Below, piece by piece: positions 1 to 64,000 of a stretch of DNA of 64,000 bases (the stretch's first letter is position 1; each line of letters starts with the position of its first letter). The notes below the pieces were generated by a model, which did no database searches, was not told where the DNA came from, and saw only the letters and a program-made list of their open reading frames with translations. The stretch spans positions 868,001-932,000 of the forward strand of contig NZ_AP022671.1 of NCBI RefSeq assembly GCF_011405515.1, in the 5' to 3' direction. Position numbers and translations under genes: made by a program. The DNA comes from Nitrospira sp. KM1 (lineage in GTDB: Bacteria; Nitrospirota; Nitrospiria; Nitrospirales; Nitrospiraceae).

Positions 1-925
1 GAACGGGCCACAAAGCAATGGCTCCGGTCATCACTTGTGGCAGCACAAACGTTGCTGTCGCGTCCGAGACCTTGGAACCGTTCGCGAGCAGGGCTCCGGA
101 AAGATGCATCGTCGCCTGGCTGCGATACACAAATCCGACGTTTGCGATGGGCTTTCCTTGATTATTGCGTAGGGCGGTATAGAGGATGCTGGCATTAAAT
201 CCAGCGGCCGTATCGCGCCCGAACAGTTCAACTCGCGCTCCGGCCGGAATGCCGAATCCGCCTGGCCAGATCGACTGCCGTTCGACATGTCCCTCTCCCA
301 CCGTTTGCGAAAACGTATAGATATCCGCGCCCAATCCAATCGAAAGACTCTCGGTCAGTCTATAGGCCAACGTTGGCTTAACGTCGAGGAGGGGCAAAGA
401 ACTGAATACTGTCGCCGTCCGGAACGGACCGTCGGTCGGCCACCGGGTGAGCGAACCAAACGGAACGGTGAGCCCGATGCCTACGGCGAGCGGACCAAGA
501 AGCGTGACGCCCAAATCCGGCAGATTGGCGGTGAGATAGAAATGAGCCGGCGGGGGCCACGCCATGCTGCCGTTTCTGTCGCCGCGAGCCGTTGTGCCGT
601 TTGCTCCCGTAAACGTCGTCGCCCCTCCCGTCAACAATCCTCCCGCCATGGATTCAATGCGCGGCAAGTGGGTAAGGCCAGCGGGGTTGTAATGCAGCGC
701 AGATGCGTCATCAGCCTGAGCAGCAAAAGCATTGCCCATTCCTGAAGCCGCAGTCCCCTGACCCTGTATCCTGGGGACTTGGGCAATCGTCTCTGAATGA
801 AGCAGCGCACCCGTCAACAAATAGACCAACCCCATGACGAAGCCATATACGCCTCGTGATCTACGCTTCCCCTTGGTGATTTGGTGAACCTGAAATGTGC
901 TGTTTAAACTGGAACACTCCACCAT
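1..925 (-). CDS. OmpP1/FadL family outer-membrane transport protein (3' end cut by window)
   Basis: This reading frame is open from the ATG at 925 to the window edge, so about 308 residues are visible and the C-terminus is missing. After a basic N-terminus there is a hydrophobic signal segment ending near ETIAQ. It is followed by the FadL N-terminal pattern: a glycine-rich GMGNAFAAQADDAS stretch and then NPAGL, which in FadL forms the hatch that gates the barrel. Later beta-strand-rich sequence fits a 14-stranded outer-membrane barrel. The family takes up long-chain fatty acids or other hydrophobic compounds; the substrate cannot be told here. The ATG overlaps the TAA of the upstream kinase gene (TAATG), so translation is probably coupled. 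A start at the internal ATG near 835 is possible but would shorten the signal peptide. Confidence 0.85.
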   Translation of the reverse strand, partial: MVECSSLNSTFQVHQITKGKRRSRGVYGFVMGLVYLLTGALLHSETIAQVPRIQGQGTAASGMGNAFAAQADDASALHYNPAGLTHLPRIESMAGGLLTGGATTFTGANGTTARGDRNGSMAWPPPAHFYLTANLPDLGVTLLGPLAVGIGLTVPFGSLTRWPTDGPFRTATVFSSLPLLDVKPTLAYRLTESLSIGLGADIYTFSQTVGEGHVERQSIWPGGFGIPAGARVELFGRDTAAGFNASILYTALRNNQGKPIANVGFVYRSQATMHLSGALLANGSKVSDATATFVLPQVMTGAIALWPV

Positions 926-3618
926 TAGGCCTGTCCGCGATCTGCCGTTTCTGGGACGCCAAACCATGCGTCAACGATGTGGTCTAATTCTTCCGCCTCG
1001 AATGGTTTCAGTAGATAGGCCTGTGCGCCCATGCTGATCGCACGAACTGCCGCATCCTTCGCCCCGGACGCCGTGACCATAATGATTGGTAGCTGCTGAT
1101 CCTTCTGCCTGATCCGCTTCAATACCTCCATACCGTCAAGAGAGGGAATGCCGATGTCGAGGATCATTCCTGAGAAGGTTTCAGCCCTTACGGCCTCCAT
1201 GGCTTGCAGACCGTCACTTTCGGTCCGCACGTCGTAGCCTTTAGCCTGTAATCGATCCCCCAGCATCTGCCGGATGTCCATGTCGTCATCCACAACGAGA
1301 ATTTTTGGCATACCATCCATGCTTCCCAAAGAGGGGGCTCCTACGAAGGAACGCAACGGAAGGGATACGCAAAACTCCGCGCCGCCGGGCTGTCCGCTTG
1401 CGACAACGATGGATCCACCATGAAGCTCCACCAGTGTGCGAACGATAGAAAGCCCCAATCCCAATCCCTTTGTCCCCGTGCGCCTTCCTTTCAGTTTGAA
1501 AAAAGGATCGAAGATCTTATCGGCGAATTCAGGTGCGACTCCCGGTCCCGTATCCAAAACAATGATCTCAACAGTCCGCAGACCTTCCTGCCGTACCGTC
1601 ACGATGATGCGGCCCTCTTCCGGTGTGAATTTGATCGCGTTCTGCACCAGATTGGTCACGATTTGAAAAAGGCGATCTTGGTCCGCCCACACGGAAAGAA
1701 CCTGGGTCGGATATAGGGCTTCGAGCTGCTGTCTTTTTGCTTGAGCCAATGGCCGCATCTGCTCGACCGCATCTGCGACCACCCTCGCAAGATCGATATC
1801 GCTGGGCATGAGTTCGAGACGGCCTGTCTGGATCCTGGTCCGATCCAATAATTCTTCGATCATACGGATGAGGCGGTCGGAATTCTCGAGAACCCGCGAC
1901 AGATAACGTTGCTGTTTCTCATTCACCGGACCGGCCAAGCCGTCCAACATATTCTGAAGGAAACCCTTAATGGATGTGAGAGGGGTCTTCAGCTCGTGAG
2001 ACACATGAGAAAGAAATTGGGAACGCAATCGGTCCGCCTGTTCGAGTTCTGCCGTCCGCTCGCGTACTTTGGCTTCCAGCCCGACGTTAAGCTCTTCGAT
2101 CTGCTGATACGCCGCCGCATTGTTCAGAGCGCTTGCAACCTGATGGGCAAACGTCATGAGCAGTTCCAGATCGTCCAGCGTCAGGCAATGCTCCTGCATT
2201 CGATCGACCATCAGACTGCCGAGGATCCGATCCTGTGTCTTTAACGGCACAACAATGATGGATTTCGTTCCCATCATCAGAGCGAGTTCTCGATGCACCG
2301 GATGCAAACGCTCCCAAATAGCCCGGACATCGCCGATGAGAAGGGGCTTGCCCTGCAACAACACGTTTCCTTCCGGGCTTTCCGGATCCGTCACGGAAAT
2401 CTGAACGGTCTGCGCAAATTCCTTGACCTCGTCGGTCACGCCCAAGACCCTGAGATCCTTTGAAACCTGCTTGGCCGAATCGTACGAGGAAATCATCGCA
2501 CGGTCGTAATGCAACACACGGGTCAGGGTTTCCAGGATATGCTGATACAGAACCTCACGATCCAACGTCGAGCTGAATAAAATGCCCGCCCGATGGAGAG
2601 CGGTTAAATGGTTGATCTTGCGGCGCAGCTCAACGCGCGTCTGTTCCTGACCTCCATAGGCTTCGCGCAGTTCCTCGTGGCGCGATTCCGCGACATTGAT
2701 CTGCTCCGTGATCAATGCCTGACGTTCACGGCTCTCCTGTCGAAGGCGTCTGTTCGTCACCAATACAGCCGCCAAGACGGGCACCAGCCCTGCCAGCGCC
2801 GTTTCCCCAAGACTGACCTCGGGAGACAACACCTGAGCCGAGAGGGACGCGAGGGCTCCAATCCCGCTTCCCCACAGTAACGGCCACGCGATCACCGGAT
2901 GGGACTGTCTTGTCCACCTCACTTCCCACTCGCAATGCTCGTCCCCATGCACAATACACGTACGGTCCCTAACCGTAGCTGAAGGAAGGCTGTGCAGATG
3001 CAGCGGAACCATGGCAAGCCTTCCCTTGGCCGATTCACAGATCTGTGCCGCGCATGCCCTGCGGTATGGCCCAAATTGCCGGTACACACCTTCGGTCAGC
3101 GTCAGCCGCAAGATGGCCGACGCATCTGTGACATCGACGACGGTGTATTCCAACCCCCTGGCGAATTTCTGAGCAAAATACGGATACATCCGATAAATCT
3201 GCGCCAGACTGAATGGACGACCCAATGTTTGTATCAACGGGGAAATATGTTTCTCACGGCCTACGTTGAAGAAGAATTCAGGGTCGCCAGACAGCTCGCG
3301 ACAAAACTCCCGCAGATAGGAAGCAAACTCATACGAATAGCTGTTCCACGCATTCTTCAGCTGACCCGGCGTCACATGGTGGTTGTGGTCCCATGCCCTT
3401 TCATTGAGAAGACGACACAGTTCAATAGACGCGTGTGCCGAAGCCTCAGGTCCCTTAGACCGGGCAATCCACTCCTCAAGATATTCAACATTGTCCCGAA
3501 TGACGATTCCGCTGACATCGCCCACATGCGCGCCATGCTCATCGCGACCGAAAGGGACGTGCTGCATGCATGGTCTGTCTAGAATGGTTTGCTCGAGAGG
3601 AAACAAATGTTCCGTCAT
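925..3618 (-). CDS. Hybrid sensor histidine kinase / response regulator
   Basis: 897 residues from the ATG at 3618, which has a GGGAG-like site; a TTG at 3642 would add eight residues. The first ~230 residues resemble a V4R/heme-NO-binding-type sensory domain. A hydrophobic segment (around PVIAWPLLWG to PVLAAVLV) follows, then a GAF domain, a HisKA dimerisation helix with the phospho-acceptor His in HVSHELKTP, an HATPase domain (N box NLVQNAIKF, G boxes DTGPGV and GLGLGLS), and a C-terminal receiver with VVDDD and the phospho-acceptor Asp in ILDIGIP. The kinase would phosphorylate its own receiver or a partner. The signal and output are unknown. The stop codon overlaps the start of the FadL-like gene, which makes that transporter a likely co-expressed partner. 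Confidence 0.9.
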   Translation of the reverse strand: MTEHLFPLEQTILDRPCMQHVPFGRDEHGAHVGDVSGIVIRDNVEYLEEWIARSKGPEASAHASIELCRLLNERAWDHNHHVTPGQLKNAWNSYSYEFASYLREFCRELSGDPEFFFNVGREKHISPLIQTLGRPFSLAQIYRMYPYFAQKFARGLEYTVVDVTDASAILRLTLTEGVYRQFGPYRRACAAQICESAKGRLAMVPLHLHSLPSATVRDRTCIVHGDEHCEWEVRWTRQSHPVIAWPLLWGSGIGALASLSAQVLSPEVSLGETALAGLVPVLAAVLVTNRRLRQESRERQALITEQINVAESRHEELREAYGGQEQTRVELRRKINHLTALHRAGILFSSTLDREVLYQHILETLTRVLHYDRAMISSYDSAKQVSKDLRVLGVTDEVKEFAQTVQISVTDPESPEGNVLLQGKPLLIGDVRAIWERLHPVHRELALMMGTKSIIVVPLKTQDRILGSLMVDRMQEHCLTLDDLELLMTFAHQVASALNNAAAYQQIEELNVGLEAKVRERTAELEQADRLRSQFLSHVSHELKTPLTSIKGFLQNMLDGLAGPVNEKQQRYLSRVLENSDRLIRMIEELLDRTRIQTGRLELMPSDIDLARVVADAVEQMRPLAQAKRQQLEALYPTQVLSVWADQDRLFQIVTNLVQNAIKFTPEEGRIIVTVRQEGLRTVEIIVLDTGPGVAPEFADKIFDPFFKLKGRRTGTKGLGLGLSIVRTLVELHGGSIVVASGQPGGAEFCVSLPLRSFVGAPSLGSMDGMPKILVVDDDMDIRQMLGDRLQAKGYDVRTESDGLQAMEAVRAETFSGMILDIGIPSLDGMEVLKRIRQKDQQLPIIMVTASGAKDAAVRAISMGAQAYLLKPFEAEELDHIVDAWFGVPETADRGQA

Positions 3619-3887
3619 CCGCAAACTCCCGGTATGCGACAATTAAGGCGACGCGGCTCAGTACTAGCAACTTAGGAAGGCAAAGTATATACCGTGCTTA
3701 TACGTACGCACGCCAAATGCCTTGAAACGAAGCGTTTAGGGCGTAAACCTCGTATCACGTGCTTGGCAGCCGAGCGTTCGTACGAATGCGGCGATTATCG
3801 GTTGTGATACGAGATAAGGAAGTGATGGATACAGAGAAGAGGGAGCCCGAAAACTAGGAGCAATCAGCGATACCTCGGCGGGAAAAG

Positions 3888-4544
3888 CTAGACAACCATT
3901 TTTCGACAGTAGAATGCTTCGGCATACTTTTCTGGCGCGTTGGACTCGATACCGCGGATGCGCATGACAGAAAGAAAGGTATCTTCGGAAAACCACTGCT
4001 TTCCGCTTTGAGTCCGAAAACAATCAATGATGGTGCGTATCTTTTTCCGGCAGGTCTCAATGTCGAGATGGACGAATAGGTTCGGACTTCCAAAATCTCC
4101 ATCGTACTTGGGAATTTCGTACTCGAGAATCAAGTGGTCGCGGAAGGTGTTCCAAGTTAATTCCGATACCAATCGATGGTCTTGATGCAGGTCGTCACGG
4201 TAATGGGTGAGAATCATATCCGGTTCATAGGTTCGCTTGAGAGTCTCAAAGAATCGCTTGATCTGTTTTCCCGAATAGGGAAAGATTCCGTCAGGAAAAC
4301 TTTTGACGATGATCTGCTTTCGCCGGACGTGCTGAAGAAATCGCCTCGCTCCGTGTATCGCCTCTTTGCGTCTGATCGACCGGGCGCTGAGCACCACCCA
4401 TATGATTTCGATGGCATTGCCGTACTGCTTCACCAGTTTCAACAGGGTGCCGCCGCATCCGATCTCGATATCATCAGAATGGGCGCCGACACAGAGGACT
4501 GATACGCGGTTCTTGCGAGCGAGACGTGACTTCAGGTCAAACAT
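3888..4544 (-). CDS. PIG-L family deacetylase
   Basis: 218 residues from the ATG at 4544; a TTG at 4559 would add five residues. The zinc-binding AHSDD motif of the PIG-L/LmbE family is present near the N-terminus, followed by CGGTL, and the second metal/catalytic region is seen as HYRDDLHQDHRL. Members remove N-acetyl groups from GlcNAc-type sugars on lipids, mycothiol or bacillithiol precursors, or polysaccharide building blocks. The gene lies 39 bp downstream of a sugar-nucleotide transferase gene on the same strand, so a role in modifying a surface glycan or nucleotide sugar is a reasonable inference. The exact substrate is not visible. Confidence 0.85.
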   Translation of the reverse strand: MFDLKSRLARKNRVSVLCVGAHSDDIEIGCGGTLLKLVKQYGNAIEIIWVVLSARSIRRKEAIHGARRFLQHVRRKQIIVKSFPDGIFPYSGKQIKRFFETLKRTYEPDMILTHYRDDLHQDHRLVSELTWNTFRDHLILEYEIPKYDGDFGSPNLFVHLDIETCRKKIRTIIDCFRTQSGKQWFSEDTFLSVMRIRGIESNAPEKYAEAFYCRKMVV

Positions 4545-4583
4545 GCTCAAATGTTCCAACTCGCAGGCAGGAGACGACGAACC

Positions 4584-5393
4584 TCACGCGCACTCTTCGT
4601 ACAGGCTGAGATTCTGCCTCTCTCTCCAGACTGCCCACGGAGCCTTGCCCCTCGCATAGAGATCATCCAGCAACATCTTGTCTTTGAAGGTGTCCATCGC
4701 CGCCCAGAAGCCATTGTAGGTATACCCGACCAACTGGTCTTCCTTGATCAGACGCTGAAAGGGAGCATGGACCAACTCTTCACCCTCGCAGATGTACTTG
4801 AAAATCTCCCGTTTGAAGATGAAATACCCGCCGTTGACACGGATTCGAGAGTGCGACAACTCATCTAAACGCGTGATACGCCCATCACCGGCCATCGTCA
4901 CTTGATGCATACTCAGCCGAGGGGTGATGCACAGACAGCTGGCAATGACATTGCGGGCACGAAAATGAGCCAGGTGATCCATATGCGGGAGGTCGGTCAA
5001 GCCATCGGTATAGTTGGCAAGAAAAGCCTCGTCCTTGCCGATGTGTTCTTCAACCGATTTCAGCCGTTGCCCGACTGTGGATTGAATCCCTGTATCCACG
5101 AACGTGATCTTCCAATCCTGAATATCCGCATTCAACAATTTGATCTGCTTCCCGCCATCGGTGAGCACAAAGTCGTTGGAGACGCATTCGTCGTATCGAA
5201 GGAAATATTCCTTGATGGCATCCGCACCGTACCCAAGACAGAGAATGAATTCCTTGTGCCCAAAATGCGCATAATATTTCATGACATGCCAGATGACCGG
5301 CCGGTACCCGATCGGGACCATGGCCTTCGGAACCTTTTCAGAATAGTCTCGAAGCCGAAGCCCGAGCCCCCCGCAGAACAGAACGACTTTCAT
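4584..5393 (-). CDS. Sugar-1-phosphate nucleotidyltransferase (glucose-1-phosphate cytidylyltransferase-like)
   Basis: 269 residues. The start was set at the ATG beginning MKVVLFCGG because the nucleotide-binding signature GGLGLRL with the downstream Lys of KVPKAMVPIG must lie at the N-terminus. A further-upstream start (5438) would add 15 unconserved residues. The sequence looks like RfbF-type glucose-1-phosphate cytidylyltransferases (about 257 residues), which make CDP-glucose for dideoxysugars. Motifs include LCLGYGADAIKEYF and the metal-site region around NYTDGLTDLP. It is followed by the PIG-L deacetylase gene, suggesting a two-gene glycan-related operon. CTP versus UTP or dTTP specificity cannot be judged. 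Confidence 0.82.
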   Translation of the reverse strand: MKVVLFCGGLGLRLRDYSEKVPKAMVPIGYRPVIWHVMKYYAHFGHKEFILCLGYGADAIKEYFLRYDECVSNDFVLTDGGKQIKLLNADIQDWKITFVDTGIQSTVGQRLKSVEEHIGKDEAFLANYTDGLTDLPHMDHLAHFRARNVIASCLCITPRLSMHQVTMAGDGRITRLDELSHSRIRVNGGYFIFKREIFKYICEGEELVHAPFQRLIKEDQLVGYTYNGFWAAMDTFKDKMLLDDLYARGKAPWAVWRERQNLSLYEECA

Positions 5394-5611
5394 AATGGTG
5401 ATAGCGGTACTTGGAATGGAAAATTGAGAGGCCGACAATCAGGCGCACGTTTCAGACCCATGTCCGAAAGCTTACCAGAAAAATCGAGAAATCCCAGCGG
5501 ATCTGACAAATCCGTCGCACGAAGAATGCCTCGCCGCATCCATACATTTTCTGATGAGCGAACGGATGGTGAAGAATTATTCTGGAGAACTGTTCAGCGA
5601 GATGGCGAGGC

Positions 5612-5920
5612 TTACGTCCGGACCGATCTCTTCAAACGACGTTCCACGCTCTGCACTTTGCTCGAAAGCCGGCCGCTGTGTCCCTTGCGGTAATCGATCT
5701 TGATCGAGCAGGAAATCCTATTGCAATCTTTTTTCATCCGCGCATAGCACTGTTCCACGACCGCCATCACATCGTGCCACTCCCCCTCCAGCACCGTCCC
5801 CATCGGGTTGAGCCGATATGCGACACCGCTCTTGTCGACGATATCCAGCGACCTGGCGACATATTTGCCGACGCTCTCGCTCTTCCCCAACGGCGACATG
5901 CTGAACTCGAGCAGGACCAT
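5612..5920 (-). CDS. MTH1187 family thiamine-binding protein
   Basis: 102 residues, typical for the UPF0045/MTH1187 family of small ferredoxin-like-fold proteins that bind thiamine or its pyrimidine moiety. The hallmarks visible are the N-terminal VLLEFSMSPLG, the middle YRLNPMGTVLEGEW and the following helix with VVEQCYARM. The protein is cytoplasmic and probably tetrameric. The gene begins 20 bp after the stop of the siroheme-type dehydrogenase gene, so the two probably share a transcript. The C-terminal ~15 residues are basic and unlike the compact family core, so the tail may be lineage specific. Confidence 0.85.
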   Translation of the reverse strand: MVLLEFSMSPLGKSESVGKYVARSLDIVDKSGVAYRLNPMGTVLEGEWHDVMAVVEQCYARMKKDCNRISCSIKIDYRKGHSGRLSSKVQSVERRLKRSVRT

Positions 5921-5940
5921 ATCTGCAGGCTCCTCGTCAA

Positions 5941-6591
5941 TTATTGAGTAATACTTCCGGCCTTCTCGCCGGTCCGATGATCAGTCCAGACTTTTGGATA
6001 TTGCACTTTCCCCAGTAGCCGAAATCCATCCAGCGCTTCCCGCAGCATCGCGCGCCGCTTTTCGGCGTCAGGCTCCGATGCCTTCGCCTGCTCACGAAGC
6101 TGTCCCAGCCAGTCGACGAAGGACACGAACTCGCCGTCGAGAATTCGTTCCAGATCTTCCTTCATGAACCACGACAACGCCGGGGCCATGCCACTGGTGC
6201 TGATCGCAACCCGCGCATGCCCGGAGGCGACAACCGCCGGCATGTTCACATTCGAGGCTTCAGGAAAATCGACCGACCACAAGAGAAACTTCTTTTCACG
6301 GGCTTTGGCGAACAACGTCCGCGCGAATTCCTTGTCCCCGCGCACGGTGTTCAGCACCAGGATCGCGCTCTCCAGATCCGTCTCGCGGAAATGCCGTCCA
6401 CGATGGATGACCTTGGCCGAGGCCGCCAGGTCTTTCAATTTCTCATGCAGCGTTGGCGCGACAACCGTGACTTTCGCTCCCGCGTCCAACAATCGCTGAC
6501 TCTTATCCGCCGCTTCCTCGTCTCCCCCGAGCACGAGCACGGGATAACCTTTGACGTCGAGAGACACGGGAAACCCTGGGTTCGCAGCCAT
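5941..6591 (-). CDS. Precorrin-2 dehydrogenase / siroheme synthase N-domain-like protein
   Basis: 216 residues from an ATG with an excellent GGAGG site seven bases upstream. The longer frame reaching 7002 runs under the divergent upstream gene and is rejected. The N-terminus reads FPVSLDVKGYPVLVLGG, the NAD-binding Rossmann start of Met8/CysG-N, followed by KVTVVAP. The mid-region matches the dimerisation and catalytic core (NVNMPAVVASG..VAISTSGMAPAL). Such enzymes oxidise precorrin-2 to sirohydrochlorin for siroheme or heme d1 synthesis. The C-terminal ~60 residues are the usual helical dimerisation part. It heads a likely two-gene transcript with the thiamine-binding gene. Confidence 0.88.
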   Translation of the reverse strand: MAANPGFPVSLDVKGYPVLVLGGDEEAADKSQRLLDAGAKVTVVAPTLHEKLKDLAASAKVIHRGRHFRETDLESAILVLNTVRGDKEFARTLFAKAREKKFLLWSVDFPEASNVNMPAVVASGHARVAISTSGMAPALSWFMKEDLERILDGEFVSFVDWLGQLREQAKASEPDAEKRRAMLREALDGFRLLGKVQYPKVWTDHRTGEKAGSITQ

Positions 6592-6730
6592 GCCGACACC
6601 TCCTCGCTTGCAACAAAGCGATATCATACAACAGCCGCTTTTCGTGCGTAAACCATGATCTCCCCTTTTCGAAACGACCTCTGTATAATGCGCCCTCTTG
6701 TCTGGAAGTTGACGAGAGGAACTGCGCCCC

Positions 6731-7186
6731 ATGGCCAAAATGGAAATGCGTACGCTCGGCTTCGCGGGAAGCATCATCGGCTTCGCCGCCCTCGCGGCCT
6801 GGTTTGGACTCGTGCATAGCTGTGATCCGCAGAGCGGAGAACCGGTCATCGCAGGGCGTGTTCTCATTGCCCCCGAGTTGGCGAACCAAGTGCGTCCGAC
6901 AGACGTCCTCTTTGTCATCGTCCGTCGCCCGGGTGGAACTCCACGGCCGGTCGCCGCCAAACGGATCGACAATCCCACCTTCCCGGCTTCGTTCGAGATC
7001 ACGAATGCCGATGTGATGGTGCAGGGATCGGAACTGCGCGGGATGGTCGATGTGGTCGCCCGGTTGGATCGAGACGGTCAGGCCGGTCCGGCTCAACCCG
7101 GAGACATCGAAGGACGATACGCCAGAAATCCCACGTTACCAGGCGGCCGCGATTTTGAAGTAATTCTGGATACAGTAAAGCAGTGA
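6731..7186 (+). CDS. Membrane-anchored protein with a CcmI C-terminal-type domain
   Basis: 151 residues. A hydrophobic segment near residues 8-28 forms a signal anchor; the Cys at about position 31 is not in an obvious lipobox. The rest (GEPVIAGRVLIAPELANQV, VLFVIVRRPGG, PASFEITNADVMVQGSEL, then GDIEG and a final VILDTVKQ) follows the pattern of the C-terminal periplasmic domain of CcmI/CycH. In the c-type cytochrome maturation apparatus CcmI chaperones apocytochrome c to the heme lyase. The TPR and N-terminal parts of CcmI are absent, so this is a free-standing version. It is divergent from the siroheme-type gene and convergent with the HNH gene. Confidence 0.65.
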   Translation: MAKMEMRTLGFAGSIIGFAALAAWFGLVHSCDPQSGEPVIAGRVLIAPELANQVRPTDVLFVIVRRPGGTPRPVAAKRIDNPTFPASFEITNADVMVQGSELRGMVDVVARLDRDGQAGPAQPGDIEGRYARNPTLPGGRDFEVILDTVKQ

Positions 7187-7210
7187 GAGGAAGGTGCTAT
7201 CGCCTAGGTC

Positions 7211-7320
7211 GTTCAAACAAGCTTTTCGGCAAGGCCGCAGCAAGCGAAAGTTGAGTCGTACTCCCTTCGTACGTCGAAACCTTGAGCGTAGCGAGAACGC
7301 CGCTGACAACTTGTTTCAAC
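7211..7320. repeat. Palindromic intergenic repeat, copy A
   Basis: A roughly 110-bp imperfect palindrome bounded by GTTCAAACAAG and its inverse CTTGTTTCAAC. Internally it has the family core AAGGCCGCAG.AAGCG, a GTCGTACTCCCTTCGTACG central part, and GAGCGTAGCGAGAACGCCGC. It fills the gap between two convergent genes (ends at 7186 and 7329), where its transcript could fold into a long hairpin acting as a bidirectional terminator. Related copies lie at 10744, 12986, 16108, 17778, 19828 and 51521. Confidence 0.85.
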
Positions 7321-7328
7321 AACCTAAT

Positions 7329-7874
7329 TCAGGGACCGGAGGGATCGGCATCCAACTCCATATTCCAGTACAAGTAGTCGCGCCAGCTTTCGGGAGTATT
7401 TCTGATACCAATGGTGATCGTGACAATCGGGCTCCAGCGTGGCTTGACCGGCCGCTTAACGAGTCGCATCCCCGCCTCCTCCGGCGTGCGCCCGCTCTTT
7501 CTATTATTGCAACGCCAGCAGGCGGTCACAATATTTTCCCACGTCTTTCGTCCGCCTTTGGCGATCGGGGTCACATGATCGAAGGTGAGTTCCTCGGTCC
7601 GGAATCGGTTCCGGCAATACTGGCAGGTATACCCGTCGCGCGTAAAGATATTGATGCGGGAAAATTTGACCGCCCTGTGGCTGTCTTTCAGTCGAACCAG
7701 CTTGAGAAGGCGCATGACGGAAGGAAGCTTGAACGAAATCGATACTCCGTGGACCTCGCGGTCGTATACCTCGAGAACTTCAACCTTTCCCTGCCACAGG
7801 AGCGCGATTGCTTTTTGCCAATGAACGACACGAAGGGGTTCGTAGGTTGAATTGAGCAGGAGGGTCATTTCCAT
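7329..7874 (-). CDS. HNH endonuclease family protein
   Basis: 181 residues. The first ~85 residues (LLNSTYEPLRVVHWQKAIALL) match the N-terminal part of a common stand-alone HNH family. The nuclease domain follows with CQYC, the motif LTFDHVTPIAKGG, and ACWRCNNRKSGRTPEEAG. The two CxxC pairs would bind structural zinc, and the DH pair holds the catalytic His and metal site. The physiological role of this widespread family is unclear, although a DNA-processing role is usually assumed. It is transcribed convergently with the CcmI-like gene and nothing nearby suggests a restriction system. Confidence 0.85.
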   Translation of the reverse strand: MEMTLLLNSTYEPLRVVHWQKAIALLWQGKVEVLEVYDREVHGVSISFKLPSVMRLLKLVRLKDSHRAVKFSRINIFTRDGYTCQYCRNRFRTEELTFDHVTPIAKGGRKTWENIVTACWRCNNRKSGRTPEEAGMRLVKRPVKPRWSPIVTITIGIRNTPESWRDYLYWNMELDADPSGP

Positions 7875-8017
7875 TAGGAAACCTCATTCCCAACCGAGGC
7901 TCCTTTGTATGAGGGCCTTCCATCGGTCTGGGTACGCTCTGTTAAATCTAATGCCATAAGCCGACCGTGAAATCAAGCTGGGGCTGAATCTCCGGCCAAG
8001 CCAATCAGGATATACGT

Positions 8018-8356
8018 ATGAGCCAAGTCCCCATCCTGCAAGACTTTGTCACCGTCGCGAAAGTGGATGAGATCCCTCCCGGAACCGGACGGACCGTGGA
8101 TGTCAAAGGCGTTTGGATCGCGCTGTTCAACGTCGACGGAACATTTTATGCGGTCGACAATGCATGTCCCCATGCCGGCGGTCCGCTGGGCGAAGGTCAT
8201 CTCACGGGCGACATGATCGAATGCCCCTGGCATGGCTGGTCATTCAGCGTGCGAACCGGCGAGCGTCGAGGCAACTCGAACATCACCGTCGCTTGCTGCC
8301 CTGTGCGCATCGAAGGAGACTGCGTGCAGATCGCCCTGCCGCCCGGCTTTATCTGA
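8018..8356 (+). CDS. Rieske [2Fe-2S] ferredoxin-like protein
   Basis: 112 residues, the size of single-domain Rieske ferredoxins such as NirD or the biphenyl dioxygenase ferredoxin type. The cluster ligands are visible as CPHAGGPLGEG (Cys and His) and CPWHGWSF (Cys and His), separated by the usual ~17 residues. The protein would carry electrons to an oxygenase or reductase. The partner is not next door; the nearest redox gene is the thioredoxin-like ferredoxin at 9508. The 3' end overlaps the convergent gene at 8349 by eight bases. Confidence 0.93.
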   Translation: MSQVPILQDFVTVAKVDEIPPGTGRTVDVKGVWIALFNVDGTFYAVDNACPHAGGPLGEGHLTGDMIECPWHGWSFSVRTGERRGNSNITVACCPVRIEGDCVQIALPPGFI

Positions 8357-8801
8357 CGCCTGGGAACTGAGGAACGGCCGGACCGGGAGTCGATTCCGGC
8401 TCCGGAGCCTTCGGCGTGATACCATCAGCCGGTAATGAAGCCGCGTTCACTCTATTCAACGACAGGTTGGCGTGCCAGATGAATTCGCGTTCGAACCACT
8501 GTCCCGTCGCCCCCTGATCCCGCAGCTGAATTCTGATCTCGTACATATCGCCGTCTACTTGCTTCACACGCCACTCCCCCAGTCTGGCGTTCAGGCCCCG
8601 ATCCTTCATGGCCCGAACGTGTTCGGTCATGGCCTGGAGGATGGTCGGATATCCTTGCGCGCGATGCGTTTGAACAAGGGCGAGGGCGTCGGCTGCGCGC
8701 CGATCGAGCATGGGATTCACCGTCGGCGGCTTGTTCCAAACAAAATACACCACCCCGAGCAGGAGAATCGCGACGACTGCGTAATGGATGATTTTGACCA
8801 T
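8349..8801 (-). CDS. Hypothetical single-pass membrane or exported protein
   Basis: 150 residues from the ATG beginning MVKIIHYAVV; the ATG at 8831 would add ten basic residues. Residues about 5-25 are strongly hydrophobic (AVVAILLLGVVYFVW), giving a signal anchor. The remaining domain is soluble, with a helical stretch (ADALALVQTHRAQGYPTILQAM) and a beta-rich part (WRVKQVDGDMYEIRIQLRD). It ends in a Pro-rich tail (KAPEPESTPGPAVPQFPG). I do not recognise the family. Its 3' end overlaps the convergent Rieske gene. Confidence 0.65.
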   Translation of the reverse strand: MVKIIHYAVVAILLLGVVYFVWNKPPTVNPMLDRRAADALALVQTHRAQGYPTILQAMTEHVRAMKDRGLNARLGEWRVKQVDGDMYEIRIQLRDQGATGQWFEREFIWHANLSLNRVNAASLPADGITPKAPEPESTPGPAVPQFPGVR

Positions 8802-9017
8802 GCAGTGTGAACGGCAGCGACCGATTCGCATCTTAGAAAGTCATCTCGCATGAAGTCAATCTGCCGCGATGCCCATCGAGGAAATTGTCAGCAGCCTGAT
8901 CGAACCCTATCCGGGTCCTCGTGCGGCTTGTGCCAAATAAACAGGGTATGTTACAAGTACCGGCTTGATAATAGAATGAGTCTTTCTGCAGTTTCATCTT
9001 CCAGCTAATGGACACAT

Positions 9018-9467
9018 ATGAAATTTTTTCTCTACGGCGACAATCTCAACCCGACACAACTTAAGCGGCGGGCGCCTGAACACAAGTTCGAGATGCTGGC
9101 TACGCTTCCCGACCATACTATCCAGTTTTCCCGTTGGTCGTCTCAATGGCGCTGCGGCCTCGCCAACATCGTCCCGTCGCCGGGAGAGAAAGTGTGGGGA
9201 GCCGTATTCGATGTGACGGATGAGGATCTCAAGATACTGGATCAATTCGAAGAGGACGTTCCGCCAGGCGCCTACCGCCATGTGCAGGTCACGGTGTTGA
9301 CCGATGCCGGCGAGAAAATTCTGGTGACGACCTATGCGGCCACTCCAGTGGGAAAGTTCAAGCCGAAGGACCACTACCTGGACTGGGTCGTGAAAGGGCT
9401 CAAACACTGGAAACTGCCGGAAGACTGCATGGCGCAATGGCAAACCTATCGTCCACGCGCTGATTGA
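9018..9467 (+). CDS. Gamma-glutamylcyclotransferase-like (AIG2/GGCT fold) protein
   Basis: 149 residues. It begins MKFFLYGDNLNPTQLKRRAP, the GGCT phosphate-loop region (usually YGSNL, here YGDNL). It contains GAVFDVTDEDLKILDQFEE, where the last Glu pair is at the position of the catalytic acid, followed by YRHVQVTV. Related enzymes release 5-oxoproline from gamma-glutamyl peptides. The Ser-to-Asp change in the YGxNL loop means activity is uncertain. The gene stands alone upstream of the ferredoxin gene, separated by 40 bp, and may be cotranscribed with it. Confidence 0.75.
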   Translation: MKFFLYGDNLNPTQLKRRAPEHKFEMLATLPDHTIQFSRWSSQWRCGLANIVPSPGEKVWGAVFDVTDEDLKILDQFEEDVPPGAYRHVQVTVLTDAGEKILVTTYAATPVGKFKPKDHYLDWVVKGLKHWKLPEDCMAQWQTYRPRAD

Positions 9468-9507
9468 ACATTCCCCTGCGTCCGACTATTGAAGAGAAAG
9501 GATTTCC

Positions 9508-9834
9508 ATGCCAAAACCCAAATACCACATCGTCGTGTGCACGAATGCCAGACCTCCCGGCCATCCCAAACCGTCCTGTGGGGGACAGGGGTCCGGCCAA
9601 CTGCTCATGGCATTCAACATGGGTCTGATGCAGCGCGGCGTCATGCCGGGAGAGGTGTTGGTCAGCGGCTCTTCCTGCTTAGGCCCTTGCGAACAAGGTC
9701 CGACCGTCGTGGTCTATCCGGATGGAACGTGGTATTCGAAGGTGACCGAGGGAGATGTCGCCACCATCCTCGATGAGCACATCAAGGGCGGCAAGCCCGC
9801 GGCGAAGCTTAATCCCGACGCCGTTTGGAAGTAG
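9508..9834 (+). CDS. Thioredoxin-like [2Fe-2S] ferredoxin
   Basis: 108 residues with a GAAAGGA-type ribosome site. It has the four-Cys pattern of thioredoxin-fold 2Fe-2S proteins: C11, C24, and the C57-x3-C61 pair in SCLGPCEQGP. The spacing fits small soluble ferredoxins of the NuoE-like/Aquifex Fd4 family. It would serve as a cytoplasmic one-electron carrier. It is followed within 21 bp by moaB, so the two may share a transcript. No specific redox partner can be named. Confidence 0.9.
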   Translation: MPKPKYHIVVCTNARPPGHPKPSCGGQGSGQLLMAFNMGLMQRGVMPGEVLVSGSSCLGPCEQGPTVVVYPDGTWYSKVTEGDVATILDEHIKGGKPAAKLNPDAVWK

Positions 9835-9855
9835 CGTCTCGTCATCGACCTAACC

Positions 9856-10368
9856 ATGGCACTCTCTACGGATCATGAACACAAGTCGCATGCACCCAAA
9901 TCAATTGGGTGCATGGTGATCACCTGTAGCGACACCCGTACGCCCGACACCGACACGAGCGGCCGGCTCATTCAGAATCTTTTAAAGGGAAAAGGGCACA
10001 CGATTGCCGCCTACCATCTCGTCAAAGACGAGCCGGCACAGATCAAAGAACGCGTGTCTGCCGCGCTATCGAACGAGGCCGTGCAGGCAATTATTATCAA
10101 CGGCGGGACCGGCATCTCAAGGCGAGATTCCACCTTCGAAGCTGTGGACGCCATGCTCGAGAAACGGCTGGACGGGTTCGGCGAGGTGTTCCGCTATCTC
10201 ACCTATATGGACATCGGCTCTCCTGCCATCATGAGCAGGGCGACTGCCGGCATCATCAAGGGGCGCGTGCTGTTTTCAACACCCGGGTCAGAGAACGCCG
10301 TGCGGCTGGCGATGGAAAAGCTCATTCTTCCGGAGCTCGGCCACCTCATCAAAGAACTCACCAAGTAA
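9856..10368 (+). CDS. moaB: Molybdenum cofactor biosynthesis protein MoaB (MogA/MoaB family)
   Basis: 170 residues. The MoCF-binding fold is evident: the N-terminal GCMVITCSDTRTPDTDTSG, the central IIINGGTGISRRD with its GGTG loop, and the C-terminal FSTPGSENAVRLAM. Family members adenylylate molybdopterin before metal insertion, or act as trimeric or hexameric scaffolds. The protein is cytoplasmic. The gene follows the ferredoxin gene by 21 bp. Downstream it runs into a repeat block, with no other Moco genes in the window. Confidence 0.92.
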   Translation: MALSTDHEHKSHAPKSIGCMVITCSDTRTPDTDTSGRLIQNLLKGKGHTIAAYHLVKDEPAQIKERVSAALSNEAVQAIIINGGTGISRRDSTFEAVDAMLEKRLDGFGEVFRYLTYMDIGSPAIMSRATAGIIKGRVLFSTPGSENAVRLAMEKLILPELGHLIKELTK

Positions 10369-10432
10369 CCCGCTTCAATACCCCGATTCTGGCGGTTGTT
10401 TGCAGGCATGACTGTGAACGGCCGATCGTTGA

Positions 10433-10782
10433 GGATGCTCGAATCGGTTTCTGCCCTCACCCTCCCACGCCCCAGCGCGGCGGGACGCGCTTCTCACCAG
10501 GCAAGGCAGTGAGCCCGGCGACTGAGGGGGTATTGCCTTGCGTGTGGCAGCAAGCAAATCTAAGGCTGGTTAAAACGACGTTCGGCAAGGCTAAAATCAA
10601 TGTCAGAGGATGCTCAAAACGGTTTCTGCTATCACCCTCCCACCCCACCGCGCCGAGACGCGCTTCTCACCAGGCAAGGCCGCAGGGACTCCGGCGACTG
10701 GGGGGTATTGCCTTGCGTGTGGCAGCAAACAAATCTAAGGCTGGTTAAAACGACTTTGGGCAAGGCCGCAGCGAGCGAAGGC
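10433..10782. repeat. Direct tandem duplication, two ~175-bp units
   Basis: Two adjacent units (10433-10607 and 10608-10782) start with GGATGCTC and share long identical stretches, including CGCGCTTCTCACCAGGCAAG and the run around TAAGGCTGGTTAAAACGAC; matching points are exactly 175 bp apart. Each unit carries a small hairpin (10474-10491 and 10649-10662) flanked by CACCCTCCCAC and CTCACC. The second unit runs into palindromic repeat copy B. The block lies between the convergent moaB and CBS genes and has no coding potential. Confidence 0.8.
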
Positions 10783-10853
10783 CCGAGGCGTACGTTGTTT
10801 GGTACGTTGAGGGTCTGAGCGATGCGAGAACGAAGCCGAAAGTCGTTTTAAAC
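10744..10853. repeat. Palindromic intergenic repeat, copy B
   Basis: Bounded by GTTAAAACGACTTTGGGCA and its near inverse ending AGTCGTTTTAAAC. The core AAGGCCGCAGCGAGCGAAG, the centre CGTACGTTGTTTGGTACGTTG and GAGCGATGCGAGAACGAAGC are typical of the family. It ends seven bases before the stop codon of the CBS gene, so it lies at the 3' ends of both flanking convergent genes. Confidence 0.85.
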
Positions 10854-10859
10854 AGCCGA

Positions 10860-11297
10860 TCAGTCCTGAGCGATCTTGGGTTCAGAGTACTCCGTCACCG
10901 CCTGCGCAATGTTCGATTGCGCATACCGTTTGTAACACCGAAGCAAGTCGCGCACCGAAATGACGCCGACGATATCGCCGCCATTTGTCACACCGAGGTG
11001 ACGAATGCCCAGATCGCCCATCATGTCTTGTGCATCGTCGACCGGTCGATTGCCTTCGATCGTGCAGATCGGCGACGTCATGATGTCTTCGACCGTCAAG
11101 CTGTTCAGACTTTTATTGGTAGGCACAGCTTTACGGACAATGTCGGTATCGGTGACGATTCCAACCCATCGCTTGCCTTTTTTCACGAAGAGCGAGCCCA
11201 GCCGCGCGGCCTTCATCGTCTTCGCGGCGCTGCGGACAGAGGTTCCCGGACCGACGGTTTTTGGATTCTTCGTCATGAACCGAGCGACTGTGGACAT
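10860..11297 (-). CDS. CBS-domain pair protein
   Basis: 145 residues with a strong AAAGGAGGAGCC ribosome site. Two CBS repeats are visible: the first starts VARFMTKNPKTVGPGTSV and ends GIVTDTDIVRKAV, the second starts VEDIMTSPICTIEGNRPV and ends GVISVRDLLRCY. Such paired CBS modules bind adenine nucleotides and sense energy state or regulate partners. There is no fused effector domain, so its target is unknown. The gene is monocistronic here, with the repeat block beyond its 3' end. Confidence 0.92.
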   Translation of the reverse strand: MSTVARFMTKNPKTVGPGTSVRSAAKTMKAARLGSLFVKKGKRWVGIVTDTDIVRKAVPTNKSLNSLTVEDIMTSPICTIEGNRPVDDAQDMMGDLGIRHLGVTNGGDIVGVISVRDLLRCYKRYAQSNIAQAVTEYSEPKIAQD

Positions 11298-11434
11298 AGG
11301 CTCCTCCTTTCGCCAAAAAACCTTTCAGAAAAGAACTCCCAACACCTGTTCATTGTAACGCTAAAAACTCGAATGGAAACATATCTTGAGACATTTTTAC
11401 GAGGGAACACAGCCGAAGCCCTATCCACAACCGG

Positions 11435-12463
11435 TCACACGGTCAATACGATCTTACCAAAAAACTTCCTGCTCAGAAGCTGCTGCTGCGCCGCCTTGGC
11501 TTCGCTCAACGGATAGGTCCGGTCGATGACCGGCTTCAGCTTTCCTTGTCCGAACAGCTCTGTCGCCTTCACTAACTCAGCTCTTGTCCCCATATAAGAC
11601 CCTTTAATCACAAACTGGCGGGAATAGACATAGCGCAGATCCAGCTTCACATCCGCCCCGGTGGTAGCCCCGCAGGTAATCAACCGACCGCCTTTGGCCA
11701 GCGAGGAGAGACAGTTTTCCCAAACAGCCGGACCGATATGTTCGATCACGACGTCTACGCCTCGGCCCTCGGTCAGCAGCTTCACCCGTTCGGCTACTTT
11801 CTCGGTACTATGGTTGATGACGGCATGAGCGCCCAGCAGGACCGCTTTGGGAGTCTTCTCGTCCGAGCCGACAGTCGTAATCACGCGCGCGCCCGCGAGA
11901 TGTGCCATCTGCACGGCAACACTGCCCACTCCGCTTCCGGCCCCCATGATCAGCACGGTCTCCCCGTGCTCGAGCTGTGCCTGGGCAAACAGCATATGCG
12001 CTGCCGTGACCGACACGAGCGGAAAAGACGCAGCCTCCTCGAACGACAGGTTGGAAGGGATCGGCAGCACATTGCGAAACGGCACTTTGACATACTCGGC
12101 GTAACCCCCGTAGGTCATCGCGCCGATGAGAGCATACGAACGGCAAAAGTTATCACGCCCTGCCAGGCATTCGTTGCATCGCCAACAGCTTATACCGGGC
12201 GACACCAAGACGCGGTCCCCCACGGCCACGTTATCCACCTGCCCGCCCACGGCCTCCACAATTCCGGCGATGTCGGAGCCTGGCACATGCGGGAGCGGCA
12301 TCGGATAGGCGGGATTCCCCTGCCTGATCCAAATGTCCAAATGGTTCAGCGCACAGGCTTTCACCCGAACCAGCACGTCCTGCATTCCAATTTCCGGCTT
12401 CGGAAGATCTTCGTAACTGAGCTTCTCGGGCCCGCCATGCTCACGAAACAAGACAGCCTTCAT
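11435..12463 (-). CDS. Zinc-type alcohol dehydrogenase / quinone oxidoreductase family protein
   Basis: 342 residues, standard for the medium-chain dehydrogenase family. The GroES-like N-domain contains HVPGSDIAGIVEAVG and a structural zinc loop with four Cys (CWRCNECLAGRDNFC). The nucleotide-binding domain has GAGSGVGSVAVQMA. The catalytic zinc ligands are suggested by the Cys of KACALNHLD and the His of PHVPG. The substrate is unknown; it could reduce an aldehyde or enone with NAD(P)H. The start ATG has an AGGGTGAC element upstream. The gene reads away from a large repeat-filled intergenic block. Confidence 0.88.
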   Translation of the reverse strand: MKAVLFREHGGPEKLSYEDLPKPEIGMQDVLVRVKACALNHLDIWIRQGNPAYPMPLPHVPGSDIAGIVEAVGGQVDNVAVGDRVLVSPGISCWRCNECLAGRDNFCRSYALIGAMTYGGYAEYVKVPFRNVLPIPSNLSFEEAASFPLVSVTAAHMLFAQAQLEHGETVLIMGAGSGVGSVAVQMAHLAGARVITTVGSDEKTPKAVLLGAHAVINHSTEKVAERVKLLTEGRGVDVVIEHIGPAVWENCLSSLAKGGRLITCGATTGADVKLDLRYVYSRQFVIKGSYMGTRAELVKATELFGQGKLKPVIDRTYPLSEAKAAQQQLLSRKFFGKIVLTV

Positions 12464-12686
12464 ATTGTCACCCTTTAAATGCGTCTAGATGAAAGACGAT
12501 TCATCTCTTCACGCCATGTCTTCTCTGTGATTTACTCTGCCCTCCATTACCCGTTGAGCGTTCAGCATTATCGAGGGCCGGCATGTCTGGCCCCATCGTC
12601 CGGAGGATCAAGGTATCCTTCGAGGCTCTGCCGTCATCTCATCCTCTCTTCAAAGTTCTGCAGAACGGGTAGCGTCGATCAGGACC

Positions 12687-12881
12687 CATCTCACTCACCC
12701 ACCCACCCACGCTGTTCCGCGCCAGGACGCGGAACCTACCCATCTCACCCACCCCACCCTGTTCCGCGCCAGGACGCGGAACCTACCCATCTCACCCACC
12801 CCACCCTGTTCCGCGCCAGGACGCGGAACCTACCCATCTCACCCACCCCACCCTGTTCCGCGCCAGGACGCGGAACCTACC
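12687..12881. repeat. Tandem 47-bp repeat, four hairpin-bearing units
   Basis: Four units with exact 47-bp spacing: the GTTCCGCG of each begins at 12714, 12761, 12808 and 12855. Every unit holds a perfect 8-bp stem GTTCCGCG/CGCGGAAC around the loop CCAGGA, separated by a C-rich CACCCACCCCACCC linker. The three later units are practically identical, so the array expanded recently. It lies upstream of the alcohol dehydrogenase gene and downstream of phzF. The whole 12464-13109 interval holds no convincing gene; open frames across it are artefacts of the repeats. Confidence 0.9.
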
Positions 12882-12985
12882 CAACCGCCCGCAACGAGGC
12901 TCCCCGCACCGAGCGAGGGTGAGACGCACGCGACTTGTGCCGAGGCTCGGGCACCGTACCGCTGAAACGCTTTCCCCCATTCAAA

Positions 12986-13108
12986 CAGGATGATCAAAAC
13001 GTCATGTAACAAGGCCGCAGGAAGCGAAAACTCTGAGGCGTACTCTTTGCCGTACGTCGAGGGGTTGCAGCGACCGAGAACGAAGTTAGATGGCGTTTTC
13101 ATCATCCT
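12986..13108. repeat. Palindromic intergenic repeat, copy C
   Basis: Runs from GGATGATCAAAACGTCATGT to its near inverse GATGGCGTTTTCATCATCC. Family core elements AAGGCCGCAGGAAGCGAAA, a CGTACTCTTTGCCGTACGTC centre and GCGACCGAGAACGAAG are present. It abuts the stop codon of the PhzF-family gene and may end its transcript. Confidence 0.85.
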
Positions 13109-13109
13109 C

Positions 13110-14042
13110 CTAAAACGACAACGTCCCTTCAACCACCATCACCACCTCTCCCCCCACCTTCACCGTCTGAATCGCATCGTCATCGGAAAGTACTTGCACA
13201 TAGATCTGCGACGGCCGTTCCATCTCATAGCCCTGCTCGATCGTGATCTCCGTGATCGGCCCCACTTCGACGACGCCGTTTTGAACGAGATAGGCGCCGA
13301 TCGCCCCGCTCGCGCTGCCGGTTGCCGGATCTTCGGGGATGCCGATTGAGGGTGCAAACATTCTGGTGTGGATGGTCGCGGACGGCTCTACCGTCACGGT
13401 TGTGAACACCATGATGCCGTTGGCCCCATACCGGCGGCAAACTTCCACGATCGCGGCCGGATCCGGCCGGATCGACCGGACGGCCGTCAGCGTGCGCACG
13501 GGCACGATCAGCACAGGCAGCCCGGTGGATACGACTTCGAGCGGCCACTTGGCATCCGAGATCACGTGTTTGGACAGTCCCAGCGCGCTGGCGACTTTGT
13601 AGAGATCCTCCGCGTCTTCAATAGTTCCGAGGAACTGAGGTTCAGGCTGAGTCATCACCACACGCGACAGTTTGCCATCCTGCTGATGCAGTTCGACCGG
13701 GAATAGCCCGATGTTGCATTCCTGTACGACGCGCGTGACGGGCTCGGGGGCGGCAATCAGGCCGAGCTGGTTCAGGATGTGAAACGTACCGATCACCGGA
13801 TGGCCGGCGAACGGAATCTCTTGCGTCGGGGTAAAGATCCTGAGCTTGACGATGGCGGCCGGATCCGTCGGCGGAAAGACGAACACCGTCTCGGAAAGAT
13901 TCATCTCGCGGGCAATCTGCTGCAACTCATCGTCGGTCAACCCTCCGGATTCGGGAAATACCGCGACCGGATTGCCGCCAAACGGCTGCGTTGTGAAGAC
14001 ATCGGCCTGATAAAATTTCAGCGATCGACGTTCAGTTTCCAT
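13110..14042 (-). CDS. PhzF family isomerase/epimerase
   Basis: 310 residues, close to the family norm of about 290. The N-terminus [22 protein letters not shown] and the conserved Glu-containing segment [10 protein letters not shown] (catalytic Glu of PhzF/diaminopimelate epimerase-fold proteins) are clear. The C-terminal half repeats the fold with [17 protein letters not shown]. Members isomerise small molecules by proton transfer; without phenazine genes nearby the substrate is unknown. Palindromic repeat C abuts the 3' end. Confidence 0.9.
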
Positions 14043-14265
14043 ATGAGCGGCACTCTAGGTTAGAAGGAATAGGCCTGTCAAACAGCTGATACCCAAACGT
14101 AGACTCATCACGTTTATCCTGATGATAATCGGCCCGAACTGCCTGGTTGCCCAAGATCACTGCGTCCTTTCCATTCAACGGCTTGTTCACGCGGCCGATC
14201 ATAGCATGCAGGGCCGTCCGTTGCGCCTTTTACTCATGGGTTGCCCCTAGGCCCTTTCCCTCGGG

Positions 14266-14294
14266 TTGACTTGGCTTTTCTCAAAATTTATCCT
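14266..14294 (+). promoter_or_regulatory. Sigma-70-like promoter for the 2OG-Fe(II) oxygenase gene
   Basis: A TTGACT (14266-14271) is followed after exactly 17 bases by TATCCT (14289-14294), 35 bases before the ATG at 14330. Spacing and sequence fit a housekeeping promoter. Assignment is by eye only. Confidence 0.4.
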
Positions 14295-14329
14295 CTCGGG
14301 CTTATATATCCAACGCGTGTGGGACGCGT

Positions 14330-14992
14330 ATGGCCCGCCAACTCGATTTGAGCGTTCGGCCTATCTTTTCGACACCGCTTCTGGTGTTCGCAGTCCCCGA
14401 CTGTGCCTGCATCAACCAGGAACTCAAGCAAGCCGTCCTCGATCACGAATCCACGCAGCTGACCTATGCCGACCGCGAAGTCATCGGCTGGTCGTCACCG
14501 CACGACATGTCCATGATGGAATGGGCCGGCAAACCGCTCAAGCAGTTGTTCGACGCCGTCACGCAGGTCGCGGAATTGGCGACCGAGTTCTCCGGCCGCA
14601 CCGGGAGAACGGCACAACATCCGCACTGGCAGGTCGTCGAAATCTGGTCCAATGTGCAGCGCAACGGCGGCACCAATGGATACCATGCGCATCCCGGATC
14701 GTACTGGTCGGGCGTCTACTACGTCGATGTCGGTGATATCACCGACATGGAGGACAAGGGAGGTGAACTGCAGCTCTTCGATCCACGCGGCTGCCTGCCC
14801 CGCATGCTGGCCCCGTACCTGCGCTACTCCCTTCCCGAACTTCACGATGCCGGCAATACGATCTCCTTCACGCCGGCCACCGGACAATGCGTCATGTTCC
14901 CAGGCTGGCAGCACCACGCCGTCGCACCCTACAAAGGCGTGGCTCCCCGCATCAGCGTGGCCTTCAATCTCGAACCGATCCTGAATAAGTAA
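14330..14992 (+). CDS. 2OG-Fe(II) oxygenase family protein (TIGR02466-like)
   Basis: 220 residues. The double-stranded beta-helix iron site is seen in GYHAHPGSYWSGVYYVD (first His, then the acidic residue region) and MFPGWQHHAVAPYKG followed by RISVAFN, whose Arg would bind 2-oxoglutarate. The N-terminal FSTPLLVFAVPD is typical of the putative-oxygenase family found in cyanobacteria and other bacteria. It would hydroxylate an unknown substrate using O2. The gene appears monocistronic, with its own promoter-like sequence upstream. Confidence 0.85.
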   Translation: MARQLDLSVRPIFSTPLLVFAVPDCACINQELKQAVLDHESTQLTYADREVIGWSSPHDMSMMEWAGKPLKQLFDAVTQVAELATEFSGRTGRTAQHPHWQVVEIWSNVQRNGGTNGYHAHPGSYWSGVYYVDVGDITDMEDKGGELQLFDPRGCLPRMLAPYLRYSLPELHDAGNTISFTPATGQCVMFPGWQHHAVAPYKGVAPRISVAFNLEPILNK

Positions 14993-15118
14993 GCAACCCG
15001 CCACAGTTTGACGCATCGACAATTTTGACAACCTTGGCCTATCACGCGCAAAGCTCAAAAATTTATGGTTGAATGAACCGGATCAATCCGTCCAGCTCTC
15101 TGTAAACGACGGTCCTAC

Positions 15119-15955
15119 GTGACACCAGCTCAAGACAGACGACGATCAGAAGTAGAACAGTATTGTCAGAAGTGGGCCCTATCTTTGCCCTTTCAACTGG
15201 CCAGCACTCACACCAGTTACATCTATAGAGTGACTTACCTGGAGCAGCCGGCGATTCTCAAGATCCTGACTACTAAGGGACGAAAGTTTGAGGCGAATGG
15301 CTCGAGTGCACTGAAATGCTTTCATGGACACGGAGCCGTCAAACTGATCGATTTTGATGTGGGAGCCATGTTGTTGGAATATCTCGACGGAGGCGAATTG
15401 TCGAACCTTGTAAAGCAAGGGCTGGATTCTCGTGCCGCACGCATCATCTGTGATGTCTTGGACGATCTCCATCGCTATGCAGGCGAGATTCCCTCGGGAA
15501 TACAAGATTTGCAACACGAATTCGAATCGTTATTCGCGCGGGCCAGAGGCGAAAAGACGGATTCCGTCTTCCGGAACACAGCGGCGGTGGCGGAGAGACT
15601 AATCTCGACAGAATCGAATAAGAGGCTCCTGCACGGCGACATTCATCATGGCAATATCTTGAAGAGTGCATCGCGCGGATGGGTCGCGATCGATCCTCAG
15701 GGTCTATTCGGCGAAAGGACCTATGACGTGGCAAACTCATTTTTCAATCCGGACGAAGTCCCTCATGTAGTGGCAACGAGAGAAAGGATCGACTCGCTTG
15801 CCACAATCTTTTCCGAACGCCTAGAGGTCGATAAGTCGAGAGTCCTCCAGTTTGCCTATGCCCATGGCGGCCTCAGCGCTTCATGGCACCTTGACGACGG
15901 TGAAAATCCACAGTGGCGCTTGAGAATGACTTCCCTCATCGAGACACTTCTGTAA
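15119..15955 (+). CDS. Aminoglycoside phosphotransferase-like kinase (APH(6)/hydroxyurea family)
   Basis: 278 residues with a GTG start. The kinase-like fold motifs are visible: the lysine of AILKILTTKG for ATP, the catalytic loop LLHGDIHHGNIL (Brenner motif with Asp and Asn) and the metal-binding Asp of AIDPQGLFGERTYDVAN. The IDPQGL..ERTYD signature matches streptomycin-6-kinase-type proteins. Chromosomal homologues often have unknown small-molecule substrates, so a resistance role is only a possibility. It ends in a convergent gap with the radical SAM gene that contains a palindromic repeat. Confidence 0.85.
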   Translation: MTPAQDRRRSEVEQYCQKWALSLPFQLASTHTSYIYRVTYLEQPAILKILTTKGRKFEANGSSALKCFHGHGAVKLIDFDVGAMLLEYLDGGELSNLVKQGLDSRAARIICDVLDDLHRYAGEIPSGIQDLQHEFESLFARARGEKTDSVFRNTAAVAERLISTESNKRLLHGDIHHGNILKSASRGWVAIDPQGLFGERTYDVANSFFNPDEVPHVVATRERIDSLATIFSERLEVDKSRVLQFAYAHGGLSASWHLDDGENPQWRLRMTSLIETLL

Positions 15956-16107
15956 GACATCACATCCAAAGCCCCTCCAATCAGTAGGCGCGAATTGGTG
16001 ATCGTCCAGTGTCCCGACCCGAGGCATACGCTGTTCTGTATGTCTAGTGTCCGGACGATGTAAAAATGAAGGCCCGATGCCATCCTGGCGGACAAGTTGC
16101 GGAATAT

Positions 16108-16220
16108 TGGAATGGCTCTCAGCGAGGCTGCAACGAGCGAACTGTCGAGGCGTACTTTGTTTGTACGTCGAGCCATTGAGCGACGTGAGATCAAAGCTGA
16201 GAGGCTTTTACAGCATTCCG
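16108..16220. repeat. Palindromic intergenic repeat, copy D
   Basis: Starts GGAATGGCTCTCAGCGAGGC and ends near the inverse GAGGCTTTTACAGCATTCC. The centre GGCGTACTTTGTTTGTACGTC and GAGCGACGTGAGATC are family-like. It lies between convergent genes (kinase end 15955, radical SAM end 16208) and overlaps the last codons of the radical SAM gene. Confidence 0.8.
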
Positions 16221-17458
16221 TCAGGCGGGATGGAGAGGGATTCATAGGATTGGACTAGCGGATTCGCCACGTAATCTTCCACATAATTCTTCAGCAGGCA
16301 GTTTCTCCACAGCAGCTTATTGGCAAGTCGGGTATCGATCTTGTGCAGAACCGTCACCTTCACGCCTGTTTTTCTGGTGAACTGTTCCGGCGAGACGCCG
16401 CCGATGTCCGTATAAAGGCCGCGGCCGGATTGCATCATACACTTGGGCACGTGAATGCGCTTCTGCGTCGTGACTCTTCTGGCGATATCGTCGAACGTCA
16501 GGAGCACCGAACAGTCGGAATCCCCGCCCAGCGTCGCGTTCGGCACCATCAGGTATCTGGCACGGTTCTTCCGGTACATGTTCAGCACCTTGTAGACGCT
16601 CTTCGCCATCACCACGGTATCTTTCTTTTCCAGTTCGAGCGAATCGAACGCGCTGACGATGCGCTTGCGGTTCATGAACGCCGTAATCGGTGCCTCTGTC
16701 TGGATCGTCTGGACGTTCGGCAATCCCTTGTCGTACAGGCGGCGCGATTCATCCGGCAGGAACTTCCTGCCCTGCCGCATCAAATCCGCGGTTGGTTCCT
16801 TGATTCCTTTCACCGGCGTGAGGCAACCCATCCAGAGCACGCACTTCTGATTGACCGTCGAAATCATCTCCGCGTCTTTCGACATCGTGTGCGCGTCGAA
16901 CGAATAGAAATTTGCCGATGACACGGCCGGTCCATCCAAGACCTTCAAGAGGTGCTTCACCGACGGCGCATGCGGCATGAGCCGCTGGCGGTACTCGCTG
17001 AGCGTGATCACCGAGAGTTCGAAGTTGATCCGTCCCGGATACTTCGCCGCAAGCTGATGGATCTTCGGCACATGCACGTAGCCGACCGTAAAGAACGTGA
17101 TGTTCTTGTCCGTGGAGACCAAAAAGTCCTCGACCCATTCCATCGCCTTGGGATGGAGGAACAGGTCGGTCCACTCCATATATTCGTTGCCGCCGAGACA
17201 CCAGTACTGCATCGGATCGGTCGGCTTCTTGTTGATATAGTCGAGGATGAACTTCCAATCCTCGTCGGTCGTCTTCGGCGGATCGAGCGTTTCGCGATAG
17301 GAATGGTCGATCTCGTAGCAGAATTCGCACTTCACCGGACAAGTCTTGCCGAGGCTGATCGGGATCTTCCCGCCGTCCAACTCGCGGATCAGGACGTCCC
17401 GGTAATCCTTGTTCCTGAAAATGGGAGGCGCCTGGAGAATCGGCAGTTGCGTGGACAT
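16208..17458 (-). CDS. Radical SAM protein
   Basis: 416 residues. The canonical cluster motif is CPVKCEFC (CX3CX2C) near residue 40, preceded by IPISLGKT. The GGNEYMEW stretch probably corresponds to the SAM-binding GGE-like region. The C-terminal part contains extra Cys residues (WMGCLTPVKG, PKCMMQSG, GGDSDCSVL), so an auxiliary cluster is possible. The reaction is unknown. It sits next to two B12-binding radical SAM genes on the same strand, separated only by a small divergently read gene, which suggests a common pathway. Its last codons overlap palindromic repeat D. Confidence 0.88.
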   Translation of the reverse strand: MSTQLPILQAPPIFRNKDYRDVLIRELDGGKIPISLGKTCPVKCEFCYEIDHSYRETLDPPKTTDEDWKFILDYINKKPTDPMQYWCLGGNEYMEWTDLFLHPKAMEWVEDFLVSTDKNITFFTVGYVHVPKIHQLAAKYPGRINFELSVITLSEYRQRLMPHAPSVKHLLKVLDGPAVSSANFYSFDAHTMSKDAEMISTVNQKCVLWMGCLTPVKGIKEPTADLMRQGRKFLPDESRRLYDKGLPNVQTIQTEAPITAFMNRKRIVSAFDSLELEKKDTVVMAKSVYKVLNMYRKNRARYLMVPNATLGGDSDCSVLLTFDDIARRVTTQKRIHVPKCMMQSGRGLYTDIGGVSPEQFTRKTGVKVTVLHKIDTRLANKLLWRNCLLKNYVEDYVANPLVQSYESLSIPPDGML

Positions 17459-17510
17459 GAAGATGGTTTCAGCTGGTTGACAGACTCACTGAGGTTTCGC
17501 CAGACTCCGG

Positions 17511-17774
17511 ATGACCATGGAACCGCCCGACGACTCGGTCGCACAGGCTTTGGCACTCTTCGAACTCACCCTGCCTCTGACCATCAAGCAGCTCACCTAC
17601 AAGCGTCGCGAACTGCTGCATACGTGGTATCCCGCCCGCTACGCCAACCTCACCAACAACCCGAGAAAGTACATGCAAATGTACAAGCAGGCCGAGGAGA
17701 TGACCAAGAACATCGAAGAGGCCTACGCTGTGCTGTCCGCATTTCTTGCATCGTCCGATAAGCCTACGACGTAA
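17511..17774 (+). CDS. Small J-domain-like protein lacking the HPD motif
   Basis: 87 residues. The helical pattern resembles a J domain: LFELTLPLTIKQLTYKRREL for helices I and II, then WYPARY where DnaJ has HPDRY/H, then NPRKYMQMYKQAEEMTKNIEEAYAVL for helix III. The His-Pro-Asp triad needed to stimulate DnaK ATPase is replaced by Tyr-Pro-Ala, so it would not act as a normal co-chaperone. It is divergent from the radical SAM gene (52 bp between starts) and convergent with the next B12 radical SAM gene. Family assignment is by pattern only. Confidence 0.65.
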   Translation: MTMEPPDDSVAQALALFELTLPLTIKQLTYKRRELLHTWYPARYANLTNNPRKYMQMYKQAEEMTKNIEEAYAVLSAFLASSDKPTT

Positions 17775-17777
17775 CTC

Positions 17778-17852
17778 TCAAGGATGCTCAAAACGGCATC
17801 TCACAAGGCCGCAGGCGAATTCAAAACCGCAGGCAACATCCTTTCACGAGCC
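17778..17852. repeat. Palindromic intergenic repeat, truncated copy E
   Basis: A shortened member: AGGATGCTCAAAACGGCATC, AAGGCCGCAGGCGAATTC and a closing GCAACATCCTTTC. The central half of the palindrome is missing. It fills the 69-bp gap between the convergent J-like and B12 radical SAM genes. Confidence 0.65.
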
Positions 17853-19799
17853 GACTCCGTGGCTCATCACACGCCCCATCCCCTCCTTGCCGTCTTCTCC
17901 CTCGCCCATCGAAACCGGCCACGTCACCAACCCCGAGACGCTATCCGACGATCCGACCGTCTGCCGTTGCGCATAGATCTGCGGTAGTTTGTTCGTGCCG
18001 AACTTCGAGATATACAGGAATACATGCTCGCGCGCGTTCACACGCACGGCCCAGGGCTGGAAATCGTTCCTGTAGAATTCTTCGCACAGCTGCATCGCAT
18101 CCAGGCATGAAATCCCGACCGGCTCATTCAGCGTGTAGTAGTAGTCCAGCGGCAGGTCGTACTCTTCCTGCTTGTGGATCGTAATGCCGAACTTGTCCGG
18201 ATTTCGTACCATCGGTGTGTGCCGGTACGCCACGAAGTAGAACAGCTCCACCGAATGGATCACCGGCTGGTTGTCGATGACGAACTGCCTGGTTTCAAGC
18301 GCCTCATCCCGCGTCTCGCCGGGGAACCCATAAAAGGCCATCACGTGATTCCAGATCCCCGCCTTCGCAGCTTGATGGAGATTATTCCGGATCACGCTCT
18401 TCTTGGCATGCTTGTCCATGAGATTCAGCACACGCTCGTTCGCCGACTCCATGCCGTAATAGAGCGTGCAGCACCCGGCCTTCGCGGCAAGGTCCCACAC
18501 GGCTTGATCTTGTAGCGTCTCTTCGAACCGGATCAGCGTCGTCCATTTGATACCGACGTTCTGGTCCACGAGCATCTGCGAGACCCTCTTGAAGAGCGCC
18601 GGCGGATAGGACTCGTCGGCAAAGAGAAAGTGCCGGCACTGATACTTGTCGCGCAGCGCCTTTACCTGCTCGACGACCAACTGCGCTGTCATGCCGCGGT
18701 ATTGATCGAAGTAGCCCTGCCCGTGATCGCAAAATGTACAACGTCCCCAGTAGCACCCGCGCGTTGCAAGATAGGGAATGATCCTCTCGGGCACGAAGTA
18801 ATGATCGAGCGGGAAGCCGTCGAAGTCGGGAAGCGGTAGAGCCGTCGTCTTCTCTGTATAGACCTCTTTGTTCTGCTGAATGCCTTCGACCGTGTGATAC
18901 ATCAGGTTGGGCACCGAGGCGAGATCCCGCTGGCCGTTCAACGCTTCGATCAACCAGAGCAATGCATGTTCACCCTCATAAAGAATAGCAGAATCAAATA
19001 CTTCCCCAAAAAACCTCTCGTGGTTAGGCAACTCTTCTTGTAGTCTGGTGATCACATTGCCGCCGACCACGATGTGCACATGCGGAAAGGTCTCCTTGAT
19101 CATCTTGCAGAACGTAAATCCCGCGATGAGCTGCATCTGCGTGCCGATCGAGATGCCGACCACGCTCGGCTTCTCCTTGCTCACCGACGGCAGCACAAGC
19201 TGATTGCAGATGTCGCGGTATACATTCACTTGTTCATCGCCGAGACATGCAAAAAGTTCCTTCGAGACGCCGGGCCTGTAGCCAAGATTGCTTTCCATCG
19301 GATAGAACACGAGCGAAGCCGGATAATAGGCGGCTGAAATGAACTGCATCGTTTCACGGAAAGCATTCAGCGCAGCTTCAAGTTTATCCGCTTCATAAAA
19401 GTGCTGTCCCCGCACGACACTCTTGGCATCTTCAGCGCGAGCCGCAAGGTCGAAGACATCAAGCGTCATGACCTGCTCCAATATAGCCAGCTGACCGCCT
19501 TCCTGCTCTGTCAGCTCCCCCCGTTTCTCCTTCATCTGGAGCGCCTTCAAATGCATCGCCTGGCGTGCTCGCACCCAGATAAGGAACTCGGTCGTAAAGA
19601 AGTGATCGTACATCTCGATGTTGATGTCTCGTTGGATGACGGTATGGCCCGCAGCTCGAAGCACGGCGGTCAGTGACGGCAGCGCGAGATAGGGCGCGGT
19701 CGGCACCCATTCGGGTGGGAATAACAGCATGACCTTGGAGGTCTTGCGGTCTTCCTTCTTGATGGGGGTCAAGCCGTCGATTTGTACGAGTCCGCTCAT
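17844..19799 (-). CDS. B12-binding domain radical SAM protein (paralogue 1)
   Basis: 651 residues from the ATG at 19799; a TTG at 19808 would add three. The N-terminal part starts KVMLLFPPEWVPTAPYLALP and continues with GISIGTQMQLIAGF and a VVGGNVITRL strand, the Rossmann-like cobalamin-binding arrangement. The radical SAM motif is RGCYWGRCTFCDHG, a CX4CX2C spacing. FADESYPPALF, FEETLQD and GMESANERVL follow the TIM-barrel pattern of class B enzymes. The reaction may be a B12-dependent methylation or rearrangement; the substrate is unknown. It is about the same length as, and similar throughout to, the next upstream gene, a tandem duplicate. Confidence 0.9.
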   Translation of the reverse strand: MSGLVQIDGLTPIKKEDRKTSKVMLLFPPEWVPTAPYLALPSLTAVLRAAGHTVIQRDINIEMYDHFFTTEFLIWVRARQAMHLKALQMKEKRGELTEQEGGQLAILEQVMTLDVFDLAARAEDAKSVVRGQHFYEADKLEAALNAFRETMQFISAAYYPASLVFYPMESNLGYRPGVSKELFACLGDEQVNVYRDICNQLVLPSVSKEKPSVVGISIGTQMQLIAGFTFCKMIKETFPHVHIVVGGNVITRLQEELPNHERFFGEVFDSAILYEGEHALLWLIEALNGQRDLASVPNLMYHTVEGIQQNKEVYTEKTTALPLPDFDGFPLDHYFVPERIIPYLATRGCYWGRCTFCDHGQGYFDQYRGMTAQLVVEQVKALRDKYQCRHFLFADESYPPALFKRVSQMLVDQNVGIKWTTLIRFEETLQDQAVWDLAAKAGCCTLYYGMESANERVLNLMDKHAKKSVIRNNLHQAAKAGIWNHVMAFYGFPGETRDEALETRQFVIDNQPVIHSVELFYFVAYRHTPMVRNPDKFGITIHKQEEYDLPLDYYYTLNEPVGISCLDAMQLCEEFYRNDFQPWAVRVNAREHVFLYISKFGTNKLPQIYAQRQTVGSSDSVSGLVTWPVSMGEGEDGKEGMGRVMSHGVGS

Positions 19800-19827
19800 G
19801 ATGTGCAATCTAAACTTTGTCTTCCAA

Positions 19828-19948
19828 GATGTTCAAAACCGCTTTCCAACAAGGCCGCAGCGAGCGAGAAGGCGAGTCGTACGTTTCTCGGTACGTCGAG
19901 CCTTTGAGCGATGCGAGAACGCCGCTGGAAGTGGTTTTCAACATCGTC
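19828..19948. repeat. Palindromic intergenic repeat, copy F
   Basis: The clearest member: GATGTTCAAAACCGCTTTCC at one end and its near inverse GGAAGTGGTTTTCAACATC at the other, with AAGGCCGCAGCGAGCGAGAA, a GTCGTACGTTTCTCGGTACG centre and GAGCGATGCGAGAACGCCGC between. It lies between two genes read in the same direction, directly after the stop of paralogue 2. Confidence 0.88.
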
Positions 19949-19949
19949 A

Positions 19950-21851
19950 CTACATCTTACCAGCCAGCGTCGGCGTATGGCCCGCGATCTTAGCGGCCTG
20001 ATATTGCAAATCCGGGAGTTTCGCGAGCCCGAACTTGCAGATGTAGAGAAAGATATATTCTCGAATATAGAGTCGCAGATCCCAGCCGGGGTTGTGGTTC
20101 TGCTCAAACTGCTGGAAGACCCGCTCCGCCTCTTCGATGCTCATCCCGTTCTTCACGGTAAAATAGTAGTCGAGCGCCAGGTCCCACTCCGGGTTCTTGT
20201 AGGCCGTCACGCCCCACTTCTCCGGATGTTTCGCGACCGGATTATGCCGGCCGAGATCGAACGTGCCGAACCCGAGCGAATGGACATAGTTTTTGTTCTG
20301 CTCCAGGAATTGCACCGATTGCCAGGCTTCGTCTTTCGTTTCGCCGGGGAATCCGAAAAAGCCCATACAGTGATTCCAGATGCCGGCTTCAGCTGTATAC
20401 TTCAAGTGTTTCGTCATGATTTCCGTCGTCGTCGCCTTGTCCATCAACTGGAGCACCCGCTCGACGCCTGACTCATAGCCGAAGTGAAGATAGCGGCAGC
20501 CTGATTCCTTGGCATCCTGCCAGACGGTATCTTCCAAGAGGCTCTTCTCGAACCGCATGTGCGTCGTCCAATAGATACCCATCTGGGTATCGACCAGCCC
20601 GCGGGCCAACTTGCGGAACAGAGCCGGAGGATACGACTCGTCGGTGAAATGAAAATGCCGGGCGCCGTACTTGTCGCGCAGATGCTTGATCTCCGCCAGC
20701 ACGTCCTGGATCTTCTTCGAGCGGTACCCGGCTGTATAGCCCTCGCCGTGGTCGCAGAATTCGCAGCGGCCCCAATAGCACCCGCGCGTGGCCAGGTACG
20801 GGAGCGTCCTCGTCGGCACGAAATACTTTTCCAGCGGCAAGCCGTCGAAATCCGGAGGCGGAAGCTCCGCCATATCTTCGGCATAGCTGAGGGCGGAGAC
20901 ATGAACGCCCTTGTCGTCCTTGTAAATGGTGTTAGGCACCTGGGAGAGATCCATCTTGGCGCCCACCGCGCCGACCAATTGCACGAACGCCGTCTCCCCT
21001 TCATAGACTACGGCGCTGTCGAAATACTGGAACAGCGGCGATTCGGGCAGCACATCACGCAGCCGCGTCACGGTATTGCCACCAATCGTGATGTGGATAT
21101 TGGGAAAGTGCTGCTTGATCAGCGCGCAGAACGTCATGGTTGAGAAGATCTGCTGCTGCAGGACAATCGAGACCCCGATCACATCAGGTTTCTCGGCCTC
21201 GATCGCCGGCTTGACGATGTGATTGAACACGTCGCGGTAGACGTTCACTTGCTCGTCCTGGACGGCATCGATGACTTCGTTCGACGCAAAGACTTTATAG
21301 GACAGATCAGTCTCCATCGGAGGCATGCAGATCCGGGCCGGCGCGTAGACCAAAGAAATGACTGACGTGATTTCACGGAAGACTTGAATAGACCATTCTA
21401 ACTTGTCGATATCGTAGAAATTATCCTGTCCACGAACGATCCGCTTTGCCTGCTCCGCTTTCTTGATCAGCTCATCGATTCGCTGCCGCGTCACCTCACA
21501 CAGCGCCATCTGCACATCCATCTCGCCGTTGGTCAGCTCCCGTTTCTTGGAAAGTTTTCTAAGCCGGTCGAGCTGCTGCGGGACCCGGCGGAGGACCTTC
21601 TTCAAAAAGTCCTCGCTGAAGTACCAGTCCCACATCTCGAGGTTCACGTCTTTCTGGATGACGGTATGGCCGGCTTTCCGGAGGACGGCGGTGAGGGACG
21701 GGAGGCTGAGGTAGGGTTCGGACGGATACCAATCGGGCGGGAAGATCAGCATCACCTTCATCTTCCGGCCGCTGGTCTCGAAGGAAGTTTTGCGCTGGAG
21801 TTGGATCAGCTCGTCGGAGGCCCGCTGACCCTTGGAATACTCAATCCGCAT
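19950..21851 (-). CDS. B12-binding domain radical SAM protein (paralogue 2)
   Basis: 633 residues from an ATG with an upstream GGGGGAG. The layout equals paralogue 1: KVMLIFPPDWYPSEPYLSLP, GVSIVLQQQIFSTMTF and TIGGNTVTRL for the B12 domain, and RGCYWGRCEFCDHGEG (CX4CX2C) for the cluster. It also has HFTDESYPPALF, FGYESGVERVLQ and GIWNHCMGFFGFPGETKDEA. The order rSAM2, rSAM1, rSAM on one strand suggests an operon interrupted by repeats. Its upstream region and first codons are duplicated in degraded form about 2.1 kb upstream. Function unknown. Confidence 0.9.
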   Translation of the reverse strand: MRIEYSKGQRASDELIQLQRKTSFETSGRKMKVMLIFPPDWYPSEPYLSLPSLTAVLRKAGHTVIQKDVNLEMWDWYFSEDFLKKVLRRVPQQLDRLRKLSKKRELTNGEMDVQMALCEVTRQRIDELIKKAEQAKRIVRGQDNFYDIDKLEWSIQVFREITSVISLVYAPARICMPPMETDLSYKVFASNEVIDAVQDEQVNVYRDVFNHIVKPAIEAEKPDVIGVSIVLQQQIFSTMTFCALIKQHFPNIHITIGGNTVTRLRDVLPESPLFQYFDSAVVYEGETAFVQLVGAVGAKMDLSQVPNTIYKDDKGVHVSALSYAEDMAELPPPDFDGLPLEKYFVPTRTLPYLATRGCYWGRCEFCDHGEGYTAGYRSKKIQDVLAEIKHLRDKYGARHFHFTDESYPPALFRKLARGLVDTQMGIYWTTHMRFEKSLLEDTVWQDAKESGCRYLHFGYESGVERVLQLMDKATTTEIMTKHLKYTAEAGIWNHCMGFFGFPGETKDEAWQSVQFLEQNKNYVHSLGFGTFDLGRHNPVAKHPEKWGVTAYKNPEWDLALDYYFTVKNGMSIEEAERVFQQFEQNHNPGWDLRLYIREYIFLYICKFGLAKLPDLQYQAAKIAGHTPTLAGKM

Positions 21852-22431
21852 ACCGGATTAGTTCTCCCCCCTCGGGCTCTGTGAATAACACAAGAATGAG
21901 AAATAAAGCCAAGGGGTTAGGCTTAAAGAAAGACATTGTACGGGGGGTGAGGAAGGAGTTGCAAGTGACAGCCAGTCTGCCCCAGACGCTTTTCGGGTCC
22001 TGCCGTTTGCCAGCCCTGACGTACTCGCACCCCGCCCGGTGTAGGGACCCCGCTCCGTGCGTCAGGGCGCCCAGACAAACGTCACCCAAAATGGGCAGAC
22101 TGGCTGAAACCGACTTGGCTGGAACAGCCAGTCCGACAGTGGTCTTCTCCCCGTATCAATAATCTTGAGGAGAGCGAAAAAGATCGCTGTCACCTGCCTA
22201 GCAGGCCGCACGAGTTCCACAACAGCAGAAACACAAGACCCAAGGGCGCTCAGGTAGCCAGCTCTTCCCCGCTACACACAACGCACACGGGAGAGGGAGG
22301 ACGAAGAGCGGGATGCACTCCACCCGGTTTGAGGCCCCCCGCTGCATGCGTGAGAGTGCCCAGGCGATTGCCACCCGAAAACCGCATACAACTAGCTTCC
22401 CTTTGTAGCCTTTAAGCTCCCGGTCTAACCA
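21852..22431. other. Gene-free region with strong inverted repeats
   Basis: No convincing coding sequence. A 14-bp perfect inverted repeat, CAGCCAGTCTGCCC (21969-21982) and GGGCAGACTGGCTG (22093-22106), encloses smaller complementary segments (CCCTGACG and CGTCAGGG). A third related stem (TGGCTG..CAGCCA) follows near 22112. The first ~110 bp are similar to 23971-24075. It may be a structured transcript leader of the radical SAM gene in the minus direction, or a mobile-element scar. Confidence 0.6.
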
Positions 22432-22704
22432 TTGACAGCTCAAAGCAAATTCAAGAGGATTGCCAACCTGAGCGCAAGAGAACAGAACGAGCGGAAATTC
22501 GAATGTTGGGAAGACCTGCCTGACGGACAAAGGCGGTATTGGCTCGATGTCTCAAGTCGATTTGGCTGGAAAGTTCGATATGTCAAAGAGGTGAATGCAA
22601 AAGAAGTGACGGTCCGATTTTATCAGGAAGTGTATAACGAAATCGGACAATTGGTTGAGGTCCATCATAAGTATCCGGTAGGCTTGAGGCATCGAAAGGT
22701 ATAG
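22432..22704 (+). CDS. Hypothetical small protein
   Basis: 90 residues starting with TTG. The sequence has charged N-terminal residues, then a beta-rich core (RRYWLDVSSRFGWKVRYVKE, VTVRFYQEVYNEIGQLVEVH) and a basic tail. It looks like a compact alpha/beta protein of a family I cannot name. The next gene starts five bases later on the same strand, so the two almost certainly form a pair. Location beside a toxin-antitoxin locus suggests a cargo or addiction-type context, but no motif proves this. Confidence 0.6.
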   Translation: MTAQSKFKRIANLSAREQNERKFECWEDLPDGQRRYWLDVSSRFGWKVRYVKEVNAKEVTVRFYQEVYNEIGQLVEVHHKYPVGLRHRKV

Positions 22705-22709
22705 CCGTC

Positions 22710-22973
22710 ATGTCAATCGTAACCCGTGAGTCAGTTGCAGAAAAGCTTGGAGCTTACCTGCGTCACGACTTGTCGTTGGCCGCTCTTGTCGATTGGGCGG
22801 AATTGGCACTGATGGAGGAAGACTTTGACCCGGCTCAGATGACGACCATTCGCAATGCCATTGCCAGAATCGGCACCGCAGATGTTCGGACATTTGGGCT
22901 TGCCTGGGAAGACTGCGAGCAACTCCTCGCCCAACTCGGTTACTCCGCTCAGATTAATATCGTCGCCCGCTGA
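22710..22973 (+). CDS. Hypothetical small protein, paired with the gene upstream
   Basis: 87 residues, mostly helical and acidic: ESVAEKLGAYLRHDLSLAAL, WAELALMEEDFDP and AWEDCEQLLAQLGYSA. No membrane segment or catalytic motif is visible. The acidic helical character beside a small basic partner recalls toxin-antitoxin pairs, but this is only inference. It is followed by 350 bp without a gene. Confidence 0.6.
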   Translation: MSIVTRESVAEKLGAYLRHDLSLAALVDWAELALMEEDFDPAQMTTIRNAIARIGTADVRTFGLAWEDCEQLLAQLGYSAQINIVAR

Positions 22974-23324
22974 CAGTCTCTTTATTCCCTCTTTGCCGTA
23001 AAATAAATCAGAAGAGAACAGTGCTTCCTCGGTCAGCTCCAGCTTTCCTTCCCGGCCAAGCCTCGGAAGATACCTCGCTCCTCCGGTAATGCTGGTTCAA
23101 TCCGAGGGCAGCCCCTCTAGGAAATGAAGGGGAAGCGAAAATGGTGAAAACACAAAACCAATGATCCCTCAGGCAACGAAGGCTTACTCGCATGTACAGG
23201 ACGTGAGAAGAAACAGCCTGCTTACCCCTTCAATAATTTGGGAGAATGAGAGACATGGAATGGTAAACAACAGCGACAATGGCCGCGAAAGTAGCCGTGA
23301 CTCACGCACGATCGGAAAACGATC
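22974..23324. other. Gene-free stretch with a short dispersed repeat
   Basis: I see no supported gene. The segment CCTCGCTCCTCCGGTAATGC followed by TGG at about 23069-23091 recurs near 24322-24344, so fragments on both sides of the toxin-antitoxin locus share ancestry. Confidence 0.5.
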
Positions 23325-23639
23325 CTACGACAGTTTGGGTGCGGTATCACGCTCCGTGTGCCACAGAGCAAGGATCTCGACCGTCGTAGGTTCGGACACC
23401 ATACGGTAGTAAAGATAGTACTGGACACGAGGAAGGTGAATGCGACGGACACCGGCGAGTTTGATATTTCGAGTCTGCGCTACGAACGCTGGTTGGGAGG
23501 CAAGGAGTTGATATGCGCGCTCAAGCTCCACAGCGAATGCATCGGGAGCTTTGGGACGATTAGCGGTCCACCATTCGGCAGCTTCGAGAATGGCGCGGGC
23601 AGCGCTCGCGACGATCCGGACTGGAAACGGACCGCTCAC
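23325..23639 (-). CDS. RelE/ParE family toxin
   Basis: 104 residues from a GTG at 23639, 16 bases after the antitoxin stop; an ATG at 23702 would overlap the antitoxin gene and add 21 unconserved residues. The pattern of ParE/RelE toxins is clear: ARAILEAAEWWTANRPKAPD for helices 1-2, AYQLLASQPAFV, then GVRRIHLPRVQYYLYYRM and VEILALWHTERD with the C-terminal His/Arg region. ParE-like members attack gyrase and RelE-like ones cleave mRNA; which applies is not clear. The gene is translated after its antitoxin. Confidence 0.85.
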   Translation of the reverse strand: MSGPFPVRIVASAARAILEAAEWWTANRPKAPDAFAVELERAYQLLASQPAFVAQTRNIKLAGVRRIHLPRVQYYLYYRMVSEPTTVEILALWHTERDTAPKLS

Positions 23640-23655
23640 GATCGGCGGATCTGCT

Positions 23656-23844
23656 TTAGGAGCTGAGACGTGCTGGTCGTCTCGCCTCGGCAATTGCAGC
23701 AATCAGCTTGATCTCTTCTTCAGGATCGAGCGCGAAGGTTTCATCGCCCTCTGGAGCAAGCACCGTCACAACAGTACCCTCTGGAAAACTTTCGGCATCG
23801 ACCTTGATCGTGCCTCCGACAACCTTTCCTGTTGTAATCAGCAT
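23656..23844 (-). CDS. Antitoxin of the RelE/ParE toxin
   Basis: 62 residues. The N-terminus is an AbrB/SpoVT-like or small beta-type segment (TTGKVVGGTIKVDAESFPEG TVVTVLAPE, given in parts). The C-terminus is an acidic helix (ALDPEEEIKLIAAIAEA) that would wrap the toxin, ending RRPARLSS. Its position directly upstream of a RelE/ParE toxin fixes the role. It should also autoregulate the pair through its DNA-binding half. Confidence 0.75.
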   Translation of the reverse strand: MLITTGKVVGGTIKVDAESFPEGTVVTVLAPEGDETFALDPEEEIKLIAAIAEARRPARLSS

Positions 23845-23877
23845 AAAGGCGATCCTAGCACTTCACCGGCGACCCGT

Positions 23878-23970
23878 CTATCCTTCCAGCCGCGGGACTC
23901 GAATGGGGCTTCGATGGAACTGGATCAGCTCTTTGGAGGCCCAGTCACCTTTCGAATACTCGATGCGCAT
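23878..23970 (-). pseudogene. Truncated start of a third B12 radical SAM paralogue
   Basis: An ATG at 23970 begins MRIEYSKGDWASKELIQFHR, matching the first ~20 residues of paralogue 2 (MRIEYSKGQRASDELIQLQR). It then diverges and stops after 30 codons. About 60 bases across this point match 21803-21862 with roughly 80% identity by eye, and similarity continues upstream through the leader to about 24075. The rest of the gene is gone; the antitoxin gene lies immediately beyond. Confidence 0.75.
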
Positions 23971-24591
23971 ACCGGTATAAAATCTCCCCCTCGACCTGGG
24001 AATAAAGACGAGAATACGCTAGAAAACCAAATGGTTAGCCCAGGAAACAGATATTGTAGGGGGGATTGGAGAAGCAAGTGAGGCTGAATTGGGAGGCCCC
24101 GCTGCTTTCGCTAGACCCTGGTCTTGTTGGCCGCCGTTTCGCCTCGTGTTCGCTTGGCCCATAAACTCGGTCCTTTCGAAACACGCTTGAACGGACCATC
24201 AAACATATGTGCCACTCGCTACGCGGGTCGCTCCACTTCGTTAACGGCGGAAACCCAAGGCCAAACGGCCGCAAAAGTAGCGGGGGGCTCCACCCCATCA
24301 ATCAAGGAAGGGAAAAACAAGGCCTCGCTCCTCCGGTAATGCTGGGCCAATCCCCCTCACGGAGACATACGGCCCAATGCCGCGAATATAACAGGACCTC
24401 TCTCATCATCGAGAGAAAGGAAGTCAGCAATTGATTTCTTATAGGTGATTTAGTTATGAGAGTTGAGAATCTGACACGTTGGAGGAGCGGATTAAGTGCC
24501 ACCAAAGAATGAGTCTGAGTCATTGCTTCCTGACTGCAAAATCAAGATAATTGGCCAATTCTTCAGCTAATAGAAACCCCTAACCACTGTC
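23971..24591. other. Gene-free region between the radical SAM remnant and the six-gene operon
   Basis: The first ~105 bp are the degraded copy of the radical SAM leader. From 24080 to 24450 the DNA is G+C rich with no coding sequence. It includes the repeated CCTCGCTCCTCCGGTAATGC near 24322. From about 24400 the base composition turns A+T rich, leading into the operon. This looks like the left edge of an acquired segment. Confidence 0.55.
24549..24560. promoter_or_regulatory. Palindromic operator candidate upstream of the six-gene operon
   Basis: AATTGGCCAATT is a perfect 12-bp palindrome ending 31 bases before the ATG at 24592. Its position suits a transcription-factor site near the operon promoter. 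Such a palindrome could occur by chance, so this is tentative. Confidence 0.35.
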
Positions 24592-25476
24592 ATGGGTGAT
24601 TTTTTAAAAGCTGCCTATCAAGTGCTCTCTGTACACGGAAAACCACTTTCCGCACGTGAGATTGTTTCAATCGCGAGAGATAGGCATCAACTCGATACAC
24701 GTGGAAACACACCTTGGCAGACAATGAAATCCAAGCTGTCGACCGACATCTTGAAAAAGCAATCGAAGTCGTTGTTTATGCGTTCGGCAGCAGGAAAATT
24801 CGCTCTGCGTGAATGGGAGACACAAATACGTGAACACGTGGCTCCTAGGTATACAAGAGCGCTCTTTGATGAAGACATTATGGTATTTCCAGCTACGTCG
24901 CTCGAAAAATATATAAACAAGATCGGCCTCAACATTCGGCGCGTAGATTCACAGAGTCTATTCGGTGAGTGCTATCCAATGAGAAGACGCCAAGCCGAAG
25001 AGGACCAGAGTGTCATACAGCTCGTGTCGTTTTATGTTGTCCGATTCAAGAATGAATATCTCACATACAAGCGGACAAAAAGGCTGCCTGAGTCTAGGCT
25101 GCACGGATACTATTCGATTGGCTTTGGCGGACATCTAAATGAAGACGACTTCGCGCCATTGTTTAATCAAACAGAACCAGATCAAGTATTCACTTATATC
25201 ATTCGAGAATTGCGTGAAGAATTAAGAGTTAAACCGGATCCAGCCATTTCCTTTCGAGGTCTTCTATATGATGACTCTAAGGAGGTGAGTAAGCAGCACT
25301 TGGGAATTGTCTATGACGTACAGCTGCATTCTCGCGACTTCGAAATAGGAGAGAGGGGCTTTTTAATGGATCCCAAGTTTGAAACTATCGACGATATAGT
25401 TTGCCGTTCAACCGAGTTTGAAAACTGGTCGGTACTAATCGCAAGAGAGGAAATCGATCGAAAATATGGATCTTAG
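24592..25476 (+). CDS. HARE-HTH domain protein with a divergent Nudix-like domain
   Basis: 294 residues. Residues ~1-80 match the HARE-HTH pattern: AAYQVLSVHGKPLSAREIV, RGNTPWQTMKSKLSTDI, then SLFMRSAAGKFALREW. In known proteins this winged helix links to DNA modification and restriction. Residues ~130-290 look Nudix-like: GYYSIGFGGHLNEDD, then RELREELRV, a REXXEE-type box separated from the GG by an insertion of about 30 residues. The missing spacing makes hydrolase activity uncertain. It heads a six-gene operon and overlaps the next gene by 11 bp. The base composition is lower in G+C than the flanks. Confidence 0.7.
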   Translation: MGDFLKAAYQVLSVHGKPLSAREIVSIARDRHQLDTRGNTPWQTMKSKLSTDILKKQSKSLFMRSAAGKFALREWETQIREHVAPRYTRALFDEDIMVFPATSLEKYINKIGLNIRRVDSQSLFGECYPMRRRQAEEDQSVIQLVSFYVVRFKNEYLTYKRTKRLPESRLHGYYSIGFGGHLNEDDFAPLFNQTEPDQVFTYIIRELREELRVKPDPAISFRGLLYDDSKEVSKQHLGIVYDVQLHSRDFEIGERGFLMDPKFETIDDIVCRSTEFENWSVLIAREEIDRKYGS

Positions 25477-26323
25477 TGCTGGCGTTGGACATGAAATCTT
25501 GATAGGGATCGTCTCCAATGCGATATTTGCAGTTTTTCTTTCATTTCTAAATTGGCTGGCTAAGCCGGCTTCGGAGTTCCTATACGGCAAGCGGAAATAT
25601 TCGAGCAGGATTTTCATTTCCGGATCCTGGATTACGTGGTTCCTATCCAACATTCTTTATGCATACTTCTCTGGACCAAATCCTACGCTATTTGCGCTCG
25701 CGACCGGAGGACTGCTATCGCTTTTTCTTTGGAAAGAGCTGAATCAATTTTCAAGATTCGGGTTGCTGAAACTTGATCAGAGCGTTCGTAAAGGTTTGGA
25801 TTATGATACAGCGCTCACCTTGTGCACAAATCAGTTCGAGTTCTTGGGCATAGGCGCATCAAAACTCACATCATCGAAAGCGTTTGAAGGCGCGATAACA
25901 AGGTGCAACCGTCTAGGCACTCCAATCCGTTTTCTTCTCACCAAGCCGGACAACCCTCTCTTGATTGGTGCCGCCAAACAGAAGAATGTGAACCCTAAAG
26001 AGTATAAAAAACGAGTGCAGGAATCTCTGGAACGGCTGGCTAGCTTCAAGTTAGATAGGGGCATGAATATCGAAGTCCGATTCTATCCGAGCGTGACAAA
26101 TCGTGATCTTCAATTATTTAGAATAATGTTTATTAATGATGAATTGTGCTTACTCAGCTACAACGTTATAGGTGAAGGCGATGGCTCTCAGCTTCCTCAA
26201 TTGCACCTCAAAAACTTCACCCACACGCGGAATGTAGAATCGTTTTATTATCCATTCCGAGAGTACTTTGAAAAGCTCTGGGTCGATTCCCTTGCATGGG
26301 ATTTTAGGTTCCCGATCAAGTAA
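25466..26323 (+). CDS. Membrane protein with a cytoplasmic alpha/beta domain
   Basis: 285 residues. Three hydrophobic stretches lie in the first ~100 residues: ILIGIVSNAIFAVFLSFLNW, SWITWFLSNILYAYF and LFALATGGLLSLFLW. The remaining ~180 residues form a soluble domain with TNQFEFLGIGASKLTSSKAF, GTPIRFLLTKPD and NIEVRFYPSVTNRDLQLFRI. This strand order recalls phospholipase-D-like folds, but no HKD motif is seen, so the assignment is only a guess. The gene overlaps the first gene of the operon. It could be a membrane effector or anchor of the system. Confidence 0.65.
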   Translation: MDLSAGVGHEILIGIVSNAIFAVFLSFLNWLAKPASEFLYGKRKYSSRIFISGSWITWFLSNILYAYFSGPNPTLFALATGGLLSLFLWKELNQFSRFGLLKLDQSVRKGLDYDTALTLCTNQFEFLGIGASKLTSSKAFEGAITRCNRLGTPIRFLLTKPDNPLLIGAAKQKNVNPKEYKKRVQESLERLASFKLDRGMNIEVRFYPSVTNRDLQLFRIMFINDELCLLSYNVIGEGDGSQLPQLHLKNFTHTRNVESFYYPFREYFEKLWVDSLAWDFRFPIK

Positions 26324-26338
26324 TAACGTTGAATATCT

Positions 26339-27340
26339 ATGGCGCTCAAGCTTCCGTCAACGGGCGAGTCAGGTTGTAGCTCGAAGCTGCGTGCCACTGA
26401 TTTGGTTAATGTTCTCGATCTTTCTGCTCCGAATGGGTTTGCCGCTTTGTCCGGCGACTCAGGGCCCCTCAATTTCAATTCACGGCTTGTTTCCACTATC
26501 GATACCATTACGGCAATGACTCGAACACCCGAAGTGCTCGGTAAGGTTGCGGTCACACATGCCTTCGGCGATATATACGCATCTGGAGCAACTCCGACTG
26601 ATGCTAACTTTTCGCTTGGACTCGACCATTCCGCCGTTAAGTCTGGTGATGGGGCTAGTCTCGCTCAATCGATCCGGAAAACTCTTTCGGTAGCAGGGGT
26701 AGGACTTACTAAGGCCCATACATACCAGTCTTCCTTGATAGAGATTACCCTCTCGGTTGTGGGAAGAAGGAATAAGTTGTTCCCCGCCATGAGAAAAAGT
26801 CTTGAATATGATCTCGTTCTCACGAAGCCACTCGGTGCCGGCACAGTCTGTCACGATGCATGGCTCCGCGAGGATAGGTCACTGATTTTGAAGAGTGAGC
26901 ACACACTGCAGGTCGACCATCGGCCAATTCGGCATGCACTGTTAGATAGTTGCATTCGTGGAACTACTGACATCTCAGGATTTGGCCTGCTAGGTCACCT
27001 CATAATCCTGGCTTATGCTCAAATCTGTACGGTGGAAGTAAGTTTCGCTTCTCTTCCATTCATGAAAGAGCTTGACGCTGCCATAGCGCACACTTCGGGC
27101 AATTGCTCGGCTCGCAGAAACGAGGAAGACTTCGACGATTATTGCGACTGGAGCTTTCAGGGAAGTTCACTAGACAGAAAGAAAACATATGCAGCTGAAA
27201 CCTCTGGTCCTTTGCTCTGCATCGTTAATAAGGATAACACCAGCAAGCTGCTTCAGATCATGCAACAGAACGGGTTCGAACAATCGTGCCAGATAGGAAT
27301 AGTCAAGAAGGGGAATAATCCCCGTGTTAAAGTGCACTAA
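26339..27340 (+). CDS. SelD-like (selenophosphate synthetase/PurM superfamily) protein without catalytic Cys
   Basis: 333 residues. Several SelD landmarks remain: AFGDIYASGATPTDA (compare SDIFAMGGKP), LTKPLGAG, TDISGFGLLGHL and, near the end, ETSGPLL in place of DPQTSGGLL. The N-terminal G-C/U-G-C-K segment that carries the catalytic Cys/Sec and Lys is absent, and the Asp residues of the metal site around DDAAV are not preserved. It may therefore be an ATP-binding phosphotransferase-like protein with a different substrate. It starts 15 bp after the membrane protein gene and ends 15 bp before the nucleotidyltransferase gene. Confidence 0.8.
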   Translation: MALKLPSTGESGCSSKLRATDLVNVLDLSAPNGFAALSGDSGPLNFNSRLVSTIDTITAMTRTPEVLGKVAVTHAFGDIYASGATPTDANFSLGLDHSAVKSGDGASLAQSIRKTLSVAGVGLTKAHTYQSSLIEITLSVVGRRNKLFPAMRKSLEYDLVLTKPLGAGTVCHDAWLREDRSLILKSEHTLQVDHRPIRHALLDSCIRGTTDISGFGLLGHLIILAYAQICTVEVSFASLPFMKELDAAIAHTSGNCSARRNEEDFDDYCDWSFQGSSLDRKKTYAAETSGPLLCIVNKDNTSKLLQIMQQNGFEQSCQIGIVKKGNNPRVKVH

Positions 27341-27355
27341 CATAAGTTCGACACT

Positions 27356-27916
27356 ATGAAAATGTATTCTGTCGGCTGTGTTCATGGTCGGTTTCAACTT
27401 CCTCATCTTGGACACCAAGAATATATATTGAAGGCGATGGAGTTATGTGAGTTCTTATGGATCGGAATTGCTAGGCCGGATATCCGAGAGCACTTACCCT
27501 GCACTGTAGCTAAACACAGAGCGAACACCTTGGATAACCCTCTAACGTACTATGAACGCATGATGATACTTCGAGAGATCCTTCTAGACTGCGCCAAGAA
27601 TACAGACGATTTTGGCTTCATTCCCTTTCCCATCGATCAGCCTGAACGTCTACCTGATTTCCTACCGACATCAATACCTTGCCTTACCACCATTTACGAC
27701 GACTGGAATCGTCATAAGATAAAAGAACTAGAGAGGATTGGATACAAAGTAGGAGTGCTGTGGGAGCGAAGTGAGAAGAAATACTCTGGCCACATCATTC
27801 GACAATCGATAATTGATGGCTCTACAGATTGGGAAGGCATGGTTTCGACCTCCACCAGGAGGGCCATACTGGATCTCCAGATCAGAGAGAGACTTCTCAG
27901 TCTGTCACAACAATAA
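27356..27916 (+). CDS. NMN adenylyltransferase-like nucleotidyltransferase
   Basis: 186 residues. The HxGH signature of the nucleotidyltransferase alpha/beta phosphodiesterase family is present in GRFQLPHLGHQEYI close to the N-terminus, and the second motif is YSGHIIRQSI (usually ISGTxIR). The mid-part IGIARPDIREH and LTYYERMMILREIL fits NadM-type proteins, which join NMN and ATP to make NAD+. Other substrates such as CTP cannot be excluded. It lies fourth in the operon, beside Nudix-like and ADP-ribosyltransferase-like genes, so nucleotide or NAD chemistry is a plausible theme. Confidence 0.8.
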   Translation: MKMYSVGCVHGRFQLPHLGHQEYILKAMELCEFLWIGIARPDIREHLPCTVAKHRANTLDNPLTYYERMMILREILLDCAKNTDDFGFIPFPIDQPERLPDFLPTSIPCLTTIYDDWNRHKIKELERIGYKVGVLWERSEKKYSGHIIRQSIIDGSTDWEGMVSTSTRRAILDLQIRERLLSLSQQ

Positions 27917-27925
27917 ACCCAATGT

Positions 27926-28729
27926 ATGCCGACCGTTAGACCGTTTCTAAAGTGGCCAGGAGGTAAGCGCTGGTTCATTCAGTACCACTCCAGCATCCTT
28001 CCAAGCTCATTTAACACTTACATTGAGCCTTTTCTTGGAAGTGGTTCGGTATTTTTCCACCTGAAACCACGACGAGCCATCCTCGGAGATTTAAATCCAG
28101 AGCTAGTAGCTAGCTTCCAGGGAATCAAGGATGATTGGCTAGAAGTCGAGCGGTTGCTCGAAGGACACGAAGAGGCTCACACAGAGTCATACTACTATTT
28201 GCTCCGTGAGCAAACACTGAAGATAAACACCCAACGAGCGGCAAGGTTAATCTATCTCAATCGAACCTGTTTCAATGGAATATTCCGTGTTAACAGAAAG
28301 GGACGGTTCAACGTGCCAGTAGGCACGCGGGATACGATTATTTTTGACGATGACAACTTCAATGAGATGGCACAAGCCCTGGAAAAAGCCGAAATTAAGG
28401 AATCAGATTTTGCTCCGCTAATCAACTGCGCCACGCAAAACGATTTCATATTTGCAGATCCACCATATACAGTACGGCATAACATTAACGGGTTTCTAAA
28501 GTATAACGAGACTCTGTTTTCGTGGAGCGATCAGATTCGTCTTGCAGATGCTCTTTCTCGTGCTCGTGATAGGGGTGCAATTATTGTATCGACAAATGCG
28601 AACCACCAATCGGTCCGTAACCTTTACCAAGGAAGAGGCTTTCAAATGCGGACTGTCTCCAGATTCAGCCCGATATCAGCGGATCCTGACAGCAGAAAAC
28701 AATTTGAAGAACTTGTGATCACCACATAG
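27926..28729 (+). CDS. DNA adenine methylase (Dam/DpnM type)
   Basis: 267 residues, the usual length. Motif I is seen in FLKWPGGKRW and EPFLGSGSVFFHL (SAM binding), motif IV as FADPPYTVRHN (DPPY, N6-adenine methylation), and the target-recognition part includes YLNRTCFNGIFRVN. The C-terminal FEELVITT is typical of the family. It would methylate adenine in a short palindrome, probably GATC, by analogy only. No restriction endonuclease is recognised in the operon, so it may mark self DNA for another component or be an epigenetic regulator. Confidence 0.92.
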   Translation: MPTVRPFLKWPGGKRWFIQYHSSILPSSFNTYIEPFLGSGSVFFHLKPRRAILGDLNPELVASFQGIKDDWLEVERLLEGHEEAHTESYYYLLREQTLKINTQRAARLIYLNRTCFNGIFRVNRKGRFNVPVGTRDTIIFDDDNFNEMAQALEKAEIKESDFAPLINCATQNDFIFADPPYTVRHNINGFLKYNETLFSWSDQIRLADALSRARDRGAIIVSTNANHQSVRNLYQGRGFQMRTVSRFSPISADPDSRKQFEELVITT

Positions 28730-28743
28730 CGAACGCGGCTAAC

Positions 28744-29529
28744 TTGCCAACAATCCTAGACTGCTCGAGCATTGAATCGACAATTGCATCCCTGAGTACG
28801 ATCGTTGGCATAAACGGTGAAGCGATTCGAGAGTTCGTCAAGACATTCGACTGTAATGCCTACGTCAATGAACATCCTGATGACCATCGACATCTACGAG
28901 AACTCCTTCCTTATCTACTGCAGGACAAAGGGGCTATTCTACGTAACCCTGACATAGTGTGCTGGTTTCATGGGACTCGAGTTGTGGACCCAGAAACCAT
29001 TCGCACTGTTGGTCTTATATCTCTGCAACAAAGAATCCCGCAGATATGGCAAGATCTTTTTGATCTGGCGCGAGATTGGGTCAGCGAAGAACAGTGGCAG
29101 TCCTTTCGTGCACAAGTTGAAACCCAAGATCATCATGAAAGCAGCGTTCGTTTTAGAAACAGAATGCACAACGTTTTTGACGGAGGCCCGCATGCAGTTT
29201 TAATCCGCGACGCGATTGCGGATCATGCACGTTTTGACGGAGTGGACTATCTATCTGCGCCAGAAACAATCGAGGATCTTTGCGAGTCATTTAAAATACA
29301 CAATCAGCGAGACCTACTTGGTAAGTTCCAAACAGAGAGCGTTCCCTGCATCGTAAAGTTCCAGGATCAATGTCGCAGAGATGACCTTGTCGGAGTTGCT
29401 CTCTCCTACCTTTGGTGCACATCTCACGGTGAACCATGCCTAACCTGTAACGCATGCCTTGAAGGTGACAGGAATACAATTCCTGCCGATGCAATTATTG
29501 AAGTAGAACGGATAGACGAAAGAAGATAG
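28744..29529 (+). CDS. Uncharacterised protein with ADP-ribosyltransferase-like HGT motif and Cys cluster
   Basis: 261 residues with a TTG start 14 bp after the methylase gene. CWFHGTRVVDPETIRTVGLI resembles the HGT..I...GL pattern at the NAD-binding site of PARP/Tpt1/DarT-type ADP-ribosyltransferases. No full catalytic triad can be placed without modelling. The C-terminal part has a dense cluster WCTSHGEPCLTCNACLEGD, likely zinc binding. As the last gene of the operon it may be the effector. Family assignment is tentative. Confidence 0.55.
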   Translation: MPTILDCSSIESTIASLSTIVGINGEAIREFVKTFDCNAYVNEHPDDHRHLRELLPYLLQDKGAILRNPDIVCWFHGTRVVDPETIRTVGLISLQQRIPQIWQDLFDLARDWVSEEQWQSFRAQVETQDHHESSVRFRNRMHNVFDGGPHAVLIRDAIADHARFDGVDYLSAPETIEDLCESFKIHNQRDLLGKFQTESVPCIVKFQDQCRRDDLVGVALSYLWCTSHGEPCLTCNACLEGDRNTIPADAIIEVERIDERR

Positions 29530-29785
29530 TGAATCGAGTCTGCCTGCTAAGGGGGTCAGGTCTTGCGATCCAACATTTTGCAGGACGTGGCAAGGCCATT
29601 CGTTTCTAGCTCCCCGTCTCCGCTCATCACCCCTCACAGCGCGATAGACCCTGCGAAACACTCTTTGGCGTCTCCTCCCTGTTGCGAATCCGACGCCATG
29701 CAGCCTACAATTGACCTCCCTGCGAAGCGCTCATGCCCTGGTGTGGAACCCACGCATAATTCGGCGACGAGACGCAGGTGCAAAG

Positions 29786-30475
29786 ATGATAGAAAAAGAT
29801 GGCGGCTCTTCTGCTCGTTCTACGTTCTCTCTGCTCATCCTGGCTCTCTTTCTGCTTGGTTCGTTCGTGCTCCCCTCATTCAATCTGAGTCGAAGCCAAG
29901 CCCATGCCGCAGACGGAGGTCAGACGAAATTCCAGCGTAAATCGACGCAGTACATCGCGGCGTTGGGCGATCCAGGTGCGACCTCCGGGGGCGGCGCGCA
30001 ATCGTGGGGTTTGTGGCCTCTGGACCCGGGTCCTCGGGGCGTCGAGCTAAGCAGCTATAAACGGTTGAAGGATGCAGGTGGCGTCGCCCCAGCGCATTGG
30101 AAATTCGAAGGCACGGACTGGTGGCTGGAGGAACACGGCCTGATCATGGAGCAGCCGACCTTTCCACTGCCTCCCAGCAAATACATGGTCACGGGTGCTC
30201 GCGATGTGACAGCTGTGCTGACCATTCATCCCCCCGACAAGAATGGCGACAGGCGCTGGGAGCTCGATAAGGGCGCGACGCTGTACGACGTGACGCACCT
30301 GGCCTGCCGCTCGGCTCGCTATACACCGGCAACGGCTGGCGGTTCGTGCTCGCCGGCAAACGCCAAGAAGACTGCGTTTCCAGTTGCGCCAGGGGGAGCA
30401 ATGCCTCCGGTTGAGGGCTGCACGAAGCAGGACTACGCGGTTCTAATTGTAGTCGGTGTGGGTGTGGAAGACTGA
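29786..30475 (+). CDS. Secreted hypothetical protein
   Basis: 229 residues from the ATG beginning MIEKDGGSS, chosen because it precedes a clear signal peptide (STFSLLILALFLLGSFVLP, cleavage after SQAHAAD). The longer frame from 29711 adds residues unlike a signal. The mature part contains WGLWPLDPGPRGVEL, HWKFEGTDWWLEEHG and two Cys pairs near the C-terminus. No domain is recognised. It is preceded and followed by GGGGTCAGGTCTTG, a short motif repeated at 29551 and 30512, typical of mobile-element scars. Confidence 0.7.
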   Translation: MIEKDGGSSARSTFSLLILALFLLGSFVLPSFNLSRSQAHAADGGQTKFQRKSTQYIAALGDPGATSGGGAQSWGLWPLDPGPRGVELSSYKRLKDAGGVAPAHWKFEGTDWWLEEHGLIMEQPTFPLPPSKYMVTGARDVTAVLTIHPPDKNGDRRWELDKGATLYDVTHLACRSARYTPATAGGSCSPANAKKTAFPVAPGGAMPPVEGCTKQDYAVLIVVGVGVED

Positions 30476-30561
30476 ATGCCGGTGACGGACTACATAAGAA
30501 AAGAAAATTATGGGGTCAGGTCTTGTAATCACACATGTCGCGGCGAGTGGCGGGCCAACCC

Positions 30562-31293
30562 CTAAGGCTCTGGCTGGCTGAATAGGTTGCCTTCGTCGCG
30601 GCAACCCGCGCCTCTTAGGACGAGATTACTGGCATTGCCGGTCGCAGCGTTATTATTCAGGTTGGACGGGCAAGTGACTCGGAAGCCGATCTGATCATTC
30701 CCGTCGGCGATGTTGCCGATCAACGTGCTGCCCCTGCCCGCCACGTCGATTCCGATCTTGTTGCCGACAGCCTGGTTATTGCGAATGACCCCCGCCTCCT
30801 GAACCAAAATGGCCGTGCCATTCCTGATCAGCAGATTGCCGGACACGATGCCGGACGCAATCTGAATTCCCATAGAGCCGTTGAATTGTACGATATTGTC
30901 CTGCACGATTCCGACGCCGACCAGTATTCCACTGGCATTGGATGTGACGCGCAGGCGTTCGACAGTGCCGCTCAGGTTTATCGCTTGGGCGAAGTTCGAA
31001 ATGTCGCCGTTGCTCACCGCGGTCCGCGCTGGCGGAATGCCCGCACCTCTCTGCACACCCAGGATTCCGGTCCCGCTCCCGTTTCCAACGATCGCAAACC
31101 CATTGAGATCGATGGTGACGCCATCTGCGCTCACCGCAAGGCAAGTGCCCTCGGCCGTCAGATTGGCTGCCAGTCTATACGAGCCCGGTTGATCAATCGT
31201 TCGACATCGATGCAACTGGACTTGCGCGTTTCCATCCAAGGGGAATGCTGCTGCGGCCAAAGTGAGCATGACTACCACCACATGTCCCCTCAT
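30562..31293 (-). CDS. Secreted right-handed beta-helix (NosD/pectate-lyase-like) repeat protein
   Basis: 243 residues with a signal peptide (VVVVMLTLAAAAFPLDGNAQ). The mature part has repeating short strands separated by Asn/Gly turns: ITVDLNGFAIVGNGSGTGI-type rungs, RVTSNASGILVGVGIVQDN, NIVQFNGSMGIQIA and NQAVGNKIGIDVAG. The pattern of N-x-x-x-N ladders is that of parallel beta-helix proteins. The family includes polysaccharide-binding or polysaccharide-cleaving proteins, but no catalytic site is visible. Two Cys near the termini may form a disulfide. Confidence 0.8.
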   Translation of the reverse strand: MRGHVVVVMLTLAAAAFPLDGNAQVQLHRCRTIDQPGSYRLAANLTAEGTCLAVSADGVTIDLNGFAIVGNGSGTGILGVQRGAGIPPARTAVSNGDISNFAQAINLSGTVERLRVTSNASGILVGVGIVQDNIVQFNGSMGIQIASGIVSGNLLIRNGTAILVQEAGVIRNNQAVGNKIGIDVAGRGSTLIGNIADGNDQIGFRVTCPSNLNNNAATGNASNLVLRGAGCRDEGNLFSQPEP

Positions 31294-31640
31294 ATCACCC
31301 CAGCCCTCCCTATCAGCGCACGGGATATCCCAGACGCTGGCCTACTTTTTTCTGGACGTTAGACATGTCAGGAGCCACCCTCTCCAACTCGTGACGGGCC
31401 AACAATCCCTGCTTCACAATCATCCACCCGCCCTTCATCTCCGGACTTTTCGCTGTACGGGTCAGACCGTGACGAAGAGAATTCCAGAAGGACACAGCGC
31501 AGTAAGAGCGTGGTAAGAACGAGCGCCACATGCGCATGTTCGCAGCCAAGAAGGGGGCAGCAACCGGCTTGATGTTCAAGACAATTGCTGCCCCCTATTT
31601 CTCCTAGAAACAGGGCGAATGAATCTACGAAAAGCCCGAA
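31294..31640. other. Gene-free interval with a strong stem-loop
   Basis: No supported gene. GGGGGCAGCAA (31553-31563) and TTGCTGCCCCC (31585-31595) form a perfect 11-bp inverted repeat with a 21-base loop, followed by TATTTCTC. It may be a terminator between divergently and convergently read neighbours or a repetitive-element scar. Confidence 0.55.
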
Positions 31641-32264
31641 CTATCGACAAGCACTCAGGTGATCGTCGGCGACCCACCCGTCACCGCCGGGCAACACGCC
31701 TTGCAATTTACACCATCCATGAGGATGGTGTTCAATCACGGGTGCAGTGGCGCCCTTGCGCATCATACCGACCACGCGAAAATTGCCGCCGGGGCCGTTG
31801 TATATATCGACATCATTTTTAGCCGTCGCGAAGTCCTGTGACGAGAGTTTTTTCGTCGAGCTCCAGTTGTCGATTGGACGTGAATCGTCGTCAAGTTTGA
31901 CAGGTCCCACGAGTTGGTAGCCGAAGCCGGCAGTCGTCCGGACCGGTATGATTTCCAGGACCCCGTCACCCCTTGCGCCGTTAGCTTGGATCAATGTGAA
32001 CACGATATATTTGCTAACCATGCGGCCGTGCAAAGTGCCCGCACCTACAAATCCGGGCGACGCCGTAAAGGATCCCACGACGTGGTTGGTCGCATCGATA
32101 AAAAGGGAGAGTTGGAAAGGAGCCGTGCGGGTCGACATAGCCCAGGTTCCTGCAACATCAGTCGTTGCCGGCTCTGCGCCGCCGGCGTAGGCTGACACGG
32201 TGCCGAACGAAAACAGGCCAAGAGTGATTAGACGAACTGCAACCCGCAATATATGCTTCCGCAT
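31641..32264 (-). CDS. Secreted protein with a C-terminal SH3-like domain
   Basis: 207 residues. A signal peptide is evident (VAVRLITLGLFSFGTVSAYAGG). The central ~100 residues form a beta-rich part (GTWAMSTRTAPFQLSLFID, FVGAGTLHGRMVSKYIVFTL). The C-terminal ~65 residues look like a bacterial SH3 domain: VDIYNGPGGNFRVVGMMRKG, then HGWCKLQG and GDGWVADDHLS. Such domains bind peptidoglycan or proteins in the periplasm. No enzyme domain is seen. Confidence 0.78.
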   Translation of the reverse strand: MRKHILRVAVRLITLGLFSFGTVSAYAGGAEPATTDVAGTWAMSTRTAPFQLSLFIDATNHVVGSFTASPGFVGAGTLHGRMVSKYIVFTLIQANGARGDGVLEIIPVRTTAGFGYQLVGPVKLDDDSRPIDNWSSTKKLSSQDFATAKNDVDIYNGPGGNFRVVGMMRKGATAPVIEHHPHGWCKLQGVLPGGDGWVADDHLSACR

Positions 32265-32286
32265 TTGTGCCGCCTCCTCACCGCTT

Positions 32287-32628
32287 CTATTTCCTTTGTG
32301 CTGGCATGAGCTGACCCTGAGGAACAGTCTTGGTCGGGTTTTGCGCCTGAGCTTTCGGGGAAGTACTTGTGCACTTGCCGTCTCGCTTGTTTTCGCAGGT
32401 CACGCTTGAACCGTCGTTGTACATGCATGAGGAGAAGTTGCTTAAAGTAGTCGGTCCGGTATACGCACCCTTTCCTTTGCAGAGGACATCCACGCCGGTC
32501 TTATCCACCACATCTATGGACTTAGGTTTTTCACCCCACGCGTTCATGACCTGAAGCGTGATGATGAAACCGCCCACGACCGCCACAAACATTTTCGCGG
32601 ATGTGTTTGTCTTATTGGCGTGCGGCAT
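32287..32628 (-). CDS. Exported hypothetical protein
   Basis: 113 residues from the ATG at 32628, chosen for its GGAAGGAGACCAC site; a longer frame reaches 32685. A hydrophobic signal segment AKMFVAVVGGFIITLQVMNA precedes a mature part with three Cys (VLCKGKG, SSCMYN, VTCENKRDGKC gives four). It ends in a Gln/Pro-rich tail. No family is recognised. It follows the SH3-like gene's reading direction, lying just upstream of it, so the two may be cotranscribed. Confidence 0.65.
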   Translation of the reverse strand: MPHANKTNTSAKMFVAVVGGFIITLQVMNAWGEKPKSIDVVDKTGVDVLCKGKGAYTGPTTLSNFSSCMYNDGSSVTCENKRDGKCTSTSPKAQAQNPTKTVPQGQLMPAQRK

Positions 32629-33117
32629 GTGGTCTCCTTCCGACACTTCGTTGATCTTCTGACAAATGTGAAGTTCTTTTCTCAATAGATCTTCCTATGC
32701 TGAAGGACAGAAACGCCTGGAAGCATACGCCGATGGAGTCGACAAAGCCAGTTACGCAGAAGTATCAGTACGAGGAGGGCAGAAAAAGGACAGGTTACTT
32801 TCTTGTGAATAAGAAAAGAGGATAGGCTACTTTTCTCAGGTCTCTATGGTCACCCTTGCCTTCTGAAGGTCGATTTCAACCCCAATGCCGACGCAATCGT
32901 CACTTGCCACTTCTCTTCTCCAAATGGCTGCTGCGATTCACACAAATACACATCTTTGTGAGTCGCGCACGACCCACGACCATAGAACAAAACAATAATA
33001 CGTGTAATACGCGGCAGACCTACCTTGTTTAAGTAGACTACAGTCTTCTAAAATCACGAACTTTGTGCGTCATAAATATTACCCAATATTCCATACTCTC
33101 GATTGGAGGTTTCGATT
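32629..33117. other. Gene-free interval with dispersed short motifs
   Basis: Two close relatives of a short motif, GGACAGGTTACTTTCT (32788-32803) and GGATAGGCTACTTTTCT (32820-32836), occur here; others lie at 34739, 36035, 42683 and 53487. The region is otherwise without coding signal. It resembles scars of REP-type or RAYT-type elements. Confidence 0.5.
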
Positions 33118-33399
33118 ATGACTCAACTGTTGCTTGTTGCATTCTTGTTTGGATTCGGATTAATAACTGCTGGTTGCACCGTACCCACGACCTATACGAA
33201 ATCGATCACCGTCAGAAAAGATGCTGCAGGAAATATTATCGAAAGCCAAGAAACTGAAACTGTCGTTCAGCCCGGCGGACAGGGTTACCCGGTACGATTT
33301 GACTATCTAACTGGCGTCCGTCCTCCAGCGCAAAATTCCGTCGAAGAGGAACCAGATATGAGAAGCGGATATGAATTCCGTAAAAGGAATGTAAATTGA
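33118..33399 (+). CDS. Small lipoprotein
   Basis: 93 residues from the ATG at 33118 with TTGGAGG nine bases before it. The N-terminus QLLLVAFLFGFGLITAGC is a lipoprotein signal with lipobox ITAGC; the Cys becomes the lipidated first residue. The mature part contains SITVRKDAAGNIIESQETET and a polar tail. It is one of several small lipoproteins in this accessory region. Function unknown. Confidence 0.72.
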   Translation: MTQLLLVAFLFGFGLITAGCTVPTTYTKSITVRKDAAGNIIESQETETVVQPGGQGYPVRFDYLTGVRPPAQNSVEEEPDMRSGYEFRKRNVN

Positions 33400-33453
33400 G
33401 ACTGATATCCTGATTATCACTCATAAGTCTAATCCCTGAAGGAGGATGATTTC

Positions 33454-33747
33454 ATGTTGACTGTAAGCATTGTCTTTCGTCACGGTTTCTCAATCGACGA
33501 TCTGAATAACCGGGTTCGAAGCAATCCCAAATTTGTGTTTATCAGCACTAATGCAACAAGAAATAAATTGAAAACAGCCGCCTATCAGTGGAAACATCCG
33601 AAGCACGGGAATCTCAAATTGAAAAAAGAAGACGGCTTTTCATGGGCCGAGATGTCAAACAAAAGCAATCGACTGCTCGGGTCATTTGTTTCGTGGCTAT
33701 TTGCAAATGCACGTGACTTGGTTGGATGGGTGGAAGTATACGAGTAA
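33454..33747 (+). CDS. Hypothetical cytoplasmic protein
   Basis: 97 residues with a very good GAAGGAGGATG site. It is basic and mixed alpha/beta: SIVFRHGFSIDDLNNRVRSN, AAYQWKHPKHGNLKLKKEDG and SFVSWLFANARDLVGWVEVY. There is no signal peptide. The lysine-rich beta region could bind nucleic acid, but no family is recognised. It is 54 bp downstream of the lipoprotein gene on the same strand. Confidence 0.6.
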   Translation: MLTVSIVFRHGFSIDDLNNRVRSNPKFVFISTNATRNKLKTAAYQWKHPKHGNLKLKKEDGFSWAEMSNKSNRLLGSFVSWLFANARDLVGWVEVYE

Positions 33748-34031
33748 AGTTATCAAGAACGAGGACAAGTACCTTCATGAGACTTTCATAAGCCTATGCC
33801 CTCAGCGTGAGAAGACCAACGATATTCTTAATGCGTCGCCGACCAACCCGCCAGCAGTCTGATCAGACGACTCTCTAACTCAGTTTTCGCGACATTTGTC
33901 AGGCTGCAGCTATGCCCAAGCACCGCTGTCGATTATGGTCATTGCGGACGACTATAAATCGAACGCAGCATTTCATAAGCGTTCATCTTCTAAAGAGTCC
34001 TGAATCCAGTTTATAGAAAGGAGATTTGGCC

Positions 34032-34715
34032 ATGAGAAAGGTGATTGTCGGCGCGATGGTTTCAATGGACGGCGTGATGCAGGCTCCCGGCGGACCGGAG
34101 GAAGACCCCACCGGCGGCTTCAAGTTCGGCGGGTGGGTTGCTCCACTGGGGGACGATCCGGTTTTCGGCGAAGCACTTGGAAAGTTGTTCGGCGGGCCGT
34201 TCGACCTGCTGCTCGGACGGCGCACCTACGAGATCTTCGCCGCGTACTGGCCCTATGCCGAAGGCGGGCCGTCCGACGACATCGCCAAGACCTTCAACCG
34301 GATCACCAAGTACGTTGCGACGCGCAAAGGCGTGGACCTGACCTGGAAAGGCTCAGTGGCGATGCGCGACGCCGCCAAGGATGTCGCGAAACTGAAACAG
34401 GAAGACGGCCCCGTGCTCCTCACCCAAGGCAGCACAGAGCTTGTGCATGCGTTGCTGGCCGCCGGCCTCGTCGACGAGATCCACACGTTCACCTTTCCTC
34501 TGCTGCTGGGCAAGGGCAAACGGCTGTTCGGCGACGACAGCCAGCCGCGCGCGTTCAAACTGACGCACAGCTCCGTCTCGTCGAATGGGCTCATCGCCGC
34601 GACGTACGTGCGCGATGGCGAGGTGAAGACAGCCACCGTCGGGGGCGAGGTCGAACCCTCGGCCACCGAGCTGGCGCGCCGCGAGAAGCTGAAGCGTGAA
34701 GGCCAGGGTGTGTGA
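34032..34715 (+). CDS. Dihydrofolate reductase family (RibD C-terminal-like) protein
   Basis: 227 residues from an ATG with AAAGGAG eight bases upstream. The fold is recognised by MRKVIVGAMVSMDGVMQAPG, the NADPH loop LLLGRRTYEIFAAYWP, and VLLTQGSTELVHALLAAGLVDE followed by FTFPLLLGKGKRLF. A 20-residue basic C-terminal extension is unusual. The family includes deaminase/reductases of unknown substrate. The G+C content is clearly higher than in the upstream genes, pointing to a separate origin. A second, more divergent member is at 37769. Confidence 0.9.
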   Translation: MRKVIVGAMVSMDGVMQAPGGPEEDPTGGFKFGGWVAPLGDDPVFGEALGKLFGGPFDLLLGRRTYEIFAAYWPYAEGGPSDDIAKTFNRITKYVATRKGVDLTWKGSVAMRDAAKDVAKLKQEDGPVLLTQGSTELVHALLAAGLVDEIHTFTFPLLLGKGKRLFGDDSQPRAFKLTHSSVSSNGLIAATYVRDGEVKTATVGGEVEPSATELARREKLKREGQGV

Positions 34716-34918
34716 AAAAGAATTGGAACAAGAAAAGTGGACAGGCTACTCTTGAACAAATTGAATCCGGGGAAAGCATTTCGCGGCGCGTGTCGGGCAG
34801 GCGCTTAATCTTTTCTAAGACGACACCGATTTGTTTCCTGTGCAGTCAGCCATCTGAAGGCCGCTAAGACATATCACGAGGTCAAATAGTACATCCGACA
34901 TATGCGCTGGAGGACACC

Positions 34919-35173
34919 ATGGCACATCTTCCCGCCAGTAAGGCAAGACAAGGCTTTGCAGATACCATTAATAGAGCAGCTTATGGGAAAGAGCGCGTGG
35001 TGGTGCGCCGAAGGGGAAAAGAAATTGCCGCCGTAGTGCCAATCGATGACTTGCGGCTCCTGGAGGAATTAGAAGATCGGATCGATCTCGCGGATGCCCG
35101 CGCCGCCCTGGCTGAAATCAAGAAGAAGGGTGCAACGCCGTTCGATAAGATCCTCAAAGACATTGGTCTATAG
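34919..35173 (+). CDS. YefM/Phd-type antitoxin
   Basis: 84 residues. The N-terminal DNA-binding part is typical: LPASKARQGFADTINRAAYG, then RVVVRRRGKEIAAVVPIDD. The C-terminal helix (LRLLEELEDRIDLADARAAL) is the toxin-binding element. It is followed after six bases by a RelE-type toxin gene. The antitoxin should repress the pair and neutralise the toxin. Confidence 0.9.
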   Translation: MAHLPASKARQGFADTINRAAYGKERVVVRRRGKEIAAVVPIDDLRLLEELEDRIDLADARAALAEIKKKGATPFDKILKDIGL

Positions 35174-35179
35174 TCGTCG

Positions 35180-35443
35180 ATGGCTCACTCGATCCTCCTC
35201 GCCCCGCCTGCCGAACGCCAGCTTCGATCTCTTCCCTTGGCAATTCAGAAACGCCTCGTCAAACGCATAAAGACCTTGCAGAACAATCCTCGTCCACCTG
35301 GCGTGAAGAACCTCGCTGATGAAGACGATTTGTACCGCATTCACGAAGCCGACTACCGGATTGTCTATACGGTTCAAGACAAAGAACTGATTGCCCTTGT
35401 CGTGAAGATCAGCGACCGCAAAGAAGCCTACCGCTTACAATGA
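35180..35443 (+). CDS. RelE-type toxin (mRNA interferase family)
   Basis: 87 residues, complete family length. Features: APPAERQLRSLPLAIQKRLV for the helical hairpin, PRPPGVKNLADEDDLYRIHE, then DYRIVYTVQDKELIALVVKI and the C-terminal RKEAY. The R-I-x-Y and final basic residues are consistent with ribosome-dependent cleavage enzymes. It directly follows its antitoxin gene and is followed by a degraded PilZ sequence. Confidence 0.9.
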   Translation: MAHSILLAPPAERQLRSLPLAIQKRLVKRIKTLQNNPRPPGVKNLADEDDLYRIHEADYRIVYTVQDKELIALVVKISDRKEAYRLQ

Positions 35444-35502
35444 GGAATAGAAAAGGCGCACATTTCGCATGATGACTTCTGTAGACGGGGGTCAGGTGAC
35501 GT

Positions 35503-35690
35503 CCGATAGAGATCCCCGCGAGTACTTTCGCATCAACCTCACGCTCTCGATCCGCATTCAGCAGGAATCGGACCAAACGGAGGCTCAATCCCCTTTCCTA
35601 TCCGGGCGGGACGCATCGCCTGCACGCCGGCGTGAAGTCGGTTCCCACGCGACCATCCGCAGAACCACTATTCCGCCTGATCGGAAAGGG
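35503..35690 (+). pseudogene. PilZ gene remnant with internal deletion
   Basis: The first part (DPREYFRINLTLSIRIQQES) matches the N-terminus of the intact PilZ protein at 41071 (RREYYRINVTLPIRIQREL). The sequence then jumps to bases matching CCTATCCGGGCGGGACG near the PilZ C-terminus, in another frame. About 160 bases of the middle are missing. It shows this is a third, dead member of the PilZ family in the window. Confidence 0.8.
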
Positions 35691-35732
35691 TGGTGGTCAT
35701 TTTTTTCATTAGACACAGGCTCTCCATTCTAA

Positions 35733-36076
35733 AACCTCGGCCGCAATGCAATCACTGCAATATGAACTCGCCGCCTGACTCACGTGAGGCACGCAGTACT
35801 CCTATGAGTGTACGTTCTGTAAGGCGTGTGTGGAGCACGTGTTGCGACCCGTAACTGCTTGCGCCTAATGACTTTGACCGACCCTCTACGTTATGCTCGC
35901 CGAGATTTTCCATCGATTGCGAAGGTGTTGGGGTCTTCCATTAAGAACTGTACTCGTCGCAGCTGTAACAGAATATCTATGATGGTGGACAGTATGCACA
36001 TCCAATCACGCTCCGCGCTCGAGTTCTCCGAAAGGAACAGGCTACTTTTCTAGCTGCAGGTGGTCTTACCACCAAC
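35733..36076. other. Gene-free interval
   Basis: No convincing gene. A copy of the short motif GAACAGGCTACTTTTCT lies at 36035-36051, directly upstream of the CoA transferase start. Confidence 0.45.
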
Positions 36077-37540
36077 GTGATGTCCGACCGCGCTCACGAA
36101 GGGATCGGGATGGGAATAACCCAGGTGCAACGCCTCTCCGCCGGAGCGCTTAAACCACTTGCCGCCCTCGTCGATGACCTCGGCCTTGCCGCCCACTTCC
36201 AGGGCGATGCGATGTTGAACGGTATCGATCCAGTGATCCGTTCGCCGCACCGGCTCGGCGAAGCATCGGGAACGGCTCAGTTGCTCATCGGAATCGCAGG
36301 CGCCGCCGTCTGGCATGCGCGTACGGGCAAGAAGACCGACATCGCGATCGACATCATCGACGCGCTGCACTATCTGCATCCGACGCATTTCGTCCAGCAG
36401 CAGGGCCAGCCGATCCTCGTCGACGCGGAGCATGTCGAAGTCAACGACATATTCCTCTGCCGCGATAATCGCCATGTGATGCTTGAAGCCGGCCCACCCT
36501 ACATGAAGCTGCTCAAGGGGTACTTGAATTTCTTTGATTGTGGCAACAGCAAGAAATCCTTTGCCCGCGAGGTCGCCAAGTGGGATTCGGAGAAACTGGA
36601 AACAGCCATGGCAACGGCCGGTCTTCCTGCGTGCCGCGCCTTCAGCCGCGAGGAATGGCTCGCGCATCCGCAAGGCGCCGCCCTGGGCCAGGTACCGGTC
36701 ATCGAGATCGAAAAGATCGCCGACGGCAAACCGGTGCCGTTCCAAACCCCCGCCCTGTCGCCATTACAAGGTGTTCGTGTTTTGGACTTCACGCACGTGT
36801 TGGCGGGTCCCCGCAGCACCCGAACACTTGCTGAATATGGTGCGGATGTGCTGCATATCAGTTCTCCTGCCTATCCCGACACTTTCGCCCAGCATATCGG
36901 CGTCGATGTCGGTAAGCGATGCGCCTACCTCGATCTGCGCAATGCCGACGATCTGGTGACGATGAAGCGGTTAGCGGCACGGGCGGACGTCTTCACCAAC
37001 ACGTACCGTCCCGGGGTGAATGCACGCTTCGGGCTATTGCCGGCGCAACTGGCCGCAGCGAGCGAACGCGGCATCGTCTGCATGACGGCTAACGCCTATG
37101 GTCATTCAGGACCGTGGGCCGAGCGGCCGGGTTTTGATCAGAATGGGCAAGTCGCTTCCGGTTTTGCTTGGAAGGAGGGGGAGCCACACAAACCCCGTTT
37201 CTCGCCGGTCTTCTACCTGGGCGACCTCATGACCGGCTATTTCGCGGCAGCCGGCATGATGGCCGCGTTACTCCGCCGGTCTACTGAAGGCGGATCCTAT
37301 CACGTAACGCTTTCACTCACGCGGAGCGCGATGTGGGTACAGGAACTGGGCTTCCTCGAAACCACCAGACAGGCGTCCTTACCGGAACGGGACAGCTACC
37401 CGGCTAGAATGACATCCATTGATTCGGTCTATGGCAAGGTGTCGTTCCTTGCCCCGCCTCTCACCTTTAGCAATCTGGCACTGCCAAATGCATCAAGGCT
37501 CTCGCCGTATGGGGCTGACGTGCCGGAATGGCCGGCGTAG
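36077..37540 (+). CDS. Family III CoA transferase (CaiB/BaiF type)
   Basis: 487 residues; it starts GTG-ATG so the first residue is ambiguous by three bases. The N-terminal ~220 residues contain ASGTAQLLIGIAGAAVWHA and LVDAEHVEVNDIFLCRDNR, and the second part begins LQGVRVLDFTHVLAGPRSTR, followed by EYGADVLHIS, the usual class III N-terminus with its Asp nucleophile region. The arrangement (a second-half-like part placed first) is seen in a subfamily of such enzymes. It would move CoA between carboxylic acids. The substrate is unknown and no partner gene is adjacent. Confidence 0.85.
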   Translation: MMSDRAHEGIGMGITQVQRLSAGALKPLAALVDDLGLAAHFQGDAMLNGIDPVIRSPHRLGEASGTAQLLIGIAGAAVWHARTGKKTDIAIDIIDALHYLHPTHFVQQQGQPILVDAEHVEVNDIFLCRDNRHVMLEAGPPYMKLLKGYLNFFDCGNSKKSFAREVAKWDSEKLETAMATAGLPACRAFSREEWLAHPQGAALGQVPVIEIEKIADGKPVPFQTPALSPLQGVRVLDFTHVLAGPRSTRTLAEYGADVLHISSPAYPDTFAQHIGVDVGKRCAYLDLRNADDLVTMKRLAARADVFTNTYRPGVNARFGLLPAQLAAASERGIVCMTANAYGHSGPWAERPGFDQNGQVASGFAWKEGEPHKPRFSPVFYLGDLMTGYFAAAGMMAALLRRSTEGGSYHVTLSLTRSAMWVQELGFLETTRQASLPERDSYPARMTSIDSVYGKVSFLAPPLTFSNLALPNASRLSPYGADVPEWPA

Positions 37541-37768
37541 CTTCGAGAACGGCGGTTGGGCTTTGCTCTGCAGGAAAAGCGAAACCCTTGCAGGCCCCTA
37601 TTTCATGGAAGTCCTGAAAAGAGATGACGTCAGGAACCATTTCTCGGCGCGTGACGGTCGGTCCATGACGTTGGAGATACGATACAGCGCCTTCGTGCAT
37701 TGGGTGCAGTAACGTTTTGTTCCGCCAAGCTTGCTCCAGCTGCTCTGGGGCGAGAATGATGCATTGGA

Positions 37769-38413
37769 TCAGTTCTTCGTGAGCACCACGTGTGTGACAT
37801 TCGCCGTGGGAACGTGTTCAGTACACCGGTACCCAAGCTTTGAAGCGTCGATACCGCCAAGAAGATGTTCCCCAGAACCCAGAAGGATTGGAGAAATCGC
37901 AAGGTGCATCTCGTCGATGAGTCGGGCGATGAGATATTGCCGGATAGTCGCCACGCCGCCTCCAAGCACGATGTCTCGACCCTTGGCAGCTTCGGCGGCG
38001 CGTTCAAGCCCACCGTGGATGTCATCCGTGACAAAGTGAAACGTGGTTCCACCGTCCATCTCTATGGATGGTCGGGAATGGTGGGTCAGGACGAAAACCG
38101 GGGCGTGAAATGGCGGGTCGTTACCCCACCACCCCTTCCATGTATAGTCGGGCCAAGGTCCTCGGATTGGGCCGAACATGTTTCGGCCCATGATCCATGC
38201 TCCAATATTCACCACACCGCGCGCCGCGAAGTCGTTATCGATCCCTGTCGTCCCGCTCCCACCCCCGTGGATCTCTCGAAACGTGCGCGTTGCGATGAAC
38301 CAATCGTGGAGCGCTTCACCTCCGACTCCGAGAGGATTGTCCGTGCTCTGATCGGGACCGGCAGCATAACCGTCGAGTGATATGGTGAAGTTGTGAACAC
38401 GAAGTTTAGACAT
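37769..38413 (-). CDS. Dihydrofolate reductase family protein
   Basis: 214 residues. It begins LRVHNFTISLDGYAAGPDQS, has the loop WIMGRNMFGPIRGPW, and the C-terminal DIVLGGGVATIRQYLIARLI followed by ILLGSGEHLLGGID. The family matches that of the gene at 34032 but the sequence differs widely. The reductase substrate is unknown. It stands alone, upstream of a small lipoprotein gene of the same strand. Confidence 0.88.
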   Translation of the reverse strand: MSKLRVHNFTISLDGYAAGPDQSTDNPLGVGGEALHDWFIATRTFREIHGGGSGTTGIDNDFAARGVVNIGAWIMGRNMFGPIRGPWPDYTWKGWWGNDPPFHAPVFVLTHHSRPSIEMDGGTTFHFVTDDIHGGLERAAEAAKGRDIVLGGGVATIRQYLIARLIDEMHLAISPILLGSGEHLLGGIDASKLGYRCTEHVPTANVTHVVLTKN

Positions 38414-38466
38414 CTCCTGACTCTCTCTACCTGCTACCTCCGTTTGTGATTCGAAAGTACCTCCCG

Positions 38467-38673
38467 CTAATAGCGCCCAGGCTGGCTACGGCTATACGGA
38501 TCCATGTTTGAAGCCGGCGGACGTTCGTCGAAACGATACTGTTGGCCCGACTGCGGCGATCCCATATCGACGTTGTGCGCGGGGCGTTGTCGACCAGAAG
38601 GATCCTCAGCACAGCCGGCGACCATCGCACCGACCATAAGGGCAACGGGCAAAGCGTATAGAATGCGAATCAT
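38467..38673 (-). CDS. Small lipoprotein
   Basis: 68 residues. IRILYALPVALMVGAMVAGC ends in a good lipobox (VAGC). The short mature part is polar and Pro/Gln/Arg rich (PSGRQRPAHNVDMGSPQSG). A GGAGG-like site precedes the ATG. Probably an outer-membrane-tethered peptide. Function unknown. Confidence 0.65.
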   Translation of the reverse strand: MIRILYALPVALMVGAMVAGCAEDPSGRQRPAHNVDMGSPQSGQQYRFDERPPASNMDPYSRSQPGRY

Positions 38674-38912
38674 ACTGAACCTCCTTGATCATTCGGAGTT
38701 ATTTCCATGCATTTCATACCATCAGTCTTCTATCCTTGCCGAATATCGCATACCTAGCAAGCTTCCTTGCAACAGCCAATGGGGTCAGTCATTCAGTGGC
38801 GGGTGACGGGTAGCCGTGTTCTGCCTCACCTCTCTTGTTTCGTGGCTACGCCATCGTCTTCTCAATCTTGCCATGGACTTAATCCACTGCGCAAAAGCAG
38901 ATTTGCCTACCC

Positions 38913-39353
38913 TCAGTCTTCGGTTGCGGAAGGATGCGACAAGAAAGGTCCCACCGCCTCCTTTACAGCCCCGGCCAGAATGGCGACGTCAAAGGCATAC
39001 CCTGCGAGGTCTTGAGCGGCTTGGTCCGTGGTCGTTCGATCGGAGGACATCCGGCAATTCGATTCGGTGAGTTTGCGGTGAAGGAGGTTCGATTTATACG
39101 TCAGCCTCGTGAGCCATTCGGAGACGTCCGGTCGAATGGCATTACGGGTTGCGACGTTGAGGTCGGCTGAAATCCATAACGAGAAGGCGATCAGCATCAT
39201 GCCGCCTAATCCCAATATGACATCCATCCAATTGACCTTGTGATTCCACAGCACAAGCCCTATGACCACCCCAGACATGATGAGCCCGAGGCTCATGCTG
39301 ATTATCACTCCATAGGCCTCTGCGATCCTCCAGAGAACATCCACCTTGGCCAT
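38913..39353 (-). CDS. Hypothetical two-TM membrane protein, coupled to lipase-like gene
   Basis: 146 residues from the ATG at 39353, which has AGGAG seven bases before it; an ATG at 39368 overlaps the upstream stop (ATGA). Two hydrophobic segments: GVIISMSLGLIMSGVVIGLV and WMDVILGLGGMMLIAFSLWI. A soluble C-terminal part contains SEWLTRLTYKSNLLHRKL. It is directly downstream of, and coupled to, the alpha/beta hydrolase gene, so it may be its membrane partner. Confidence 0.68.
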   Translation of the reverse strand: MAKVDVLWRIAEAYGVIISMSLGLIMSGVVIGLVLWNHKVNWMDVILGLGGMMLIAFSLWISADLNVATRNAIRPDVSEWLTRLTYKSNLLHRKLTESNCRMSSDRTTTDQAAQDLAGYAFDVAILAGAVKEAVGPFLSHPSATED

Positions 39354-39367
39354 AGCGAATCTCCTCA

Positions 39368-40831
39368 TCACAGGACATTGTGGGTAGCTGTTCGCCCCCT
39401 TGAGCCGGAGGCCGATCGAGACGATGGCGGCATGGCCCAGTACTGTGAATGGACTTTCCCGGCGCGCAGGATGGGGACAATCAAGAATGTGAGAGTCATG
39501 CTCCCGATAAAGACAAGCGAGATTGTGTCCACGATCGGGCCCCATGTTTCGGCCGGCAGGAACAAGCGCAGGCCCAAAGACAGGAGATATGGGACAAGCA
39601 CGGCCGTTACCACATACAGGGCTAGACCGCTTGCCAGCACGACGGTCAGTGCCACCGGCGCTAGCAGCGTTTCACCGACGAGTATGAGCCGGTCTCGCCA
39701 CCATTCCTTGCTTGTCGTTTGTGTGAACGGAAGGCTGCGCCCTACGAGGCCTTCGGTGAGCGCCCTGAGAAAGACTGGGCTATGCTCATAGACGACGTGT
39801 CCACGAATGAACCCGCCGCCGAGCAAACGATGGTTTCGTACAATCCCCCACTGACTGAATCCCCGAAGCATTCCCGCCACAGGATCGAACCAGGAGACGA
39901 AGTTATCCCACTGGATCTTCTTCCCACCAAGACAACCGCCTTCCATCATGAGGCGAGGCCAGAAGAATTGAATCTTTTCCAATGGACTACCGATTGTGTA
40001 CACGTGTTGGACCGTGCGGCTCGCTGCCAGAATCGCGTCTGCTTGTTCGCGACCCAGAGAGTCGAACCGCAGTCCTGCCAATGCATGGTAGGTCACGACA
40101 GTCCCCAGACTATGTGCCACGACCTGAATCGTGGCACAGCCGTCGGCATGCGCTTTGATCAGTTGGCCGTAGAACCGCTGCAGCGCTGCGCTGTATACAC
40201 CCTGGACATCCGCCGGTATGGGCTGCTCATCCTTCTCTCTGTAGAAGGCATTTCCAGCCGAGTTCACGTAGCTAAAAATGTCGCCAACGTACTCGTCAAG
40301 AATCCGATCGAGCGTAGATGTCTTTCTCAGCTTGTTCGCCGGCGTCGGCACGCAGCTCTGTTTCGTCTTATCACCGACACCCACCTCTTTGTCTTTGAAT
40401 AGCTCGCTGGCAACATCAATGATCCAGCCGGCTCCGTAATACGCGAAGAGGATCAGGAAATTGATGAAGGGCAGTGCCACGCACCACCAGACAAGTTTCA
40501 CAGAAGAACACTTGTTCGCCCGATAATTGCCGCACCGCCAGTTTCTCCACGGAAACCACGACAGACATTGGAGTTCCTTCATCTGAAACGCGCCGATCGT
40601 GATATCGCCCTTGAGAAGATCCGCCCAGTAGACTTCATATAAGCGCACAGGTTGGCCGCTGACCGTGAACGTTCCGCCATTGTCCGGCACAATGAGTTCC
40701 GGCCCAACTCGCCTGAGCCCCGCCATCAGTTTGCGTTCAGTTTCTCCAGGTTCCTGGGCGCCAATGCCATGCACGACCAAAATGCCAATCGGAGCTCTCT
40801 GGCTCTGTTCCTCGGTCACAGTCAGCCTCAT
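39368..40831 (-). CDS. Membrane-associated alpha/beta hydrolase (lipase-like)
   Basis: 487 residues. APIGILVVHGIGAQEPGETE near the N-terminus is the HG oxyanion-hole region, and IQVVAHSLGTVVTYHALAG contains the nucleophile Ser of the G/A-H-S-L-G elbow. A hydrophobic segment lies near residue 110-130 and two to three more in the C-terminal third (LLAPVALTVVLASGLALYVV, IVDTISLVFIGSMTLTFLIV). It would hydrolyse a lipid or ester at the cytoplasmic membrane. Translation appears coupled to the small membrane protein gene downstream. Confidence 0.78.
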   Translation of the reverse strand: MRLTVTEEQSQRAPIGILVVHGIGAQEPGETERKLMAGLRRVGPELIVPDNGGTFTVSGQPVRLYEVYWADLLKGDITIGAFQMKELQCLSWFPWRNWRCGNYRANKCSSVKLVWWCVALPFINFLILFAYYGAGWIIDVASELFKDKEVGVGDKTKQSCVPTPANKLRKTSTLDRILDEYVGDIFSYVNSAGNAFYREKDEQPIPADVQGVYSAALQRFYGQLIKAHADGCATIQVVAHSLGTVVTYHALAGLRFDSLGREQADAILAASRTVQHVYTIGSPLEKIQFFWPRLMMEGGCLGGKKIQWDNFVSWFDPVAGMLRGFSQWGIVRNHRLLGGGFIRGHVVYEHSPVFLRALTEGLVGRSLPFTQTTSKEWWRDRLILVGETLLAPVALTVVLASGLALYVVTAVLVPYLLSLGLRLFLPAETWGPIVDTISLVFIGSMTLTFLIVPILRAGKVHSQYWAMPPSSRSASGSRGRTATHNVL

Positions 40832-41070
40832 GTTGCCATATGATTTGCGGTATCCTGTCTGCGATTCTGTCGTGTGTGTGAAATTGAGGCAGGCTACTGC
40901 GGGAAGAGAAACGTGTCAATCGACTGTCACGGATATTACACGCATTTTAGCCGGATGCGAGGCGAAGCTGATTGGTCACACCTTCTCCACAGTCAGCAGA
41001 TATGCGCCAGTGCTGTTCCTGAAAATTTGCTATAGTCCTTCGCATGACGGCTTGAAACGGGAGTCAGCCA

Positions 41071-41442
41071 ATGGCCGGCAGAGAGCGCCGGGAGTACTAT
41101 CGCATCAATGTCACGCTGCCGATCCGCATTCAGCGGGAGTTGGACCAGAAGGAGGGCGCGTTCGTCGAAAAGTCGGTCAACCTGAGCGGCGGCGGCATCA
41201 GCGTGATAATCACCGAGGTCTATCAACCCGACGACATCCTTGCCGTCGCATTACATCTCCCGGACGACATCCTCTTCACCGCCTTCGTCGAAGTCCTGCG
41301 GGTCGATCCTCTTCCCTATCCGGGCGGGACGTATCGCTTGCATGCCCGCTTCGTGCGCATGCCGGCTGCTGACCGTGAAGTCTTGATCCGACACATCATG
41401 CGGTTCCAACGCGACCATCTGCAGGACCACTACTCGTCCTAA
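41071..41442 (+). CDS. PilZ domain protein (intact copy)
   Basis: 123 residues. Both c-di-GMP-binding motifs are present: an RxxxR-type N-terminal loop (RERREYYRI) and the NxSxxG motif as NLSGGGISV. The rest (VYQPDDILAVALHLPDDILF, VEVLRVDPLPYPGGTYRLH) fits the PilZ beta barrel, and a C-terminal helix (DREVLIRHIMRFQRDHLQ) ends the protein. It would respond to c-di-GMP as a single-domain adaptor. A near copy with a damaged motif is at 46643 and a remnant at 35503. Confidence 0.92.
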   Translation: MAGRERREYYRINVTLPIRIQRELDQKEGAFVEKSVNLSGGGISVIITEVYQPDDILAVALHLPDDILFTAFVEVLRVDPLPYPGGTYRLHARFVRMPAADREVLIRHIMRFQRDHLQDHYSS

Positions 41443-41686
41443 TCCTGCCCCAGCAATACATCCGCCATTCATGTTCCCCAACCGCGACTGCGGCATCACT
41501 ATGTGCGCAGTCGCGCAAGCCCGGATACAAGACACGTAGCCTAACCCTGCGCCTCTTTTTGACTGCTGGATGCAGCCTGTCCTCATTCTCTATTGTTTTG
41601 AACCACCGGACGACAACAGCTCTCTGAGATTCAAGAACTATTGTCGGGAGGTTGATTACATAAAATGATGCGGCTAAAGTCATACC

Positions 41687-42619
41687 ATGCATGGGGTGAG
41701 ACAAGATGTCGCCGTCACACAGCCTCTGAGTTTTGCCCTTGTCTTTATCCTGATGGCTCTCCCGACTCTGCCAGCGATGGCCGAAGATTTGCCGTCCGAC
41801 GTTGGATCGCGTCACGAGCTGGTGCCATCCGATCAACGAACCATATATCTGAATGTCGATGCAACGTCTTACCGAACTCGCGGCCGCGTCTCCTTCGGCT
41901 TCGTTCCGACACTGAAATCCAAGCTTGCTGCCTACGGCTATACCGCTACGCTGGAGCATGACGCCCGGCATGCTCTTACGCTCACGATTCAATATCGTGA
42001 AACTCGCGGGCAACAGATTTCACTCGACTTGTACGGCACTGATATCTCCTGTGCCATGATTCTCAGTGGTCTTGAGAAAGATCACCTGCTCGACCTTGCG
42101 GTGCGGGAGTCCCCCGATTACGCCGGCATGATTACGGCTCCATATGTCGAGGTAGTCGATAAATTTCAGTCAAATCCCTATTTTTATTTCCTCCCTGACC
42201 TGATCCAAGCAAGCACCACTTCGGGACTCGATGCCACTGCAGGTCTCATTGCGGCACTGGAACGAGCATTGTATTCGGCAAAGCCTGCGGCGACGCCATT
42301 GGATACGCTCGTGTCGCCGGCCGAGACATTTTCCGACATGGACGACCACTTCTCGTCTGCCGCGTCACAACGGACCATTGAAGAATTGGGCCGGCTACAG
42401 GATCGTCGAGCGACGGACCTCTTGATCAAATTGACCGGACATCCAGATCATGCAATACGGCTGGCAGCGGTACGTGCGCTGGAGAATTTTTCCGTCCCGG
42501 CCATCTCGGCTGTCATCACTCAGGTTGCGCAAGAGGACACGGATGTTTCCGTACGGGAAGCTGCAAAGGCTGCTCTAAATTGGCTTCCTGCATCCGTAGG
42601 CCATGAGCATCAAAGATAA
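41687..42619 (+). CDS. Secreted protein with C-terminal HEAT-like repeats
   Basis: 310 residues with a signal segment (SFALVFILMALPTLPAMAED). The middle contains a beta-rich domain (HALTLTIQYRETRGQQISLD). The last ~90 residues are two HEAT-like repeats: LGRLQDRRATDLLIKLTGHP and HAIRLAAVRALENFSVPAI, then SVREAAKAALNWL. Such repeats bind proteins. It is read in the same direction as the PilZ gene, 244 bp downstream, but no link is proven. Confidence 0.72.
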   Translation: MHGVRQDVAVTQPLSFALVFILMALPTLPAMAEDLPSDVGSRHELVPSDQRTIYLNVDATSYRTRGRVSFGFVPTLKSKLAAYGYTATLEHDARHALTLTIQYRETRGQQISLDLYGTDISCAMILSGLEKDHLLDLAVRESPDYAGMITAPYVEVVDKFQSNPYFYFLPDLIQASTTSGLDATAGLIAALERALYSAKPAATPLDTLVSPAETFSDMDDHFSSAASQRTIEELGRLQDRRATDLLIKLTGHPDHAIRLAAVRALENFSVPAISAVITQVAQEDTDVSVREAAKAALNWLPASVGHEHQR

Positions 42620-43099
42620 TCCGCTCCCCTGCGCGACGTGGGAATTACTGGAACAAGATAAAGATGACAAGAATACAAAATGGGACAGGCTCACTCCGGC
42701 TCTTATCGACAGTAGACAGTAATGATTCAAAGTATAGGAAATCTCATGTCATCTCTGACAGTTTCAGAGAATATCGGGAAGATGCCGTTCTGCCAGGAAA
42801 GCGCATGCCCTCGACTTTTCCGTATTCAAACGCGGGGGTGAATGCACAGATTCGGACGTGAGGATTATCGAGTGAGCCGTCTGACGAAGCCGCATCGCCC
42901 TTGTTACAGCACACAGGGCAGCCGGGAAACTAATCGAGCAGCCTACCCTTCAATTTATTCCGCGCTTCCAAGCGGAGCCATAACCGCCGTCCGTCTAATC
43001 TGAGTGGACTTTGCGATCAACATTAGTCGGTGCGTGGTTGCGCTGCCCAAACTGCTTGCAGAACCTGTTACGTTGAGATAGCTTTCCAAACCAGAGCGG
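42620..43099. other. Gene-free interval
   Basis: I see no gene. A motif GGGACAGGCTCACTCC at 42683-42698 is a divergent copy of the dispersed GGACAGGCTACTTTTCT element. The remainder has no notable structure. Confidence 0.45.
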
Positions 43100-43501
43100 A
43101 TGCAGATGAAGGAGAAGAAATACATTCCCACGAGTGATGAGGTGTTTACATGGAAGAGTCCGTTCGCGGGGCTGAAGGAAGCGATACCGCCGTCCACGCC
43201 AACCAATCCACCTGCTCGCAATCTAACTACTACTCCGGCAGCAGCGCCAAAAAGAAATCGTGGCCGAGTGGATGTCATTCGTTCGACCGCGCATCGGGGC
43301 GGCAAGACCGTGACAGTTGTCACAGGATTTGTCGGTATCAGTCAGACCGAGAAAGAGCGTCTGGCGAAAGAAATGCAAAAGTCCTGTGGTGCTGGAGGCA
43401 CGGTGAAGGAAGGGCGGATCGAGATTCAAGGAGATCACCGTGACACCGTCGCGGGCATTTTGGTCAATGCGGGCTTCCGTCCCGTCTTCGCCGGTGGTTG
43501 A
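43100..43501 (+). CDS. SUI1/YciH-type translation initiation factor-like protein
   Basis: 133 residues. The C-terminal ~85 residues match bacterial YciH (eIF1-like): GRVDVIRSTAHRGGKTVTVV, then FVGISQTEKERLAKEMQKSC, GTVKEGRIEIQGDHRDTVA. The N-terminal ~50 residues are polar and Pro-rich. In E. coli YciH influences start-site fidelity on certain mRNAs. It is cytoplasmic and stands alone here. An ATG at 43106 is an alternative start. Confidence 0.9.
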   Translation: MQMKEKKYIPTSDEVFTWKSPFAGLKEAIPPSTPTNPPARNLTTTPAAAPKRNRGRVDVIRSTAHRGGKTVTVVTGFVGISQTEKERLAKEMQKSCGAGGTVKEGRIEIQGDHRDTVAGILVNAGFRPVFAGG

Positions 43502-43688
43502 ACCGCGCGCTCTCTCCTTCTCGCCCCTTCTGGGCGCCGCCCCACCTCTTGCTGATTCCAAAGCAGTGCCGGCTTCGTCCCCTTCTATCAGGTGAAAGTT
43601 TAGATCCGCCCGCCGACAATCTCTGGAATCCTGGAAATGCCCCGTTCTATGTCGAAGATTCCTAATGAATGTTCGCAGGGCATATCCC

Positions 43689-46268
43689 TCAAGGACTTAC
43701 CAGAGGAGATCGGACGATGACGACTTCATTTGAAGAAGTGCGAAATGCAAGACCGTCGGTTCCCCACCTCACTAAACTTGTGAACCGAGGATATTGCGCC
43801 ATCACCGGGATCCCCAGATTCGGAATATCTAATGCACTCTTAAGCGTAAGCGTGTTCAGATCGAATGCCTGAATCGTTGCCACCGAATCATAGGTGCCCG
43901 CCACTGTTACAGCAAACAGTTGTTTTGAATTTCCATCCGGTCGGATGCTGTAGGCTCCAGTATTGGTAAAGGAACCAACCACCGAATAAGTCGTCGCACT
44001 GATCACATCTCCGCTCGCTGTATAGACTACATCATCAAGAAACTTAAAATCGCGTCCCGGCCAGTTCGTCAACCTGTTGGAGTCTATCAATGACAGACCA
44101 GATGCTGTCAGGGATAGCCGGGAGAGCGAGCCTGGACTAAATGTCCCCAATCCAAATAAGAGGGACGGCGAGTTTGAGAATTCAAGACGATGAACAGATG
44201 AGGAACCAGTCATCGTATTCGGGAGCATCGTGCCATCTTCATAGACGGCCGCTCCATCAGGCTCGTTGAACGCGCAGGACCCAGAGGCAATTGGATGTCT
44301 TGCGATTGCGACCACGACTGTTCGTGCGTTGCCTGGCACCACTTTCATATCTTTACCACACAGAAATTCTCCAGGATGAGTCACTGGAGCCATGTTGGCC
44401 AAGGGAACCGTTAGATCCGCAGTCAGTGCGGGCAATGTCAGACGCCTGACGGCGTTTTCATTGTCGATGCTCACATAGAGGAACTGACCATCGTCAGAAA
44501 TCGCCAGGCGATCAGGTTCATCACCGACTACTGCCGATTGGCTTACCGAGCCGGTCACAGGATCTATCGTAGCGATTCGACCATGTGTCCCTGGGACAGA
44601 AGCGTAGAGTTTTCTCGATACATTATCGTATGCTAGGTCGTTTGTTGCTAACTGTAAGACCTTTACATCGCTGACTGTAACCGGAACACTATTGCTCTTG
44701 AGCGCGCCCAGCAATGCGGTGACCGTCGCCGTGCCTTTTCCTATACCCAATAATGTCCCGTCTTGCCGGACTGTAGCGATTGATGGGTCTGACGATAGCC
44801 ACATATAAGGCAACCCGACGACCTGATTATTCGACATGTCAAATGCTGTTGCCTGGAGAGTGTTCTCTTCTCCGACACGCATGGATACCGATGAGGGTTT
44901 GACTTCAATTCGTAACCCGCTTCCATATCCATTGACAACATAGCCCTCGAGTTCTTCGGTTAACACAGTCTCTGACGTGCCGCCATCAATCTGCACCGAT
45001 ATCACTTCTTTGACCTTTCCGACACCCGGTGCATGCCAATCGGAATTCGTTTGAGTGAGGGTAGCTTGACCACCTCTGGTAAAACTCACGACAAAGACTG
45101 CCTTGAACTCAATGTGCAAACTATCGATAAACGTTCCCGCTGGTACTGTTAGAGGTTCCATAGTCAGTACGTTTTGAAACAATTTGAAGCTAAACATCTC
45201 ATTGCGTCCATCACCGTCTTCATCATTTCCCCAGTTCAGCCCGGTTCTCTCAAGCAGAACTATGCTGGTCCCAGGAGTCAGGGGGAAACGTACAGATTGA
45301 TATGGAACCAATTGACGTGTAAGGCTGTCGTTGGGATCGTCACTACCGTGCGAGACAACCCCCGTGGGCCCTTTAACGTCATAATGCCTCCCCTCCCGAT
45401 TTGCTCCCTGGCTATTCGTTTCAAAAAATATGGTGCTATTTATTCCGCTAATCGGAGAAGGTCCTTGTCCTGAAACAAGCACAGTTGTGTCGTAGTTGGT
45501 AACTCCGAGGAGAGATGAGGTCCTGCCCCTATAACGCCAGATGTTGCCTTGCTCGAACGGGAAAAAGTTCCCGACGTCAGAGGTCCCCTGAGTCGACTCC
45601 CCACCTTTCGCTGCATTCGCAATAAAGGACATTACGCTCGAATTTGAGTCAACTGCGGATTTCACGAGAGCCACTACTTCAGCAACAGTGACGGCGTTTC
45701 CAATGTTCTGGGACAAGGCGATGGATCCAACTGCCCCGGTGATATCTGAAACCTCCTGCAGCGTGTAATTAGAGAGCAACCCATCGCCAAGTGCCTGTAT
45801 GACGAGTTGACAGGTCGCTTCCGATACCGGACTGATGTCGGCTGCCGTTCCAACCACAAACGCACGCATTTCTCTCCCATTGGAGCCAGCAACCCGAACA
45901 ATCAAATCGGTCGCCGGCTGCAAACCCAATCCGGCCAAATTAAACGAGTACCGTCCACCGGATATCGTGGTGGTCGTAATAACGGAAAACCCGGTCCCGT
46001 TCGCACTGAATCGGGCGAGCTGAACTATCGTGCCGTCTGGCACCGGACCTAGCCCGGCAATAGCTGCGTACGCCTCTGACTCGAACGAGTCCCAAAAGGA
46101 AGGCCGTTTGTTTAATGCAATGGTGCCCCCTGGCGCCGTTACCATTCCAGAAACCGTCGTTGAGACAGGCGCCGTCGGCGCAGTTCCTCCGCTGCCAACG
46201 CCAACTTCGCCACCGGAACATGAAACCGATATGCTCGCGATAGCAAGAACCAGCAGGAGTTTCCGCAT
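43689..46268 (-). CDS. Large lipoprotein with a bacterial Ig-like (Big_2) domain and C-terminal propeller-like region
   Basis: 859 residues. LLLVLAIASISVSC is a lipoprotein signal. Residues ~40-150 resemble a carboxypeptidase-regulatory/Ig-like fold. The mid-part (FFPFEQGNIWRYRGRTSSLL) is beta-rich. Around residues 470-550 EVKPSSVSMRVGEENTLQAT and GLPYMWLSSDPSIATVRQDG identify a Big_2 domain. The last ~300 residues have propeller-type repeats (DDGQFLYVSIDNENAVRRL). It is probably surface-exposed, with adhesion or ligand-binding function. No catalytic site is seen. Confidence 0.8.
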   Translation of the reverse strand: MRKLLLVLAIASISVSCSGGEVGVGSGGTAPTAPVSTTVSGMVTAPGGTIALNKRPSFWDSFESEAYAAIAGLGPVPDGTIVQLARFSANGTGFSVITTTTISGGRYSFNLAGLGLQPATDLIVRVAGSNGREMRAFVVGTAADISPVSEATCQLVIQALGDGLLSNYTLQEVSDITGAVGSIALSQNIGNAVTVAEVVALVKSAVDSNSSVMSFIANAAKGGESTQGTSDVGNFFPFEQGNIWRYRGRTSSLLGVTNYDTTVLVSGQGPSPISGINSTIFFETNSQGANREGRHYDVKGPTGVVSHGSDDPNDSLTRQLVPYQSVRFPLTPGTSIVLLERTGLNWGNDEDGDGRNEMFSFKLFQNVLTMEPLTVPAGTFIDSLHIEFKAVFVVSFTRGGQATLTQTNSDWHAPGVGKVKEVISVQIDGGTSETVLTEELEGYVVNGYGSGLRIEVKPSSVSMRVGEENTLQATAFDMSNNQVVGLPYMWLSSDPSIATVRQDGTLLGIGKGTATVTALLGALKSNSVPVTVSDVKVLQLATNDLAYDNVSRKLYASVPGTHGRIATIDPVTGSVSQSAVVGDEPDRLAISDDGQFLYVSIDNENAVRRLTLPALTADLTVPLANMAPVTHPGEFLCGKDMKVVPGNARTVVVAIARHPIASGSCAFNEPDGAAVYEDGTMLPNTMTGSSSVHRLEFSNSPSLLFGLGTFSPGSLSRLSLTASGLSLIDSNRLTNWPGRDFKFLDDVVYTASGDVISATTYSVVGSFTNTGAYSIRPDGNSKQLFAVTVAGTYDSVATIQAFDLNTLTLKSALDIPNLGIPVMAQYPRFTSLVRWGTDGLAFRTSSNEVVIVRSPLVSP

Positions 46269-46642
46269 AAAGGCCCCCTCCAGGTGCGAAGCTAGCCGTC
46301 TGCAAATAGTTAAGGATTGTTAACAAAACCATCTCCTGGATCGTATTCCCCATTAGTACAGTGGAGACGGCTGTAATTTAAAAGTTCGAACAGTCCCACC
46401 ACTCCTTCGATTCAGGACATGATAGGCACAACCACCGGTTTCTCCAGGCGAGATACGAAGCATGGGCGCGCACGGTAGGCGACAATCATTTTCGACGCAA
46501 GACAAAGGAAGCTGTCCCCCTCTTTATTCCTCCCGGGTGAATAGCCTCACACCGCGTTGTTAGAAGTCAGCAGATATCTGATCCGTGTTTCTGAAAATTC
46601 GCTATAGTCCTTCGCATGACGGCTTGAAACGGGAGTCAGCCG
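46269..46642. other. Gene-free interval containing the start of the PilZ duplication
   Basis: No gene. From about 46566 (AGTCAGCAGATAT) onward the sequence is the duplicated upstream region of the PilZ gene, including the shared GCTATAGTCCTTCGCATGAC. Confidence 0.5.
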
Positions 46643-46999
46643 ATGGCCGGCAGAGAGCGCCGGGAGTACTCTCGCACGCTGCCGATCCGCATTCAGCGGG
46701 AGTTGGACCAGAAGGAAGGCGCGCTTGTCGAACAGTCGGTCAACCTGAGCGGCATCAGCGTGATAATCACCGAGGTCTATCAACCCGACGACATCCTTGC
46801 CGTCGCATTACATCTCCCGGACGACAGCCTCTTCACCGCCTTCGTCGAAGTCCTGCGGGTCGATCCTCTTCCCTATCCGGGCGGGACGCATCGCTTGCAC
46901 GCCCGCTTCGTGCGCATGCCGGCTGCTGACCGTGAAGTCTTGATCCGCCACATCATGCGGTTCCAACGCCACCATTTGCAGGACCACTACTCCTCCTAA
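46643..46999 (+). CDS. PilZ domain protein (duplicate with damaged c-di-GMP motif)
   Basis: 118 residues, nearly identical to the protein at 41071 apart from in-frame losses. The segment after RREY lacks three residues (ATCAATGTC deleted). Two glycine codons are gone in the NLSGGGISV motif, leaving NLSGISV, so the last Gly of NxSxxG is Ser. c-di-GMP binding is therefore likely weakened or lost. The upstream DNA for about 75 bp is also duplicated. A broken RelE-like sequence follows the stop. Confidence 0.85.
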   Translation: MAGRERREYSRTLPIRIQRELDQKEGALVEQSVNLSGISVIITEVYQPDDILAVALHLPDDSLFTAFVEVLRVDPLPYPGGTHRLHARFVRMPAADREVLIRHIMRFQRHHLQDHYSS

Positions 47000-47006
47000 T
47001 TGGGAG

Positions 47007-47280
47007 GCCCCCGAACTGCGACAGGTCGGCGAAGTGATCCGATCGCTTCATCCCGACCTGAAACGATCAATCAAATCTGCAATCCGCGCCATTGCCACTG
47101 ATCCGGAATGCGACGAACCTCTGCTACGCGAACTCCATGGGCTGCGAAAGTATCGCGTTCGACGCTTTCACATCGTCTATGCGATCGACCGTAAGACATG
47201 GACGCTCCCGCATCATGGCTGTCGGCCATCGTCAATTTATCTACGAGGAACTGACCATCCGGTTGCAGAAGAAGGACTGA
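47007..47280 (+). pseudogene. RelE-type toxin remnant, 5'-truncated and frameshifted
   Basis: Starting immediately after the PilZ duplicate, one frame encodes LHPDLKRSIKSAIRAIATDP and GLRKYRVRRFHIVYAIDRK, typical of RelE toxins. Around 47205 the sequence GCTCCCGCAT carries one extra C; removing it restores RIMAVGHRQFIYEELTIRLQ, the normal C-terminus. No upstream antitoxin and no plausible start is present. Probably dead. Confidence 0.75.
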
Positions 47281-47373
47281 GGCGGAGCTTATTTCATTTC
47301 GCGGCGCGTAGCGGAACATGAATGGATTGGCCAGCTACAGCAGCAAATGGTGACAAAGGCAGGACGTGTTATT

Positions 47374-47505
47374 TTAGAGTGCCGGCTGGTCTATGGTTGG
47401 CTTCAGCGCGCAGACGACTCGCCACAGGGCTTCATAGCGAGTGCTCGGCTTGCCGGTAAATCCGCTACTCAGCAACAGACACGCCGCCAGCAACAGTCGG
47501 TTCAT
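47374..47505 (-). CDS. Possible tiny secreted peptide
   Basis: 43 residues if started at the ATG at 47505: NRLLLAACLLLSSGFTGKP is signal-peptide-like and the rest is RYEALWRVVCALKPTIDQPA. A CGGGAGATATGCAC element precedes the ATG. It lies in a 590-bp gap between the RelE remnant and the AsmA gene. Very short, so the call is weak. Confidence 0.3.
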   Translation of the reverse strand: MNRLLLAACLLLSSGFTGKPSTRYEALWRVVCALKPTIDQPAL

Positions 47506-47589
47506 GTGCATATCTCCCGATAAGGCGTCAGCGCTGCTGGATGAAATTGGGCGCGCCCGCACGTCTACGCAGACCACACCGGCCCGTCG

Positions 47590-49143
47590 TTAATTGCCAA
47601 AGAATTTCTTCAACGCGCCGGAACCTTTTTCGAATGTCTTGCTCAAGAATCCGCTCACAGCTTCAAGAGCCTTGCTTTTGGCCTGTTCTACGACCCGATT
47701 TTTAACGGCCTCCGCATCGAGTCCAAAGGATGGCGCCTGCGTCGTCCCAGTGATCACAAGGGGAATCATCATGCGCCCGTCCGTGAGCGCAGTCTTGACG
47801 ACCCGTGATGTGCCGGCAATCTTTTTGCTGAGCGATTCGGACAGCGTGATGCTGGTTTTCAGGTTGAGCGTCTGATCGAATCCCACCGTTCCTATTGCCG
47901 TGGCATCGAACCCGGGACATTCCATTCGAAACTTTTTCACCTGAATGCGTCCCTGATTCATCTCAAAATCGCTCTCAACAGTCGAAAACACCGTGAATTT
48001 GGCCATGTCCTTGGAAAAGCCCGCCGCTTCGAGCACGCCCGTAGCTTCTTGCAACAGATTGATCCCTTCGATCCTCCCGTCCTTGAGCACCAAGTGACCG
48101 CCTCCCTTCAGGTTGCGCGTCATGGCCGGTTTGGAAAAGCCACGGCCCTGGACAGACAGTTCACCGGCACCCGTTCCGCTGACCCAGACATGCGGAAGGT
48201 TCAGGTGTTCCATCAGCGGACCGAGCTGGACGCCCTGAAGAGAGGCCTTTCCATTAAATGGAGGAGATTCGGATCCCAGCGTCGCGCCACCCTGGGCCGT
48301 GAAACGTCCTTGAAACAAATCAAATGCCAGTTTGAGTAGACGTGCCTCAAGCCCATTCATCTCGGCCTGGAGTTGGACATTCTGGACCGTCAACGGTTTC
48401 TTTGGCGACTGCGACAAAGGAAGGAGGATAGCACTCGCGTTCTGTCCGTTGACCAACTGCATATGCAAGGTCTCGAAGCTCAACGGATCTGTGAGAGGGC
48501 CAAACGTCCCGTCGACGATGATCGGCAAGCGCAGCGGCTGTAGCGATGCCGTGAGATGAAGCGATGCCGTCTGGCCGAGGTGAACATTGCGAAGTTCCGC
48601 GTTCAACTCTTGGAGCGTATACGCCGAAGAGCTGCCGGCTAAAAGATCGCGGTAGGCGACTCGCCCGTTCAAAAGCGAGATGTGATCCAATCCCAACGCT
48701 CCGAGTGGGTTGTACGCGGGTGACTCCGGTGCCGGCGCACTCGGCTCCGCCATTCCCGCCTTCCCGATGGTGGACACATTCAACAGACCCTTCTTGTTTT
48801 TCACGAGCGTGATAATGGGATCCTTGAGCACGATCTCATCGAGCTCGAGGTGTCCGATCAAGAGAGGCAGGATGCGGGCACGCACCTCCAACGAACTCAA
48901 CGACGCAAAAGAGTCGGCGCCGAACGTCGGATCATCCTGGACACTGAAGTCAGACAGCCGCACACCAACGTGGGGGAAAAGGGTCAGCCGGATGTCCCCC
49001 AGGCTGATCTTCCGGTTGAGCGCCGCTTCGATGAGAGGTTTGTACTGATCTTGATACTTATTGAGGTCAATGAGGAAGGGCAGCAGGACAATGACCAGAC
49101 CGAGCAGGAGAAGAACGATCCCGATGCGTATCAGGATAGTCAT
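47590..49143 (-). CDS. AsmA family protein
   Basis: 517 residues. One N-terminal membrane segment (IRIGIVLLLLGLVIVLLPFL) is followed by the AsmA motif NRKISLGDIRLTLFPHVGV, then long beta-rich sequence and a C-terminal block typical of AsmA (GINLLQEATGVLEAAGFSKD, MIPLVITGTTQAPSFGLDAE). Members bridge inner and outer membranes and affect lipid transport or outer-membrane assembly. It appears monocistronic. Confidence 0.88.
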   Translation of the reverse strand: MTILIRIGIVLLLLGLVIVLLPFLIDLNKYQDQYKPLIEAALNRKISLGDIRLTLFPHVGVRLSDFSVQDDPTFGADSFASLSSLEVRARILPLLIGHLELDEIVLKDPIITLVKNKKGLLNVSTIGKAGMAEPSAPAPESPAYNPLGALGLDHISLLNGRVAYRDLLAGSSSAYTLQELNAELRNVHLGQTASLHLTASLQPLRLPIIVDGTFGPLTDPLSFETLHMQLVNGQNASAILLPLSQSPKKPLTVQNVQLQAEMNGLEARLLKLAFDLFQGRFTAQGGATLGSESPPFNGKASLQGVQLGPLMEHLNLPHVWVSGTGAGELSVQGRGFSKPAMTRNLKGGGHLVLKDGRIEGINLLQEATGVLEAAGFSKDMAKFTVFSTVESDFEMNQGRIQVKKFRMECPGFDATAIGTVGFDQTLNLKTSITLSESLSKKIAGTSRVVKTALTDGRMMIPLVITGTTQAPSFGLDAEAVKNRVVEQAKSKALEAVSGFLSKTFEKGSGALKKFFGN

Positions 49144-49387
49144 TGGCGCCCACCCTCAGGGGGCCTACACTACTGCCCGCATCTCCTGCGAGTCAAGGAC
49201 CTCCTGTTTTCGAGGACAACGGCGGCTCTCGCCGCCCCTCGTCGATTCCAATGCAATGCCGCGATAGCCACTTGCCAATCCCCCGGTCCCTGACTGGGCT
49301 GCTGACGATTCCAGCCCTTGCGCAGTCTCGTAAGTTCATGATCAAAATGTGACTGCAGCGCAAAAAAGGGGGGAAAGGAGACGCGTT

Positions 49388-50221
49388 ATGCCCTACGTGA
49401 CAGTCGGAGAAGAAAATGCCGGCAATATCGACCTTTACTATGAAGATCATGGCTCCGGAAAACCGGTGGTATTGATCCATGGATACCCATTGAGCGGCGC
49501 CTCCTGGGAAAAACAGATCCCTCGGCTGCTGAATGCCGGACACCGAGTCATCACCTACGATCGCCGAGGATTCGGCAAATCCAGTCAGCCCGCCGAGGGC
49601 TACAACTACGACATGTTTGCGGAAGACCTTCACAAACTGATCACCTCTTTGAAGTTGCAAAACTTCTCACTGGTCGGTTTTTCGATGGGCGGAGGTGAAA
49701 TCGCCCGCTACTTCGGGAAATACGGTTCCAATGGCGCACGCAAGGCCGCCATCATCGGTGGGATACCTCCGTTCTTGCTGAAAACCGACGACAACCCCGA
49801 AGGCGTAGATGGCAGCGTGTTCGAGAGCATCAAGAAAGCCGTCGCCGGGGACCGCTATGCCTTCTTTACCGAGTTCTTCAAGAACTTTTACAACACCGAC
49901 CTGCTTCTCGGTAAGCAGGTCAGCGAAGAAGCCGTACGCGCCAGCTGGAACCTCGCTGCAAGCGCTTCCGCAACCGCGAGTCTGGCATGTGTTTCAACCT
50001 GGGTCGAAGACTTCAGAAAAGATCTCACCCGCATGGATGTGCCCACGCTCGTCATTCACGGTGACAATGATCGCATCGTTCCGATTGCCGCGTCGGGTCA
50101 ACGGACGGCCAAACTCATCAAAGGGGCCCGGCTGGTGGTGGTGAAGGGAGGGCCGCACTGCATTACCTGGACTCACGCAGAAGAAGTCACCGCCGAACTG
50201 CTGAACTTCTTACGCGGATGA
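49388..50221 (+). CDS. Alpha/beta hydrolase (non-heme haloperoxidase-like)
   Basis: 277 residues from an ATG with GGAAAGGAGACG upstream. PVVLIHGYPLSGASWEKQIP supplies the oxyanion hole, SLVGFSMGGGEIARYFG the nucleophile Ser (GFSMGG), LVIHGDNDRIVP the catalytic Asp, and KGGPHCITWTHAEEV the catalytic His. This is the cofactor-free chloroperoxidase/esterase group. Actual substrates are usually esters. No operon partner is visible. Confidence 0.92.
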   Translation: MPYVTVGEENAGNIDLYYEDHGSGKPVVLIHGYPLSGASWEKQIPRLLNAGHRVITYDRRGFGKSSQPAEGYNYDMFAEDLHKLITSLKLQNFSLVGFSMGGGEIARYFGKYGSNGARKAAIIGGIPPFLLKTDDNPEGVDGSVFESIKKAVAGDRYAFFTEFFKNFYNTDLLLGKQVSEEAVRASWNLAASASATASLACVSTWVEDFRKDLTRMDVPTLVIHGDNDRIVPIAASGQRTAKLIKGARLVVVKGGPHCITWTHAEEVTAELLNFLRG

Positions 50222-50436
50222 CAAAAGCCGACGCAAGGACGCCACTTCCATTCCTGTGCCCTTCTTACGCGTCATATTCAGACTGCATTTTAATGGAGGG
50301 CAAGACACAAAAAAGAAGAGGTAACCGTCTGGTGCGAAGAGAAAGATATTAGAAACCATTTCGCGGTGCCAACCGCATGTACCTTGTCGCCGGTGAACTT
50401 CTGGGCGTATAATTTTTACGATCAAGGAGTGTCGCG

Positions 50437-50820
50437 ATGATGTACCGGTCGCTCCTTTCCATCGGTCGTTGCGCTTGTCTCACCATTCTCATCTTGTTTC
50501 CCTGTAGCTTTACAATGGCAGCCGACGGCCAAACTTCGAGTCCGGATACGCATCCGCCAGTCCCTTCGGATGAAATAAAGCCACTTACCGGACTTGATAA
50601 CACTCCGCACGGCGGAACCCTGCCCGGCGGCACACTCCCGGGAGGTACCTTACCAGGCGGAACTCTGCCGGGTGGAACCGTCCCTGGAGGTACCCTGCCA
50701 GGCGGCACATTGCCTGGCGGTACTCTTCCCGGTGGCACTGTTCCAGGCGGGACTCTGCCGGGCGGAACCGTCCCTGGCGGCACCCTCCCAGGAGGCACGC
50801 TCCCTGGCGGGCCTCTGTAA
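50437..50820 (+). CDS. Secreted protein with (GGTLP)n pentapeptide repeats
   Basis: 127 residues. The signal peptide RCACLTILILFPCSFTMAAD is followed by ~25 polar residues and then about 14 tandem copies of GGTLP or GGTVP to the C-terminus (DNA 50611-50818, 15-bp units). The third-base variation between units shows that the protein repeat, rather than the DNA, is being kept. The repeat would form an extended or collagen-like flexible chain. Function unknown; it may be a cell-surface or adhesive protein. Confidence 0.72.
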   Translation: MMYRSLLSIGRCACLTILILFPCSFTMAADGQTSSPDTHPPVPSDEIKPLTGLDNTPHGGTLPGGTLPGGTLPGGTLPGGTVPGGTLPGGTLPGGTLPGGTVPGGTLPGGTVPGGTLPGGTLPGGPL

Positions 50821-50933
50821 TGATGTGCGCGATATTCCCGCGATTGGCCCACCTACGTCTCCATGAGAAGAAAGGGACAGAAGGAGAAGCGGGACAGCAA
50901 CTGTCCTCCTTTCTTGGTCCAGTCATAGCTCTG

Positions 50934-51407
50934 ATGCAAACTCCATATCACGAAGCTCTTTCTGGGGTAATGCTGATAGGCTTGTTGACGCTGACTGCTT
51001 GCGTGTCTGTACGTGTCGAGCCGTTGACCGGTGCGGTCTATCCTCCTAACGAGCGCTCTAACCACGTGCAGTGGCTGGAATCAGCCCCTGAGTCTCCACA
51101 TATCAAGTTGGCCCGGATCATTGCGACGAGTCAGAGCGCGGATGAAGACGAATTGCGTGACAAGATTCTGGACCGTGCCGCCACGCTCGGAGCGGATGCG
51201 GTCGTGATGGGAAAGTCCGATGTCTTGGAATCTGTCGGATCCGGCACGGCTCCGCAATCCACCATGGGACCAGCAGGAGGAAGTTCAGGAGGCTGGTGGC
51301 CTTTCTATTATGACCGTTGGAGTTTCGCGCAAGGCTCAGTCGATAAGACCTCGCTGACGGAATATTTATCTGGTACGGCCATCAGATACCTGAATGATAA
51401 ACAATGA
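50934..51407 (+). CDS. Lipoprotein of unknown function
   Basis: 157 residues from the ATG at 50934; a later ATG at 50970 is also possible. GVMLIGLLTLTAC is a lipobox-type signal. The mature part includes HIKLARIIATSQSADEDELR and LDRAATLGADAVVMGKSDVL, a pattern of YbjQ-like or heavy-metal-like small folds. It ends with a Gly/Trp-rich part. It follows the GGTLP repeat gene on the same strand. Confidence 0.68.
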   Translation: MQTPYHEALSGVMLIGLLTLTACVSVRVEPLTGAVYPPNERSNHVQWLESAPESPHIKLARIIATSQSADEDELRDKILDRAATLGADAVVMGKSDVLESVGSGTAPQSTMGPAGGSSGGWWPFYYDRWSFAQGSVDKTSLTEYLSGTAIRYLNDKQ

Positions 51408-51520
51408 ACCCCGGTCGTGACCAATGCCCCACAAAATAATAGCCATAATTGACTTGCTTAGTTCAGACGGCCTATCATCATCCTTTCTCTCGTACCGCTA
51501 TCATCAGTTCTCATACCTAG

Positions 51521-51692
51521 CAAGATGCTGAAAAAGTCCTCCGGCTGCGTTCTCGCGTCGCTCAGAGATTCAACGGACGGCCCGGGCAAGAGCGGCTTGG
51601 GCCGCGCCGGGCGGGTGAGACCCGGGAAGACGACTGTTCCCACAGTCGGTGGGCGGGCGGGTGAGGACAGCAGCCTTTTGAACATCCTGTGA
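51521..51692. repeat. Palindromic intergenic repeat, composite copy G (inverted)
   Basis: The ends AAGATGCTGAAAAAGTCCTC and CAGCCTTTTGAACATCCTG and the internal GCTGCGTTCTCGCGTCGCTC belong to the palindrome family in reverse orientation. The middle is replaced by a G+C-rich module with a 7-bp stem CGACTGT/ACAGTCG (51631-51648) around TCCC, flanked by GGGCGGGTGAG-type sequence. It lies 3' of the lipoprotein gene. Confidence 0.75.
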
Positions 51693-51870
51693 GCCCTTCC
51701 GACTCGATCAGCGATCATGCTGGTTCTGTGTTTTTCGGGGTCCAAAACAGTCGTTCAACTGCCTGTAGGATTAATTGCTGTCACCGGTGAACGAGTTCAT
51801 GTCTTGTTGCGCGTTCGTTTCTACACCGCATGACCCGAGGCCTAACCTTGCTCTTCCTTAAGAAGAAATT

Positions 51871-52080
51871 ATGAGCCATCTGAAGCGCCACGCATTCCCC
51901 CCGCCCGGCCAGGGCGCGCCAAGTGGGAAGCATTCCGCCGACCTAAGACCACCTGCTGCCAGCAAAGGCAGCGTGCACCCACTTGATCAGAACATGCCAC
52001 TGTTACGTCGCGGCGTTGAAGGCGAGCAACCAGTGGAGCAGACGCGGTCGGTGATGCACCTCACAATCGACAAGAGGAGC
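51871..52080 (+). pseudogene. Possible remnant of a paralogue of the next gene
   Basis: In one frame the stretch NMPLLRRGVEGEQP closely matches NAPIMRRNVEGEQPD near the C-terminus of the gene at 52089. The rest of the frame is unrelated, Pro/His-rich sequence without a signal peptide. It looks like a leftover from a tandem duplication. Confidence 0.4.
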
Positions 52081-52088
52081 ACATGCCC

Positions 52089-52538
52089 ATGCGAAACACA
52101 CTGATAGCCGGTCTCTTCGCAACCTGCCTCCTGGTGCTGGCGATGCCGGCCGAGGCGCTGTACGTCAAAGACATGTGCGGTGGGACTCCCAGCGAAGGTG
52201 CAAGCATGACATGCCCGCCTGGCGACTATTTGTTGATCCGGCCACTATATTCGGACGGCACGTGTGGCGACTGGGCCTGTTGCCCGAAGAATGCCGGGGG
52301 CCCGTCAACAGGCTATAACTGTGAACTGGGGGTGCCTCCCACAAGAAGTGCAGTGAGCGGAACACTCAAGAAATTTTTAGGTCCGAGGGTCGTAATTCCG
52401 AACCTCACCCTGAGCCCGGCCACCACCAAACCGGTCCTTCCCGGAGCAAACGCGCCGATCATGCGCCGCAATGTGGAAGGTGAACAGCCGGACGCCGGGA
52501 CAGCGAATCCGTCCGGTATGTCATCTGAGACGAAATGA
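52089..52538 (+). CDS. Secreted Cys-rich protein
   Basis: 149 residues from the ATG at 52089, nine bases after GAGGAG; the ATG at 52083 would add two residues. The signal is TLIAGLFATCLLVLAMPAEA. The mature part has about six Cys (MCGGTPSEGASMTCPPGD, GTCGDWACCPKNA, YNCELG), suggesting disulfides. It ends with a low-complexity part containing MRRNVEGEQPD. No family recognised. Confidence 0.68.
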   Translation: MRNTLIAGLFATCLLVLAMPAEALYVKDMCGGTPSEGASMTCPPGDYLLIRPLYSDGTCGDWACCPKNAGGPSTGYNCELGVPPTRSAVSGTLKKFLGPRVVIPNLTLSPATTKPVLPGANAPIMRRNVEGEQPDAGTANPSGMSSETK

Positions 52539-52916
52539 ACATGAAGCCAGTAAATGTGTGATCGCAACGCCTGATTACTCTCATCTTACTAGGCCAGTCG
52601 TCGACTACGGCAAGAAACGGGGAACCTTCTGAATCTTGCGGCGCGTGGTGAGGTGTTGTTGGAATCGTGAATACGCATCCGACTTTGCAATCCACTCACC
52701 GCGGCAGATGACGAAACGGACCGCATAATCTACCTGCATCGAGAATGTGGCCGCGACAAGCGATTCTCATGCGGTCGCCACCCTCAACGTCGAAACGGAC
52801 CTGGGTGCCCTCAGCAGTGGCAGTGCATTCAGCAGCCAGATCGAAGGTTGGCGTGGCCGATTGCCGACTCCCCATACCTTATCGACATACAGCAATCCAA
52901 CACACGGAGGCAGGCT
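52539..52916. other. Gene-free interval
   Basis: No supported gene. Short frames exist, but none has a usable start or domain pattern. A fragment TTGCGGCGCGTGG at 52637 resembles the dispersed CATTTCGCGGCGCGTG motif. Confidence 0.4.
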
Positions 52917-53441
52917 ATGCCCTCATGCAGCAATCTCGACATTGTGAAACTCGCGATTGATGCCCTCACACCTATCCTAGTCCTGATACTTGGAATTCGC
53001 GTGAATACATCTCTCAAGAAGAGCGAACGTTCCACCGATCTGCGCAGTGAGATCTATAAGACCATCGGCGTGGACCTAAATGATATTTACTGTTACTTGT
53101 CTTTCGTTGGCGGCTGGAAGGAATTGACGCCGATTGACGTGATTACCAGGAAGCGGTCGGTCGATAGAGCCATTTTCACATATCGACCATTCTTCTCTGA
53201 GGAGCTTTTTACCACCTACCAAAAGTTCATGCATGAATCTTTCAAGCCGTTTGGCGGACCAGGAACTGATGCCTGCATCAGAAGTGACGTCGAAAGTCCG
53301 AAGGGGGATAGACGGAGCCACGGGCTCAAGACATGGGATCCGGCATGGGAAAACAGATTCACCAAAGAGCAAAACCATAAGGCACAAGAAGAGGCATATG
53401 CCAAATTTCTGAAGCAACTCGCCCGTGACCTGAAGATCTAA
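52917..53441 (+). CDS. Hypothetical membrane-anchored protein
   Basis: 174 residues from an ATG preceded by GGAGGCAGGCT. The single hydrophobic segment is ALTPILVLILGI near residue 15-27. The rest is soluble: RVNTSLKKSERSTDLRSEIY, KTIGVDLNDIYCYLSFVGGW, then a long polar helix-rich part rich in Lys/Glu. It may be cytoplasmic with an N-terminal anchor. Not recognised. Confidence 0.6.
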   Translation: MPSCSNLDIVKLAIDALTPILVLILGIRVNTSLKKSERSTDLRSEIYKTIGVDLNDIYCYLSFVGGWKELTPIDVITRKRSVDRAIFTYRPFFSEELFTTYQKFMHESFKPFGGPGTDACIRSDVESPKGDRRSHGLKTWDPAWENRFTKEQNHKAQEEAYAKFLKQLARDLKI

Positions 53442-53608
53442 CGGGGAAGGACTCCGGGGACATTCTGAATTTCGCGACGACAGAATGGGGACGGGCTACT
53501 TTCTAACACCCCCGAAGGCCGTCCTCACTTCCTCAATGTCGACTCGAATTCCGATAGAGGCTTCTTTCATAGGTCTGCGCACTCCAGAGGAATACGGTCT
53601 CTGTTTGA

Positions 53609-54730
53609 TTAGTTTGAGCTCCGTTCATCAATCAACCTGATCTCATAGCGTGTGCTTCTGCCACCGCCCAACGGGATCAATATGCCCTTTTCCGCAAGGT
53701 CCTGCAGGTCGCGAGTGGCCGTAGGCTTCGATGTCCCGGTGAGTGATATGTATTTTTTAGCGCTCATTCCTCCCTCGAAACCTATCGGACCTTCCTCCAG
53801 CATCCGCCGCAGCACCTGCAGTTGGCGCTCGTTCAGCTCATTCCTGAACCGGTCGAACAATCTTGCTTTCTTCAACGTGAAATCGATCTGCGCTTCCGCC
53901 TGGATCTGAGCCTCAAGCGCAATATTTACAAACCATGTGATCCATGGCGTGATCTCGCTTACCCTTTGAGCTGCCTGCAGCGCCTCGTAATAGCTCTTCC
54001 GCTTCGCTTCGATCGCGCGTGAGAGGCTCAGGAGCACCGGCCGGCCGAGACCCTGCGACAGAGCCTTTTCCGACAAGGCGCGCCCGATCCGGCCGTTGCC
54101 GTCCTCGAACGGATGGATCGACTCGAAATACAAATGCGCTATCGCCGCGCGCACGGCAGCGCTTCGGATTTCTCTTTTACCGCCCGGAGCCGTGTCGTTG
54201 AACCATTTAATGAACTGCGCCATTTCCGTTGGCACGGCCGATGACGGCGGCGCTTCGAAATGCACCTTCTGATGTCCGATGGATCCTGATACGACCTGCA
54301 TCGGCTCTTTATGCCTCCGCCACTCGCCTGCCCTGACGCGGCGATTTCCCGCCATCACCATCCGGTGCCATTCGAACAGTTTCTTTTCTGACAGCGACTC
54401 TAAGAAACTGTCGCGAACGTCAAGCATCAGAGAAGCCGCGCCCTGCGCCCGTTTGTCGCCAGGCTGCGCGCCGCCGTCCATGCCGAGATTCCGGCGGATG
54501 GAGGACATGACGTCTTTCCGGCTTAACATCTCGCCCTCGATGGCCGAAGTTTTGATCGCCTCTGCCACCATCAACTCGATCGCCGTCTCCGTCCGCGCCT
54601 CGGGGCTAAGCCCCTCAAGCAGCCCACCCGCTCGGCCTGTCCGCTCCGCAAAAGCCAGCAGGACATCTCCAATGCCCCCCACCTCGTACCGGAATGCAGG
54701 CCAGTCTTTTTGCTGCCAGTTATAGCTCAT
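53609..54730 (-). CDS. Fic family protein (class II, with C-terminal winged helix)
   Basis: 373 residues from the ATG at 54730. The inhibitory helix motif TSAIEGE (S/T-xxx-E-G) lies near residue 75, and the active site HPFEDGNGRIGR is intact. FIC proteins transfer AMP from ATP to a target, usually inhibited by the helix Glu. The C-terminal ~70 residues form a winged helix: AKKYISLTGTSKPTATRDLQ, LAEKGILIPLGGGRSTRYEI. The upstream region has a large palindrome and a promoter placed for a leaderless transcript, which suggests autoregulation. Confidence 0.9.
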   Translation of the reverse strand: MSYNWQQKDWPAFRYEVGGIGDVLLAFAERTGRAGGLLEGLSPEARTETAIELMVAEAIKTSAIEGEMLSRKDVMSSIRRNLGMDGGAQPGDKRAQGAASLMLDVRDSFLESLSEKKLFEWHRMVMAGNRRVRAGEWRRHKEPMQVVSGSIGHQKVHFEAPPSSAVPTEMAQFIKWFNDTAPGGKREIRSAAVRAAIAHLYFESIHPFEDGNGRIGRALSEKALSQGLGRPVLLSLSRAIEAKRKSYYEALQAAQRVSEITPWITWFVNIALEAQIQAEAQIDFTLKKARLFDRFRNELNERQLQVLRRMLEEGPIGFEGGMSAKKYISLTGTSKPTATRDLQDLAEKGILIPLGGGRSTRYEIRLIDERSSN

Positions 54731-54736
54731 GAGCCG

Positions 54737-54787
54737 ATTATAGGACGTATTCGGCTCATAATACAATATAGTTTGAGCCGAATACGT
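54737..54787 (-). promoter_or_regulatory. Fic promoter with overlapping operator palindrome
   Basis: A perfect 14-bp inverted repeat, ACGTATTCGGCTCA (54745-54758) and TGAGCCGAATACGT (54774-54787), has a 15-base spacer. Minus-strand promoter elements are TTGTAT (54761-54766) and TATAAT (54737-54742) with 18 bases between. The -10 ends 6 bases from the ATG, so the transcript should begin at or near the start codon. A further partial half-site GAGCCGAT overlaps 54731-54738, and TTCGGCTCA lies at 54795. Confidence 0.7.
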
Positions 54788-54794
54788 TCCGTCA

Positions 54795-55084
54795 TTCGGC
54801 TCAGCCAAACAAACCAGACGTCGTTTCGGAGATGCTTTGCCACCACCGAACTCAATCGGGTCTGGGTTGGGGGATTTTCACAGCCATACCGGGCCCGAGC
54901 GGGGGTCAAAAACCTTCAAGAGACATTCTGTCTCGGCTGGGAATTCCGGTTTCCTCTTCGCTGTTTTATCCAGGCAAGACTTTCAAGCCGTTGCCGTGAA
55001 GTCTGTCGCGGCATGCGCCTTGCGAACTTCCCTTTGGATTAACTAAACCCACAAAACCCAAGAAACTCATGAAAGGAGAACATG
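54795..55084. other. Gene-free interval
   Basis: Between the Fic operator and the VOC gene. I see nothing except the ribosome site AAAGGAGAAC before the VOC start and a fourth Fic-type half-site TTCGGCTCA at 54795. Confidence 0.5.
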
Positions 55085-55465
55085 ATGAAGAACAAAGTCG
55101 TGATGTTCGAGATTCCAGCATCGGATTTTAAGAAGGCCAAAGAGTTTTACGAGGCGGTGTTCGACTGGAAAGTAGAGTTATGGGGCAATGAAGGCGCAAT
55201 GGCGCTCACCACACCGGCGGACAAAGACTACAATCCGACGGAGCCGGGCGGAATCAATGGCGGGTTCTATAAGCGAACATCCAAAACCGATCAGCCTTCG
55301 TGCGGTGTGGAAACTGAATCGATCGACGAGACACTCAAGGCAATAGAGAAGGCGGGCGGAAAAATCGTGACACCGAAACATCCTATCGATGAATGGGGTT
55401 TTATGGCTGACTTTGCCGATCCTGAGGGCAATGTGCTTTCGCTGTGGGAAAAGCCGAAAAAGTAA
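55085..55465 (+). CDS. VOC family (glyoxalase/bleomycin-resistance-like) protein
   Basis: 126 residues; two consecutive ATG codons (55082 and 55085), the second better spaced from AGGAG. KVVMFEIPASDFKKAKEFYE is the usual first beta-alpha unit and FADPEGNVLSLWE the last. A middle segment (EPGGINGGFYKRTSKTDQPS) is typical of the YtdP/PhnB-like subgroup. Metal ligands cannot be fixed. Small-molecule binding protein of unknown target. Confidence 0.9.
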   Translation: MKNKVVMFEIPASDFKKAKEFYEAVFDWKVELWGNEGAMALTTPADKDYNPTEPGGINGGFYKRTSKTDQPSCGVETESIDETLKAIEKAGGKIVTPKHPIDEWGFMADFADPEGNVLSLWEKPKK

Positions 55466-55606
55466 TGCTGCCCACTGGACAGATGGATGGGGCGGAAAGA
55501 CTGATTGTCACCTCTCTGCGGCGAATGGCCGGGATGCGCGGAAATCGAAAATGGCCGTCACTATTGAGGCACTCACTCGCGGTAAGAGCATCGCCGAGGC
55601 GACCGG

Positions 55607-58600
55607 TCACGAGGAGGTCGCTTCTCCGGCCACCGTGGTTACCAGAGCTCCGAAGTCACACACCGCGGCAATCCCGACGAGAAATCCGGTCGAGATGCCA
55701 TCGGTTGCATCGTTCAAGGGAAGGAGCCAGGCACAGCTTGTGGGGATCGGGGCGATGATGTTGCCGGTCTCGGTCCAACCGTTCTTGTAGCTTGAATCCA
55801 GGGCCTGCTCCACCGTGGTCCATGCACCGATGCCAACAGACATGGCGCCGAAGAGGGAAAGAGCGATCGGCCCCACGACCGGAAAGTATCTTGACTCCGC
55901 CTTCACATTCGACAAGATCGCAAACGCAATGTTGAGCAGGATGGGCCCGAAGCCGAACGCCCAATAGGTGAGCGTCGCCTTGTCGGCCTCAGACCAGTCG
56001 TTCTCGGACTTCGACATAACCTTGTACGGCACGGTCACACCTAAAATCACCACACCGAGGACAATGCCTGCCCAGGACAGAAACGTGGCAAACGGGTCTT
56101 GTTCGCCATCGGCCGCAGCGGCAGACACATCGATCCCCATATCGCAGAACGCATAGAGGAAGTAGGTGATGCCGCCGAGAGTGAGCAATATTTCCTGCGT
56201 CGGTGTCATCGTGCCCGGGGCCGCTTGCGCGCCGGTAGACGACAGAGTTGGCCAAGGGATGGGACTGCTTGTGATCGCGTTGACCTGTGCAGAGGTGAAC
56301 GGCGCCGACGCGTTCGCTCCGCCGAACAGAACCTTATAGAGGATGGTGGCCGGGATGGCGAGGATCAGGCAGAGCAGATCGAGGATCGTCAGATCATCCC
56401 CCGGATCCACAATCGTCCCCGTGATGACGTATTTGTAGAGCCACGAGATGATCGGAACGTCGATGTCGGCGTTCAGCACACTCTGGAGCGCGGTGATTGC
56501 CTCGCCGATCAAATCGAGGAGCGCGACGGCGATGTCTTCGATCACGTCAAGCACGAAGGTGATGACCTCTGCCGCGGCTTCGAGGAATCCGACAGCGGCG
56601 AGATCGAACACCTTGGTCGGATCGCTGGTCTGGATCTGCAGCAGGCTTTGCAGCTTTGCGGTGCTGTTCTGTAGGCCGGCAACCTGCTGCTGGATCATAT
56701 TGAGCAGGTTGGCGAACGGACCGGAATCGACGGAAGCCGCAAGTGAGGCCGGGAGGCCGGTTGCGCCGGCGAAGTGTTGCTGGGCCTTGGAGAGAGCATA
56801 GTTGCAGCGGACGGCATGGCCGTTGAACGTCGCGCGATAACTCTGAGCCGCGAGACTCGACGACGAGCCGCCGGGCTGCTGGCTGATGAAGGCATTGAAC
56901 GACTGGCTGCCGAACACGGTCCCGATCTGGTTGACGCCATTCGTGATCTTGCCTTGCAGCGCACTGAATTGGCTCTGGATCAGGTCGACCGCCTGCTCGT
57001 CGCTGTTTCTCAGATTCGTGAACACCGAGTTCACGTAGTACTTGATGACCGTATGCGTGCGGAGGATGTCGTCCCATTCGAACAGCATACGAAGCCACTC
57101 GATCATCATCTTGATGATATCGATCACTTCCTTGAAGAGCGTTGCGATCTTCTTCAGAACCAATTCGATGCCATCGACGATATCGTTGATTGTCTTCAGC
57201 GCATAGGCGATGCCATTGATGGCAAGGCTGGCCACGCCGTCGACGATGCTGACGGTGATCGTCTTCACTTCATCGACCGCGTGCTTGAAGAAGTGGATGA
57301 CGTCTCCAACAATGTCGCTGAGCCAGCCGCCGACCGCGCTTCGGACTGCGGTCGCCCCGACGAGGTCCGTAGAGACCTCACGCCACACCAGGCGACCCGG
57401 TTGAGTGAAGTCGAGTTGGAAGCACACATTCGGCACAGCGGCACGCGGCGCGCTGCTCGTCGTCGGCGCGAGATTGACCGCTGCGGCGCCGAGCTTGGCG
57501 ATCGTCCGGGCGGCGTGATCGGCATCGCTCGGTGACATCGTCGCGGGCAGCAGGCCCGCAGCCTGAAGCGAGGCGCCGGTCATCGGAAAGGTTGGATCCT
57601 GTCCGGCCAGCCGCTGATGCACGCGCAAGTCCGACCGGAACCAGGCCGCCGTTCCCGCCGCGCCGAAACTGCTCCCGAGCGCGGCGCCAAGAGACGGCGC
57701 GCTCAACGCCGTGGCCGTTGTCGCGATCGTCACCGCTCCCCTGCCGTCACTCTCGACCAGCACCGGCTCGTTCGGCCCGATATGGTACGAAAGACCGTTC
57801 GCGACGATCACCGCCTTGCGGTCCGCATACAGAGTTACGGGCGAGCTCGGCACGGGCAGCCCCTGATTACTCTGCGTGATCAGCTCCTGCGTGTAGGTCG
57901 TGGTCTGGGCCGGATTGGCGGTCACGCCGGCCGGCACCGCCAGTTGAGTGGTAAACCACGTGCTGCTGCCGCCCGTGATGTCCTGCGCCATCTGGCAAAC
58001 CTGTTCCTGGAGATTGCAAAAGAACAGCTCCGGCCCGGCGGTCATGATCGGCGGGCAGGCAATCGCCGCAAGCTCGTCGCCGAGCAGGACCCAGTCGTTG
58101 AATGTCACGCCCCCGGCGTCGATCGAACCTTGCGATTGCCGGAGCAGCCAAAGTCTGGTGGTCGTGGCCTCGATGACAAACACCATCCAGCGGTTTTCGC
58201 TGTCGAGCCCGATGGCCACTTGCTGGGCGCCGGCGGGCTGATTCGCGCCGCCGGTCATCGGGGTGACAGTCGGCTGGTTGGCGAGGTAGTCCTCGATCCG
58301 ATAGAGCGTTCCCGTCGTGCTCAGCAGTAAAAAACCAGGATCGTTGCTCTGAGACGGCATGGCGAATACCTGCTGTGCCGCGATGTCTCCAAGTCCGAGA
58401 TCATGGCTCACGGCGGGCTGCGATCCCCACTGGAACATGCCGTCGATGATCGATCCACCCTGGAACGTCGTGGTCGCCCCTTGCAGCGTCACCACAGTCA
58501 TTTGATCGCCACCCTGTCCCGGCAGTAGACGGTACGTGGCGCCGCTTGCAGCCTCCGACTCGAAGACCAAATCCCAAGGCTGCCCGTCCTGCGCTGCCAG

Positions 58601-59107
58601 CATCACGAAGGGAGGTGGAGAGAGATTCTGAGAGACACCATAGACAACCACATTGCCGGCGGCGTCGGTGAACATGGCAGTCTCGACCATTGCGCCAAGC
58701 GCGTTGCTCAGGTCAGGCGTCATCGGCATCGCCGCCCACCCGTTCTCAGGGGTCTTTTGCATCCCGATGACCCGGTTCACTCCGCTGGAAACCGCATAGT
58801 GGGCGAACACGAACAGCGAATCGCCCTGATAAAACCCGATCAGTTTGGTGATGGGCTGATCCGGCGCATCGTCGACCAGACGCTGCTCCTGCCCCCAGCC
58901 GGAGTGCGCGCTCGAATCACGGAAAAAGTGCAGCAACTCATTTTGATCGCTGACCGTAAGCAGTTCAGTCACGGGCGTCCCGCCGGTCCCATTTTGTAAT
59001 GTCAGGAACGAGTACTGAACATTTTGGGCGACCGGAGGCCAGACGGTCAGCGCATAGTCCTCGATCATGTTGTAGTTGTACTGGATCTGCGTTGCTTGCA
59101 TGGTCAT
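55607..59107 (-). CDS. Very large protein: N-terminal propeller-like, helical middle, C-terminal membrane segments
   Basis: 1166 residues with the site AGGAGGTG directly upstream; a second ATG lies at 59101. There is no signal peptide. Residues ~1-500 contain repeating beta units (SLFVFAHYAVSSGVNRVIGM, NDWVLLGDELAAIACPPIM). Residues ~600-900 are long amphipathic helices (DIVDGIELVLKKIATLFKEV). The last ~300 residues hold several hydrophobic segments (LTILDLLCLILAIPATILY, WAGIVLGVVILGVTVPY). The layout recalls large secreted or injected effector-like proteins, but I do not recognise a family. It follows the collar-repeat gene by 37 bp. Confidence 0.72.
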   Translation of the reverse strand: MTMQATQIQYNYNMIEDYALTVWPPVAQNVQYSFLTLQNGTGGTPVTELLTVSDQNELLHFFRDSSAHSGWGQEQRLVDDAPDQPITKLIGFYQGDSLFVFAHYAVSSGVNRVIGMQKTPENGWAAMPMTPDLSNALGAMVETAMFTDAAGNVVVYGVSQNLSPPPFVMLAAQDGQPWDLVFESEAASGATYRLLPGQGGDQMTVVTLQGATTTFQGGSIIDGMFQWGSQPAVSHDLGLGDIAAQQVFAMPSQSNDPGFLLLSTTGTLYRIEDYLANQPTVTPMTGGANQPAGAQQVAIGLDSENRWMVFVIEATTTRLWLLRQSQGSIDAGGVTFNDWVLLGDELAAIACPPIMTAGPELFFCNLQEQVCQMAQDITGGSSTWFTTQLAVPAGVTANPAQTTTYTQELITQSNQGLPVPSSPVTLYADRKAVIVANGLSYHIGPNEPVLVESDGRGAVTIATTATALSAPSLGAALGSSFGAAGTAAWFRSDLRVHQRLAGQDPTFPMTGASLQAAGLLPATMSPSDADHAARTIAKLGAAAVNLAPTTSSAPRAAVPNVCFQLDFTQPGRLVWREVSTDLVGATAVRSAVGGWLSDIVGDVIHFFKHAVDEVKTITVSIVDGVASLAINGIAYALKTINDIVDGIELVLKKIATLFKEVIDIIKMMIEWLRMLFEWDDILRTHTVIKYYVNSVFTNLRNSDEQAVDLIQSQFSALQGKITNGVNQIGTVFGSQSFNAFISQQPGGSSSSLAAQSYRATFNGHAVRCNYALSKAQQHFAGATGLPASLAASVDSGPFANLLNMIQQQVAGLQNSTAKLQSLLQIQTSDPTKVFDLAAVGFLEAAAEVITFVLDVIEDIAVALLDLIGEAITALQSVLNADIDVPIISWLYKYVITGTIVDPGDDLTILDLLCLILAIPATILYKVLFGGANASAPFTSAQVNAITSSPIPWPTLSSTGAQAAPGTMTPTQEILLTLGGITYFLYAFCDMGIDVSAAAADGEQDPFATFLSWAGIVLGVVILGVTVPYKVMSKSENDWSEADKATLTYWAFGFGPILLNIAFAILSNVKAESRYFPVVGPIALSLFGAMSVGIGAWTTVEQALDSSYKNGWTETGNIIAPIPTSCAWLLPLNDATDGISTGFLVGIAAVCDFGALVTTVAGEATSS

Positions 59108-59144
59108 CCCACCTCCTGTGTCCGAGCCGAAAAATCCCCGTGAG

Positions 59145-60497
59145 TTATCCCTTACCGCGAGGTTTTGACAGATCCGGCACGTAGCTGCACGACTGTATAA
59201 TCAGATAGGGCAAATCTGTCGTTGCCATACTTGAGGTGCCACTGTAACTACCGTCGGCGGTCGTGACGTAGGACTGCCTTCCATATCCGGTTCGCGTCGG
59301 CCCGCCGGGATAGGCGGAGGCTGGAGGAGAGACAACTCCCGAGAACCCGTGGTCGTGCTGGACCGGAGTCTGGCTTGAACCAATCGGGTCTCCACCGAAA
59401 GTCTGCCCTTGCGTACCGTTGCCCCCAATGCCGATGATGAAGCGGCCATTGGCTCCAACCGTGACGCCCCAATCGTTCGGACATTCCTGGCCTTCAAAGA
59501 AAATGGACGTGCCTTGCGGAACACCATCGCTGTTACCAAACCCGTTTGTTCTTTCGCACACCAGCAGGCTCACATATGGCAGCAGCGGCCCTGCGGGGTC
59601 TGTTGTTCCGGTTACGGCATACGTTCCCTGATTCGCAAAGTCGACCCAGTTGGACGGAAAGGCCTCATAATCTCGCGACTGGGTCCCGAACGAGGACTGC
59701 AGTCCGTGGGTGTGGGTCGGAGGATTGGCCGGACTCCAGCTGGCCGAGGTCGCAAAGCCGGCAGATCCTGGCACGAGAAAGCGCCCATCTGCCGTAGCGA
59801 CCGGTGCCCAGTTGTTCGGACAGGTCGACGCGTTGAAAAAGGCAACCGTTCCATACGGTGTTGAATCCGGGGATTCCGCTACCATATGTTCACACACCAG
59901 GAATTGCATAAAGGGCAGATTGAGCGACGTTCCCACTCCTTGAGTGGTGCCGCTGCTGTTGACCTGTCCACCTGCAGCCCTTGGGATATCTACGCCATCA
60001 CCGCCGGTTGGCAATGACGAATTCGACCCGGAGGCTATAGTGCCGGTTACCGTGAATGTGTGGACGTGCTGGGGCTGCTGGAGATCACCCGCCGGGGTGC
60101 CTTTCTGAACCTGGACCTTCGAGCCATCGATCGTGCCGAGGATCAACCGTCCCTGTGCATACCCCGCCTCGGTCCAGTTATTGGGGCATACAGTTTGTCC
60201 CGATTGCGTCATGTAGGCGACCATGTGTTGCGGCAACCCCTGCGCTAGAGCCGAGTCTGGAGCCGCCCACAAGAGGCTGCCACATACCAAGCCGACAGCC
60301 AGACAGCCGGAGAGAACCGGCGCACCCTTCCCAGGGAATCGGATAAAACGGATGAACCCGGCGACAGAGTTCATGCAACGTTTCGCTTTCAGCTCGATTT
60401 CGAAAAAATCTTTCCTGAACTTCTCGTCGGCATGCGCTTTCCGGTCCTTTTCATGAGAATTGATCACGGTCTTGGCGAACATATAAACGTTGCGCAT
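59145..60497 (-). CDS. Secreted protein with three tail-collar-like repeats
   Basis: 450 residues with a GGGAGG site. A long basic N-region (~55 residues) precedes a signal segment (PVLSGCLAVGLVCGSLLWAA, cleavage near ALAQ). Three repeats of ~110 residues follow, each with TVCPNNWTEAGYAQGRLILG, STCPNNWAPVATADGRFLVP or QECPNDWGVTVGANGRFIIG, then HTHG/HDHG and a closing Cys (LVCEHM, LVCERT, QSCSYV). This is the phage tail-collar/microcystin-dependent-protein layout. It lies directly upstream of the 1166-residue gene and may be cotranscribed with it. Confidence 0.78.
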   Translation of the reverse strand: MRNVYMFAKTVINSHEKDRKAHADEKFRKDFFEIELKAKRCMNSVAGFIRFIRFPGKGAPVLSGCLAVGLVCGSLLWAAPDSALAQGLPQHMVAYMTQSGQTVCPNNWTEAGYAQGRLILGTIDGSKVQVQKGTPAGDLQQPQHVHTFTVTGTIASGSNSSLPTGGDGVDIPRAAGGQVNSSGTTQGVGTSLNLPFMQFLVCEHMVAESPDSTPYGTVAFFNASTCPNNWAPVATADGRFLVPGSAGFATSASWSPANPPTHTHGLQSSFGTQSRDYEAFPSNWVDFANQGTYAVTGTTDPAGPLLPYVSLLVCERTNGFGNSDGVPQGTSIFFEGQECPNDWGVTVGANGRFIIGIGGNGTQGQTFGGDPIGSSQTPVQHDHGFSGVVSPPASAYPGGPTRTGYGRQSYVTTADGSYSGTSSMATTDLPYLIIQSCSYVPDLSKPRGKG

Positions 60498-61007
60498 GGC
60501 GTGTGCCTCCCTAGGCTTGCATGGGTTGAGGATACCGCTGACGTCGATGAAGACATCGCCGATCTAGCGCGATTCAGTATGAGGATCACGAAGCCCGGAG
60601 CGCGCGGCCAAGCATTGCGACGAACCAGTCATTGAAGAAGCCGACGAACCGGTTGTCCTATTCGCAGTCCCGTTCGGATACTGCGTGTGCCAGCGGTCAC
60701 CGAGAGATCGCCTCGCAAATCTCCAATCGGCGCAAGAATAGCCAGTTTCACTTAAGAGGACAAGCCTATTTGGTACGTAGAAATGGAAATCTGGAATTGA
60801 CAACCTTGAAACGCAGAGATGTGCATCATGGAGCTACGAATCCGTGAATTTTTCTGACTGGTCTTCCCAGTAGTATTGCTTGTTTTCTTATGACCATGTA
60901 CCGGCACGAGGATGCAGGCAGCTACTTTCCTGATTCTTCGCAGATCTTCCTCGCGCCTCGATCGATTCCAACCCAGTGCCGAATTCACTGCCTTGAAGGT
61001 GTGAAAT
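60498..61007. other. Gene-free interval
   Basis: No supported gene. CGATTCCAACCCAGTGCCG near 60962 is similar to sequence at 43553 and 49240 and may mark another dispersed element. Confidence 0.45.
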
Positions 61008-61301
61008 TTACGTCAACCCACCGACAATCCTTCGAAACTCGTCCTCGGTAAATGCCCGCACGGTCTGCGTTCGGATATTGCCTTGCGAACCAAGCCACAA
61101 AAGGTATTCCGCAAGTACCGCATCATTGAGTACATCGACGATGGCCAGCATGTCATACGGTCCCGTGGTCAGATAGAAAGCTTTAATTTCCCCGCCCATT
61201 TCCTTGAGCTTCTTTTTTCCAAGATCGAGGCGTTTCACTGACTCTTTCACATTTCGAATCCCCTGGTCCGTCCACTGTGACTGAAGCAGATATGTCGGCA
61301 T
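61008..61301 (-). CDS. GYD domain protein
   Basis: 97 residues from the ATG with AAGGAGGG seven bases before; a start at 61319 would add six residues. PTYLLQSQWTDQGIRNVKES and AFYLTTGPYDMLAIVDVLND show the GYD motif (here GPYDML) of this small ferredoxin-like-fold family. The C-terminal TVRAFTEDEFRRIVGGL completes the domain. Function unknown. Confidence 0.88.
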   Translation of the reverse strand: MPTYLLQSQWTDQGIRNVKESVKRLDLGKKKLKEMGGEIKAFYLTTGPYDMLAIVDVLNDAVLAEYLLWLGSQGNIRTQTVRAFTEDEFRRIVGGLT

Positions 61302-61803
61302 GTGTCCCTCCTTGATCATATCGAGTTCGAGTCGGCGACGGGATCGATCTTATCAGTGGAAGGAAACCAGTGGCATCTTGAATTTTGCTGCGCCGGGCAA
61401 GCCGTGGCCACTGCCATCTTTCAAAGATCCGCAGTTTAGGGATTTCCCATAGCCCTTACCTCAGACAGTCCAGCCACATAAGAAGACGACCATATATAAG
61501 TCCTGATGGGCTGATTTGTCAGTCCTGCCAACAGCGCTAGGCGAGTGAGAGAAGGCTCTGTTACTTTTGACAGTGTTTAGCCGAAAGACAACCCGGGTAA
61601 GATGCGGCTGCTGCTTGATGATGGAAAGGAAGGGATCGCCAGAAGGAAATCCACCATAAAAGCAAAATCTGAATAATGTGGTCCTGCGCGATGCTTACGC
61701 GAGCTCGGCACATGAGACAGCATTCACGAGTGCCGTTAGCCTGCAGGAACGAAAATAATAATGGTGGCAAGACGCCATTCCTAAAAGGAGTCACGGAGTC
61801 ACG
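61302..61803. other. Gene-free interval
   Basis: No gene is supported. Only a GGAGTCACG site immediately before the TIR-like start at 61804 is of note. Confidence 0.45.
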
Positions 61804-62727
61804 GTGAAGGAGATTTTTATTGGAAGCAGCAAGGAAGGACTTGAGCAGGCCATGCAGGTGGCTGACATCTTCTCGGGCGCCAAAGATGTAAAGCCGCTCC
61901 TGTGGACTGAGGTCTTCAAGCTCGGCGACATCACCTTCATGGGGATTGAAAACATCGCGAGCCGAGTCGCCGGTGCCGTGTTCCTGGCGACACCCGACGA
62001 TGAATCTGTCATTCGTGAGAGGCGCGTCTGGACGCCACGGGCGAACGTGTTGTTTGAGTACGGGTATCTCACCGCCATGCTGACTCGGAGGAGGGTTGCA
62101 CTGTGCCTGTACTCCGGCGTTGAACTACCATCGGATTTCGCGGGGCTGACCTACGTTCCAATGGGCACGTTTGAGGCAACCAAGCCCCTCGATCATCAAG
62201 CGAGCGTGAAGCTTAAGTCATGGGCAACCGAGCTCCCCACCGTTCAAACCGGATTTTCTCCGACTCGCCAGATGCACGGTTATTCAGGATTATGGCAAAC
62301 CGAGATCGTCTACCAAGTGTGGCGTCGCATCCCATTCAATGACCCAGATTACGCGGCTCTCAATGGAAAGACGATTCTGCAGATCGCACCCGATGGAGAT
62401 GGAGGTACCGGCTGCTTTTTCGGAAATTTGCAAATCCAGATTGGGAATTGCTACGCGGAGTTTGAGATCAGCGACCGAGTGATCGATGTCAAAGTATCGG
62501 GCGATGGGAGCATGAAAATCCGCAACACAGTGCAGAGTCGACAGCGCACCAGATTGGAAGGAGACCCTCCGCAGAGGGACGGATTCGAACCCGATTGGCG
62601 AGGCGCGCGGGAGATCGATTTGTTCATTCACTGTCCCCCTGACGAGCCCGGCATCCTCCGTGGACACCTCTCAAGTGAGGTTGGTGGCAACATTTACTCC
62701 AAGGCCACCGGGAAGTGGTACAGGTAG
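61804..62727 (+). CDS. TIR-like (PF10137-type) nucleotide-binding protein with an unknown C-terminal domain
   Basis: 307 residues starting with GTG. Residues 1-130 match the TIR-like family seen in CBASS/Pycsar effectors: KEIFIGSSKEGLEQAMQVAD, LLWTEVFKLGDITF, FLATPDDESV and WTPRANVLFEYGYLTAMLTR, which carries the conserved R-x-N-V-x-x-E. The Glu of LFEYG would be the NADase catalytic residue. Residues ~150-307 form a separate beta-rich domain (GYSGLWQTEIVYQVW, FGNLQIQIGNCYAEFEISDR). It may sense a ligand and trigger NAD+ loss. No cyclase is adjacent. Confidence 0.82.
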   Translation: MKEIFIGSSKEGLEQAMQVADIFSGAKDVKPLLWTEVFKLGDITFMGIENIASRVAGAVFLATPDDESVIRERRVWTPRANVLFEYGYLTAMLTRRRVALCLYSGVELPSDFAGLTYVPMGTFEATKPLDHQASVKLKSWATELPTVQTGFSPTRQMHGYSGLWQTEIVYQVWRRIPFNDPDYAALNGKTILQIAPDGDGGTGCFFGNLQIQIGNCYAEFEISDRVIDVKVSGDGSMKIRNTVQSRQRTRLEGDPPQRDGFEPDWRGAREIDLFIHCPPDEPGILRGHLSSEVGGNIYSKATGKWYR

Positions 62728-62945
62728 TTCTCGCGTTATGGACGCAGAGACTCACATTGTACCGGAACTAATAGCCGTCTCACCGCTGCGCTCCACTCGA
62801 TAGCGCGACTCAAAGAACTCTCAATTGGCATCGATTCACGCACACGCAACTGAGTCCGGGTGTACCGGGTTCGATGCTTCATGACAGACTCCACGTCACA
62901 GAGGGATGGAGAAAAAGCGGCGATGGATTTGGAAAAGGGATGCAC

Positions 62946-63196
62946 ATGCGGATTGGGATCATCGGCGCTGGGAATATGGGCGGGCCACGTGCACGCCTCC
63001 TCGTCAAGCTCGGGCATCAGTTCTCGATTGCAAACTCGAAAAGACCGGAGAGCACGAACGCATTGGCGGCCGAGATCGGCGCGACATCCGTTCAACAGTC
63101 CACGCCGCCAAAACCGGAGACATCGTCATCCTCGCAATCCCTACCAAAGCCGCCGCCGAGCTTCCGCGGCAGGGTCTGTTAGTGATGCGCCCTTAG
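62946..63196 (+). pseudogene. NADPH-dependent F420-reductase-like gene, frameshifted and truncated
   Basis: It begins MRIGIIGAGNMGGPRARLL, a Rossmann dinucleotide site, and continues to TNALAAEIGATSV. After about 63095 the matching sequence is in another frame (VHAAKTGDIVILAIPTKAAA), which ends with MRP after some 30 residues. The normal protein is about 200 residues, so the rest is missing. The end lies over the truncated 3' end of the next, oppositely read gene. Confidence 0.75.
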
Positions 63197-63429
63197 CGAA
63201 CGTACGCTTGACGACGGCCTGATACGTCTCGCCGGTGCAGATCAACCCATCGTGTGACCAGACCGGTACCCCTCTCCATTTCCACTCCTCGACCACTCCG
63301 GGATCGGCTTGCTTGATGAGGGCACGCACTCGTGCCAGCATCTCGCCGCGCCAGTCGTTCAGCTCTTTGATTCTTGCATCGATAATGCTGAGCCGGAGAT
63401 TGGTCCTGCTTCGAACCGATCTTCTTCAT
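63141..63429 (-). pseudogene. DUF1801-family gene, frameshifted and 3'-truncated
   Basis: An ATG at 63429 has AGGAG nine bases upstream and begins MKKIGSKQDQS. A frameshift near 63395 is needed to continue as IIDARIKELNDWRGEMLARV, then EEWKWRGVPVWSHDGLICTG and VVKRTFAKGASLTDP. The usual C-terminal ~40 residues are replaced by AAEARRRLW from the neighbouring fragment. The ends of the two genes meet tail to tail, as after a deletion. Confidence 0.72.
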
Positions 63430-63479
63430 GTCGTTTCTCTCCTGCACATCCTGTTGATCATCCTGCTGAGACTCCGCCT

Positions 63480-63870
63480 TTAACGCGCAATGCCTCGCCG
63501 TTTTTCGCTCTGCTGAACCAAAGGGATGAGATCCAGCGCCGGACGGATTTCCCATCGACCCATCTGAACACCAGGGTGATTCGAGATGAGCTGCACCGCG
63601 TGGTTCAAGTCCCGGGCCTCAATGGTGAGGAGTCCGCCCAAAATCTCCTTTGTTTCCGCATAGGGGCCATCGGTTATCGCGACCTTTCCCTTCTGATACC
63701 GCAGGCTCACCGCACTGTCCGGCCCTGCAGCCCATCCCCGTAGACCCAGTTCCATTGCGTTTGAGCGTATCGTCATAGGCGAAGCAGCGATCGATCATGG
63801 CGTTCTGTTCATGCGACGAAAGCTTCCCCCATTGTTCTGCGTCCAAGTATCCGAAGCAAACATACTTCAT
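63480..63870 (-). pseudogene. YciI-like (DGPF domain) gene with a frameshift
   Basis: Starts MKYVCFGYLDAEQWGKLSSH with a GAGGTGAG site and reaches DDTLKRNG. Then a -1/+1 shift near 63740 is needed to continue as [40 protein letters not shown] and [12 protein letters not shown]. The DGPYAETKE signature identifies the DGPF/YciI-like family, often found beside sigma factors. The frameshift may be real or a sequencing error. Confidence 0.75.
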
Positions 63871-63887
63871 GATCTCACCTCACTCTG

Positions 63888-64000
63888 TTATTTGGAATCG
63901 TGTGGAGGTTGCGCGGATGCCACAGCCGAGACGTTCAACCACTTGCCACAACGCTTGGCCCAGCCTGCAGTGACGAAATTCCTCATTGAAATCTCGTTCC
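63888..64000 (-). CDS. Possible 3' end of a gene cut by the window edge
   Basis: An open minus-strand frame from the window edge ends with TAA at 63888-63890, reading MRNFVTAGWAKRCGKWLNVS then AQPPHDSK. Only about 37 codons are visible, and no motif can be recognised. Presence of a gene is a guess. Confidence 0.22.
   Translation of the reverse strand, partial: NEISMRNFVTAGWAKRCGKWLNVSAVASAQPPHDSK

Follow-up and report, generated by a model that had tools for sequence, protein, structure and literature searches.

A SelD-like protein with a retained Cys-x-x-Lys motif in a rare, mobile four-gene cassette of Nitrospira sp. KM1

Selenophosphate is known to be used for selenocysteine, selenouridine, selenium-dependent molybdenum hydroxylases and a few small molecules. 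SelD (TIGR00476; structures 3u0o from Escherichia coli and 2yye from Aquifex) is reported to require a Cys-x-x-Lys motif together with four metal-binding Asp residues, and Asn87 to be essential in the E. coli enzyme (PMC4210487). Distant SelD relatives which keep the catalytic Cys have been described from Crenarchaeota without known selenium traits; this family retains all important residues including Asn87, is encoded near sulfur genes and was reported to be absent in bacteria (PMC4210487). “Orphan” selD genes in genomes without known selenium uses represent an open puzzle (PMC5322559, PMC2276186), and such genes have been found to adjoin their client system, in one case in convergent orientation (PMC2276186). 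Among nucleotidyltransferases, PhpF of the phosphinothricin-type phosphonate clusters is a phosphonoformate cytidylyltransferase (PMC6697681). The cassette described here is mobile and combines a nucleotidyltransferase of the type that activates small phosphorus acids with a relative of SelD or, in one genome, with a true selD of the orphan kind.

Our window, a stretch of 64,000 nucleotides from Nitrospira sp. KM1, carries an intact open reading frame of 333 codons (333 aa) at 26339–27340 (+), which is the third gene of the cassette. The initial annotation had recognized it as kin of SelD, and this is borne out by the match to NCBIfam TIGR00476 (E 4e-36; 124.7 bits, just short of the cut-off of 125) and by the closest solved structures by sequence, all of which are SelDs; the family assignment is therefore not a chance result. 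Profiles of ThiL and HypE are matched weakly. The core motifs said to be kept, LTKPLGAG and TDISGFGLLGHL, are both found in the protein, and the DPQTSGG loop, said to be altered, reads AAETSGP. The reported loss of the N-terminal Cys/Sec loop and of the Lys proved to be mistaken: the unmodified reading frame begins with MALKLPSTGESGC13SSK16LRATDL and thus carries GESG-C13-SS-K16-L, its active-site Cys-x-x-Lys motif, G12-C13-S14-S15-K16, being encoded at 26372–26386 (+). A better start codon revealing such a loop had been named as an observation that would speak against the earlier reading, and the loop is present without moving the start. In a phmmer comparison, the GESGCSSK stretch is paired with SGCAAK of Aquifex SelD, SGCAAKVGPGDL, and in an alignment of 40 sequences C13 and K16 share columns with Cys17 and Lys20 of E. 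coli SelD. The C13 column holds Sec or Cys in the true SelDs of the window's phylum, often Sec (GAGUACK). The loop was overlooked rather than lost. A pseudogene was also considered and dropped, since the reading frame and the operon are intact.

The three other SelD-like proteins encoded in related cassettes all keep GCxxK. All four members, which share about 19–24% identity where measured, agree in having Cys17, Lys20, Asp51, Asp68, Asp91, His140 and Asp227 (numbered as in E. coli SelD). Loss of function as in animal SPS1, which is without Sec or Cys, was considered and dropped in view of the full set of retained catalytic residues. In addition to the Cys-x-x-Lys motif (C13-S-S-K16) and the four metal-binding Asp (51, 68, 91 and 227), the protein shares with SelD the full-length fold, His140, LTKPLG and TD(I/V)(S/T)G. 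It differs from SelD in forming a clade of its own, in a shorter N-terminal region and in three changes fixed in 4/4 members, namely Asn87 to His, Gly138 to Lys and DPQTSGG to xExxGP; a further change replaces M95 by a small residue. Each of the 36 true SelDs in the comparison has Asn at position 87, and in the alignment the GGHS loop of SelD becomes K-x-H-(S/T) in the clade. Since Asn87 and these two loops depart from SelD, the protein is not to be classed as an ordinary SelD, and its substrate may differ from selenide. Its altered Asn87 and its place in a different, bacterial cassette also set it apart from the crenarchaeal family.

In the tree, the four SelD-like proteins form one clade (SH-aLRT 99) that includes neither the 36 true SelDs nor the outgroups of the ThiL/PurM type; long branches make its exact placement unsure. 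An AlphaFold2 model, built from an alignment that included true SelDs, reached a pLDDT of 79 with low confidence for the N-terminal 44 residues. Its best fit was Aquifex SelD 2yye (Z 34.8 over 317 residues), whereas HypE reached no more than Z 26.2 and ThiL 24, so the predicted model belongs to the SelD fold, with the Cys loop in its low-confidence region. By its residues, the protein represents a distinct clade with a retained catalytic core; it probably acts like SelD and is probably a divergent, active SelD-type dikinase. Of the new function proposed earlier, a sensor or an enzyme that has abandoned selenide chemistry does not agree with the retained Cys and Lys, and an altered acceptor is possible in view of N87H, G138K and xExxGP.

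The window operon is compact and encodes, in this order, a HARE-HTH/Nudix protein, a membrane protein with a PLD fold, the SelD-like protein and a nucleotidyltransferase, in agreement with the two neighbours assigned earlier to the SelD-like gene. Gene 1 (24592–25476, +) combines a HARE-HTH domain at residues 3–75 (Pfam E 3e-15) with a Nudix domain whose intact box, GGH...RELREE, was found by pattern in 6/6 cassette copies (L046, L047, L053, L055, L127 and L150); the HTH part is absent from two of the gene 1 copies. Gene 2 (25466–26323, +) is predicted to encode three transmembrane helices and a soluble domain with the fold of the PLD superfamily. In its AlphaFold2 model (mean pLDDT 63, soluble core 70–90), this domain best fits Nuc (Z 11.0), TrmBL2 (10.3) and the sugar-binding domain of TrmB (9.7). 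The HKD motif of PLD (HxKx4D) was sought in six gene 2 copies and found in none, which together with these fits makes a binding rather than a nuclease role likely. The product is a candidate ligand-gated membrane sensor or effector.

Gene 4 (27356–27916, +) encodes a nucleotidyltransferase of a PhpF-like branch with GRFQxxHxGH and SGxxIR motifs. It matches the NMNAT profile TIGR01527 (E 3e-10) with 39.8 bits against a cut-off of 181.2, and it falls into the PhpF clade with a branch support of 98 versus archaeal NMNATs. An identity as NMNAT was ruled out by this shortfall and by the grouping with PhpF. As for the phylogeny proposed in the initial annotation, the SelD-like proteins do form a distinct clade outside true SelD, tied to Nudix and nucleotidyltransferase genes in a conserved cassette, with the partner taken for an NMNAT better described as PhpF-like. 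Three kinds of relatives share the branch of gene 4: PhpF of phosphinothricin-type clusters (L049–L051), in one of which (L049) PEP mutase, phosphonopyruvate decarboxylase (Ppd) and PhpG are encoded alongside, all above cut-off; enzymes encoded beside a true selD and a PhpG-like gene (L042, L056 and L057); and enzymes beside a PEP-synthase-like dikinase (L038–L041). The branch therefore seems to take small phosphorus acids from a neighbouring enzyme. Like the phosphonate clusters, the cassette has a nucleotidyltransferase of the PhpF branch, and operons of selD with PhpF-like and PhpG-like genes do exist; it differs from them in having neither PEP mutase nor PhpG, and its acceptor is probably selenophosphate rather than phosphonoformate.

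Relatives of the cassette were collected by searching with the gene 4 nucleotidyltransferase and, in one case, with a gene 2 profile. All four genes occur in Parasphingorhabdus flavimaris (L053) and in a Caulobacterales MAG (L055). Copies with genes 1, 2 and 4 but without gene 3 come from MAGs of the Acidobacteriaceae (L046) and of Methylophilus (L047) and from a pair of prophage contigs (L126/L127) that are nearly identical. The alphaproteobacterial G660 (L150), found with the gene 2 profile, carries genes 1–3 up to the contig end. The order is conserved across these unrelated bacteria. The gene 2 profile was run on some 1,270 genomes from the Alphaproteobacteria, the Acidobacteriota and the class and order to which the Methylophilus host belongs, and the L150 copy was the only further cassette it revealed, so cassettes of this kind are rare. 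In the window's phylum, one weak match to gene 2 (G024/L152) comes without a cassette. Neither a genome-wide pattern scan nor searches of viruses with the single SelD-like protein, of plasmids and phages with gene 2 and of phages with gene 4 led to anything useful. The window cassette has a GC content of 44–50%, compared with 55% for the whole window, and neither the SelD-like gene nor gene 2 was found in the sampled genomes of the same genus or family, as would be expected for a horizontally gained island. The cassette, four genes with the SelD-like one in third place, has moved horizontally; it is rare and mobile, and the libraries and papers searched contain no description of it.

A Dam-family adenine DNA methyltransferase gene (27926–28729, +; TIGR00571 E 5e-64, PADLOC MTase_II E 5e-96) begins 9 bp downstream of gene 4 within the same low-GC block. 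Such a gene also adjoins the cassette in the Acidobacteriaceae MAG (L046, 7398–8243) and is absent beside the other copies. A gene at 28744–29529 encodes a 261-aa protein without a Pfam match, whose relatives of about 30% identity are found on more than 700 plasmids, mostly enterobacterial; on the one plasmid examined, the relative lies directly beside a gene for a HEPN-family nuclease. The FHGTR stretch of this protein presumably recalls ADP-ribosyltransferases. A ParE-like toxin gene (23325–23702, −) lies just upstream of the cassette block. Two pairs of direct repeats, 29552–29591/30512–30551 (40 nt, 75%) and 23073–23103/24323–24353 (31 nt, 94%), flank the low-GC block and are possible traces of mobile elements.

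The earlier remark that no selenium genes lie near extends to the whole host: its complete genome is without true SelD, SelA, MnmH and YqeB. The same was found in all four hosts carrying the SelD-like gene, as SelA, MnmH and YqeB were detected in none of them and no other SelD exceeded the cut-off (0/4), the best other matches scoring 37–62 bits, at the level of sister families. The SelD-like gene thus differs from selD both in its Nudix/PLD/nucleotidyltransferase cassette and in hosts without Sec, selenouridine and YqeB systems. Both checkable hosts (2/2) whose cassette is without the SelD-like gene have a true SelD. The acidobacterium (L046) has a Sec-containing SelD together with SelA. In Methylophilus (L047), a true selD lies 76 bp from gene 4 in convergent orientation and the genome is without SelA, MnmH and YqeB, which makes this gene an orphan selD. 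The complementary distribution of SelD-like gene and true SelD is suggestive (Fisher p = 0.067 for six genomes, among which are several draft assemblies). The prophage copies L126/L127, which have no SelD-like gene either, stand outside this comparison.

Defence genes adjoin four of the six cassette loci, and one of six 20-kb stretches drawn at random from these genomes. The neighbours are Gabija in P. flavimaris (L053), CBASS with SLATT in the Caulobacterales MAG (L055), Sir2-HerA in the prophage (L127) and type I restriction-modification in Methylophilus (L047). The six random stretches yielded one restriction gene besides general AAA and sigma-54 matches, and by this comparison a link to defence is plausible but moderate. 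Cassette genes 1–4 matched none of the PADLOC 2023 models up to an E value of 1, and the literature searched yielded nothing relevant on a SelD-Nudix or selenophosphate defence system. With CBASS-like nucleotide signalling the cassette shares a nucleotide-making enzyme, a membrane protein with a soluble sensor-like domain and a location in defence islands, while CD-NTase, SAVED and TIR domains are absent from it. We infer a defence role from this setting.

We give about an even chance to the reading that a divergent, active SelD-type dikinase feeds selenophosphate, or a close analogue, to the PhpF-like nucleotidyltransferase of the four-gene cassette. The SelD-like protein would convert ATP, reduced selenium (or a close analogue) and water into X-phosphate, AMP and Pi, a dikinase step which, to judge from the residues, may proceed via Cys13, Lys16 and the conserved metal-binding Asp. 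Kinship and pairing suggest that selenophosphate would then pass to gene 4, which would join it to an NTP-derived NMP to give an NMP-selenophosphate nucleotide and PPi. This nucleotide or a derivative may be the ligand of the PLD-fold membrane protein, and the HARE-HTH/Nudix protein may sense DNA, destroy the nucleotide or do both, with the effector kept off until infection. Substrate, product and direction of signalling are those we infer. The main doubt concerns Asn87, since its change to His throughout the clade would allow sulfide or another acceptor. As a further and unlikely step, the cassette would serve selenium-based immune signalling in which a nucleoside selenodiphosphate (NMP-selenophosphate) or its product gates the membrane effector and is erased by the DNA-sensing Nudix protein, with an own SelD-like enzyme where the host has no selenophosphate supply. 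If the dikinase reading is right, activated selenium would have a destination of a new kind, perhaps in anti-phage signalling, and the four-gene system could be tested directly in E. coli.

Alternatively, the cassette may be linked to selenium and make a metabolite for another purpose, such as a modification, a toxin or metabolite synthesis, with its defence neighbours reflecting shared mobile hot spots. This is a possible reading, as the related SelD-nucleotidyltransferase-PhpG-like operons look biosynthetic, a restriction gene turned up among the random stretches as well and genes 1–4 are without a PADLOC model; it sits less well with defence systems adjoining cassettes in unrelated genomes and with a layout of synthase, Nudix and membrane protein that resembles signalling immunity. 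About as possible is a reading in which the fold and ATP chemistry are kept for another acceptor, such as sulfide, giving thiophosphate, or an organic thiol or selenol near the new His74, Lys125 and ExxGP residues, which the nucleotidyltransferase would then activate. The substitutions fixed across the clade would suit this reading, and the pairing of related nucleotidyltransferases with a PEP-synthase-like dikinase instead of SelD indicates that the acceptor can vary. However, a true SelD appears to substitute in hosts without the SelD-like gene, including the orphan selD that adjoins the Methylophilus cassette, and this speaks for selenophosphate as such.

An NAD salvage or NAD defence module, with NMNAT and Nudix functions and an incidental SelD-like gene, is improbable: gene 4 does match NMNAT profiles weakly and gene 1 is a Nudix hydrolase, but the former scores 40 against 181 bits and clusters with PhpF, SelD-linked and dikinase-linked enzymes rather than with archaeal NMNATs. 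Least of all do we favour a catalytically dead sensor or scaffold, the line taken in the initial annotation. Its divergent loops and a score slightly below the curated SelD cut-off would be in keeping with such a protein, yet it seems very improbable given catalytic Cys, Lys and Asp positions that are all invariant among four members at about 20% identity.

Our searches also brought up loci that merit separate mention. A true selD with genes for a PhpF-like nucleotidyltransferase and a PhpG/ApgM-like protein immediately after it occurs in Rhodococcus plasmids as well as in a Chloroflexi and an actinobacterial MAG (L042, 6928–9877; L056, 8926–11854; L057, 8956–11760), and has the look of a selenium small-molecule pathway not yet described; L069 has selD, PhpF-like and PhpG-like genes too, with selD a few genes away. 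Some of the loci with a PhpF-like gene beside a PEP-synthase-like dikinase (L038–L041), which is short, also carry radical SAM, cysteine desulfurase or DHH genes, and in Rhodococcus (L040 and L041) the C-terminus of an upstream protein resembles the PLD-fold domain of gene 2. An acidobacterial operon (L165, 4184–7525) near a Dam methyltransferase gene encodes a membrane protein similar to that of gene 2, a member of the beta-RFAP-synthase family and a protein of 543 aa that matches no NCBIfam profile, and may represent a sister cassette with different chemistry. Elsewhere in the window, two neighbouring genes (17844–19808 and 19950–21851, −) encode B12-binding radical SAM proteins of similar size, and a gene at 15119–15955 belongs to the aminoglycoside/hydroxyurea phosphotransferase family (APH_6_hur, E 6e-56).
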